Part shown: piece by piece, positions 1 to 38,972 of the stretch
How the letters are laid out: every line of letters starts with the position of its first letter
How positions within the stretch are numbered: the first letter of the stretch is position 1
Virus record (IMG/VR): IMGVR_UViG_3300041431_000154
Location: 1-38,972 of that record
From: a virus
Strand: one strand, 5' to 3'
Length of the DNA stretch: 38,972 nt
Notes under the pieces: model-generated
Seen by the model: only the letters and a program-made list of their open reading frames with translations
Database searches by the model: none
Told to the model about the DNA's origin: nothing
Made by a program: the position numbers and the translations under genes

Positions 1-1221
1 ATGAAGGCTACCCTATACATCAGAATCAAACTTGAGAGCGGAAAACGCTCGTTCGTCAAGCCCGTCTACGCCGCCAACCGCAAGCTAAAGCCCCTATACG
101 CCATCGTCAACAAGAAGCCTGAGCACCACCCAGAAGGAGTTTACTATCTCCGTTGTCTTCAGGGGAAGAAGCAGCGCTGGGAACCTGTAGGCTCCGACCC
201 GCAAGCCGCCCTGCTACGTCAGCATCAGCGCGAGGCGAGCCTGAACGCTCAGAGGGCCGGGATTCAAGTCGTTGAGTCGGTCACCACGGGACGGGATTTG
301 GACGCCGCAATTGATGAGTATCTGGCGAACGTTGGCGTCAGCAAGTCTGCGATGACGTATGTCCAGTACGAATACGTCCTGAGGGTGTTCGCGATGCTGT
401 GCCGGAAGCCGTTGGAGGGCATCATGCGGGAAGACATCCTGATCCTCCGCGATTACTTCCTCAGCAGAGGCAACGCGGGGTGCAGCATCTCACACCACCT
501 GACCAATGTACGGACGTTCCTGACCTACTTCGACCGCCCCTGGCCGCTCAAAAAGACCGACCGGGTAAAGCCGATAAAGAAGATTGTTTCCGCCTACAGT
601 CACGAAGAGATCGACGCCATGCTCAGCGTTGCAACCGAGGACGAGGCCGACCTCGTTTGGTTCCTGTTGGGCACGGGAGCGCGCAAGCAAGAGTGCATGT
701 TCGCCACTTGGGGGGATGTCGATTTTGTTCGCGGGACGTTCAAGGTCTCTCTGAAGCTGGATCACACTCCCAAGGACAAGGAGGAAGGGGTCATTCCCAT
801 CCCAGATGAACTGAGGGATCGGCTTAGAGTTCGCAAAGCGGATTCAACGAACACCCGTATCTTCCCACTGAGCATGGCAAATGCTGAGAAGCAGCTACTG
901 GGCATCATCAAGGGCCTGGCTCTCCGGGCGGGTCTCAACTGCGGAGAGTGTCACCACAAGCCAAGCATGTCCTATCCTCACGGGCGCTCCTGTACGACCG
1001 CGCCCATCTGTGAGCGATATATCCTGCACAAGTTCCGCAAGTCGTTCGCCACTTGGCACAGCGAAGCCGGGGTGCCCGTCAGGACGATCCAGCGTTGGTT
1101 GCGACACAGCAATTTGGAAACCACGTTGAAATACTTGGCTGGCAGCGACGACCAGACGGAGCAGACGCGAAGCCGGGTCAATTCGGCCTTTGCCACGATT
1201 CGGCGGCGGGTGGCTGCTTGA
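1..1221 (+). CDS. int: Tyrosine-type phage integrase
   Basis: Site-specific recombinase that would integrate and excise the phage genome. The catalytic set of the tyrosine recombinase family is complete: R228 (in GARKQE), H343 and R346 (HKFR), H369 (LRHS) and Y378 (KYL) as the nucleophile. Residues about 100-190 form the SAM-like core-binding domain and 195-390 the catalytic domain. Between the first Arg and the HxxR motif sits a Cys/His-rich insertion (C314, C317, H318, H319, C331, C337) that resembles a small zinc-binding loop and is not part of the minimal family core. The 406-residue length is normal. The ATG is the first base of the window, so upstream control and any att site cannot be seen. 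A strong hairpin follows the stop codon. The family call is certain; the target site is unknown. Confidence 0.97.
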   Translation: MKATLYIRIKLESGKRSFVKPVYAANRKLKPLYAIVNKKPEHHPEGVYYLRCLQGKKQRWEPVGSDPQAALLRQHQREASLNAQRAGIQVVESVTTGRDLDAAIDEYLANVGVSKSAMTYVQYEYVLRVFAMLCRKPLEGIMREDILILRDYFLSRGNAGCSISHHLTNVRTFLTYFDRPWPLKKTDRVKPIKKIVSAYSHEEIDAMLSVATEDEADLVWFLLGTGARKQECMFATWGDVDFVRGTFKVSLKLDHTPKDKEEGVIPIPDELRDRLRVRKADSTNTRIFPLSMANAEKQLLGIIKGLALRAGLNCGECHHKPSMSYPHGRSCTTAPICERYILHKFRKSFATWHSEAGVPVRTIQRWLRHSNLETTLKYLAGSDDQTEQTRSRVNSAFATIRRRVAA

Positions 1222-1230
1222 CACAGAAAA

Positions 1231-1272
1231 GCCCCCGACTTCTACCCTTGCGGGCGCTCCTAAGTCGGGGGC
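1231..1272 (+). terminator. Hairpin terminator after the integrase gene
   Basis: A perfect 11-bp stem, GCCCCCGACTT (1231-1241) with AAGTCGGGGGC (1262-1272), around a 20-base loop, starts 9 bases after the integrase stop. The right arm is followed by TGTGCTTCT rather than a clean T-run. It is preceded by AAAA, so it could also work on the opposite strand. It probably isolates integrase transcription from the cargo genes. Confidence 0.75.
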
Positions 1273-1302
1273 TGTGCTTCTACTGGAGAAAGGCGATCCG
1301 TA

Positions 1303-1437
1303 ATGGCTAAAAACCGGCGCTATAAACGGGCCTCGAAAAATGCTCCCGAGGTCGGTTTAGGTGATGACGAAGGTTCATTCTTCGTTGCAGCAGATAACCA
1401 CCATCGCTTACAATTGCACACTGCTTGTACTCTATAG
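1303..1437 (+). CDS. Small hypothetical protein (44 aa)
   Basis: A short ORF starting MAKNRRYKRA, with a very basic N-terminus followed by an acidic and then hydrophobic/His-containing half. A purine-rich ribosome-binding site (GGAGAAAGG) lies about 9 bases upstream of the ATG. It sits between the integrase terminator and the cargo genes. I do not recognise a family. Basic Lys/Arg-rich starts of this kind are common among very small phage proteins. The RBS and composition support translation, but at 44 residues chance cannot be excluded. The remaining 1438-1577 holds no gene that I can support. Confidence 0.4.
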   Translation: MAKNRRYKRASKNAPEVGLGDDEGSFFVAADNHHRLQLHTACTL

Positions 1438-1577
1438 GTAGCCCGCGTCAACGGGTGCGAACGTGATTCTACCGCTTGCTCTGGCGGATTTGATTGCGAC
1501 TTCCTCATCGTCTAGGCTTGGCGCTACCAACGCCATGAATAGACGTTCCGATCCCATTTTATCAGGAGAGCGGAACG

Positions 1578-2390
1578 ATGCCTGAACCTATTTTCATGCG
1601 GATAGGGGAAACGAAGACAGTGGAGTTGGCGGACCTCTCCGCCGCAATCGTGAATTTCCTCGGCTTGTTGCGGGATGTTGATTCCACGATTTCTGACAAA
1701 CGAATGGGAAATCTGCGGTGGAAAGTCACCGTGCTCCGAGATGACCCATTTCCTCTAATTGGCGTTACGCCAGTTCCCTTCAAACCCACCCTGAGGGATA
1801 CCAGTATTGAAGTTCAAAGAGAGGTCATCGGCAACGTCATATCCCTGACTGAGAAAGGCGAGCGGAGCAGGCTTTTTTCTGATGCCGCACTCGATAAAGT
1901 TGAGCGCATTGCCAAGACTGCACCCAAGATTGGCGGGACGACGATTTATACCGCTCAAACTGGAGAATTCAATCTACAGACCAAGGTCACTGCAAGAACG
2001 CTCACGCAGATTAGAGAATTGACGCAGGTTACGTCTCGCGCTTTTGGAAATATTATCGGAGATCTAGGTTCAATTTCCGTTCACAAGGGCTTGGAGATCC
2101 GAGTATGGGACGCGTCATTAAAGAGGCCGATTCGTTGCAATTTTAAGCACGAGGGCAGAGGGGCTGAGGCCAAGGAAATAGAAGCTCAAGCCAAGGACTT
2201 ACTTGGGAAACGTGTCCTGGCGACCGGAACGATCAATTTTGACCGAAATGGTATGCCGCTCAAAATGCTGGTCCATTCCCTAAAGGATGCCCCAATGCCG
2301 ACCCTCCCTCCTATCGAAGAACTGATGGGCTCAATCCAGCATTTTACCGGGGGGCTTTCCGTGAGCGAATTTTTGGAGGACTCGGACTGA
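1578..2390 (+). CDS. Hypothetical protein paired with a PIN nuclease (possible antitoxin or partner)
   Basis: A 270-residue soluble protein with no signal peptide or membrane segment and no motif I can assign. The start is supported by AGGAGAG just upstream of the ATG. The middle (about 75-165) is rich in alternating Lys/Thr/Ile, and the end is acidic (EDSD). Its stop overlaps the start of the PIN-domain gene by one base (TGATG), so the two are translationally coupled. By position it would be the antitoxin or regulator of that nuclease, but 270 residues is far larger than a normal VapB-type antitoxin (usually under 100). The gene is visibly more AT-rich than the virion genes, suggesting separately acquired cargo. 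The role is inferred from context only. Confidence 0.8.
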   Translation: MPEPIFMRIGETKTVELADLSAAIVNFLGLLRDVDSTISDKRMGNLRWKVTVLRDDPFPLIGVTPVPFKPTLRDTSIEVQREVIGNVISLTEKGERSRLFSDAALDKVERIAKTAPKIGGTTIYTAQTGEFNLQTKVTARTLTQIRELTQVTSRAFGNIIGDLGSISVHKGLEIRVWDASLKRPIRCNFKHEGRGAEAKEIEAQAKDLLGKRVLATGTINFDRNGMPLKMLVHSLKDAPMPTLPPIEELMGSIQHFTGGLSVSEFLEDSD

Positions 2391-3034
2391 TGGCGATTCA
2401 GAAACTTTACTGGGATACGAGCTGCTTCATTGCTTATCTCAGCATTAAGCATCCCGAAGAACAACTCCGTGCCTTTATTTGCCGCGACATTCTTTATCAT
2501 GCCCAAAATGACAAAATAGAACTTTGCACTTCTTCCTGGACTATGGTCGAAACGGTTCGCCCCCGATTGGAACACGTACCGTCGCCAATTCCCGTATGGG
2601 CGGAAGCGTTAGAGCAAAAAGATAAGGACGGAAAATTCATTTACCCGGACGCCACGAGTAAATTCAAAGACATCTGGGAATATTATGACAAGAAACACAA
2701 TACGCCGAGTCGTAAGCTCACGGAGCAGGAAAGCGCCGCCATGGAGGCCATTTTCGAATATCCATTCATCACTAAAATCACCGTCGATCCTGTGATTGCT
2801 GGGAAGGCGAGGGACATTGCACGTAACACTAAACTCAGGCCGGGGGATTCCCTTCACGTAGCCTCGGCACTCGCTGCTCAATGTACGTGTCTTCAATCGT
2901 GGGATGGAGACTACAGCGAAACTGCTGATTTAATCCCTTGGGAAAGACCGCAGAGGCTATCTGACCAATCTCACCTCGCCGAAATTTCACCCCCCAAGCT
3001 TACCGGAGAAGGCTTTCTTTTTCCTCCGCCCTAA
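2390..3034 (+). CDS. PIN-domain nuclease (VapC-like)
   Basis: A 214-residue protein with the acidic quartet of PIN-domain ribonucleases in order: D9 (YWDTS), E54 (MVET), D153 (PGDSLH) and D172 (SWDGDY). The N-terminal LYWDTSCFIAYL strand-helix is typical of VapC-like proteins. PIN nucleases cut RNA, often tRNA or rRNA, using Mg2+ bound by these acids. It is longer than a classical VapC (about 130-150 aa) because of an insertion at roughly 60-125. A GGAGG site lies inside the end of the upstream gene, which it overlaps by one base. As integrase-proximal cargo it could act in toxin-antitoxin maintenance or abortive infection. Domain call firm; system identity inferred. Confidence 0.85.
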   Translation: MAIQKLYWDTSCFIAYLSIKHPEEQLRAFICRDILYHAQNDKIELCTSSWTMVETVRPRLEHVPSPIPVWAEALEQKDKDGKFIYPDATSKFKDIWEYYDKKHNTPSRKLTEQESAAMEAIFEYPFITKITVDPVIAGKARDIARNTKLRPGDSLHVASALAAQCTCLQSWDGDYSETADLIPWERPQRLSDQSHLAEISPPKLTGEGFLFPPP

Positions 3035-3214
3035 GAATCAGTCGTGGGTTAGCCAACTCTGACGGAGGAGCATTACGGGAGACTGAAGAACTGAACTGAC
3101 TGCGGCCTTGGTGTGCTACTCTCAAGCCATTCCAGAGACCACACACAAGAACCACCTCTATTACACAGCCAAGAGACTACGGAACGCACTGACTGAAATC
3201 AAAACGGGTCTACG

Positions 3215-4291
3215 ATGATTAAGAAAGTCAGCAATCAAAAGCTGGGCAACGCGCGACATGCCAAGCAGGATGAGTTCTACACGCAGCTTGGCGACATCGA
3301 AAATGAGCTGAGGCACTATAAGGCACAGCTACTTGGAAAGACGATACTCTGCAACTGCGACGACCCTTTTGAAAGCAATTTCTTCCGATACTTCGCGCTC
3401 AACTTCAACACGCTCCGTCTCAAAAAGCTCATCGCGACGAGCTATGTGAAATCGCCCATCGTTGGGGGTCAGTTGCCGCTCCTCGACATGGAGGGGCTGA
3501 AACCCGAAGGCGAAGAACCCTACGCGATAGAAATCAACGAAGTGCCAGATCATAAACGGCGTGGTGCGACTGACCTCGCTGACGTGGAGTACCTACTAAA
3601 GCACGATGCAAATTCGTCACGGGCGCTCAATGCGGACGGCATCTTCGACGCTGGGGACTTCCGAAGCCGCGATTGCGTGGAGTTCCTGAAAGAGGCGGAC
3701 ATTGTTGTCACCAATCCGCCGTTCTCATTGTTCCGTGAGTTTGTGGCGCAGATTGTCGCGCATAACAAAAAATTTTTGATTATCGGCAATAAGAATGCGC
3801 TTCATTATCAGGACATTTTCAAGCTCATCAAAGAAGACAAGCTTTGGGTGGGTGCTCGGGCATTCTCCGGCGGAATGTGGTTTGTCGCAGACTACGTGGG
3901 CAAATACGAAAAGGTCATTGATGGCGTAAAGCTGATAAATGTCCCGGCAATCTGGTTGACGAACATGGACAATCCGAAGCGCCACGAAAAACTGCCACTC
4001 TACAAGCGATACACGCCCGACGGGTACCCAACATACGACAACTACGACGCAATCGAGGTCAGCAAGACTAATGAAATACCTTGCGACTATGACGGCTTGA
4101 TGGGTGTTCCTGATGCGTTCTTGGACAAATACAACCCGGATCAATTTGAACTCATAGGCATACCGTTTGGCGACTTAGGCAAGGCAATCGGGGTAACGAA
4201 GAATTATCGAGGTCGAACGGACATTGCAATAACCAAGGACGGCACATCACGGTGCCCGTATTCAAGGATCATCATCAGAAGGAAATCCTGA
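3215..4291 (+). CDS. EcoRI-methylase-family DNA adenine methyltransferase
   Basis: A 358-residue N6-adenine DNA methyltransferase of the EcoRI family. The N-terminus (GNARHAKQDEFYTQ...) and KTILCNCDDPFESNF carry the SAM-binding region that distinguishes this family. The catalytic motif IV is NPPF at residues 167-170 (DIVVTNPPFSLF). Members methylate adenine in a short specific site and protect it from a cognate nuclease. There is no EcoRI-type endonuclease beside it; instead a DUF262-HNH gene starts one base after its stop. GAATTC sites are present in the window (for example at 1965, 32798 and 34545), so self-protection would matter if the specificity were EcoRI-like, which is not established. 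The upstream 3035-3214 holds no gene I can support and probably carries the promoter. Confidence 0.92.
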   Translation: MIKKVSNQKLGNARHAKQDEFYTQLGDIENELRHYKAQLLGKTILCNCDDPFESNFFRYFALNFNTLRLKKLIATSYVKSPIVGGQLPLLDMEGLKPEGEEPYAIEINEVPDHKRRGATDLADVEYLLKHDANSSRALNADGIFDAGDFRSRDCVEFLKEADIVVTNPPFSLFREFVAQIVAHNKKFLIIGNKNALHYQDIFKLIKEDKLWVGARAFSGGMWFVADYVGKYEKVIDGVKLINVPAIWLTNMDNPKRHEKLPLYKRYTPDGYPTYDNYDAIEVSKTNEIPCDYDGLMGVPDAFLDKYNPDQFELIGIPFGDLGKAIGVTKNYRGRTDIAITKDGTSRCPYSRIIIRRKS

Positions 4292-4292
4292 C

Positions 4293-5399
4293 ATGAAAAT
4301 CGTCTTGCACAATATCAAGGTGTCCGAACTGATCGCAGGCTACGAAGACAAAGCCGAAGAAGGAGGTGTGCGCGGCTACGGAGGGCGTTTGAACATTCGT
4401 CCGCCTTACCAACGCGAGTTCATCTACAAGGAAAAACAGCGCAATGAGGTCATCCATACAGTGCGCAAAGGTTTCCCACTTAACACTATGTATTGGGTAG
4501 TGGCCGGTGACGAGTTTGAACTCATGGATGGCCAGCAGCGCACCATCAGCATTTGCCAATACTTTCATAACGACTTCTCAGTGGAGATGGATGGCTCACC
4601 CAAGTCCTTCGACAACCTGACACCTGAGAAGCGGAAGCAGATTCTAGACTACGAGCTTTCAGTCTATGTGTGCGAAGGAACCGAAGACGAAAAACTCGAC
4701 TGGTTCAAGATCATCAACATCGCGGGAGTGGAACTGAGCGCCCAGGAACTGCGCAATGCGATCTACACGGGTCCGTGGCTCACGGAAGCCAAGCGGTGGT
4801 TCAGCAAGCGCGGTGGGCCGGCAGTTGCGATAGGCGAGAAATACGTGAACGCTAGAGTGGACCGTCAGGAACTGCTAGAAAGGGCGCTGGAGTGGATCTC
4901 GGGTGGTACAGGTGACAAAGCTGTTAAAGAGTATATGAGCACCCACCAGCGCGACACGGATGCGCAGGAACTCTGGCAGTATTTTCAGGAGGTTATTGCG
5001 TGGATTCAGCGAGTATTCCCCACGTACCGCCACATCATGAAGGGGCTTGACTGGGGCGGATTCTACAACAAACACAAGGACAAAAAGTTCAATGCAGCGA
5101 AGTTGGAGCAGCGCATCGCGGAGCTTATTGACGATGACGAGGTCAACAGCAAGAAGGGCATTTACGAATTCCTTCTGACCAACGACGAAAGAACCTTGAG
5201 CTTGCGGGCGTTCGACCAAAAGACGCAGGTAACAGTCTACGAGAAGCAGAAAGGCATTTGTCCTGTTTGCAAAAAGAAGTATGACATTGGCGCAATGGAA
5301 GCTGACCATATCGTCCCGTGGAGCAACGGAGGAAAGACAGTGCCTTCCAACTGCCAGATGCTCTGCAAATTGGATAACAGAACAAAGAGCGGGAAGTAG
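4293..5399 (+). CDS. DUF262-HNH nuclease (GmrSD-like, restriction partner)
   Basis: A 368-residue two-domain protein. The N-terminal DUF262 (GmrSD N-terminal, ParB-like fold) domain carries RPPYQREF near residue 35 and the diagnostic DGQQR at 79-83. The C-terminus is a compact HNH nuclease: C323 and C326 (CPVC), the DH pair D338-H339 (EADHIVPW), and a later PSNCQMLC...N segment that completes the zinc/metal site. DUF262 proteins use NTP hydrolysis to control DNA cleavage, as in the GmrSD type IV enzymes and in BrxU. The gene begins one base after the methyltransferase stop with AAGGA upstream, so both belong to one operon. This suggests the methylase marks self DNA and this protein cuts unmarked (or differently modified) DNA. 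Cleavage target unknown. Confidence 0.9.
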   Translation: MKIVLHNIKVSELIAGYEDKAEEGGVRGYGGRLNIRPPYQREFIYKEKQRNEVIHTVRKGFPLNTMYWVVAGDEFELMDGQQRTISICQYFHNDFSVEMDGSPKSFDNLTPEKRKQILDYELSVYVCEGTEDEKLDWFKIINIAGVELSAQELRNAIYTGPWLTEAKRWFSKRGGPAVAIGEKYVNARVDRQELLERALEWISGGTGDKAVKEYMSTHQRDTDAQELWQYFQEVIAWIQRVFPTYRHIMKGLDWGGFYNKHKDKKFNAAKLEQRIAELIDDDEVNSKKGIYEFLLTNDERTLSLRAFDQKTQVTVYEKQKGICPVCKKKYDIGAMEADHIVPWSNGGKTVPSNCQMLCKLDNRTKSGK

Positions 5400-5424
5400 G
5401 CAGCAGACGCTCCTTCAAAAACGT

Positions 5425-5466
5425 AAAGCCTGATACCCCCGCCGAAAGGGATACCGGGCTTTTTGC
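5425..5466 (+). terminator. Terminator between convergent cargo and tail operons
   Basis: An imperfect hairpin: AAAGCC (5425-5430) pairs with GGCTTT (5457-5462), with further inner pairs between ATACCCC and GGGATA. It is followed by T residues through 5465. It begins 26 bases after the HNH gene and lies between that plus-strand gene and the end of the minus-strand block at 5484, as expected for a convergent junction. Confidence 0.65.
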
Positions 5467-5483
5467 GGGGTGGACACGCAAAG

Positions 5484-6188
5484 TCACTTCGATGCAGGCG
5501 CCGGGGTCGAGATGGTCGGCGGTGCGATTTGTATCGAGGGCAGCACGGGTCTCCCCATCGAGGAATACAGCGCCAGAGCCACTGCCACACCCGCGATGGC
5601 TAGGCTGATCAGACTCATGATGTCCGACCGCTTAGAAGCGATTCCTGTGCTGGCACCTTCACCCCGGTCGAGTCGTGCTGAGACCGTGACGATCTTATCC
5701 CCCAAGGACGCTGCGTTGGCAGCGAGAAGATCGTTGATGCCCTCAATCTGTTTAATCGTGGCAGCTTCGGACTTAGCGATACTTGCTGACAATGAATCGT
5801 TCTGAGCACCAGCAGCTTCCTTTTGCGCCTGCAAAGCGGCATTAACGGCTGTCGTTGCGGCTGTAGCTGCCGCGACCGTTCGAACGTCACGCTCTTCGAA
5901 CTGTTTCTGCACGCTGGTAAACTTCTCCTGCACGGTGCCGAACTTCTCTTGGACGGTGCCAAACCGCTCCAAGAAGAACTCCTTGAGATGGGAAATCTGT
6001 TTGTCAATCTCAGTTGGGACTCGGGTCACGCCGTCGCTGAGCAGAATAGTGGCTTTGTCCATCCCCGCCAATCTGGTTTCCACGAGTTCACGCAGAGAGC
6101 CCAACTCGCGGCGTAGTTGCTCTGTGGTGAGTAACGTCGGGTCAGGGATCGGGATATTGGATGGTGTAGCAATAGTGGGTTCTGGCAT
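5484..6188 (-). CDS. Coiled-coil protein with C-terminal membrane anchor
   Basis: A 234-residue protein and the last gene of the leftward block. Residues about 20-75 and 75-170 are helical and charged. Near residue 80 there are tandem copies of an F-G/T-x-V-Q-E-K-F unit, then a long Ala/Gln-rich coiled coil. A single hydrophobic segment (about 190-210, SLISLAIAGVAVALALY) is followed by a Pro-rich tail. Proteins with this organisation (ERD motif, AALQAQKEAAGAQN-like segment, C-terminal membrane helix) are common at the tail/lysis boundary of actinobacterial and other phages, often near holins. It could be a holin-associated or virion-anchored protein. Function not established. It is the only membrane-anchored candidate in the place where lysis genes are expected. 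Confidence 0.85.
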   Translation of the reverse strand: MPEPTIATPSNIPIPDPTLLTTEQLRRELGSLRELVETRLAGMDKATILLSDGVTRVPTEIDKQISHLKEFFLERFGTVQEKFGTVQEKFTSVQKQFEERDVRTVAAATAATTAVNAALQAQKEAAGAQNDSLSASIAKSEAATIKQIEGINDLLAANAASLGDKIVTVSARLDRGEGASTGIASKRSDIMSLISLAIAGVAVALALYSSMGRPVLPSIQIAPPTISTPAPASK

Positions 6189-6200
6189 TTAAGTTATCCT

Positions 6201-9200
6201 TCACTGCGCATAGATTTCGAACACGGAGATGACCGCGCTTCCGGTTCCGGGTGATGTCCCTGCTGTAATTGAAGCTGTCGCTGTCACGCCGATTGTGCTG
6301 ATGTCTGTTCCAATCGGGACTGCGAGGGTCAAAGTCGTTTCAGCCTCGCCACTGGTGATGGTCGCCAGCGTAGTGAGGACTCCAGCGACCGTTGCTGTAA
6401 TCCCGCAGGACGTGGAGGGAACAACCCCACTCGTTGCTACACTCAGAACGACATTCAAGTTCATCGCTGCTGTAGTGGTGAAGGCGGGGAATCCGCTCCA
6501 GGTGCAGGAACATCCCTCAGAGTAATAACTGGAGCTAAATTCTCCAGTAACTGTGTACCAGACCGCAGGCAGACTTGCACAAGTAGCCAGACTGCCGTCA
6601 TAGGCATTCTGCGGACTTGTGACAGTAACGGCTCCGGACGTTGCAAATGTCGAAGGAGCGTAACTTGGGGAGTACGTTGGCGTGACGATAGAACCAATCA
6701 GAAAATAGGCCAGTTTGTTCACATAGTCACTCTGAAGTAGAGTGGCAATCGGCGTGATAGCCCCACCAAGGAAACTTCCATCGATGTAGTACGCATAATA
6801 ATTCTGTCCCTGCTCAAGTCCGGTAATCGTGTACGGACCGGCTGGCAAGATGTCTACGCTGTTTCCGAAGATGTCGAGAACATAGGGATTGACGATAATG
6901 TTCGCAGTGCCACCGACCAGAGCGATGGCTATCAGCGTCCCTGCGGGGGCGGTTGGGTTGCCGTTCGTGACTGTCACCGGCAACGTAATCGAGATCGTCA
7001 CATCTTCGACTTCTACCCAAGCTGAATAGGTTCCCGATGCACGCAGAGAACGAATCTCGAAATTGTAAGCAGCCCCGGCAATGACACCCGTAACAAAGGA
7101 CTCAAACAGACCCACGTCCACCGTGCCAGCACTGAGCCACGTGGTGGCTCCGACAGCTTGATACTGAAGCTGAATTGATATTACTGTGATGTCCAGCGGC
7201 GCATTCCATGCGACGAGAGCGCGTGGCGTGACGCTTCCATCAGCGCCGATGATTGCGGTCCCCGCCGAACTGGTGACAGTCACTTCAGTTGGCGCAGCGG
7301 GTGTGTTTGGGATTTGCCCCGTGCCTAACACGGGAACGTCGTATGGAGTCAACTCCTCAGATTCCGACCACTCATAAATTGAAGGATCGGTCTGGTGCAT
7401 GTTTACAACGCTGGTGAGAGCTATCGCTCCGTCCTCGCCCGTAGCATCCTTGCTGGGGTCGGCGGAGAGTTGAATCTTGTCCAGTTCCATGTATTCGCCG
7501 TCAAGACCAAGCGTCGGGAACGTCATCTCGATAACATCCAAGGGAACGCTCTCTCCCCACATCTTTATACTCATGGGGAAGGTGCCGCTGGCCTGCCAGC
7601 GATTGCGAAGCAGTTCAATTTTTGCTAACCGTTGTGCCTGGACGATGCTCAGCACGCCACGAAGTGTCAGTTCATGAGGTGCGGGAACCCCGCCGTCTTC
7701 GACAAGCCACTGGTTCGCCGCGTAGCCGTGCAACATGTCCTGCTGGTACATGGGATAGTTGGTCGACTGGAATGCGAAGTTCCACAGGTTGTCCCTTGAA
7801 CCAAAGTAAAAACCGTTCGTGTCATACAGGTTGGAGAACGGAGCAACCGCCGAGTAGGGATAATTTGGGCTTATAAACGTCCCCGAAACTTGATTAAAAA
7901 GTTCGCGCTCTTTGCGTGTTGGCAACCATTCGACCTCACCGATAACCGCAGACTCGGTGTACTCCGCGCTGGGGCCGACCCAGGCGCCCGGAAATATGAA
8001 CCATTCCCCACCGACACGCGAGAAGCGGCCAGCGGCGGCGGGCATCATCATCGTCAGTTGGTCACCCGGTGCGGTGCCTGTGTCGAAGTGAAGGCTCTGG
8101 GAGTACCTGCTCTCATAGCCTTGACTGGTTGCTATCTGCTCGTCACAGATATTCGCGGCGGCTATGAGTTGAGCCTGATTCACGGTCGGGTCGTTCAGAC
8201 CATAAACGGGGTCCGTAATTACATCAGCCGTTTGCAAGGCCCAGTTGGTCGTGAACTTCAGCTTGCCGTCGCGCGGATCGAAGATGGTGTTTTTGCCATT
8301 CACGGTCATGCGAATTTCAGGCGGGTTTGGAAAATTCGCCGCGTCGAAGCCGACATTCAAATAGATATAAGCATTCCCACCGAGGTTCGCAGTCGAAGGC
8401 CAAGTACTGTCGTTGGCGGACAGAGAAGACATATAGTCCGATGGTGGTTGGTCACCGAAGCGAACCTCGCAATAAACCTTGCCTGCGAAATCGTAGTGAA
8501 CGCCGTTCGGACCGATTGAAAAACCTAACCCAAATCCAGAAAGTGAAGGGTCTTGTTGGTCGGCAGCACCGGCGCCACCGAAGGTATACACGCCTTGAAT
8601 ATCGACATCAGGGGCGCTGGTGTAGCCAGTTCCACGCTCCACCATGGTGACTGTCCAGGCACCAACCACAAAGTCAGTTCCGTAACCACCGGCTCCTGAG
8701 TTGGTGGCGTAGGCGTAAGCGCCTGAGCCGCCGCCCCCCGTGATGCGAACACGGTACCGTGCTGCCTTGACGTGATTGAACCCCGACCCACCTGTCGCGG
8801 TGATGCCGGTGACTGCACCACCAGAGATAGTGGCGACGGCTACGGGCGGGGCAGACACATCGGTCGTGGGGATTGTTCCGCACCCCACATTGCCGTTGCC
8901 CTCGAACTGTGACCAATAGACCTGACGACCATCGAGATATAAATTCTGGATTGCATCAATTTCATGAGTGGCGATGCAGGCGACCCAGTTGTACACGTAG
9001 TTGCCGCCCGACCCCCCTGTTCCCGTGGTGCTTTGGTACACGCTCGTCGCGCCTATACGCTGAGTCCCATAGATTATCTGGCGCAATCCCGCTGCTTGAC
9101 GGGTGGTAATGCCCACGCCACGGTTGTCAGTCAGAGCGGTAGCTATCGCTCCGGCTTCCATCGCAAGACCGCCGACCATGAGGCCAGTCATCACGCCGGT

Positions 9201-9314
9201 TAACGCTTCAAAGGCGAGTGCTCCTACGGGGATAAGAAAGGGATCGAGCGAGATGGCCGCAAAGATGGCAACATCAGCGGCAATCATTGCAGCGCCCATG
9301 AGTGCTTTAGACAT
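6201..9314 (-). CDS. Tail tip / central hub protein (gpJ-like)
   Basis: At 1037 residues, the longest protein in the window. The N-terminus holds two or three Ala/Gly-rich hydrophobic stretches (about 1-65), then TTRQAAGLRQIIYGTQRIG, the signature region of siphovirus tail hub proteins that form the tail-tip ring around the tape measure. A Gly-rich region follows (about 150-250), then the hub core. Residues about 675-780 look like a fibronectin type III module (PAAPTEVTV... YNFEIRSLRASG). The rest is beta-rich, Thr/Ser-rich and probably host-binding. It follows the DUF6950-like peptidase gene with an 8-base overlap, the usual order for tail tip assembly. Confidence 0.88.
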   Translation of the reverse strand: MSKALMGAAMIAADVAIFAAISLDPFLIPVGALAFEALTGVMTGLMVGGLAMEAGAIATALTDNRGVGITTRQAAGLRQIIYGTQRIGATSVYQSTTGTGGSGGNYVYNWVACIATHEIDAIQNLYLDGRQVYWSQFEGNGNVGCGTIPTTDVSAPPVAVATISGGAVTGITATGGSGFNHVKAARYRVRITGGGGSGAYAYATNSGAGGYGTDFVVGAWTVTMVERGTGYTSAPDVDIQGVYTFGGAGAADQQDPSLSGFGLGFSIGPNGVHYDFAGKVYCEVRFGDQPPSDYMSSLSANDSTWPSTANLGGNAYIYLNVGFDAANFPNPPEIRMTVNGKNTIFDPRDGKLKFTTNWALQTADVITDPVYGLNDPTVNQAQLIAAANICDEQIATSQGYESRYSQSLHFDTGTAPGDQLTMMMPAAAGRFSRVGGEWFIFPGAWVGPSAEYTESAVIGEVEWLPTRKERELFNQVSGTFISPNYPYSAVAPFSNLYDTNGFYFGSRDNLWNFAFQSTNYPMYQQDMLHGYAANQWLVEDGGVPAPHELTLRGVLSIVQAQRLAKIELLRNRWQASGTFPMSIKMWGESVPLDVIEMTFPTLGLDGEYMELDKIQLSADPSKDATGEDGAIALTSVVNMHQTDPSIYEWSESEELTPYDVPVLGTGQIPNTPAAPTEVTVTSSAGTAIIGADGSVTPRALVAWNAPLDITVISIQLQYQAVGATTWLSAGTVDVGLFESFVTGVIAGAAYNFEIRSLRASGTYSAWVEVEDVTISITLPVTVTNGNPTAPAGTLIAIALVGGTANIIVNPYVLDIFGNSVDILPAGPYTITGLEQGQNYYAYYIDGSFLGGAITPIATLLQSDYVNKLAYFLIGSIVTPTYSPSYAPSTFATSGAVTVTSPQNAYDGSLATCASLPAVWYTVTGEFSSSYYSEGCSCTWSGFPAFTTTAAMNLNVVLSVATSGVVPSTSCGITATVAGVLTTLATITSGEAETTLTLAVPIGTDISTIGVTATASITAGTSPGTGSAVISVFEIYAQ

Positions 9315-9777
9315 GGAATGCTCTTTTCACTTTTGTAATGAGGATCTTTTTTAGGCCAGCTTCACCAGCAGCCACAATGTGGCGACCGTTCAAATGGACA
9401 AGGCCGGTGATGAGGCGTCCCGAATCTTCTAGGACGCAAAGGTCTCCGCGCTGAGCGAAGAGCGGGGACTTCCATTCCTTGAGGCCGTGTTTTGCAGCAC
9501 AGTAGGCGGCGGCATCTTCGACCGTTGTCCCACCAGTAATGTGCTTGATGAGAGCGAAGGCTTCTTCCTCGGTGCTGTACTTGCCCCTGAAGTCTGCTGC
9601 AATATCCACGCCGGTCATCGCCTTGATTCCGTCAGCAGCGAAGAGCGCACAATCGAATGTGCCCCACTTGAACGGAGTCCTGGCGTTGGCTCTCAGGAAC
9701 AGATGAAGGGAGCGTGTCGCCCAGTGAATTTCACGCACGAGTTTTGGCGGCACAATGGCCGCTGGAGTGGTAGACAT
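9307..9777 (-). CDS. Tail-associated cysteine peptidase-like protein (DUF6950/NlpC-P60-like)
   Basis: A 156-residue protein with the Cys motif FKWGTFDCALFAADGIKAM (Cys near residue 43) and FRGKYSTEEEA, which mark the DUF6950-type phage proteins related to NlpC/P60 peptidases. A C-terminal segment (RHIVAAGE) contains a plausible catalytic His. In siphophages the homologous position, next to the hub gene, is held by a tail-tip peptidase that helps tail assembly or opens peptidoglycan during entry. It is the only peptidoglycan-active candidate seen in the window. Its stop overlaps the hub start by 8 bases. The family call rests on motif recognition. Confidence 0.8.
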   Translation of the reverse strand: MSTTPAAIVPPKLVREIHWATRSLHLFLRANARTPFKWGTFDCALFAADGIKAMTGVDIAADFRGKYSTEEEAFALIKHITGGTTVEDAAAYCAAKHGLKEWKSPLFAQRGDLCVLEDSGRLITGLVHLNGRHIVAAGEAGLKKILITKVKRAFHV

Positions 9778-9796
9778 AGGGTTTTCTCTGGGAGAG

Positions 9797-10354
9797 TTAC
9801 AAAGTCCAGACGAGAGCCTGATCGTTCAAACTTTCAACGAATGCGAACCCAGTGTCGCCGGGGTAATACACTTGTTGGTCGGCGTTAGTCCAGCGGCGTT
9901 GGTTCGGTCGGAGCAGATTGGCGAGTTTGTTTTCGAGCGCGAGGGTAATCGTCACCGTGTCGGTGCTCGCCCGGATGGACGGCTGGTCAATCGTCCCCAC
10001 GAAAAGCGGATACGGCGTGCCGTAGATGTTTCCGTTGTTGTCCAGCAAGGCGAAGTAGAGGATTGCCGGGGCACCGAGTTGAATGTCGTCCAGGCATTCG
10101 GCGAGAATCACCGGGTCGATACCACTCAGCCCGAGGGTGGTGCCATACGCCTCTGGCGCAGAACCCTCGGTAATTTTGCCGATCTTTCCGAAGCTGCCGA
10201 CGCCGAGATAGATGTTGCCGCCGTATACGAGAGTGCCGACGCCGTTCCAGCAATAAACAGTTTGGGTGTGGAACGTGAGCATCGCGAGAAAGCAGAACCT
10301 GATATTGTTCGTTTGCAGCGGAGTCTGCATCCCCGTGGAAACGTCGCGGGGCAC
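9797..10354 (-). CDS. Tail tip assembly protein (distal tail or gpL-like)
   Basis: A 185-residue beta-rich protein. Conserved-looking landmarks are a W-N-G...Y-G-G-N-I-Y-L-G-V-G-S segment near residue 38, LSGIDPVILAECL near 75, and a C-terminal RRWTNADQQVYYPGDTGFAFV. This pattern is recurrent in phage proteins encoded between the tape measure and the NlpC/P60-like gene. It is likely a distal-tail or hub-adaptor component. The ATG directly follows the stop of the preceding gene (10355), and 19 bases separate it from the peptidase gene. The precise lambda equivalent cannot be fixed from sequence alone. Confidence 0.75.
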   Translation of the reverse strand: MPRDVSTGMQTPLQTNNIRFCFLAMLTFHTQTVYCWNGVGTLVYGGNIYLGVGSFGKIGKITEGSAPEAYGTTLGLSGIDPVILAECLDDIQLGAPAILYFALLDNNGNIYGTPYPLFVGTIDQPSIRASTDTVTITLALENKLANLLRPNQRRWTNADQQVYYPGDTGFAFVESLNDQALVWTL

Positions 10355-11011
10355 CTATCGCACCTCGCTTAGCTTGAAGCTGATTTGAGTCAAGCCGGTA
10401 AAATCTCCATGCCACGCGCGTGTGTTGGCAGCGAGGCGGAACAACCCAACGCAGCCGGTCAGAGTTATCGCCGTCAGGTTCGGGGGCGACTCCCTCAGTG
10501 AAGGCCAGATTGAAATAGTCGCGTTGCCTTCCGCATCGGAGTTCACATCTTCCGTACACTCGTGCAGCCGATAAGCGATTTGGAGGTAGTCTCCGGCCTT
10601 CAATTGTCCGAATACGTTCGGCACCCACCCACTGGTGTAAAGCTGAGTTGCGCTGGTGAGATTATTCGTCCCTGTGGTGTTGCATACCGGCGCACCCTCT
10701 GCTACGCCAAGAGGACCGGCAGCGGCAAATGGGTCTCCAATTTGGAGCACGTTCATCATGCCTCTGAGACCGCCAAGTAGACCTCGCCACGGTGAAGCTA
10801 CCCACCTGTTCATCTTGGGAAGCGTGAACTCTATCGACCATGCGTCGGCTCCGGGAGTGGCCTGCGTCTGCGTCTGCGATGGAATCCACGGAGACGATAC
10901 CACTGCGACAGCATCGACAAACGTCACAGATATGTTGTCAAGGCCGGGGTACGCTGGAAGCGCGACGAGGTTATAGACATTGCCGTTGGACAATGTAATA
11001 GAAGTGGACAT
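10355..11011 (-). CDS. Tail protein, distal tail component
   Basis: A 218-residue protein encoded immediately after the tape measure gene. It has a beta-rich N-terminus, then W-S-I-E-F-T-L-P-K-M followed by a Gly/Leu stretch and a G-D-P-F segment. That arrangement (two aromatic beta strands, an alignment helix, then a G-D-P turn) is common in phage minor tail or distal tail proteins. Two to three Cys residues are present. It abuts the following gene with no gap. It probably joins the tube to the tip. Assignment is by position and pattern rather than a named domain. Confidence 0.72.
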   Translation of the reverse strand: MSTSITLSNGNVYNLVALPAYPGLDNISVTFVDAVAVVSSPWIPSQTQTQATPGADAWSIEFTLPKMNRWVASPWRGLLGGLRGMMNVLQIGDPFAAAGPLGVAEGAPVCNTTGTNNLTSATQLYTSGWVPNVFGQLKAGDYLQIAYRLHECTEDVNSDAEGNATISIWPSLRESPPNLTAITLTGCVGLFRLAANTRAWHGDFTGLTQISFKLSEVR

Positions 11012-11052
11012 GGGGCATCCTTGATAGGCCGGTGAGTATAGTTATGGTGAAC

Positions 11053-13443
11053 TTAGTTGCTGCGGCTGGATCGACGCGCCCGCTGATCCTTCTGCAATCC
11101 GATGGTGGCCGCTGCAATGTGAGGAACGGCATCGACGATGCCGCGTTGTACTTGCATCCGGGTAGCTGCGGGATCGGTCGCGCCACGGGCGTCGATGTTC
11201 CACGAGTGGTTGGTCACGTTGCCGCCACTGCCAGCCATGATGGCCGAAGTGTCGCGGGCATTGTTGATTTTCGACGTGCTGCCCACTTGCAGAAGTTCTG
11301 GGCCTTGCTCGCCCGTCATGTAGAAATCGCCTGGAGACATGACGCCTCCGCCAGCTAAGCCAAGAAACGGGAGAATGTCGCTGATGATTCCGGTAATTGG
11401 GTTAGGCGTACCACCTCCGGGAGAGCTGAAGACTGAACCGAGACTCGGTGGCAGCGTCGGAGGAAGCATCAACGGGGGAAGCAAGCCGCCCGAGCCCGTG
11501 CTCTTGACGCTCGTCATCCGTACCCACATGGCATTCGCTTCGGATGCACCCAGCTTGCCAGCCTTCATGAACTCGCCTTCAGCGCCTTCCAAGCCCTTCT
11601 TGGCGGCGTCGGTGAAGATGGCGTGACCAGCCGCCCTGAATGGGTGCGGGTCGTTCTTGGTGGTCAGAAGTTTGAGTATGGCGTCGTTCACGTGATTGAT
11701 GCTCTCGGTGAACAGACCGCCCATGATGGATTTGAGGTCTGTAGCTTTGAAAATCCACTCATCAAGAGCACTCGACATCGTGGTTTTATAAACAGCAAGA
11801 GCGCCTTCCTGAGCCGACAAACCGGCATCTCCTTGGAAGCCAGCTATCTGGTTGCGGATGCCCTGTTGCTTCGCAGCGTTGTCAATGCCCGCAGATGAGC
11901 CGCGTGTTAACCGCGTACTGTCGGCTATCAGCTTGTCGAGGACTTCGTTTGCAGCAGCGATCTTGGCAGCAAATTCCGCAGCGTTCGCAGCGGCAACCTG
12001 TAGAGCGGCGGAATGTGGACTCATCGTGTGCGTCTCTACACCCGTGTGGGCAGCGAATACTTGCTGCTTTGCCAACATTGAAGCGGCTTCTTCCGCCCCT
12101 TTAGCAGTTACCTCAGCAAGCTTCTCATTAGCCGCAATCACCTTCTCAGCAGTCTCAACAGCTTTCCGGGCGTCCTCATCCTCTTTCGCGATCCACGCTT
12201 TCATGGCTTCGGTTGTCTTGTCGTATTCGCTGGCTCCCAGAGCGATGGCTGCGTTCTTGAGTCCCGCCGTGAGTTCGTCCAGCTTGGCGGTCAGCAGCGT
12301 CTTAGCCGCGCCGCTGGCGGGGGTGGCGCCACTGAGGGCGTCGTATTCACGCTGATCCTTACCGGAGTTCCACTGCTCCAGAGATGCGCGCCCCGTGATT
12401 GAACCGGGGGCGGGCACATCACCGGCCTTGAAGGATGCCTCCAGCGCCTTCATCCACGCTTCGGCGGCAGTCTTGGCAGCTTTAGCGTTCTCGTCGGTCT
12501 TGACATCCGTGACGTTCTGGACTTGAGCGGCAGTGCGTTGCTGAGTGTCTTTGACGAGAGTTATCTCATCGCGACTGGACGCCTGCATATCCTTGGTGTC
12601 GTTGATTTCCCCAGAGTAATCCACTCCGTAGTTGGCGTGTTTCGTGTCGATGTTTTGAGTTTTCCCGTATCCGTCCAGATAAGAGTGCTTGCCTGTGCTG
12701 AGTGCTGCGAGTTCGTTACCACGGGTAGTCAGTGAGATGCCGAAGCTGTTCGCCTCATTCAGCATGTCCTCTGGCGTCTCCGCGTCCCTCATGTGAATCC
12801 GGTGCTGTTCGACCATCGTCTGCTCGTAGGGGTTACGAGCCTTCTGCTCAAAGATAGAACTGATTAAGCCCACATCGGTTTTCTGGAGAGCACCTTCAAT
12901 CAGCTTGATGTCAGTGCCGAGTTGTTTCTCCAACTCCTCGGCGGCTTTCTTAGCCTCTAAGATGGCGATCTGCGGCCCGTTGGTCTGGGGCTTGTGCTCC
13001 AACTTCCGGTTCACGTTCTCCAGCTTCAGAGTGGTTAGTTCGATTTCGGTGTTTGTCGCCCGCATGGAGTCGTGAATCGAACCCCACGCCTCTTCGTGCT
13101 TCTTTGCCGCTTCTTCGTTCTTGTGAGCGAACTCTTCAACTTTTTTGGTCACCTCGATGAGGGTGTTGATCAACGCGAACACGACCACGCTCGAAAAGGC
13201 GAGATTCATCGCCGTAGCGACTCCTGGGGCATAGGCAATAATCGACTGCAAACCACGCGGAATTCCAAGGTGCAGTTCTTCGCTGAGAAGGCGGACAGAC
13301 TCGCGGCTCTTGCCCATCTCCTCGCGCATCTGAGCGGTCATCTGCTTAGTCACATTTTCTGCGTCGCGACAGGACTGCTTGAACTGTGCAAGTTCAAGCG
13401 TCATGTCGACATTTACGCCCGCGACCTTTTTTCCATTTGCCAT
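11053..13443 (-). CDS. Tail tape measure protein
   Basis: A 796-residue, mostly alpha-helical protein that sets tail length and occupies the tube lumen. The N-terminal 130 residues are charged helix with one hydrophobic stretch (about 65-85, MNLAFSSVVVFALINTLI). A long Ala/Lys/Glu-rich coiled-coil centre follows. The C-terminal part has Gly/Pro-rich LLPPLMLPPTLPP, GLAGGGVMSPGDFYMTGEQGPELL and a basic end (RARRSSRSN). The motif GGxVxxGxxYxxGExGPEL is a well-known C-terminal signature of phage tape measures. At roughly 0.15 nm per residue, this predicts a tail of about 120 nm, which fits a siphovirus. It is separated from the tail chaperones by two secreted-type genes, which is unusual. Confidence 0.93.
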   Translation of the reverse strand: MANGKKVAGVNVDMTLELAQFKQSCRDAENVTKQMTAQMREEMGKSRESVRLLSEELHLGIPRGLQSIIAYAPGVATAMNLAFSSVVVFALINTLIEVTKKVEEFAHKNEEAAKKHEEAWGSIHDSMRATNTEIELTTLKLENVNRKLEHKPQTNGPQIAILEAKKAAEELEKQLGTDIKLIEGALQKTDVGLISSIFEQKARNPYEQTMVEQHRIHMRDAETPEDMLNEANSFGISLTTRGNELAALSTGKHSYLDGYGKTQNIDTKHANYGVDYSGEINDTKDMQASSRDEITLVKDTQQRTAAQVQNVTDVKTDENAKAAKTAAEAWMKALEASFKAGDVPAPGSITGRASLEQWNSGKDQREYDALSGATPASGAAKTLLTAKLDELTAGLKNAAIALGASEYDKTTEAMKAWIAKEDEDARKAVETAEKVIAANEKLAEVTAKGAEEAASMLAKQQVFAAHTGVETHTMSPHSAALQVAAANAAEFAAKIAAANEVLDKLIADSTRLTRGSSAGIDNAAKQQGIRNQIAGFQGDAGLSAQEGALAVYKTTMSSALDEWIFKATDLKSIMGGLFTESINHVNDAILKLLTTKNDPHPFRAAGHAIFTDAAKKGLEGAEGEFMKAGKLGASEANAMWVRMTSVKSTGSGGLLPPLMLPPTLPPSLGSVFSSPGGGTPNPITGIISDILPFLGLAGGGVMSPGDFYMTGEQGPELLQVGSTSKINNARDTSAIMAGSGGNVTNHSWNIDARGATDPAATRMQVQRGIVDAVPHIAAATIGLQKDQRARRSSRSN

Positions 13444-13467
13444 CTAGGCACTCCAATATGCTGTAAG

Positions 13468-14994
13468 TTAGTAATTCGCGTTCTGATAGAAGCCGTAGAA
13501 ACCGTTCATCTCAAAATGTTTCAGCGTCGTGTTTTCGGTCGTGTTGTAAAAAACGTCATATAACAAGGCTGTGGACGCGGGAAGCGTGGCTGTGTTGGTG
13601 ACGGTGGTGCCGTTCACTGTGCAGGATGCGGAACTCGCGTTGACCGTGACATTCATCACGACCGGATTCACGGTCGGAGCCACCGCAATTGAAGTCACTG
13701 TCTGCGAGGTTCCATTCGCAGTCACGCACTGATAGAAGGAATCGCCAGCGACAGTGCTGAACCTAATCAACACGTATGAGCACGCCGGATTGTCGCCAGC
13801 AATGAGCGTGTTGACTGAGCAAGAGTTTCCCAGTAGTCCCATCCACTGACGCACGACAGCATAATCACCGGCTGCGGCATACGCCACGATCCACGTCAGT
13901 GACGGTTGTTTGCTATCGAGATAGGGAGCCGAGTATCCGTACCAACCAGCGGAAGAGCCGCTGGTTGCCGCTGAACTTGCTTCCAAGAGAATGGGCGTAG
14001 TCGATGTGGCGGATGCCAGGGCGGGCGTGCCGTTCGCAGATGTCATGTAATCCCCGCGACAGCCGAACGTCGAAGCGGATGCGATCTCGCACTCTTCCAC
14101 AAAGCCGGTGTTGAATCCCTTGTCACCTGTGCCCGCAGTACCAGTCGCTCCGGTTGCTCCGGTCGCACCTTGTACGCCCTGTATGCCTTGTGAACCAGTT
14201 GACCCCGTAGGGCCGGTAGCTCCCGTCAACCCGGTCGATCCTGTGGGGCCGGCAATGCCCTGAATACCCTGAGAGCCAGTTGCGCCGTTGGTGCCTGCTG
14301 TTCCTGTTGCACCCGTCGCCCCTGTAGACCCCGCAGATCCGGTTGCTCCGGTTGGCCCCGTCAAGCCTTGAATACCCTGAGAGCCAGTTGCGCCATTCGT
14401 ACCGGCACTTCCCGTTGCACCCGTTGGGCCAATCGGACCAGTGGCACCTGTTAGCCCTTGTATGCCCTGAGACCCAGTTGCACCAGTGGCGCCGGTCGCA
14501 CCAGCAGGTCCGGTCGCACCGGGAGGACCACTCTGAACCAGTAACAACGCAGTCTCATTGGGAATGTATAGGTCAAAATTGCAGGTATTCGGCGTGCCGC
14601 TCGTACACCAATACGCCTGACCCCCATCACCTGAAGGCTGTACGCAGGTATATCCCACGGGTCCAAGTAACTGCTTTCCGTTGACGTTGCTCGTAATCGT
14701 GACCGAGTAACAAACATTGACTGGGACTGAGAGGGCTGTATCAGCCAACTGAATCGAGAACACACCGTTGATCACCTGTGCGGTTACCGGCGCGTCAATC
14801 ACCTGACCGGCACCATTCGCTCGAAATGAAATCGGAGCACCAACATTATCGACTGGAGCAAAGGCAATCGTCGCATTGAGAACCAGAGTCCCCGTGGAAT
14901 CCTGAGTATGACTTCCCGATACCAGGGTATAACCCACGGGTGCAGCGAAAGCTGGGGCTGCGAAGAGAGCGAGGAGCAGTAGAAGTTTCTTCAT
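13468..14994 (-). CDS. Secreted-type collagen-like fibre protein
   Basis: 508 residues. The start chosen is the ATG at 14994, because it gives a clean signal peptide ([17 protein letters not shown], cleavage about residue 17) and overlaps the upstream stop as ATGA. Domain order: signal peptide; beta-rich N-terminal domain (about 18-150) homologous to that of the upstream gene; uninterrupted collagen-like G-X-Y repeats from G156 to G288 (44 triplets, mostly [12 protein letters not shown]); C-terminal beta-rich globular domain (about 300-508) with paired Cys. This looks like a trimeric stalk carrying a binding head. A signal peptide is unexpected on a virion protein. It could be a tail fibre with an unusual route, or a protein displayed or secreted by the lysogen. 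No enzymatic motif seen. Confidence 0.88.
14131..14529 (-). repeat. Collagen-like G-X-Y coding repeat
   Basis: Coding repeat for 44 consecutive Gly-X-Y triplets. A larger unit, [10 protein letters not shown] followed by LTG or IAG, recurs three times (from about residues 168, 201 and 237 of the protein), with a fourth partial SQGIQG copy. The DNA is correspondingly repetitive and could expand or contract by slippage. Confidence 0.9.
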
Positions 14995-17048
14995 ACGACT
15001 GGCCCCCCAATCCGGTAGCAAGCTATATATCCGTCCAAAGTGCTGACGACTAGCTCATTGTTGGCGTCAACAATATGACCAATCAGAGAGGTTCCCTCTC
15101 CTCCACCCTGAATCTGAAACTGACCGTAGGGAATTCCGGTGGCCGGGTTAGAAATGGTCACCGTTCCCGCCATATCAACAATCACTAATTCGGCAGAGCC
15201 ATCGTTGTTATTGAAGATGTCGCCATACTGAATGGATGAGTTGATCGTGACGCCTGCGTAGGCGCGCCACTGAATGATTCCTTGATAGTTGGAGTCATAG
15301 ATAAATCCGGCGTGGTCGGCAAATGCAAAATTGCTGTATCCACCAATCGGAGTGTAGATAGCCGCCCCGTTATCGACACCGGCATAGATGTCGCCATAGT
15401 TACCGGAGGTTTCGGCTAGAACAACTCCTGTCGAACCCTGAATGATGAAGAAGTGGGATGAGCGGCATCCCACCAACACCTGAATCGTCCCGCTGTTGTT
15501 GATGTCCGCCGCATGAATGTAACCGTCTAGGGCATTCGTCGCGGAGACTGTTTCCGGCATCACTGACCATTCAACAGCGCCGGTCATATAGTTCAAGCAG
15601 TAGACGAATCCATTGACCGACTCAACGACAACATCTAGCCAGCCTGAGGTCACATTGCCGGTTACGTTCATAATTAACGGGTACGGCTCCATATTTTCGG
15701 AGACTTCGTACTTCCAGACGACTGCTCCCGTGACAGCGTTGAGTTTTAAGACCTCACCATCAAAGCCGGTTGAGTACAGATACCAAGTCCCTGATTCAAG
15801 TGAGAGCGTACCCGTGTGCTGAAAATACTCATCGCTGGAATATTTCGGAGTGACAGCATAGTGCGAAGTGGAAGTCGGAGCCGTAGTCATGGCCGCTACA
15901 CAGGTCAACGTGTGAGCCGATACGGACGCAACCTCACACGTCTCTCCGCTGCCTGCACCGCTGGTGATGTTGAGAGTTGCGCCGTAGCCTACACCCGCTG
16001 CACGAGGAGAAAGAAACTCTCCAATTGCCCAACTCTTCGTGCTGTCTGTCAATGTGGTGGTTGTTCCGCTGGTAGCTGTGCCCGTTCCTTCACGACCAAA
16101 CGAGTTCAGAACTTGCCAGTTATTCGCACCGAGATAGTTCATCGACCAGATAGCCCCGCCAAGGGCTCCCTGAGTGGTCACTAGGCCGGTGGCATCCTGA
16201 CCATGCGAGGCACCGAAGAAGGTCGTATTCCCCGAGCCATCGACGTTGCCTGCTTGCGGGCGTCCGTAGTTCGGGCCGTTCATGGCCTTACGCCACATGA
16301 GCGATCCGTTATTCGCTTGCAGGACGTAATAGAACCAGTCCCACCCCTCCACGGCAACTGCCGCCTGCCCCTGATCAGTCGTCAGGATGGGTGTTGAGTA
16401 AGTCTGTCCGTTGGCTGGAAGCTTATAGCTCCATTCCTGAGTGACGCTGATAGAGCCAGTGCTCGTGACAGGGAGCATAGAGGCGCCCGAGTTTCCAGCG
16501 GGACCAATGGGACCAGCCGCCCCTTGTGGGCCAGGAGGTCCGGTCGGCACCGTCAACATCAACGCAGCGAGAGCCGGTGTGTAGAAGTCAAAATTGCAGG
16601 CTCCACCGACTGACCCGGATGCCGCTGTACACCACGTATAGCCGCCTGTGACGGCTGGTCCTGAACCGGCTGGCTGCACGCAGTTGTATCCCGGCCCCAG
16701 AAGATGCTTGCCGGTCAGGTTGTCAGTCACTGTGACCGCATAGCAAAGATTGAGCGGAAAGGTAAGCTGAGTATCGGCAAGCTGAATGCTGAAGACTCCG
16801 TTCGTGGCGACTGTGCAGACTGGCGACTGGGTAGCTTGCCCTGTTCCGTTCACCCTGTACGAAAGCGGTAGACCGTTGTTGTTCACCGGGGCAAAGCAAA
16901 CAGTGGCATTTGCGACGAGTACTCCCGAGGAGTTCTGCAAGTTCGAGGCACTCACCGCGACATACCCAAGCGGCGTAGTGGCATACGCAGCCAGCGCAAA
17001 CGCAAGGGTGCCGATGGTCAGCAAAGCGGACCTGAGTAATTTATTCAT
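14991..17048 (-). CDS. Secreted-type PQQ-like beta-propeller protein
   Basis: 685 residues. A signal peptide (about 1-23, ending AYA/TT) is followed by a beta domain (25-165) sharing [11 protein letters not shown], (Y)xCVQP and CNFDxYxP landmarks with the downstream collagen-like protein. A short collagen-like stretch ([16 protein letters not shown]) comes next. Then there is a propeller-type region (about 205-685) with repeated G-x-L/V-x-W strands (GSLMWRK, GAVVWKY, GAVEWSV, GIIQWRA), as in PQQ-like or FG-GAP-like propellers. An insertion near 320-400 ([16 protein letters not shown]) resembles modules often found in phage baseplate or fibre proteins. It sits directly after the tail chaperone, where the tape measure normally starts. 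Likely ligand or surface binding; no catalytic residues recognised. Confidence 0.87.
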
Positions 17049-17063
17049 AGGATGACTCCGGAG

Positions 17064-17372
17064 TTACTGGATGACGATGGTCGGGCCGATAGCACAGCCG
17101 CTCAACTCGAACGCGATTCGCTCCGCAAGTTCGATCCCGGTCTCTTCTTCGGGCTTGCGGTTGAGCATGAAGTCGCTGGCGGAGAGTGGTTCTTTCGGAC
17201 GCGCCATGCTGAAATTGGCAGAGGTCGAAGCGAGGATGCCGACCATGTAATTGACCCAATCCCGATTGGCTTTGTGCCGGTGGAGCAATGCCGAAAACTG
17301 ACGCGGTGTAAGGGACCAGAATTCAGCGTCGGTGAGATGCAGATCGTAACGGGCTGAACTCCACAATCCCAT
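17064..17372 (-). CDS. Tail assembly chaperone, -1 frame part (gpT-like)
   Basis: A 102-residue ORF beginning MGLWSSARYDLHLTDAEFWSLTPRQFSALLHRHK. The F-W-x-L-T-P-R-Q-F-x-A-L-L pattern is the hallmark of the second half of siphovirus tail chaperones. It lies in the -1 frame relative to the upstream ORF, and that frame stays open upstream through the probable slip site at 17404-17411. No Shine-Dalgarno sequence precedes its own ATG. It is therefore probably made as the tail of a fusion of about 226 residues rather than separately. The product would coat the tape measure during assembly and be absent from the virion. Confidence 0.82.
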   Translation of the reverse strand: MGLWSSARYDLHLTDAEFWSLTPRQFSALLHRHKANRDWVNYMVGILASTSANFSMARPKEPLSASDFMLNRKPEEETGIELAERIAFELSGCAIGPTIVIQ

Positions 17373-17389
17373 CCATCGCTGCGCGGAAG

Positions 17390-17743
17390 TTAGCTCTGAT
17401 CCGTTTTGGGGTCCGCATCGTCTTCCGCATCGGGGTCAGGTTCAGCCATGCCAGCAGACCACGCCGAAAGGATCGAGCCCCAGGTTGAGCTGAGATTCTT
17501 CCGGTTGATGAGAAGCTTCGCTTCCGCGAACGTGACCTCCGGGTGGCGCGCGTGGATGCACGCGAACAGCATGGCTTGAACGAGGCGGATCGAGGGTGCG
17601 AGGATGTCTTTGCTACGCAGGCCGGTCAGCAGACTGCGGTCGGTCAGCTCCTCAGCAAGCGCGATGCTTTCGAAGTCGAATAAGAGTTCGTAACTGACGC
17701 CGCCGAGTTTCAACGTGGTGCTTGGTGCTACGGGGTTCTTCAT
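17390..17743 (-). CDS. Tail assembly chaperone (gpG-like)
   Basis: A 117-residue protein encoded after the tail tube gene and before the -1 frame ORF, the standard gpG/gpGT position. An N-terminal beta part (TLKLGGVSYELLFDFESIALAEELT) leads into a helical core (about 30-90) and an acidic tail (PDPDAEDDADPKT) that holds the slip site. The N-terminal K-L-G-G-x-x-Y-x-L-x-F-D-F pattern is typical of siphophage chaperones. It recruits tail tube subunits to the tape measure. A weak stem-loop sits upstream at 17744-17831. Confidence 0.85.
   Translation of the reverse strand: MKNPVAPSTTLKLGGVSYELLFDFESIALAEELTDRSLLTGLRSKDILAPSIRLVQAMLFACIHARHPEVTFAEAKLLINRKNLSSTWGSILSAWSAGMAEPDPDAEDDADPKTDQS
17404..17411 (-). 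other. Probable -1 ribosomal frameshift site
   Basis: On the minus strand the sequence C CCC AAA A spans 17411-17404, read in the chaperone frame as GAC CCC AAA ACG. The CCC codon can re-pair perfectly one base back because four Cs are in a row. The -1 frame is then open directly into the downstream T-like ORF. The A-site re-pairing (AAA to CAA) is imperfect, so this is not an ideal X-XXY-YYZ heptamer. Confidence 0.5.
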
Positions 17744-17831
17744 GATTCCTCACTTGCTTGAGAACAGAATGAGGATGTTGAGCAAGCAACACCCTCGGCT
17801 CTGTAGGGCCAGCCGCAACTGCGGGTGTGGA
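17744..17831 (-). promoter_or_regulatory. Intergenic stem-loops between tail tube and chaperone genes
   Basis: On the minus strand, ACACCC close after the tube gene can pair with GGGTGT about 30 bases on, enclosing an inner CCGC/GCGG hairpin. Further on, TTGCTTG pairs with CAAGCAA just before the chaperone RBS. There is no clear T-run. This may be partial termination or mRNA processing that lowers chaperone expression below that of tail tube. Confidence 0.3.
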
Positions 17832-18368
17832 TTAACTTCCGGTAAGAACCGTTACAAAGCTGCAAAGCTTGATGTCCAGCTTGAATGTGATGGCCTTCGA
17901 AGCGTCCACGGACATTGGCAAGGGGTTAGAACTTACCCACCCGACAAACTCATAGACGTTTCCCGAAACAGATTGGCCAGAAATCGGCGGCAATTGAATC
18001 TGCCATGACTGAGGCAACTGAGAAACGAACGCGGCCTGTACGGCCTGAAAGCCAGGGTCGGCAGGATTCATAATGCCCGTGAACGACGCCTCGCCCGGAT
18101 CAAGCGTGGTCGGGATATTCTCTTCGAGCACGACCAACCCTTGAAGCGGGCTGGATGTGTTTGTGATCGAGTCGAATTTAATCTTCTGACTGGGGAAGGT
18201 GTAATCCTTCAAGGCGATGACCTGAAGGCCAGTTGGTGTGGACGCCGGAGCCAAGGTGTACTTGACCGGAGGAGTTGTTGGCGCGGGGGCGGGAGAAGCT
18301 AGTGTTGGGACCGTGCTCGACAAACAAAGGACGGCTCCAGCACCTGTACCACTTTTGGTTGCGGGCAT
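17832..18368 (-). CDS. Major tail tube protein
   Basis: A 178-residue protein placed between the tail-completion gene and the chaperones, the canonical place for the tube subunit. After a Pro/Ala-rich N-terminus (about 15-40) the sequence is almost wholly beta strand, with LQVIALKDYTFPSQKIKFDSIT and a late FVGWVSSNPLP segment. This fits the tail-tube fold, which polymerises as stacked hexameric rings. The RBS AAAGGTGA precedes the ATG and can pair with a nearby CACC. Assigned by size, fold pattern and gene order. Confidence 0.82.
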   Translation of the reverse strand: MPATKSGTGAGAVLCLSSTVPTLASPAPAPTTPPVKYTLAPASTPTGLQVIALKDYTFPSQKIKFDSITNTSSPLQGLVVLEENIPTTLDPGEASFTGIMNPADPGFQAVQAAFVSQLPQSWQIQLPPISGQSVSGNVYEFVGWVSSNPLPMSVDASKAITFKLDIKLCSFVTVLTGS

Positions 18369-18397
18369 GGGTTCACCTTTCGGGTGGGGGTTGTTGT

Positions 18398-18805
18398 CTA
18401 GCCTTCATAAGTAAGAATGACGGAGACATTTGTGGAGGACAGCAACGCATCCGGATTGAACAAATCCGTCACGTTGACGACTTCAGCGAACCAAACTTTC
18501 GGTCCGCCGGGAAGTGTACCCATGTATCCCGAGAACGCCGCTTTGACGGCGAGACCGAGGCTGTGGGCGGTGAGATAACTGCCGGGTCCGAATGACGCCA
18601 AGCAGGAGAAAAGCACGCGCGCATGAGCCATTCCGATAGGCTCACTTATATCGTAATCCGTGATATCACTGACCACCTGATACGCGATGCAAGGAAAGAG
18701 AGTGGCCTCGACGGGCGCCGGGATCGGCTGGATGCTGTCGCCAACAATGTCGGTAACGGCAGGCTGCGTGAGCAAGTAAGCGACGATTCCGTTCGTGAGG
18801 CTCAT
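18398..18805 (-). CDS. Tail completion / terminator protein (DUF3168-like)
   Basis: 135 residues from the ATG at 18805, chosen because it overlaps the upstream stop as ATGA; an in-frame GTG three codons earlier is the alternative. The N-terminal pattern, L-x-N-G-I-V-A-Y-L-L-x-x-x-A-V-x-D-I-V-G-D-x-I-x-P then L-F-P-C-I-A-Y, matches the DUF3168 family (tail terminator or head-tail joining proteins such as SPP1 gp17). The hexameric family caps the tail tube and docks it to the head. A closing beta strand (NVSVILTYEG) is typical. Confidence 0.85.
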   Translation of the reverse strand: MSLTNGIVAYLLTQPAVTDIVGDSIQPIPAPVEATLFPCIAYQVVSDITDYDISEPIGMAHARVLFSCLASFGPGSYLTAHSLGLAVKAAFSGYMGTLPGGPKVWFAEVVNVTDLFNPDALLSSTNVSVILTYEG

Positions 18806-19341
18806 GAATTCCACGCTCCCAAATCTTTGGCACCAAAGCTGTCATCGCCGCCCGAGTCGGCAGTCTCGCTCGTCAGGTCTTGCTCAAGTGATGTAGCGAG
18901 TGATTCAGTCAGCGCGTCCACCGCGTGTTCAGCGGATTCATCGAATGCCCGCTGCATAAACGGGTTGGCGTCGATGTGCTTTGTAGCTTTGCCGCCCTTG
19001 CGTTTTTTCCCGCCTTCGACGTGATCGAATCCGTTTTCGATCCAATTCGCAACGTGTGCGGTGTCCCTTGAGAATCCGACTTTCACGGTCGGATCGTCCT
19101 TCGTGCCCACCACAACTTGCACGGAAATATCAGCAGCGAGAATTCCCGGTGGTAGCGCATCGGAGCCCGGTGTCGGCGTGTCAGTGCGTACAGGGCAGTT
19201 AGCTTGTATCGCTTCCGCGAGTACGTCGCCGCCCGCCTGTAGAGCCTGCCGTACTGCCCGCCGTGCGACCCGCTGGGGCATGGCTTTGAGTAACTCTTCA
19301 AACTTTGACGTGTCGATTTTGAGTGCGATGCCGTCACTCAT
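18802..19341 (-). CDS. HK97 gp10-like head-tail joining protein
   Basis: 179 residues from the ATG at 19341, preferred over a longer frame because it overlaps the preceding stop as ATGA. The order F-E-E-L-L-K-A-M-P-Q-R-V...A-L-Q-A-G-G-D-V-L-A-E-A-I-Q-A-x-C-P-V-R-T and later V-A-N-W-I-E-N-G is the classic HK97-gp10 pattern. The middle is basic (GGKKRKGGKATK) and the C-terminus is acidic and Ser-rich. These proteins help join tail to head. Gene order (connector, closure, gp10, terminator, tube) is standard. Confidence 0.9.
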   Translation of the reverse strand: MSDGIALKIDTSKFEELLKAMPQRVARRAVRQALQAGGDVLAEAIQANCPVRTDTPTPGSDALPPGILAADISVQVVVGTKDDPTVKVGFSRDTAHVANWIENGFDHVEGGKKRKGGKATKHIDANPFMQRAFDESAEHAVDALTESLATSLEQDLTSETADSGGDDSFGAKDLGAWNS

Positions 19342-19715
19342 AAATGCGTCTCTGTCACGCCCGAGCCTGTGTCTACGCCGATACACGCCAGGACAATGAC
19401 TCTATTTCTACGCTGCACGTTGTCAACGTCCTGAACCAAATAGGTGTCGCCGTTCCAGATAATCTGCATCCCCGGCACAATATCGACGGACACTGGGTAC
19501 CGCAGAGTAATGCAATCGGTGGCATTCGCAGCCAGCACGGAATTCTGAAATGACCACTTGAACGACAGACTGGCCGTGGACTCGATTGAAGCGCGCGTCG
19601 TCAGGACGGTTGTCCACGTTGACCCAGGCTGACCCGAGGCATCGCGAGTAGCGGATTTCGACTGAATCGTGATCAGATGCTTCAAGGTTCCGGGTTGTAG
19701 AATGCACTGGTCCAT
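19338..19715 (-). CDS. Head closure protein / head-tail adaptor (SPP1 gp16-like)
   Basis: A 125-residue beta-barrel-type protein. L-Q-P-G-T-L-K-H-L-I-T-I-Q, then a Gly/Trp turn (GQPGSTWTTV) and an internal Arg-Ala-Ser-Ile-Glu strand followed by P-G-M-Q-I-I-W-N-G-D-T-Y-L-V-Q-D-V, match the phage head-tail joining family. It forms the ring that plugs the portal-connector channel. It overlaps the connector gene by one base and the gp10-like gene by four, so the three are translationally coupled. Confidence 0.9.
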   Translation of the reverse strand: MDQCILQPGTLKHLITIQSKSATRDASGQPGSTWTTVLTTRASIESTASLSFKWSFQNSVLAANATDCITLRYPVSVDIVPGMQIIWNGDTYLVQDVDNVQRRNRVIVLACIGVDTGSGVTETHL

Positions 19716-20389
19716 TAGTTCTCACCGTAGAAGCTGTCGAAGACTTCGCCCATGAGCAGAGCATCCACACCGTTTTCAATTCCTCTGGGCGGATTCTGTG
19801 CGGCTGCATCGCGGTTGTTGTACCAAAAAGAAATGAGCAACATCATGGCCTGAACGATGGTCTGCGGACAGTTGTTGACCTCGACGCCATCGCCGTATGA
19901 GCCCGCGACCCAAACGACAATCACATTACCCGGCACGAAGTTCTGACACCAAGGCCAGTAGAGAAGCGAGGTTGGGAAAATTCTCGCTGGCTCCGAATTC
20001 TTGTCCGTGGTATAGGTCGCGGGGTCTAGCTCTTGCAGCGTGCCGTTTTGGTCGAGATAACTGATGCTCGTGACCGAATCGCATCCGGGAAACGGAAGAC
20101 GGATCGCAAGTTCTTCCCAGTAGCGGGAGAAGAATGGAAACTTGCGATGACCGCCGACCGTGGAACCGAAATTCGGATATGGAAAATAATCCATTGAAAG
20201 TTGCATGTTGCGATTGAAGATCGCCCGCTGCATTTTCTTTTCGCAGTATTGTCTCGCTGCGATAATCAAGCCCGCTATGAGATCGTCGTCAGCAGTCATG
20301 CTTACGTCCACGACGCACTGACTCTTCGCTGCTGCAAGGGTCACGGGCTCGACGACTGGCTGCGACAGTTGTTTATAACTCAGTGGCAT
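19715..20389 (-). CDS. Head-tail connector protein (gp6/gp15-like)
   Basis: 224 residues from the ATG at 20389. A longer frame reaches 20449, but its first codons fall inside a strong hairpin, so the shorter start is used. The N-terminus (PVTLAAAKSQCVVDVSMTADDDLIAGLIIAARQYCEKKMQRAI) is the typical helical DNA-packaging/connector signature; a beta insertion and the late I-V-Q-A-M-M-L-L-I-S-F-W-Y-N-N-R helix complete it. Dodecamers attach under the portal. It follows the capsid gene in normal order. Confidence 0.9.
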   Translation of the reverse strand: MPLSYKQLSQPVVEPVTLAAAKSQCVVDVSMTADDDLIAGLIIAARQYCEKKMQRAIFNRNMQLSMDYFPYPNFGSTVGGHRKFPFFSRYWEELAIRLPFPGCDSVTSISYLDQNGTLQELDPATYTTDKNSEPARIFPTSLLYWPWCQNFVPGNVIVVWVAGSYGDGVEVNNCPQTIVQAMMLLISFWYNNRDAAAQNPPRGIENGVDALLMGEVFDSFYGEN

Positions 20390-20421
20390 GGGCTTGTACC
20401 TGACGGCTTGAAAAGATCGAC

Positions 20422-20447
20422 GGGGCTCCCGATGTTTCGAGAGCCCC
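20422..20447 (-). terminator. Strong hairpin between capsid and connector genes
   Basis: On the minus strand a 10-bp stem, GGGGCTCTCG with CGGGAGCCCC (one G-T pair), surrounds a 6-base loop 8 bases after the capsid stop. It is followed by GTCGATCTTTTC. This fits a partial terminator or an RNA-stabilising hairpin that makes the capsid message more abundant than downstream head-completion messages. Confidence 0.6.
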
Positions 20448-20454
20448 ATCTGGG

Positions 20455-21699
20455 TTAAACGGTTTTGAGGCCGATGATGGCGTGAGTGCCGCCGGGAGAA
20501 ATGAACGCGCTGCCTGCACGGGCAAACGGGATGAAGCCGGTCGCGAACTGAGCAGCGTAGAGTTCCTTGAGGACGTTTACGGACAACGAAGGGTTGACAG
20601 TCCGAAGCAGGTATCCCGCGTTGAAATCACCGAACAGGATGGGGTATGTTGCAGTGACGGGCGAGGCTAGACCAATATTAGGAAGCGCCTGCACCAGCTT
20701 CACGGGGCGACCGAGCAACGAACCGAACGGGTCAGCAGTTACGCTGGCCGAAGGCGTGAAGATCGGGTTACCCAATGTGTTGACCTCGCCCAACAAAGCG
20801 CCACGAGTGGTGGAGTTCATCACGAAGGTGGAGTTAGGGATGTAGGCTGGGTCGAGGGCGCCGAACAGTGCAGCAATATCGACGTAAGTTACCGTGGCAG
20901 AAACAGCCGCGTTCACAGGAGCAGCAGCCGCCACACCCGTGAGGATGCTGGCGATGTTGCCTGAAGGGGAGCCATTGACGCACATCGCGGACAAAGAGCG
21001 GAAATAACGCTTGCCGAGAATGTCCCGCACGAACGACGTGATGTCGAATGCGCTATCTTGCAACTCAGCCCAGCCAACCAGAATCGGGGGGCAACTGAGC
21101 AGAGACGTGTTAATCAACGCGCCGGTCAGAACTGGGTCTTCGGCGGCGTTCGCATCTGCGGTGCCTTCCGTTTCTTCGTACATGACGGCGGACGTGTCGT
21201 TGCTCATTGCGTACTTCGTTGGACGACCGTCGTCGCTCTTAATTTGCTTGACGATGGTGAGCAAATCGCCCCAAGCCTTTTCAGCTTCGAGCAACTCAGG
21301 ATAGAACGCCTGAGGAATCAGGGTTCCGCCTGTGGAAGCTTCGATGATGTCACGCTGCTCAACTGAAGCAAAACGCTCACGAGTTTCGGCGTTCAGACCT
21401 TGAATACCGCCGCGAATCAACTTATCGAAGGCGTTCTTCTGGCGGTCGTTGCGGGCTTCAACCGAATTATCGGCGTTGGCACCGGGTACTGCACGAGGCA
21501 GGCTGCGAGTGGAGCGGTTCTCGGTGTCAACGACAGCGACACGCTCACTACGAGCGATGTCAGCTTCGAGGACATCCACATCGGCAAGCATCGCGTCTAC
21601 TGAGGCGCGGTTCTCTGCCGTAACGGTTTCCTGCAACATGATGACTTGTGCATCATGCAGCAGCTTGGTGCGCTTTTCGTGCATCTCTTGGAGAGTCAT
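20455..21699 (-). CDS. HK97-type major capsid protein
   Basis: 414 residues from the ATG at 21699, supported by AAAGGA about 9 bases upstream; the frame extends further but lacks this signal. Residues 1-60 are a charged coiled coil (MTLQEMHEKRTKLLHDA...), the scaffolding-like delta domain removed by the prohead protease. After a linker, TGGTLIPQAFYPELLEAEKAWGDLL opens the HK97 fold (N-arm, E-loop), with P-domain and A-domain through FIPFARAGSAFISPGGTHAI. It polymerises into the icosahedral head. The neighbouring protease and portal fit. Confidence 0.93.
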   Translation of the reverse strand: MTLQEMHEKRTKLLHDAQVIMLQETVTAENRASVDAMLADVDVLEADIARSERVAVVDTENRSTRSLPRAVPGANADNSVEARNDRQKNAFDKLIRGGIQGLNAETRERFASVEQRDIIEASTGGTLIPQAFYPELLEAEKAWGDLLTIVKQIKSDDGRPTKYAMSNDTSAVMYEETEGTADANAAEDPVLTGALINTSLLSCPPILVGWAELQDSAFDITSFVRDILGKRYFRSLSAMCVNGSPSGNIASILTGVAAAAPVNAAVSATVTYVDIAALFGALDPAYIPNSTFVMNSTTRGALLGEVNTLGNPIFTPSASVTADPFGSLLGRPVKLVQALPNIGLASPVTATYPILFGDFNAGYLLRTVNPSLSVNVLKELYAAQFATGFIPFARAGSAFISPGGTHAIIGLKTV

Positions 21700-21744
21700 A
21701 TAAGGTGTTCCTTTGGGTTCGAATTTTGTTGCTGTGCGGGACAC

Positions 21745-21762
21745 CATGTATGTCGGTACATG
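21745..21762. promoter_or_regulatory. Perfect inverted repeat upstream of the capsid gene
   Basis: CATGTA (21745-21750) and TACATG (21757-21762) form a perfect 6-6-6 dyad about 45 bases upstream of the capsid start, in the 143-base gap between capsid and protease. It could be an operator for a capsid-specific promoter or a small hairpin in the mRNA leader. No convincing -35/-10 pair was identified. Confidence 0.3.
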
Positions 21763-21842
21763 ACTCTTCGCTGTAGGCGGACGACTGCGAGTGAACGCGG
21801 CCATCAAGTGGCGGCATCCAACCTACGTGAAACTAAAAATGT

Positions 21843-22598
21843 TTAAGCTGCGTGCTTCGCGAGTGCGATGCGAATCCAACGCTTGTGGTTCTCGCTGGCG
21901 ATATGTGCCGCTCGTGAATCCTTGCAGGCGTCAGAGCAGTTCTCATCGTCGCACTCGTCGTTGCTGCACAAGCCGCATGACCCGGCTTCGCACTGAGCAC
22001 AATCGCACTCGCAATCGGGGTCATCGTCCTTCGGGTCGGCGTCGGGATCGTCACGCTTTGCGGTCAACTTAGCGCGCACTTCTACCGGCATATCGCCGGG
22101 GAGAGATCGCACACCGCTGGTTGCTTGCGAATATGCGGGAAACGTGACCGGGGAAACATCAAAAAGGTCCGCAGATTTCACGGTGCGAATGTCCATGCCG
22201 GTGAGAGCGTCATAGGCCCAAGCCGCGTCGGTACAGATAAACCCGAAGCTTGACTGGTTCACATCGCCGCGCGTCATCGACACAATGAGGTCACGGGCAC
22301 ATGCGGTGTCGGGCGGCTGCACTTCGTAAGCCAGACCAACCTTGTCGCTGGTCAGTGTGAGCGTACCGGCTGCGGTGCGACCGAGGATGGCGCTCGGCTC
22401 ATGATTGAAGAGAGCGCGCACATCGGGCGAAGTCGCGAGGTTCGCCGCGAAACAATCGGGAGCGAGAATCTCGACCCACCCACCGAGGTCATCACTGCGA
22501 ACGCCGTACTTAGCGGCGTACCCAAATATGGTTGTCTTATCGCCACCCTTGGAGACTCGAAACTCACACGGAATTGTTCTACGTTCAAGCTGCTTCAT
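21843..22598 (-). CDS. HK97-type prohead protease with Cys-rich tail
   Basis: 251 residues from the ATG at 22598, which has a near-perfect RBS (GAGGAG) just upstream and overlaps the portal end by 14 bases. The catalytic region is clear: H66 in RALFNHEPSAILGRT and S117 in NQSSFGF, as expected for the herpesvirus-protease-like HK97 gp4 family; IFGYAAKYG and DVSPVTFPAY are further landmarks. It removes the capsid delta domain during maturation. Odd feature: after an acidic linker (about 183-195), residues 196-225 hold nine cysteines in 30 residues, then a basic end. This metal-binding-like tail is not part of the protease core. Confidence 0.92.
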   Translation of the reverse strand: MKQLERRTIPCEFRVSKGGDKTTIFGYAAKYGVRSDDLGGWVEILAPDCFAANLATSPDVRALFNHEPSAILGRTAAGTLTLTSDKVGLAYEVQPPDTACARDLIVSMTRGDVNQSSFGFICTDAAWAYDALTGMDIRTVKSADLFDVSPVTFPAYSQATSGVRSLPGDMPVEVRAKLTAKRDDPDADPKDDDPDCECDCAQCEAGSCGLCSNDECDDENCSDACKDSRAAHIASENHKRWIRIALAKHAA

Positions 22599-24294
22599 CT
22601 TCGTTCTCCTCTGGTGCCGCAAGTTCCAACACTGCTTTGGCCGCTGCGGTGCTGCGTGAAACGGAAATGTAAATAGACCGCACCGCCCGTGTGAATTCCT
22701 GCGTTGCCATCGACGCCAAATCTTCCGGCGCGATAACTTCAGGCCACCTTGCCGCCCGCTTCTCCATCGACCGGCAGGCATCGTCCACGACACCGGCGGA
22801 TTCTGGATCACCTCCAGGTGTTGGCAGGCCGGTGCGATTGCTGGATGCGTCTGCAATGCTGGTAAGAACAGGCAAGAACAACGCCCGAATGGCGCCGTAA
22901 TCACGTGTCTTGCGGGTAGAAAGCCGCTTGAATGCGTCAGCAAAGATCGTTATGTACGCCCGCGTAAAGTGACCGAGCATATTCTTTTCAGCCGCTGTTG
23001 GCGCCACGGGGTCTGCATCGACTGGCTGGTCTTGCAGGCTCTCCGTATCCAACAGGCGCGCAGAGTTCTGGTAGTTCACCGGCATCCAATAACAGTCCAT
23101 GCCCGTGCTTGGATCGGCGGGATTCATGCCCAGTTTCTTTCGGCAATCGTTGCCCGTCAGATAGCCGCCTATGCGGCCCAGTTGCAACGCTTCGTTGGTA
23201 GCTTTTACGTCGCACCTTAAGATGGCGTCAACAGAAAACTCAATGAAATACTTATTCGCTTTTCTGCCCTGAGTCGGCGTTAACTTACGCACTAACTCTT
23301 GCTCAAAGCGAGTTAGCCAAGGTTGAAGACAAAACGTGACAAACTGCAATGCCATCTGTTCGGCGCCAGACCCAGGCATCTTCGTTTCGGAACCGACCAT
23401 GTGCGGAGGCACGCGGAAGATTCCCATCGCAATATCTGCACGTGTAAATGCACGGCTCTCTATCCACTGAGAGTTCTCGTTGCTCAAACCTAGCTGCTGA
23501 TAGGTCCACTCGGACCCGAACAAAAACGCGGTCTTGCCTTGATTTACGCCGCCCTGTTGCTGGTTCCAAGACTCACGCATTTCTACTTGAGCCTTCGGGT
23601 CGAGCTTGTTTTTGTTGGTCATAATCCCACCGGGATTAGAACCGTTTCCAAAGTGACGAGCGCCGGACTTCTCCATGGCCATCGCGAGACCGAGAGTCTG
23701 ACGGCACATTTCAACCGGCGAGATTCCTGACAGCCCATCCAGACTGAAAAGTCTGAGGTGGATCATGTCCTCTTCGGCGATCTTGCGGGTCTGATTAAGC
23801 GGCATCCCATCGCTGGTCTCGTAGTAAATCAGGTGCGTCGATGGGTCACGCTTCGCCATCGTCTTGAACGGATGGAGCGGCCACAACGCGACTACCTGAC
23901 CGGAGTTTTTGTTGCGCTCGATTTCACTGAAACCATTTCCGGTAAGTGCTGCGGAACCGACCAATGTTTCGATCCACGTGTATGCGCTCATTTCCGGGTT
24001 CGCTTCGACGCTCAAGAGATAATGCAGGTTCTGCTCGACTGCTTCCTGATGACCGCCTGCGGTGCGCTCCATGAGTTTCAGCGGTAGGGACGCGATGGAC
24101 TCTGCAATGACTCTCACCGACCCGTAAACGGTCGTAATCTTGAGGGCGTTGCTCTCGTTGACTATCTCGCCCGCCGCCGACGATTCACTGCTGTGAAGCC
24201 AAGAAAAAATCGCACTGGGAGATAGGGAGCCTGAGCGAAAAGACTTCGCGATCCCGCGAAAGAAGCCAGCGATCTGAGTGCTGAATTTTGGCAT
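22585..24294 (-). CDS. HK97-type portal protein
   Basis: 569 residues. The core (about 40-410) carries TVYGSVRVIAESIASLPLKLMER, the HPFKT..., NPGGIMTNKNKLDPKA and GIFRVPPHMVG segments of HK97-family portals, which form the dodecameric DNA-entry ring at one head vertex. The C-terminal ~150 residues (430-569) are helical with an acidic end (EENEDEAA), making it longer than HK97 gp3 (about 424 aa). The extra part may be a longer crown or clip region. It is encoded between terminase and protease, in the usual order. Confidence 0.93.
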   Translation of the reverse strand: MPKFSTQIAGFFRGIAKSFRSGSLSPSAIFSWLHSSESSAAGEIVNESNALKITTVYGSVRVIAESIASLPLKLMERTAGGHQEAVEQNLHYLLSVEANPEMSAYTWIETLVGSAALTGNGFSEIERNKNSGQVVALWPLHPFKTMAKRDPSTHLIYYETSDGMPLNQTRKIAEEDMIHLRLFSLDGLSGISPVEMCRQTLGLAMAMEKSGARHFGNGSNPGGIMTNKNKLDPKAQVEMRESWNQQQGGVNQGKTAFLFGSEWTYQQLGLSNENSQWIESRAFTRADIAMGIFRVPPHMVGSETKMPGSGAEQMALQFVTFCLQPWLTRFEQELVRKLTPTQGRKANKYFIEFSVDAILRCDVKATNEALQLGRIGGYLTGNDCRKKLGMNPADPSTGMDCYWMPVNYQNSARLLDTESLQDQPVDADPVAPTAAEKNMLGHFTRAYITIFADAFKRLSTRKTRDYGAIRALFLPVLTSIADASSNRTGLPTPGGDPESAGVVDDACRSMEKRAARWPEVIAPEDLASMATQEFTRAVRSIYISVSRSTAAAKAVLELAAPEENEDEAA

Positions 24295-24308
24295 TTAATG
24301 CTCTCTGG

Positions 24309-25982
24309 CTACCCGATAAAGAAGCCAAAATCTGCGTTGTTCGCGGTTGAGTCACAAGTTATAGCTCGGTTCATGGCAGTTATCAAGGCCACGGCTCCGT
24401 CGATTTTCGCGGCGGGTTTCAGCTTGTCCGGATACACGTCTTCGTTCGGCCCGCGTGGTTTGCTGACCACATTGGAGAGGCACCACGCCAATACAGGGTC
24501 GAGTGGGTGGTGCACTCTGCCCTCTTGTATCGCGGCGTCGAGCGCCTTCATAGGCAAGCTGAGATATTCAACCTTCTGCGGCACTTCAATCGTGGTCACG
24601 CCGGTTGAGTAATTCAATTCCTGCATCACCTGATCCGCATATCGCTTGTCATAGCAAACACCGACGACGTTATGACCGTCGATGTCTTTCGTCAGGTCAG
24701 CTTTCAAGAGCGCATAATCCAAAGACGCGCCGTCACAAGCAGTGAGGAAGCCTTCTTCAGCCCACTTTTGATAGGTTTGGTTTGAAGGATCGGCAATACG
24801 GTCTTCCGGTAAATAGTGCCGAGCGAAAACATAGTAGTGCAGCTTTCCTTCGAGGCTCCGCACATACACCTTGATGACCGCCGATAAGTCGAGCACGCTG
24901 GCAAGGTCAACGCCGAGGTACAGCGTGTCGTACTTGAAATCTTCTTCGTTCAATGTGGTGTCTTGGCAGCGCGCCCAATCGACCATATTGAAGTAAGCGG
25001 ACGCCGCTGTCATCCAAACGCATAAATGCTTCGTGCAATAGACGCCCTTTTTGGTGGCGTTTTGCACGGCCTGCTGCTGATCATGAAGCAGTGTCGCAAG
25101 GCTGACGGACACGCCCAGGTTTGGGTTTGCCATCCATAATGCGGCTTCAGTTGTCCAGTCTGTTTCCAGGTCAATGGTATATATCACCGAAAACAACTGC
25201 TCATCAATGAGCGATCCTTCGAGCACCTTCTGTGCTGTCTCTTGCAGGCCGTAACATGCGCTGGCGGTGTCAAAGCCCGCAGTCGTGATAGTCATCAAGA
25301 GTGGTTGCTCTCGACCGACCATCCCCGTCTTCAGGGTGTCGTACAAATCGGGCACCACAGCCTCATGAAACTCATCTGCGATACCGCATGAGATCGACCC
25401 GCCGTCGGGCGGACGCCCGATAACCGGAACGAACGAGGAGCCCGTAGCATCGACGGTAAGTGAACGTGCATTCGCCGTGATGCCTAAAACTTTGCTTAGG
25501 TCCGGAGTCTTCTGAACCATCGCCCGAGCGGGGCCAAAAACATACCAAGCCTGCTTCTCACTTCCGGCGCCGCATACGACTTCGGCGCCAGCCTCGTTGT
25601 CGGCCACAAGCATGTAAAGCCCGATTGCTGCGGCTAAGGGGCTCTTGCCGTTCTTGCGTGGCATACAGATATACGCTTCTCTGAATCGCCTAAAGCCGTC
25701 CTCTTTACTGAGCCATCCAAAGAGACTGCACACAATGAAACACTGATGCGCTTCAAGCTTCAGTTTTTCCCGACGTGCTGCCCATCTGCCTTTGACGTGA
25801 GGAAGCAATTCGATGAATTCGCACGCTCTGTTGGCGGCGTTGGCATCGAAGATGTACGGAAAGTCCGGTCGTTCTAAATTCTCCAGATGTCTAGCCGCAG
25901 CCAGCTTGATCCAGTGACATGCCGGCACGATGCCGGCGGCTATGTCGAGCGCGTATTGTGTGCATCTCTCTGCATGGGTCAT
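24309..25982 (-). CDS. terL: Terminase large subunit
   Basis: The 557-residue packaging motor ATPase and nuclease. Walker A is CMPRKNGKSPLA (RKNGKS about 109-114); Walker B is ISCGIADEFHE (D203, E204). The C-terminal RNase H-like nuclease is marked by LYLGVDLA (D359) and later acidic residues. The protein belongs to the Terminase_1 type that pairs with P27-family small subunits. It translocates DNA through the portal and cuts concatemers. It starts 4 bases after the small subunit stop, so the two are co-translated. Confidence 0.95.
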   Translation of the reverse strand: MTHAERCTQYALDIAAGIVPACHWIKLAAARHLENLERPDFPYIFDANAANRACEFIELLPHVKGRWAARREKLKLEAHQCFIVCSLFGWLSKEDGFRRFREAYICMPRKNGKSPLAAAIGLYMLVADNEAGAEVVCGAGSEKQAWYVFGPARAMVQKTPDLSKVLGITANARSLTVDATGSSFVPVIGRPPDGGSISCGIADEFHEAVVPDLYDTLKTGMVGREQPLLMTITTAGFDTASACYGLQETAQKVLEGSLIDEQLFSVIYTIDLETDWTTEAALWMANPNLGVSVSLATLLHDQQQAVQNATKKGVYCTKHLCVWMTAASAYFNMVDWARCQDTTLNEEDFKYDTLYLGVDLASVLDLSAVIKVYVRSLEGKLHYYVFARHYLPEDRIADPSNQTYQKWAEEGFLTACDGASLDYALLKADLTKDIDGHNVVGVCYDKRYADQVMQELNYSTGVTTIEVPQKVEYLSLPMKALDAAIQEGRVHHPLDPVLAWCLSNVVSKPRGPNEDVYPDKLKPAAKIDGAVALITAMNRAITCDSTANNADFGFFIG

Positions 25983-25985
25983 TCA

Positions 25986-26444
25986 TCACGCTGCGAACTT
26001 TGCGAAGGGTGAAGCCGTTCCGCCCTGCTGCGGGGCGCCCTGCACTCGGGAGCGGCTGCTTGGGGTCAATCCAAACTCAGTCGCGAACTTATGTAATTTA
26101 TCGAGCGCCACGTTGGCGATCCCGACGTAGGGACTAGGAATCGGGTAACCCGATTTGCCCGCCTTGATGACGAGGCCGAACTTCTGAATCTCTAACTCTG
26201 CCGCTACCCACCGCGACCAAGACGCACAATATCCGGCGAGTGCTGCACGATCCACGCTCGTAAGCAATCCGAGGGTGACGAGTTCAGCAGAGATGCGCTT
26301 CCACTCCGTCTTAGCCTCTTTGTCGAGATGACGCGGGCAAGTTGGAATGCCAGTCGGTTTAGGCTCAGAGACGTTGATAGGCCGATGACCTGGATTGCCC
26401 GCTATGAGTTTGAGGTTCGTCGGTTTTGGTCGTCTGCCTGCCAT
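25986..26444 (-). CDS. terS: Terminase small subunit, P27 family
   Basis: 152 residues, starting MAGRRPKPTNLKLIAGNPGHRPIN, the standard N-terminus of P27-type small terminases. Then come P-x-H-L-D-K-E-A-K-T-E-W-K-R and the helix L-L-T-S-V-D-R-A-A-L-A-G-Y-C. It binds the packaging site and loads the large subunit. Its start is fixed by the family N-terminus, so the upstream formyltransferase-like gene really overlaps it by 80 bases in another frame. The predicted RBS is weak (GGGGGT), in line with translational coupling. Confidence 0.93.
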   Translation of the reverse strand: MAGRRPKPTNLKLIAGNPGHRPINVSEPKPTGIPTCPRHLDKEAKTEWKRISAELVTLGLLTSVDRAALAGYCASWSRWVAAELEIQKFGLVIKAGKSGYPIPSPYVGIANVALDKLHKFATEFGLTPSSRSRVQGAPQQGGTASPFAKFAA

Positions 26445-27138
26445 AATCTAAACCCCCGTCGCCGTCGAGCCGCTCCACCTCGAAGCGGAGACCTCCGTCG
26501 CCAAGCTGAGGCAACTCAGGTCGGTACAGGGGCGCAACGTCGAACGACGGCTCCCAGGTAGCACAGCGGTTGTCCTGAGGCACCCTGACCGCGAGGCCGC
26601 TATCTATATCGGCCAGCGCCTTGAGAAGTAGCCGGATGCCAAGCGGAGCAAGCTGCTCCCGCCACAATGTCTCGACGGTTTCGCCCGGTCGAATAAATAC
26701 GTGCTGTTGAGCCGCAATCGCCCCACAGTCGATGCTGTCGGTCAGCCAGTAGACAGAGCCGCCCGTAATCTTGTCGCCGCCGTGGACCGCCCAACGGACG
26801 GCATCACGACCCCTGTGTAGCGGGAGGAGCGACGGGTGGTAGCCGATGGCCCCAAACCGCGCCTTCGCCCGCGTCTTGCGCCCGATGAAATCGTGCGAGT
26901 GGGCCGCGACGATGATGTCCGTCCCGGTCGGCAGTGACTCCGCCCGAACCTGGGGTTGCCACGGGATGCCAAGCCGCTCCGCTGTTGCCCGGAGACGGTC
27001 GAATACTTGAACGCCGTCTGTCGATAAGCGGTCGGAGAACGGCGGGGAAGACACGCCGATGATCCTGTAATTCCCGGCGATGACGGCTTCGAGAGCGCTC
27101 GCGCCGAAATGTTTCTGACCGCATAGAAAGATATTCAT
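26365..27138 (-). CDS. Formyltransferase-like enzyme
   Basis: 257 residues with the formyltransferase N-terminal (Fmt/ArnA/PurN-like) fold. It opens with a short strand, MNIFLCGQ. The active-site loop is GYHPSLLPLHRG (H101), and a downstream S-I-D-C-G-A-I places D137 where the family Asp lies. The Asn normally two residues before the catalytic His (N-x-H) is Gly99 here. Family members move a formyl group from N10-formyl-tetrahydrofolate to an amine. ATWEPS near residue 198 is an additional landmark. The last 26 codons overlap the terminase small subunit gene. It lies in a cassette with ParB-like and ABC/GNAT genes, so a nucleotide, DNA or protein amine is a likelier substrate than Met-tRNA. 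Substrate unknown. Confidence 0.85.
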   Translation of the reverse strand: MNIFLCGQKHFGASALEAVIAGNYRIIGVSSPPFSDRLSTDGVQVFDRLRATAERLGIPWQPQVRAESLPTGTDIIVAAHSHDFIGRKTRAKARFGAIGYHPSLLPLHRGRDAVRWAVHGGDKITGGSVYWLTDSIDCGAIAAQQHVFIRPGETVETLWREQLAPLGIRLLLKALADIDSGLAVRVPQDNRCATWEPSFDVAPLYRPELPQLGDGGLRFEVERLDGDGGLDYGRQTTKTDEPQTHSGQSRSSAYQRL

Positions 27139-27149
27139 TACTTAGCCGT

Positions 27150-28283
27150 CTAGCCGTAATACCGGAATCCTTGAACGGCTCGAAAGTGCCCGCCGTACCC
27201 GGTGCCAGCGCCGACCGCCCCTTTACCTTGGTGACGCGCCGACCCCGCGAGGGATTTCCTGCTGCTGACCTTGTTAGCGCCGTATAGAATCGCCGATAGC
27301 TGGCGCCACTTAGGGTCGCGGCGAAGGCCCGCGCACAGCCCCGGATGAGACGTGTGAAAAACAGTAGTGACGGGCTTACCCCACTTGTTCTCACCGCGTC
27401 GCCACATATCGCAAATGGTATTGAGGAATCGCATCCCCACACCCGCGCCCTGCCATTCAGGCATAACTACCAAGCGTGTGCCGCGTCCCTCGAAGGCATT
27501 TTTGCCTTTGCTCATCGTACACATGGCCATGTGACAGACCGGCTCACCCTCGACCGTTCCAACGAAGTATTGAGCGGCGACGGGGAGGTGAAGGTCTAAA
27601 TAGTAATGAGGCTTAAACAGCGGCCAGTAACTTGCGTCCGTCTGTTGAATCTGGAGGTCAAACTTTGGCCTGCGCCAAAGTGACCCCCTAGCAAAGCTTT
27701 GCTTCGCGGTGTCGTACACCCAGTCCGGCTCCAACCAATCGAGTACATCGTAATGACAAGACAGGAGTACACACCGCCCGCCTGTTCGCTTCCACGCCTT
27801 CTGGAAAGCCAGCGCCCCGAACTTAGCAATCTGCCGGTCAACGACGCTGGAAAACTCGTCTATAACTACCCCTGCCGGGGCTTCGCTGATGACTCGCGCT
27901 AAATCAGCCCGGAACCGCTCACCGTTAGACAGTGCGTAGTAAGGCCGCAGCCAGCATGGAACAGAGCCGAGACCGACCGTAGCAAGCGCGTTCGTAACGG
28001 CATCGAAATCCCCGTCCGGCGCGATGGCATCGACGATTGGTTTATCTGTCGGCCATCCATCCGGTGAGTACACCGCGTCCGGGCCGAGGATCATGCGGCC
28101 AAGCGATGACTTGCCGGAGCCGGAGGGTCCGACGATGACTCCAAGCTTCCAGTCTTTATCGTCAATATCGAGGGCGGCGTCGAGGTTAAACTCCGCACCC
28201 GACTCGGCGTTGAAAAGTGATTTAACGCGGGCCGCTCGGTAGCTGTTGAAATCCTTGCATGAGTTACGCACTTGCAAATCCAT
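27150..28283 (-). CDS. ABC-type ATPase fused to a GNAT acyltransferase
   Basis: 377 residues in two domains. The ATPase half (about 1-200) has Walker A GPSGSGKS (52-59), a signature-like LSNGE (118-122), Walker B VVIDEFSS with D142/E143, and an H-loop His (LLSCH, H177). The GNAT half (about 205-340) has the acetyl-CoA motif A, LVVMPEWQGAGVG (271-283), then TTVFHTSHPGL and DPKWRQL. There are no membrane segments, so it is not a transporter. It overlaps the ParB-like gene by one base and is followed 11 bases later by the formyltransferase-like gene. GNAT folds include phage Mu Mom, which modifies adenine in DNA; a DNA-directed acylation with ATP-driven control is an inference, not shown. Confidence 0.88.
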   Translation of the reverse strand: MDLQVRNSCKDFNSYRAARVKSLFNAESGAEFNLDAALDIDDKDWKLGVIVGPSGSGKSSLGRMILGPDAVYSPDGWPTDKPIVDAIAPDGDFDAVTNALATVGLGSVPCWLRPYYALSNGERFRADLARVISEAPAGVVIDEFSSVVDRQIAKFGALAFQKAWKRTGGRCVLLSCHYDVLDWLEPDWVYDTAKQSFARGSLWRRPKFDLQIQQTDASYWPLFKPHYYLDLHLPVAAQYFVGTVEGEPVCHMAMCTMSKGKNAFEGRGTRLVVMPEWQGAGVGMRFLNTICDMWRRGENKWGKPVTTVFHTSHPGLCAGLRRDPKWRQLSAILYGANKVSSRKSLAGSARHQGKGAVGAGTGYGGHFRAVQGFRYYG

Positions 28284-28855
28284 CAGGTCACCACGACCTT
28301 ACACTCCAGACCCTCGCCGGATAGCCGGTCGTACACGTCCCGCTGCTCGGCTTCGTCCTTGCAAACTACAATCACGCCATACTGAGCCTTGTAGCGGCTG
28401 TCGGGTGGAGCGTCGCCGATGCCGATGTCATTTACATTTATGGCCGTCTCTGTGACACCTAGCTCTTTCAACTCGCTGGTGTCGAAGAATGGTTGTAGGT
28501 CTATCTCGCCCGATAGGTCGCGGAGTACATCCGGGTCCCACTCCAGGCCGAGTTCGCTGGTGCGGTTATCCGCGACGGCCAGGGCCTTTGCCTTGGGTGA
28601 GTTGATGTCCAGGTCCATGCGTCGGACCACAATCAATTTGGTCCCGTCACTCTCGACAACAACTGCATCCTCGTCGATCCCCGCGCCGGTCGCGCTTCTC
28701 ACCGTCGCGTTACCGGCCAGGATGTTGAAGTTCTTGTCCACCAGGACGGAGCGACCCGCGCCGTAGTCTCTGAGGGACCTCTGTACGAGGTCGGAGCCGC
28801 GTTTGGTGCCGCGATTACAGTTGTGTGAGTCGGTGATGAGGTCGGAAATCTTCAT
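28283..28855 (-). CDS. ParB/Srx-fold protein
   Basis: 190 residues. GRSVLVDKNFNILAGNATV is the ParB N-terminal nucleotide-binding core (GRS...D..G...AGN). KALAVADNRTSELGLEWDPD is the second hallmark (ADNRxxE). The N-terminal G-T-x-R-G-x-x-L-V-x-x-S-L-R-D-Y-G-A-G segment is typical of phage versions. There is no helix-turn-helix of chromosomal ParB, so plasmid-type segregation is unlikely. Phage members of this type usually sit by terminase and DNA-modifying enzymes and may act as NTP-dependent DNA clamps, nucleases or modification guides. It is the first gene of a coupled three-gene cassette. Confidence 0.88.
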   Translation of the reverse strand: MKISDLITDSHNCNRGTKRGSDLVQRSLRDYGAGRSVLVDKNFNILAGNATVRSATGAGIDEDAVVVESDGTKLIVVRRMDLDINSPKAKALAVADNRTSELGLEWDPDVLRDLSGEIDLQPFFDTSELKELGVTETAINVNDIGIGDAPPDSRYKAQYGVIVVCKDEAEQRDVYDRLSGEGLECKVVVT

Positions 28856-28864
28856 TTGCTGGCT

Positions 28865-28970
28865 TTATACCCCGACCTTCCAATTCGCGACCGTAAAAAT
28901 TGGCTTGGGGTCACGAACCGCAGCGATCAGGAAATGTTTTGAGGGTGCCTATCCCCCGTGGAATCTGCAT
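28865..28970 (-). pseudogene. Possible frameshifted small ORF upstream of the ParB-like gene
   Basis: An ATG at 28970 opens MQIPRGI. After one extra base near 28949 the +1 frame reads a protein-like stretch (HFLIAAVRDPKPIF...) up to a TAA at 28865. The span is 106 bases, one more than a multiple of three, and no start codon opens the second part alone. This may be a decayed 34-residue gene, or chance. No RBS was seen. Confidence 0.2.
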
Positions 28971-29002
28971 TACTGTATTGATGGCTGATCTGTAAACGTA
29001 CG

Positions 29003-29329
29003 TCAGAAGCCCAAGGCTGTTTGGCGCGTGTGGCAGGCGCGACAGAGCGGCACGACGTTGCTCTCAACAAATTGTAGGTGCGGATAAGACAGCACCTTCA
29101 ACGGGTGATGCAGATCGGTCGCCAATACAACCATGCCTGCTTTGAGGCAGTGGACACAAAGGGGATCATGGCTCAAATACTCTAAGCGCCACATTCTCCA
29201 GCGATGTCCGTAACCTCGTTTTGCTGATGACTGTCTGCTCCACGCCGTTTTATGTGTTGGGCAGAAATTCTCATGCGTCAGATTCGGGCAACTTGGCGCC
29301 TGACACGGGCGTGGTGGCTGCGCCGGCAT
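29003..29329 (-). CDS. HNH endonuclease
   Basis: A 108-residue protein with three Cys pairs typical of phage HNH enzymes: CQAPSC and CPTHK at the N-terminus, CVHC in the middle, CRACH at the end. The catalytic DLHH lies near residue 74 and the closing N-V-V-P-L-C-R-A-C-H completes the beta-beta-alpha metal fold. Small HNH proteins encoded beside terminase genes are needed for specific cos-site cleavage in many phages, so a packaging role is plausible even though three genes lie between it and the small subunit. Its start overlaps the preceding stop by one base. Confidence 0.93.
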   Translation of the reverse strand: MPAQPPRPCQAPSCPNLTHENFCPTHKTAWSRQSSAKRGYGHRWRMWRLEYLSHDPLCVHCLKAGMVVLATDLHHPLKVLSYPHLQFVESNVVPLCRACHTRQTALGF

Positions 29330-29637
29330 TACTTGTCTGCCTTGACATCCTTCTCGCGTACATGCGCCCTATCACATGCGTCGGCGTGCTCTTTTGCACG
29401 AATCTCATCATTGTGCTTATGCTCAACCGTGGCGCGGTCAACAGACTCGTGCCAGCCAATCTCGGCGGCGGCGTTGTGCTTGTTACCACGCACCGCGATA
29501 GCCGCAGCCAAGGCGCGTTCGGCGTCCTGAACTGCGAGGTCGGCTGCGTCAGCTTCCCTGCGGGCGTCGGCATAAGATACAGCCTTCTTTGGTGGTTCCT
29601 GCTTTTGAACGACGGGTGTAACTACTGGTGTGGACAT
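29329..29637 (-). CDS. Small charged coiled-coil protein
   Basis: A 102-residue hydrophilic protein. An N-terminal Pro/Val/Lys-rich stretch (about 1-20) is followed by an Ala/Asp/Glu/Lys/His-rich helix to the end (A-D-A-R-R-E-A-D-A-A-D-L-A-V-Q-D-A-E). There are no membrane segments. Its stop overlaps the HNH start (TAATG), and its own ATG directly follows the upstream stop. The layout argues for a real, coupled gene. I recognise no family; it may be a small accessory or DNA-mimic-like protein, but this is speculative. Confidence 0.68.
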   Translation of the reverse strand: MSTPVVTPVVQKQEPPKKAVSYADARREADAADLAVQDAERALAAAIAVRGNKHNAAAEIGWHESVDRATVEHKHNDEIRAKEHADACDRAHVREKDVKADK

Positions 29638-29829
29638 TTATCTCGTCTCCTTGTGATTCTGACCGATTGAGATCGGTGCGGACTTAACAGCTTTTTCTTG
29701 CTTTCGAATCTGCAATTCCTGCGGCGTCTTGCCAGTGTTGTCGGCAATCTCGCGAATCGAGTCGCGAATTTCGCGAAGCACATCCAGAGTTGCTTTCGCG
29801 ACGATGTACGGATTATCGGGTGTGCTCAT
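29638..29829 (-). CDS. Small hypothetical protein (63 aa)
   Basis: A 63-residue protein with one amphipathic helix (about 9-32, KATLDVLREIRDSIREIAD) and a Lys/Gln-rich end. It starts MSTPDNP, a start resembling that of the next gene (MSTPVVTP). Its ATG overlaps the end of the amber-interrupted frame upstream as ATGA, and the next gene begins directly after its stop. It is likely a genuine member of the chain of small early genes. Function unknown. Confidence 0.65.
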   Translation of the reverse strand: MSTPDNPYIVAKATLDVLREIRDSIREIADNTGKTPQELQIRKQEKAVKSAPISIGQNHKETR

Positions 29830-30098
29830 GAATCCTCAATGTAGGCCCGATGGGCGCCCTTGACAGGCGCCTCGGCCTCGGGCTGGTAAGACTGTGCCGG
29901 TTGGCAGCTCGCTGGCTACCGTATGACATTGGGCAACCGCCCGTCGTGTCTACCGGCGAGACCTTTGCAAATATGTATCTCGTCCTGCTCCTGGGCGTAA
30001 TTTATCAAGTCCTCTGCGTCGCGTTTCACCCGCACCGGAATCTCGATCCTTAATCCGCAGCCGTCGCAGCGGAGCGAATTCAGCTCAAACTGAAACAG
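29826..30098 (-). pseudogene. Small Cys-containing gene interrupted by one amber codon
   Basis: A minus-strand frame with no ATG of its own. From a CTG at 30098, preceded by AGGA eight bases earlier, it reads 60 residues with a CDGCG knuckle (C11, C14) and a later HICKGLAGRHD stretch, then TAG at 29916-29918. The same frame continues for 29 protein-like residues (QPEAEAPVKGAHRAYIED) to a TGA that overlaps the next ATG as ATGA. That tight overlap suggests the full 90-codon frame was one gene. It could be a nonsense mutation, amber suppression, a sequencing error, or simply a 60-residue protein. Start codon uncertain. Confidence 0.45.
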
Positions 30099-30138
30099 GG
30101 CTCCCGTCCTAACTGTACCTAAACGTAAAATTTACGAA

Positions 30139-30648
30139 TTATCCACGGCACTTACTAATAATTCTGTAAAATCTTTGTTGAACGACCTTGAGAGTCAGCC
30201 CCATTGAAAGCGCGATGTCCCTCATTTCGAGCCCGTCTCCAAGAGCGCGAACGAGGGCGGTTTGGTCCGCCGTCAGCTTCACTTTCAGTTGTTCTGGCGT
30301 GTGAAACGTCGCATCCGCGAGATCGTCACGAACCAACTCGTGCTGAGGCATCCCGACGATTTCGGCGTTTGCCTCTTTGACTTGGGCGTGCCGGAATTTG
30401 TCGTAGATGACCCCGCGAAGAATCCCGCGAAGCCACGTCGGGTAACTTGCCCGCGCCCCGTCAAACCTATCCACACGTCGCCACACAGCCACGCAAGCCT
30501 GCTGAGCTAAATCTTCCGCGTCGGCGCGGTCGCTGCCTTCCAGACGGGCGATACCTACCACAAACGCCCGCGACGCCAGCAGCAGGGCTTGCAGGGGCAG
30601 CGTGCCCTGTTTGTACGCAAGATAGGATTCTTGAATTGAGTTACTCAT
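30139..30648 (-). CDS. Sigma-70-family (ECF-like) transcription factor
   Basis: 169 residues. Region 2 is visible at about 43-85: DAEDLAQQACVAVWRRVDRFDG then PTWLRGILRGVIYDKFRH, with the D-x-x-Q-x-x-x-x-x-x-W pattern for core polymerase binding and -10 recognition. Region 4 at about 125-167 (LTADQTALVRALGDGLEMRDIALSMGLTLKVVQQRFYRI) is a helix-turn-helix for -35 recognition. ECF-type size. It lies near the start of the 26-kb leftward operon, so it may switch host polymerase to phage late promoters. It could instead be a host-response regulator. It overlaps the upstream small gene by 8 bases. Confidence 0.85.
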   Translation of the reverse strand: MSNSIQESYLAYKQGTLPLQALLLASRAFVVGIARLEGSDRADAEDLAQQACVAVWRRVDRFDGARASYPTWLRGILRGVIYDKFRHAQVKEANAEIVGMPQHELVRDDLADATFHTPEQLKVKLTADQTALVRALGDGLEMRDIALSMGLTLKVVQQRFYRIISKCRG

Positions 30649-30883
30649 AAATTACAACGATGTACCGGCTAAGAAACAGACGCGGATTCCAGGCGGCGAT
30701 GATGGCACGAGCAACGCTGGAACCGTTGACTAAGTCCTGCATAAGCTGCAAACCGGGCCGCAGAGATTGAGCACACGGCAGCGAATTGAAAGCTGGATGA
30801 ACGGCGTCGGAGTAGTCTCGCCAAGTACGCTTTCGGAGAGTTACCGTAGTTCTTTTCGTTTTAGGTTTTTTACGTGGTGCCAA
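30641..30883 (-). CDS. Small basic protein (80 aa)
   Basis: An 80-residue protein with a very basic N-terminus (PRKKPKTKRTTVTLRKRTWRDY), possibly nucleic-acid binding, then a helical middle and a hydrophobic C-terminal end (LFLSRYIVVIY). Its stop overlaps the sigma-factor start by 8 bases, suggesting coupling. It may be a small regulator acting with the sigma-like protein. No family recognised. Confidence 0.6.
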   Translation of the reverse strand: MAPRKKPKTKRTTVTLRKRTWRDYSDAVHPAFNSLPCAQSLRPGLQLMQDLVNGSSVARAIIAAWNPRLFLSRYIVVIYE

Positions 30884-30895
30884 TTGTGCCTCTAA

Positions 30896-31039
30896 CTATT
30901 TGCCCTGCAAAATCTTAGCGCGTGCTGCGTCGAAATCGGTACAGGCTGGGCACATAGAAATGACCTTGCCGTCGGCAAACGTAAAACTGCGTAAATCGGG
31001 GTGTGTGCATTTTACTTTCGGTGCTATATCTTCTGGCAT
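30896..31039 (-). CDS. Small zinc-finger-like protein (47 aa)
   Basis: A 47-residue ORF with an excellent RBS (GGAGG five bases before the ATG). It contains a C-x-H and a C-x-x-C pair (KCTHPDL ... MCPACTDFDAARAKI), a spacing that suits one small zinc site, with a hydrophobic/basic helix at the end. The start lies 16 bases inside the end of the upstream 67-residue gene. RBS quality and composition make it convincing. Probably a short DNA- or protein-binding factor of the early leftward operon. Confidence 0.7.
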   Translation of the reverse strand: MPEDIAPKVKCTHPDLRSFTFADGKVISMCPACTDFDAARAKILQGK

Positions 31040-31227
31040 TTTTCCTCCTCAGCGGCTTCAATCTCATCCGCGATCCCGTTCACATTTGTAAAATCATCGA
31101 CTTCGCACTCAGAGTAGGCAAAGGCAGGGTCATAGCCGAGCCAAGTCTGAGCTACTTCGAGGTCGGTGACCACCGCGAATACCTTACCTATCTGGACGTC
31201 GTGAAGTACGTAAACTAAGCTTGCCAT
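31024..31227 (-). CDS. First gene of the leftward operon, small acidic protein
   Basis: A 67-residue protein starting MASLVYVLHDVQIG at 31227; a longer frame upstream would run into the divergent gene and its operator, so this start is preferred. It is acidic overall, with a beta-alpha N-terminal half (KVFAVVTDLEVAQTWLGY) and an EAAEEEK end. No family recognised. It is the promoter-proximal gene of the minus-strand block, starting 7 bases from a perfect inverted repeat. Early control or host-takeover roles are possible but unproven. Confidence 0.65.
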   Translation of the reverse strand: MASLVYVLHDVQIGKVFAVVTDLEVAQTWLGYDPAFAYSECEVDDFTNVNGIADEIEAAEEEKCQKI

Positions 31228-31233
31228 GTAAGT

Positions 31234-31250
31234 TAATACTCGCCGTATTA
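31234..31250. promoter_or_regulatory. Divergent control region with perfect inverted repeat
   Basis: TAATAC (31234-31239) and GTATTA (31245-31250) form a perfect 6-5-6 dyad in the 29-base gap between divergent genes. The dyad leaves 6-7 bases to each start codon, so any bound protein would block both transcripts. No RBS precedes the plus gene. I infer an operator for the phage's own repressor; the binding protein is not identified. Confidence 0.5.
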
Positions 31251-31256
31251 GTTCCC

Positions 31257-31976
31257 ATGAGCCAAGACGACCCACTGATAGCGAATTACATGGGCAGCAT
31301 CAGCGACGCCCGTGCGCTGCTGGTCGATCCCGATGAGTGGCTGGCAGGAAACACTCTGTTGTCGGCTGAAACCGTCGGCGGCGCCGAAGAGCTGCCCACG
31401 TTTATAAAGAACAATTTCGCGACGTTTTTGAAGTATGTGGCGCTGCTGCGTCCGGACGACCGCCTGCTGCTGCTGAGTTATCACCTGTTGGGCAAGCCGC
31501 AGCACCTGGTGGGAAAAGTGATAGGTGAGACGCAGACGCTGGTGTCCGCGCGGCAGATTAAAGCGACGCGGCTATTGGCGTTCTACGCATTGGCGGGCGG
31601 TGTACCGAGCGATGATTGTCTCCGGTCGTACCTCGAAGCGGACGTTGCCTGCTGGATAATCCGGTTCAGGCAGGTCCGGAACCTGAAAATGGTGGCGACG
31701 GAATTCAAAATCCACCGGCCCGAAATGAAGCGGCAAATCATAAGAGCGTCCGTGGAGCTGTGTACGTCCAGCGATCCCCTGCGGGCGGGACTGGGCGAGT
31801 ATCTTGCGAGTTTGTCCGAAGGGCAAAACGGCGACTGGACTGGGCTGAGCCGAGTACGGCGGAAGCGGGCCACGCGGATGATTCGTCGCGACCCCGATAC
31901 GCTCGGCGAGTTCAGGGTCAACGTTGCCGACATGGACGGCTGGTTCAGCAGCCGGGCGGCGGCAGCAGAAGAGTGA
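31257..31976 (+). CDS. Putative HTH transcriptional regulator
   Basis: 239 residues from the ATG at 31257 (an in-frame TTG at 31221 would overlap the divergent gene). Residues about 55-105 (RPDDRLLLLSYHLLGKPQHLVGKVIGETQTLVSARQIKATRLL) resemble a sigma region 4-like helix-turn-helix; about 135-165 (FRQVRNLKMVATEFKIHRPEMKRQIIRA) look like a second DNA-binding helix pair. The C-terminal part is basic (RVRRKRATRMIRR). It is divergent from the leftward operon over a palindromic operator, the usual place of a lysogeny or early/late switch protein. A true cI-type peptidase domain is absent. Confidence 0.65.
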   Translation: MSQDDPLIANYMGSISDARALLVDPDEWLAGNTLLSAETVGGAEELPTFIKNNFATFLKYVALLRPDDRLLLLSYHLLGKPQHLVGKVIGETQTLVSARQIKATRLLAFYALAGGVPSDDCLRSYLEADVACWIIRFRQVRNLKMVATEFKIHRPEMKRQIIRASVELCTSSDPLRAGLGEYLASLSEGQNGDWTGLSRVRRKRATRMIRRDPDTLGEFRVNVADMDGWFSSRAAAAEE

Positions 31977-31990
31977 CCGGGCAAAGAGAA

Positions 31991-32016
31991 CCCCACGGCT
32001 GGCTATGGCCGTGGGG
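31991..32016. terminator. Hairpin between convergent genes
   Basis: CCCCACGGC (31991-31999) pairs perfectly with GCCGTGGGG (32008-32016) around an 8-base loop. Read on the minus strand the stem is followed by TTCTCTTTG, a T-rich tract that suits termination of the minus-strand gene ending at 32067. On the plus strand it comes 14 bases after the regulator stop. Confidence 0.65.
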
Positions 32017-32066
32017 CGAGGAAGTAGACATGCAATGTCTACTAATACCCAGATTTGGGAAATATC

Positions 32067-32348
32067 TCAGGCGGTCCGCCACACCCGAACGAACTGGCCT
32101 TTGGTGCGGCGGGTGAATCGTTTGTTACGGCGAGTCTTACGAAGGGTGACGGCTGCACACAACGAAGAATAGTCGATAAGGGGATAGATCGCGCTTTCGC
32201 CGATCTCAAGCACATCTAACGCGCCGAACTTCGTGGGACCCGGCAGGGGCACTGTAGTTTGTATGGTTCCGGAAGCTATAGCGGCACAACGTGGGCAACT
32301 GTACATCGGCGAGTACCTCATACCTCCAATACCGCGATTTGCACGCAT
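32067..32348 (-). CDS. Small convergent protein with RVWRT end
   Basis: A 93-residue frame; internal ATGs at codons 10 and 15 are alternative starts, the latter giving MYSCPRC and lying eight bases after an AGGT. A CPRC pair suggests a metal site. The end is basic and closes V-R-V-W-R-T, and L-E-I-G-E-S-A-I-Y-P precedes it, a pattern I associate with small phage proteins of unknown role. It is the only minus-strand gene inside the rightward region, and it is followed by a hairpin with a T-rich tract on its own strand. Moderately convincing; start uncertain. Confidence 0.55.
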   Translation of the reverse strand: MRANRGIGGMRYSPMYSCPRCAAIASGTIQTTVPLPGPTKFGALDVLEIGESAIYPLIDYSSLCAAVTLRKTRRNKRFTRRTKGQFVRVWRTA

Positions 32349-32688
32349 CGCTTTACTTATATTTACCCCCCACCTCCGTGGGGCGGCGATCTCCGTGAAT
32401 TGAAAAATTATCGGAGACTATCCACGGGGGGTGAAAATGAAAACTTAGGATGAACGAATCTTCGCCGATAATCCGATAATAAATATAAAAAGAGATTTTT
32501 TTTTTTATAACATATAGGTATATCAGCGGCTTACGGGGGACTTACGGCGGCTTAAAAATTATCGAAATGGCTCCGATAAAGTGCCAATTATCGGCGCTAA
32601 CACGCAGGTTGTCCCCGTTGCCACCCCGGTTATCGACCGATTGTTGGCGATTATCCGATAATTTCTGTGATCCTCGCCAGAGCCGAGA
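32349..32688. other. Gene-free candidate replication origin
   Basis: About 340 bases without a convincing gene, just upstream of the replication genes. It holds a GC-rich hairpin CCCCAC-CTCC-GTGGGG (32368-32383), an AT-rich part (32481-32515) with an 11-base T-run at 32496-32506, a phased GRCTTA triplet (32528-32554), and about nine copies of an ATTATCGG-type octamer. This combination of iterons plus an easily melted AT-rich block is a classic origin layout; an operator cluster is the alternative. Confidence 0.5.
32407..32662. repeat. ATTATCGG / CCGATAAT iteron-like array
   Basis: Exact or near-exact octamers: ATTATCGG at 32407 and 32587; CCGATAAT at 32465, 32473 (adjacent, head to tail) and 32655; one-mismatch forms ATTATCGA at 32558, CCGATAAA at 32573 and ATTATCCG at 32650; a two-mismatch form GTTATCGA at 32629. 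ATTATCCGATAAT at 32650-32662 is a perfect dyad around one base. Chance would give almost none of these in 256 bases. Confidence 0.7.
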
Positions 32689-32808
32689 ATGACCTTATCT
32701 GCCCCTCCAAATCCCAAAACTTCGGTATTAGAACTTCGAGCGAACGACGCAGGCCTTACTCAGGGAACGCTGGCTACCGTACATATCGGGCACCCGCGAA
32801 TTCGATAA
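32689..32808 (+). CDS. Possible small protein upstream of the SSB-like gene (39 aa)
   Basis: A 39-residue ORF beginning MTLSAPPNPKTSVLELR and ending with a basic IGHPRIR. It starts 27 bases after the last iteron dyad and ends 16 bases before the SSB-like gene, whose RBS (AAGGA) lies in the gap. The RBS for this ORF is weak. Composition is protein-like, but length and lack of similarity keep this tentative. Confidence 0.35.
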   Translation: MTLSAPPNPKTSVLELRANDAGLTQGTLATVHIGHPRIR

Positions 32809-32824
32809 CTCGAAGGAAACATAT

Positions 32825-33613
32825 ATGGCAGCAAAATCCGCACCATTCGCAGAAGATGAATTGGACGACATCACGCCCCGCCAACCGGCGACCCGCGTTA
32901 ACCGCCCCGCAGTCGCAACCACGCCCACCACCGTGGCCTCAACCCTCCCCAGCGACGAAGACCTCGCCGACGTTGGCAGCGAAACCCTCATCAAGCCCAA
33001 GGCCGCAAAGATGCTCCGCCCCGAAAAGGCTGGAGAAGCTAAGCGATTCGGCCTTATCCCGCAATCCCAGGCACCGTGGAAGAAAGCCTTCACCCATGCC
33101 GAAAAGGGCAAGGGCGTCTTCCGTTGCCTCAACCCCAAGAAGAGCGACACCACGGAGCGCGCCTTCTGCTGCCGCCACTTCGGCGCCCCCACTGAGAACT
33201 TCTACACGGTGGTCGCCCATTACCCCAACGCCCACCCGCAATCGGGCGCACTCAAGACCGATGGGGTCCCGGAAGTTATCCTGGTGCCTCTCAAGCTGAG
33301 CAATTATGCCTACTCGCAGATTGTCGGCCTGAAGAACACGGAACAGTATCCGGGAGACGACATCTTCAATTTCGATGTGAAGATGACCTGGGCGGGGAGC
33401 GACCTTCTGAAGGGCTATAACTTCGCCCGCATGATTTCGCCCCCGCGTTACTTGCAGCTTGGGGAAGGGAAGATTACCCAGTTGCTGGCGGAATGGAAGG
33501 ACGGCGCCAAGCTGTCCAAGGCCATCGCCCGCACCCTCACCGAAAGCGAGTTGCGCGCCTTGGTCGGCGGCGTCGAAGCCCCTGTGGACGAAGAAGACGA
33601 AGACGCGGGCTAA
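32825..33613 (+). CDS. Putative ssDNA-binding replication protein
   Basis: 262 residues, preceded by AAGGA. A disordered Pro/Thr/Ala-rich N-terminus (1-50) leads to a beta-rich core (about 70-215). The C-terminus is a short, strongly acidic tail (DEEDEDAG), the tell-tale of SSB proteins such as T7 gp2.5, where it contacts polymerase and helicase. It is the first sizeable gene after the candidate origin and heads the operon for primase, ATPase and polymerase. No single OB-fold signature is decisive, so a recombination mediator is an alternative. Confidence 0.55.
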   Translation: MAAKSAPFAEDELDDITPRQPATRVNRPAVATTPTTVASTLPSDEDLADVGSETLIKPKAAKMLRPEKAGEAKRFGLIPQSQAPWKKAFTHAEKGKGVFRCLNPKKSDTTERAFCCRHFGAPTENFYTVVAHYPNAHPQSGALKTDGVPEVILVPLKLSNYAYSQIVGLKNTEQYPGDDIFNFDVKMTWAGSDLLKGYNFARMISPPRYLQLGEGKITQLLAEWKDGAKLSKAIARTLTESELRALVGGVEAPVDEEDEDAG

Positions 33614-33618
33614 CTCCC

Positions 33619-34371
33619 GTGAAACTCGCCTCCATTGAACATACAATCCAAACTCTCTACCGTCGCGGCGATGTCGTGGAAATACGCGCCATCCGCCTCG
33701 ACGGTGGAAAACCCATCACCTCTATCGGACGCTACCCCTACGGCTCCCAGATTGTTGGGATCTTGGAAAGTTTCGATCAAGATCCTGTCGGATTCAATCT
33801 ATATATCTGTCTCAACCCCGTGACCCTCCCGCCGCGTGTGCTATGCGGCTCCCACTTCGCCGCCGACCGGAGCCAGATCGCACGGCGCCGCTGGATGCTT
33901 TTAGACGGCGATCCCAGGCGCGATTTTATCCGCGACGAATCCGGCCAGCCCGTCGTCTATCCCAAGATCGACAAGGACGGCCAGCCGTTACTCAACCCTG
34001 ACGGCGCCTCACAGGTAGAGTACCGGCGCCACAAGGTCGCCACCGAAGAAGAATGCCACGCCGCCTTCGTAGTCATGTCGCGGGTTCGCGATTATCTGCT
34101 GGAGCGAGGCTTTCCGCAAGTTATCTTGGCGTGTTCAGGGAATGGCTGGCACGTTTTGGTGCTGGTCGATCTCGCCAATGACGCGCCGTCCAAGCGGCTT
34201 ATCGAGGGCGTGCAGGCCACCGTGCGCGGGCTGTTCAGCACCGCCGAAGTCGATGTGCAGACTTTCTCCGACGCCAACCGTATCACCCGCTGCTACGGCA
34301 GCTTGAACCGTAAAGGTCGGGAAGCCCCCAATCGCAGTTACCGCCGCAGCGGCGTATTAGAAGAGGAATAG
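33619..34371 (+). CDS. Archaeo-eukaryotic-type primase (PrimPol-like)
   Basis: 250 residues from a GTG at 33619, 5 bases after the SSB-like stop; no upstream ATG in frame belongs to this protein. The catalytic D-x-D is in RRRWMLLDGDPRRDF. The His-containing strand SGNGWHVLVLVDL and the F-S-D-A-N-R-I-T-R-C-Y-G-S-L-N-R-K-G segment (nucleotide-binding Arg/Lys) follow in the order known for AEP primases. It would prime phage DNA synthesis. Translation likely depends on coupling, as no clear RBS is seen. Confidence 0.78.
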   Translation: MKLASIEHTIQTLYRRGDVVEIRAIRLDGGKPITSIGRYPYGSQIVGILESFDQDPVGFNLYICLNPVTLPPRVLCGSHFAADRSQIARRRWMLLDGDPRRDFIRDESGQPVVYPKIDKDGQPLLNPDGASQVEYRRHKVATEEECHAAFVVMSRVRDYLLERGFPQVILACSGNGWHVLVLVDLANDAPSKRLIEGVQATVRGLFSTAEVDVQTFSDANRITRCYGSLNRKGREAPNRSYRRSGVLEEE

Positions 34372-34382
34372 GAATAGATTAC

Positions 34383-36131
34383 ATGTCTACTGTACCTGAG
34401 ATTATGACCCGCATGACGGCGGAGTATGAAGCCGCGCATCCCGGAGTTATTCGCGAATCGCGAGAGAGCGGGGATAGGCCGCAAGGTTACTGGACTCCCG
34501 AACGTGTTGAATTACTCTTCGAGCGAATCCGTAAACGCTACCCTGAATTCAGTTTCGAATCTACTTCGCGCCTTGACGGCTGGCGAGTCTGGTGCCCCGG
34601 CAACACTGCCGAGGGCTGGCCTGACGGAGAGCGGCACACCGACCCGTACTCTACCGTCAACGACTCTACCCTCCTCTGGATAGACAACGGGGAATTATGC
34701 TTCCGTTGCGCCCACTCCCATTGCGATGAGGGCTCCGCTCACGGCAAAAAAGGGCGCGAACAGTTCTTCGATTATTACGATCCTGACTACTCTCTGCGGC
34801 TCCAGGCATTGGGCGACACCCTCGAACTTGAAGAAGAGGATTTGACCGCTCTCTTTGAAGAGCGCCGCCAGGAACGTCTGGCGGAAGAGCAAGAGCAGAA
34901 AGAGGAAGAGCAGGCCGAGACATTGGAGAGTCCCGCGCCCTCCGAAGTTTCCGATGATCCCATATCTTTTCCGGAAGCCTGCATGTATGGGCCGCTGGGC
35001 GATGCCGCCCGCGATATGAAAATGGAACTCGGTCTCGCCTACCCTACGATTCTCGGCACCTATTCTGTGATGCCGCCGCCCTTGCTCGTCGGACGCACGA
35101 ATAACAATCTCTACGTCTGTCTCATCATGCCCCCCGGAGGCGGCAAGGACGAAGCGCAGAAACGCTCCCGCAGAATTACCGGAATTGATCTTGCGCTGGT
35201 GAGCCGCACCAGCCCTTCCAGCGACCGGGGATTGATGCTCATCATCGGGCATAAAGTCATCCGCCGCAAAGGCAAAGAGCCGGAGATTATTGAAGGCCCG
35301 AAGAAAAAGCTTTTCATGTTGAACGAACTGAAGAGCGTGTTGAGCAAAGGCAAAATGGACAACTCCACGCTGCATCAGATGCTTTGCGATCTTTGGGGTG
35401 AACCCCATTATGGTTTGAGCGTTAAAGAGGGCGAGGAAACTTGCGATTGCCAAGTCAGTTTGATCGGCGGGGTACCGATAAAGAACCCCTCCGATGTATC
35501 CGCCGCCTTCGGGGCGACTCTGGCGATTGGGCTGCACTCTCGCTTCATCTTCGGATATACCGCAATCCCTTTTCGTTATCGGCTCAAGGATGCCTGGGAG
35601 CCCACCCGCGCGGGAAAGCTTCTTTATCGCGCCCGTACCGATATTGTCGTCACCGCAGTCGCCCCGGCAGCGCAAGAGATGTACGACGAATGGGACGATC
35701 CCGAGGACGAGACCGGGCGCATCCGCGAGAACGCCTTGCGGATTGCCGCCCTCACCGCCTGTGCCGCTGGGGAGAGCGAGATTTCCGTGGCGTGCATGAC
35801 CGCCGCTCTGGAGTTTGCCAACTGGCAAATTCGCCTGCATCGCGCCCTCCCCGTTCAGGCCACACAGAATTCCGCCGCCGAACTGGAAAATCGCATCGTC
35901 ACTGCGTGGCGAGGCTACGCCAAGAATAAGAAGGCGGCATACTTCTCCGTTTTTGCCCGCCAATACAAGCTGTATGAGGAGTTCGGCTCCTTCATGGTGA
36001 CCCGTGCGTTCGAGTCCATGCTCAAGACCAAGTTCTTCGTCTATGCCCCGTTGCTGGACGACGAGGGCAACCCCAAGCGCGACAAGGATGGGGCGGTGAG
36101 GCTCAGCAAGAAGGTCTACCTGAATGCCTGA
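34383..36131 (+). CDS. DUF3987-like replicative ATPase/helicase
   Basis: 582 residues. The N-terminal part (about 30-135) has W-R-V-W-C-P-G and C-F-R-C-A-H-S-H-C-D-E-G, a zinc-binding DNA domain like that of primase-helicases. An acidic, Glu-rich linker spans about 155-190. The C-terminal ATPase (about 195-480) shows a P-loop-like LIMPPGGGKDEA (K255) and a Walker B-like LFMLNELKS. This matches phage DUF3987-type putative helicases that work beside AEP primases. It overlaps the polymerase start by 8 bases. Helicase activity is inferred from family and context. Confidence 0.75.
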   Translation: MSTVPEIMTRMTAEYEAAHPGVIRESRESGDRPQGYWTPERVELLFERIRKRYPEFSFESTSRLDGWRVWCPGNTAEGWPDGERHTDPYSTVNDSTLLWIDNGELCFRCAHSHCDEGSAHGKKGREQFFDYYDPDYSLRLQALGDTLELEEEDLTALFEERRQERLAEEQEQKEEEQAETLESPAPSEVSDDPISFPEACMYGPLGDAARDMKMELGLAYPTILGTYSVMPPPLLVGRTNNNLYVCLIMPPGGGKDEAQKRSRRITGIDLALVSRTSPSSDRGLMLIIGHKVIRRKGKEPEIIEGPKKKLFMLNELKSVLSKGKMDNSTLHQMLCDLWGEPHYGLSVKEGEETCDCQVSLIGGVPIKNPSDVSAAFGATLAIGLHSRFIFGYTAIPFRYRLKDAWEPTRAGKLLYRARTDIVVTAVAPAAQEMYDEWDDPEDETGRIRENALRIAALTACAAGESEISVACMTAALEFANWQIRLHRALPVQATQNSAAELENRIVTAWRGYAKNKKAAYFSVFARQYKLYEEFGSFMVTRAFESMLKTKFFVYAPLLDDEGNPKRDKDGAVRLSKKVYLNA

Positions 36132-38109
36132 CCTGTGGATTGACGTTGAAACCCGATCTCCGGTGGACCTGAAAAAGTGCGGGATCGGAAGATATGCGCG
36201 ATGCGTGAATCTGCTCATGGTCGCGTATGCCTTCGACAGTGCGCCGCCGCGCCTGTGGGAGCCCCATACCGGACCCATGCCTGCCCGTCTGCGGGCCGCT
36301 CTCACCGATCCTGGGACCACTAAGATTGCGTGGAACTGCAACTTCGAACGCAGCATTTTATGGAACACGCTGGGCATCGACGTGCCCTTGGCGCAATGGT
36401 TCGACGTGATGGTCTACTGCCGCTCTCTGGGTTTTCCCGGTAAGCTGGAAATGGCCGCTCTCGCTCTGCACTTGCCCAAAGCCCAGTGCAAGGAACCGCG
36501 AGGCAACGCGCTGATCAAGCTGTTCTCCGTGCCCACCAAGGCCACCAAGCCCATGATCAAGGCGGGATCGCCCCCCTTCTACTTCAAAGACCACCTGACG
36601 CACCCCAAGGAATGGGACGAGTTCGGCCTGTACTGTATGCAGGACGTTAATGCCGAACGCTATGTGTACGATGCGTTGGAGAGATTCGGTTCGCCCTTGC
36701 CCGACAGCGAATACCGTGCCTGGATATTCGACCAGCAAATCAACAATCGGGGCGTGCCCATCGACGTTGAATTCCTGCGGAACGCCTCCGCTCTCGCGGT
36801 CACCGCTTCGGCCAGTATCAAGCAGCAGATGGAAGCCCTCACCGGAGTGAAGAACGCCAACTCGGGCGCGCAACTGCTGAAGTGGCTGGGCACCCAAGGC
36901 CATGTGCAAACCTCGATGGACATCCCCTCGGTCAGTGCCGCATTGAAGGAGGAGCTGTCGCCCGACGTGCGTCGTCTCTTCGAGATGAAGCAGGAACGGG
37001 CGGGTACCGCACATTCCAAGCTGGCGAGTGCCGCCCTGCGGGTCTGCGAAGGGCGCATCACCCACTCCCTCGGCTTCGTGGGAGCGCATACCGGACGATG
37101 GACTTCGACCGGCCTGCAATTACAAAATTTCAAAAAGGCGAAGTATAAGTTGGAAGAACTCACGGAGTGGGTAGACGCCATCCGCGCCGGTACGCTCACC
37201 GCCTCACCCGTCCCCGGCCTGTCGTTGCTGGCGTTCGTCGGCAGCGTAATAAGAAGTATGATTCGCGCCCCGGAAGGGCGGCAATTCATACTCTGCGATC
37301 TGAGCCAGATTGAAGCGCGGACGCTGGCATGGCTGGCAGGTTGCGAGAATATACTTTCCGCCTACCGGGAAGGGCGCGACCTGTATCGCGAGTTCATGGG
37401 CGTACTTCTGAGCAAACCTCCGGAAGAAGTTACCAGTCGAGAGCGCGACTTGGGGAAAATTTGCATTCTGGGCTGCGGGTATCAGATGGGGTGGCAGCGA
37501 TTTCAAGAGACCGTGGCAAAGGACGGGTACATACTCACGGAGGAACAATCCAAGGCTCTGGTCGGGGCTTTCCGGGAACAGTATCCAGAGATACCGCGTT
37601 TGTGGAAGGCTCTCGAAACTCACTTCATGTACGCCCTCGAAGATCGGTCACAGTTATATGTCACCGACGAGTTTCAGAAAGCCTACTTCGATTGCAGCAC
37701 TTCCCCAGATATGGCCCGCGTCGTGCTGCCCAGTGGGCGCGCCCTCCATTATTTCGAACCCCGCTTCTACACCAAGATCGACAACTTCGGTCGCTCGGAA
37801 CGGGCGATCCAGTATACGGGATTCCGTGCCGGCGCCGGTCGCTCCACAAGTGCCTACGGCGGTCATCTGACGGAGAATTTGACCCAGGCAATTAGTCGCG
37901 ACATCCTGCTCAATGGGATGTGGGAAGCCCGTCGTAAGGGCTTCACTCTGGTTTCCCTGATCCACGACGAAATCATCTGCGAGGAGTCGCTGGACAGTCC
38001 CCTCACCGTGAAGGATTTGGAAGCCTGCATGACGGTTCGCCCCGAATGGGCGGACGCTTCCCTGCCTCTGAAAGCTGAAGGTTTTGTTTCGCAGTTCTAC
38101 CGCAAGTAG
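36124..38109 (+). CDS. DNA polymerase I-type (family A) phage polymerase
   Basis: 661 residues. The 3'-5' exonuclease begins at once with WIDVET (D7, E9), then the Exo II-like AWNCNFE and a later YCMQDVNAE. The polymerase domain has motif A LCDLSQIEAR (D392), motif B region KICILGCGYQMG, and motif C LIHDEI (H614-D615-E616). There is no 5' nuclease domain, as usual in phages. It copies the phage genome with the upstream primase and ATPase. It starts inside the end of the ATPase gene (ATGCCTGA). Confidence 0.96.
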   Translation: MPDLWIDVETRSPVDLKKCGIGRYARCVNLLMVAYAFDSAPPRLWEPHTGPMPARLRAALTDPGTTKIAWNCNFERSILWNTLGIDVPLAQWFDVMVYCRSLGFPGKLEMAALALHLPKAQCKEPRGNALIKLFSVPTKATKPMIKAGSPPFYFKDHLTHPKEWDEFGLYCMQDVNAERYVYDALERFGSPLPDSEYRAWIFDQQINNRGVPIDVEFLRNASALAVTASASIKQQMEALTGVKNANSGAQLLKWLGTQGHVQTSMDIPSVSAALKEELSPDVRRLFEMKQERAGTAHSKLASAALRVCEGRITHSLGFVGAHTGRWTSTGLQLQNFKKAKYKLEELTEWVDAIRAGTLTASPVPGLSLLAFVGSVIRSMIRAPEGRQFILCDLSQIEARTLAWLAGCENILSAYREGRDLYREFMGVLLSKPPEEVTSRERDLGKICILGCGYQMGWQRFQETVAKDGYILTEEQSKALVGAFREQYPEIPRLWKALETHFMYALEDRSQLYVTDEFQKAYFDCSTSPDMARVVLPSGRALHYFEPRFYTKIDNFGRSERAIQYTGFRAGAGRSTSAYGGHLTENLTQAISRDILLNGMWEARRKGFTLVSLIHDEIICEESLDSPLTVKDLEACMTVRPEWADASLPLKAEGFVSQFYRK

Positions 38110-38159
38110 AAAAAATTTTCTAAAATACGTGTCAAAAACGTGGTGTCGCCAATATACTT

Positions 38160-38185
38160 CAAACCCCTATAAACATTGGGGTTTG
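38160..38185 (+). terminator. Hairpin after the polymerase gene
   Basis: CAAACCCC (38160-38167) pairs perfectly with GGGGTTTG (38178-38185) around a 10-base AT-rich loop, 50 bases after the polymerase stop. A T-rich segment (GATTTTTTGCTTTT) lies about 20 bases further on rather than directly after. It may be a weak terminator or a leader structure of the two small genes that follow. Confidence 0.4.
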
Positions 38186-38242
38186 TTCAGAATTGATCAG
38201 TTTGATTTTTTGCTTTTGCATACATTGTTTCGAGAGGTGAAC

Positions 38243-38422
38243 ATGGCAGACGAAATTCCCAAGTGTCCGGAGTGCGGCGCACGCGATCCCATCATTATGG
38301 ATGGGGAAGAGAGCGAAGACGGCATACTACCCGTCAGCTTTCTCTGCGGCCATTGCCTGCACGGATTCTCAGGGCACTGGTCAGCGATCCACGAAATTTT
38401 TTATCCCAGTAAGGAGAAATAA
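38243..38422 (+). CDS. Small zinc-ribbon protein (59 aa)
   Basis: 59 residues from the ATG at 38243, fixed by AGAGGTGA just upstream; a longer frame is not supported. CPECG at the N-terminus and CGHC near residue 37 give the two knuckles of a zinc ribbon around an acidic loop (DGEESEDG). It might bind nucleic acid or polymerase as an early phage factor. Its stop is one base before the start of the next gene. Confidence 0.75.
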   Translation: MADEIPKCPECGARDPIIMDGEESEDGILPVSFLCGHCLHGFSGHWSAIHEIFYPSKEK

Positions 38423-38423
38423 A

Positions 38424-38972
38424 ATGAGCGAATCAAACAAGTGCGGATTTTGCGGGGAGCATCCCGCCATCATTCTTCGTTTCCCGAAAAATGAGGAGGC
38501 CGAAGACGTTCACCACGGCAATGACCTGCTGAGGACCAAGTGGGGCATTATCGACCAGGACGAGTCTGACCCTGGCGCCGCAGACTACCTCGTGAGAGGC
38601 TACTGTTCGCAACAGTGTTTTGCCAATGAAATACAGTTTCGCTTGAAAATGGGATACAGCAGCAAAGACCCTGTACCGGAATATCGCGCACTGCCCGAGG
38701 AAGAGAAAATGGCGATACAAAAATCGCTGCTGCCCGAGGTTAGAGGTCTCGTAATTGAATACGTCGAAACCGCCTTCGCCCTCTATGAGCAGGCCGACGC
38801 GGCGGGCGATAAGTTGGTTTACGCCTTGGCCGCGATAGCCAGGGATCACGGGCGGGAGGCTGTCGCTGATGCGGTTCGCGTGGCGCTTCCGGCGGATTGG
38901 GAGGGCAAGGACCACATCCAGCCGTTCCCGGACGCCGGGGTTTTGATGGAGCAGGTAGACGCGGCGGAATAG
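38424..38972 (+). CDS. Hypothetical protein with N-terminal Cys pair
   Basis: 182 residues from the ATG at 38424 (RBS AAGGAG). CGFCGEHP at the N-terminus and a later R-G-Y-C-S-Q-Q-C-F pair suit one zinc site (about 5-75). The rest is helical and acidic: E-V-R-G-L-V-I-E-Y-V-E-T-A-F-A-L-Y and a closing Q-V-D-A-A-E. It follows the zinc-ribbon gene by one base and forms its operon partner. No family recognised. The gene is complete; its stop is the last base of the window. Confidence 0.75.
   Translation: MSESNKCGFCGEHPAIILRFPKNEEAEDVHHGNDLLRTKWGIIDQDESDPGAADYLVRGYCSQQCFANEIQFRLKMGYSSKDPVPEYRALPEEEKMAIQKSLLPEVRGLVIEYVETAFALYEQADAAGDKLVYALAAIARDHGREAVADAVRVALPADWEGKDHIQPFPDAGVLMEQVDAAE

Follow-up and report, generated by a model that had tools for sequence, protein, structure and literature searches.

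The enzyme TmcA/NAT10 is an ATPase plus a GNAT domain and makes N4-acetylcytidine in RNA. Proteins in which an ABC ATPase is fused to a GNAT domain (ABC-GNATs) have been predicted to acylate a DNA nucleobase, a prediction of Iyer et al. 2013 as cited in PMC7824862, where a protein of Tenacibaculum phage pT24 is the example. Transfer of a formyl group to a thiol is also described: 10-formyl-tetrahydrofolate (10-formyl-THF) dehydrogenase (FDH), which has Ile104 in place of the Asn of the N-H-D triad, passes formyl to 4′-phosphopantetheine (PMC4388273, PMC8748788), and HypX has been proposed to pass formyl to CoA (PMC6802093). Here we describe a cassette that joins an ABC-GNAT to a formyltransferase, encoded on the minus strand of a 38,972-nt stretch of viral DNA (the window).

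The cassette begins with the gene for a ParB-like protein (28283-28855, minus strand, 190 aa), which is followed by the genes for the ABC-GNAT protein (27150-28283, minus strand, 377 aa) and for a formyltransferase of the FDH/HypX type, the proposed formyl-CoA donor enzyme (26365-27138, minus strand, 257 aa; Formyl_trans_N, E 3.5e-18). All three open reading frames lie where the initial annotation had placed them, and the coupling it described was confirmed, with a 1-base overlap (TGATG) between the first two genes and an 11-base gap before the third; its domain calls likewise hold, with matches to PHROG 620, ABC_tran, Acetyltransf_7 and Formyl_trans_N. The final 80 bases of the formyltransferase gene overlap the start of the gene for the small terminase subunit (25986-26444, minus strand; Terminase_4, E 8.5e-28), a neighbor that lies outside the system, and short overlaps between cassette genes were found at other loci. 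Current annotations of the cassette genes are transporter, tRNA methyltransferase, purine enzyme and anti-CRISPR candidate.

A gene-neighborhood check showed that linkage of the trio is conserved far above chance. In two scans whose loci are ranked best hits, hence non-random samples, with some contigs common to both, the ABC-GNAT as start had the tail of the upstream protein directly upstream in 76 of 77 viral and 78 of 80 bacterial-genome loci (154/157 in total) and the formyltransferase directly downstream in 58 of 67 viral and 64 of 77 bacterial-genome loci (122/144 in total), while the formyltransferase as an independent start had the ABC-GNAT immediately upstream in all 68 phage loci with upstream sequence. 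Chance adjacency of the cassette genes was ruled out by the ABC-GNAT-based and formyltransferase-based scans. The formyltransferase is not next to the ABC-GNAT in ∼15% of close cassettes, so the system either can manage without it or obtains the donor from the host. Some cassettes that lack it are seemingly complete at prophage ends; in two loci (L015 and L022) it is displaced from the ABC-GNAT, and the genes in between, when examined, gave no lead. There are hundreds of cassette relatives in phages and bacterial genomes, spanning many bacterial phyla. The cassette occurs in viruses of very different bacteria. Its position varies, the terminase neighborhood being just one of several genomic sites, and modification of a packaging protein, which the initial annotation had also considered, found no support.

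The ABC ATPase domain of the ABC-GNAT (27684-28283, minus strand; ABC_tran, E 2e-6; AlphaFold model pLDDT 83.8) carries Walker A (GPSGSGKS), signature (LSNGE), Walker B (VVIDE) and H-loop (H177) motifs, the residues of which are invariant across 29-37 homologs, as in ABC ATPases. The GNAT acyltransferase domain (27150-27665, minus strand; Acetyltransf_7, E 3e-4; model pLDDT 86.3) belongs to the GNAT superfamily by its intact acyl-CoA loop QGAGVG (Q278-G283), in which Q278, G279 and G281 are invariant, and alignments reveal an invariant HP (313-314) and a C-terminal GGHxRAxQGF motif. Both Pfam domains were found in 37/37 family members, and the pT24 protein is homologous to the window ABC-GNAT (tblastn, 35% identity, E 3e-41). 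The fold matches in the PDB are canonical acyl-CoA GNATs; because the nearest include the protein N-terminal acetyltransferases RimI and Naa50/60, a protein substrate is compatible with the domain. Comparisons of the GNAT domain with Mom, by sequence and by fold, did not establish a direct relationship: the window ABC-GNAT did not match the Mom profile PF25680, Mom was also unlisted for the 37 relatives, the distant relative LE4 reached an E value of 0.06 against PF25680, below the cut-off, and hhalign gave a probability of 2%, with no significant sequence relation.

The upstream protein consists of a ParB/Srx-like domain (∼residues 1-145; 28421-28855, minus strand; PHROG 620, E 4e-17) and a C-terminal tail domain of ∼40 residues (28283-28420, minus strand; PHROG 28816, E 9e-12). 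Its assignment to the ParB fold stands as far as PHROG 620 makes it ParB-like, but the ParB domain is an optional part, and the constant upstream partner is the tail alone. In about half of the loci the tail is a stand-alone gene of 49-69 aa and the ParB domain is absent; a 49-aa ORF of Pseudomonas phage Komp_PAO1_1 matches the PHROG 28816 family with an E value of 1e-21. The alignment gives a tail consensus of YxxQxGVIVxCxDExxQxxxYxxLxxxGxxCKVVxV, in which no segment is conserved strongly enough to serve by itself as a probe for viral contigs. ParB as a core component was ruled out, as stand-alone tails take its place. Identity as a ParB partition protein was also rejected: a Pfam ParB_N search with the window protein returned no match, a motif survey found a degenerate ParB-like phosphate motif (residues GNAT where GxxR is expected), and no ParA was seen among the scanned neighbors.

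In its genomic behavior, the cassette is like the DNA-modification gene mom. The Arthrobacter phages LeeroyJ, with Mom, and EastWest, with an ABC-GNAT, have exchanged these enzymes between homologous flanks (62% identity for the upstream gene, 52% for the ParB domain, 83% for the downstream AlpA-like gene and 46% for the clamp), and their ParB C-terminal tails differ, switching along with the enzyme. At three loci, which are mutually related and so not fully independent events, Mom (PF25680, E about 1e-53) lies directly upstream of tail-ABC-GNAT-formyltransferase, with an 8-bp overlap with the tail gene, and ParB-like partners are common to the ABC-GNAT and Mom. The location of Mom in Mu-like phages provides a positional analogy: as com-mom does in Mu, the cassette of Komp_PAO1_1 and Porphyromonas phages occupies the right end, after the tail-fiber genes, a placement that applies to annotated phages and to those records that contain the Mu transposase and Gam markers. 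In several Mu-like members the cassette is mid-genome. Mom and the ABC-GNAT adjoin the same polymerase gene in Enterococcus phages 159 and 9184; a clean replacement of one by the other was rejected there, as the insertion in 9184 interrupts the polymerase gene.

In the PDB, the formyltransferase scored best against the FDH hydrolase domain, at 151 bits, whereas Fmt reached 101, and the solved structures of the same fold matched by the search include Fmt, ArnA and PurN. The window enzyme keeps His101, Ser103 and Asp137 and has Gly99 at the Asn position. Over 131 loci the triad His is invariant, and the Asn position is occupied by G (115), S (4), A (4), I (4) or V (4) and by N in 0/131; the alignment shows no variation at Ser or Asp. 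His and Asp are thus kept, with Ser as in FDH, while Asn is absent and the top similarity is to FDH. Identity with Fmt (TIGR00460, 69 bits vs. a cut-off of 201.5) and, despite the PHROG name, with PurN (TIGR00639, 44 bits vs. a cut-off of 150.1) was rejected, the catalytic Asn being absent in either case. Because the Asn of Fmt, PurN and ArnA is missing throughout and the nearest solved relative is the FDH hydrolase domain, the formyltransferase probably makes formyl-CoA for the GNAT. We know of no precedent for formyl-CoA as a GNAT donor. The two possible acyl-transfer enzymes of the initial annotation are likelier to be one donor maker, which would place formyl on the CoA thiol, and one acyl-CoA-using transferase.

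In phage Jace, the place of the formyltransferase after ParB-ABC-GNAT is taken by a gene pair encoding an aspartate decarboxylase (PanD; PF02261, E 2e-33) and a class III CoA-transferase (PF02515, E 2e-8), which is predicted to supply beta-alanyl-CoA. The order ParB-ABC-GNAT-PanD-CoA-transferase recurs at L079, L080, L210 and L211, cassettes that have common ancestry and so are not fully independent events.

With moderate confidence, we propose that the cassette takes the role of mom, as a self-contained module for acyl-CoA-dependent acylation, probably formylation, of DNA bases. The formyltransferase would move formyl from 10-formyl-THF to the CoA thiol, as the FDH hydrolase domain does with phosphopantetheine and HypX is proposed to do with CoA. 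Formyl-CoA would then be bound by the GNAT domain, which would formylate an exocyclic amine on a base of the phage DNA. By comparison with the tRNA acetylase TmcA, which also joins an ATPase to a GNAT, the fused ABC ATPase may spend ATP on engaging or distorting the DNA. The tail, alone or fused to ParB, would be a dedicated partner of the enzyme, either a guiding subunit or a Com-like translation regulator, and the modification would protect phage DNA from restriction or host defenses. More tentatively, and with some doubt, the cassettes may form a modular family in which one ABC-GNAT writer is combined with interchangeable acyl-CoA makers, the FDH-type enzyme giving formyl-CoA and N-formyl bases and PanD with the CoA-transferase giving beta-alanyl-CoA and beta-alanyl bases, and in which the pairing of a writer, whether Mom or ABC-GNAT, with its ParB or stand-alone partner is set by a tail peptide that can be swapped. 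The earlier guess of nucleobase acylation by analogy with Mom is supported by context, namely Mom replacement, the operon with Mom and the published ABC-GNAT prediction (as cited in PMC7824862), although its details have changed. That no such system had been described holds for the trio in the searched literature, which also yielded nothing on the donor logic; base acylation by the ABC-GNAT part had already been predicted (Iyer et al. 2013, as cited in PMC7824862).

The gene set and the DNA-modification context would also fit a two-step hypermodification, in which the ABC-GNAT, drawing on a host acyl-CoA, first adds an amino-acyl or other acyl group to the base, and the amine so introduced is then formylated directly by the formyltransferase, as Met-tRNA is by Fmt. 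Formyltransferases of this fold (Fmt, ArnA, PurN) usually do formylate amines. However, the Asn of the amine formylators is absent at 131/131 loci, as in the thiol-transferring FDH, and the alternative Jace-type pair would make a CoA thioester and is not an amine formylator, which renders this scheme unlikely. Plain acetylation from host acetyl-CoA, with the formyltransferase as an accessory, unrelated or regulatory protein, would accommodate the lack of a formyltransferase in ∼15% of close relatives as well as in the distant ABC-GNATs of EastWest, LE4 and PX29, but we regard it as improbable given that the enzyme is highly retained across many bacterial phyla and is swapped for another CoA-ester pathway, not for nothing.

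In another reading, the cassette would be a host-takeover or translation-modifying module that acts on tRNA or on a protein, be it of the ribosome, the RNA polymerase or the virion; the RimI and Naa50/60 folds and the modification of RNA polymerase by other phage GNATs (Rac; PMC7824862) are in keeping with this. Mom exchange between homologous flanks, the common operon and the shared ParB-like partners argue against such a target, as do the weak, partial PADLOC matches of the cassette, and we judge it rather unlikely. It is very improbable that the formyltransferase is instead an FDH-like hydrolase draining 10-formyl-THF, the one-carbon pool, in infection and linked to the ABC-GNAT by co-expression only. 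The FDH hydrolase domain, its closest relative, does hydrolyze 10-formyl-THF in vitro when thiols are supplied (PMC4388273), but by itself needs non-physiological thiol levels for this activity (PMC8748788), and the strict adjacency in 68/68 loci and the short gene overlaps argue for a common pathway.

If DNA-base acylation by the cassette is correct, there would be at least two phage DNA base modifications so far undescribed, with the tag set by the donor enzyme in the cassette, and formyl-CoA would gain a biosynthetic role outside oxalate metabolism and hydrogenase CO. The phage would then disguise its own DNA from host defenses by a cassette with its own tag supplier. The prediction is testable in cultured cassette phages that exist in collections, including Gordonia phage Axumite and relatives, Pseudomonas phage Komp_PAO1_1, Jace and EastWest.

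Compared with known systems, the ABC-GNAT resembles TmcA/NAT10 in that a single polypeptide couples an ATPase to an acyl-CoA GNAT domain and, as proposed for the ABC-GNAT, acts on a base amine, whereas TmcA has a helicase-type ATPase and an RNA substrate and the ABC-GNAT an ABC ATPase and a proposed DNA substrate. With the ABC-GNATs of Iyer et al. 2013 it forms one enzyme family, pT24 being in the hit list; the formyltransferase, the PanD and CoA-transferase variant, the tail and the Mom exchange are unmentioned in the prediction as PMC7824862 cites it. The formyltransferase shares its fold with the ALDH1L1 hydrolase domain and the HypX N-terminal domain, as well as the His-Ser-Asp of FDH and the lack of Asn at the FDH Ile104 position, but it stands alone, without an ACP-like or aldehyde dehydrogenase domain, and its proposed acceptor is CoA used by a separate GNAT. 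As in the phage ParB-CTPase-fold proteins (PMC12704722), a ParB-like domain occurs in phage cassettes alongside modification enzymes; here, by contrast, the nucleotide motif is mostly GNxT, not GxxR, there is no ParA and the domain is optional. The cassette and Mu com-mom (Mom PF25680; Com PF10122) both have a small-protein gene directly upstream of, and overlapping, a modifying enzyme of GNAT fold, and share a right-end site in some Mu-like phages and an interchangeable position in Arthrobacter phages. They differ in that the GNAT of the cassette is of the canonical acyl-CoA type, carries a fused ABC ATPase and falls outside PF25680, in that its small protein is no Com zinc ribbon, and in that the cassette encodes a putative donor-making enzyme of its own.

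Three minus-strand reading frames were found where the initial annotation had placed them, encoding a ParB-like protein (28283-28855), an ABC ATPase fused to a GNAT domain (ABC-GNAT; 27150-28283) and a formyltransferase (26365-27138), with the claimed 1-base overlap and then 11-base gap between them, and the domain assignments were upheld with Pfam and PHROGs. The formyltransferase frame overlaps the small terminase gene (25986-26444, minus strand) by 80 bases. The 38,972-base window is a virus record of IMG/VR and shows no terminal repeat; given its integrase gene (1-1221), the phage is probably temperate. Next to the integrase gene and a PIN-domain gene (2390-3034), the plus strand encodes (3215-5399) an adenine methylase of the EcoRI type (PF13651, E = 6e-123) and, 1 base further on, a GmrSD_N and HNH endonuclease-like protein (PF03235, PF01844); this unusually composed pair resembles a restriction or defence system carried by a prophage. 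A protein with sigma-70 region 2 (30139-30648, minus strand; E = 2e-14) is encoded upstream of the block of structural genes and may be a sigma factor with which the phage transcribes its late genes.

Using the ABC-GNAT protein as query, we scanned viral contigs (80 loci) and bacterial and archaeal genomes (80 more loci, many phyla), in each case taking best-ranked matches. The tail, the ~40-residue C-terminal part of the upstream protein, lies directly upstream of ABC-GNAT in 76/77 viral and 78/80 bacterial or archaeal loci, and a formyltransferase lies directly downstream in 58/67 and 64/77, respectively. In a separate scan with the formyltransferase, which shares some contigs with the viral scan, ABC-GNAT was immediately upstream in all 68 of 68 testable loci and both partners were present in 56/58. 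Thus, the neighbourhood search proposed in the initial annotation revealed conserved linkage of the trio. Neighbouring cassette genes typically share 4 to 10 bases, and cultured Gordonia phages share the window's gene order (ParB, ABC-GNAT, formyltransferase, terminase); ~15% of close cassettes have no adjacent formyltransferase. Cassette genes carry misleading names in public records: those in the compared loci L084 (1805-2452), L083 (5876-6004) and L082 (7113-7730) are labelled tRNA-methyltransferase, acr candidate and phosphoribosylglycinamide formyltransferase, respectively. In Enterococcus phage 9184 (L208, 3034-4475), ABC and GNAT ORFs interrupt a DNA polymerase gene, and one ORF reads the polymerase C terminus together with the GNAT domain.

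The constant upstream partner is the tail, not ParB. The upstream ORF is shorter than 90 aa (mostly 49-69) in 41/78 scored loci, and these short ORFs match the last 40 residues of the window ParB-like protein; the window tail hits PHROG 28816, as does the 49-aa ORF of Komp_PAO1_1. Since tail-only ORFs replace the ParB fusion, the ParB-like domain is optional. Most fused ParB-like copies carry GNxT instead of the GxxR nucleotide motif. In Oenococcus phage Vinitor-27 (L217, 2297-4019), a gene annotated as an adenine methyltransferase encodes a ParB-like protein with a weak tail-family match and precedes split ABC and GNAT ORFs. Since Com is a translational activator of mom (PMC6483171), the stand-alone tail could by analogy be such a regulator, or it could be a subunit.

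Fmt, PurN and ArnA employ an Asn that lies two positions ahead of the catalytic His. Across 131 loci, the cassette formyltransferase has Gly, Ser, Ala, Ile or Val at this position, never Asn, with the His invariant and, in the alignment, the Ser and Asp likewise. The top solved-structure match in both profile and single-sequence searches was the hydrolase domain of 10-formyl-THF dehydrogenase (FDH), with 151 bits in the profile search versus 101 for the best Fmt. Judged by sequence, the cassette enzyme is of the FDH type, and like it has no Asn at the Asn position, which Ile104 occupies in FDH (PMC4388273). The FDH N-terminal domain hands formyl to the 4′-phosphopantetheine arm of a carrier domain (PMC8748788), and formyl transfer to CoA was proposed for another relative, HypX (PMC6802093). 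From the missing Asn, the FDH match and the thiol transfer described for FDH and proposed for HypX, we infer that the phage enzyme would make formyl-CoA. ABC-GNAT homologues retain the acyl-CoA loop QGxGxG and the ATPase motifs throughout, and the GNAT domain model (pLDDT 86) matches canonical acyl-CoA GNATs; the domain is predicted to be able to use formyl-CoA.

The logic that a cassette enzyme makes the acyl-CoA for the GNAT is supported by a second donor pathway. In Jace, ParB-ABC-GNAT is followed by an aspartate decarboxylase (PF02261, E = 2e-33) and a class III CoA-transferase (PF02515, E = 2e-8), an order that recurs in loci L079, L080, L210 and L211. Because these enzymes produce beta-alanine and CoA thioesters, respectively, the predicted donor in Jace-type cassettes would be beta-alanyl-CoA.

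Nucleobase acylation of an uncharacterised kind was earlier predicted for an ABC ATPase-coupled GNAT of phages such as pT24 (PMC7824862), so this enzyme class is already a known prediction. The view that the exact composition is undescribed holds for the trio within the literature searched, the ABC-GNAT part having been predicted; in that literature, which did not include Iyer et al. 2013, we found no account of the formyltransferase, the beta-alanyl variant, tail exchange or Mom exchange. We consider a DNA-modification role for the cassette a strong prediction and the full formyl-CoA mechanism an evenly balanced one; the modified base, product and biological effect are inferred.

The GNAT domain did not fall within the Mom family in any test made. 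What ties the cassette to DNA modification is its exchange, position and co-occurrence with Mom. Arthrobacter phages LeeroyJ and EastWest have homologous flanking genes (three at 62%, 83% and 46% identity) and ParB domains 52% identical, and between these flanks lies Mom in LeeroyJ and ABC-GNAT in EastWest. The ParB tail varies with the enzyme, being a CPxC knuckle beside Mom and the cassette tail beside ABC-GNAT. The Mom-adjoining ParB-like proteins of L203 (3178-3708) and L201 (2469-3002) terminate in a CPxC tail that resembles a zinc knuckle and recalls the zinc ribbon of Com, and in Microbacterium phage Appa a ParB-like gene precedes Mom. In loci L058, L061 and L065, a Mom gene heads the cassette itself, overlapping the tail gene by 8 bases. 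The Mu genome ends, after the tail-fibre genes, with com and mom, and in Komp_PAO1_1 and a Porphyromonas transposable phage the tail-ABC-GNAT-formyltransferase cassette holds this place, a likeness to Mu com-mom in genome position.
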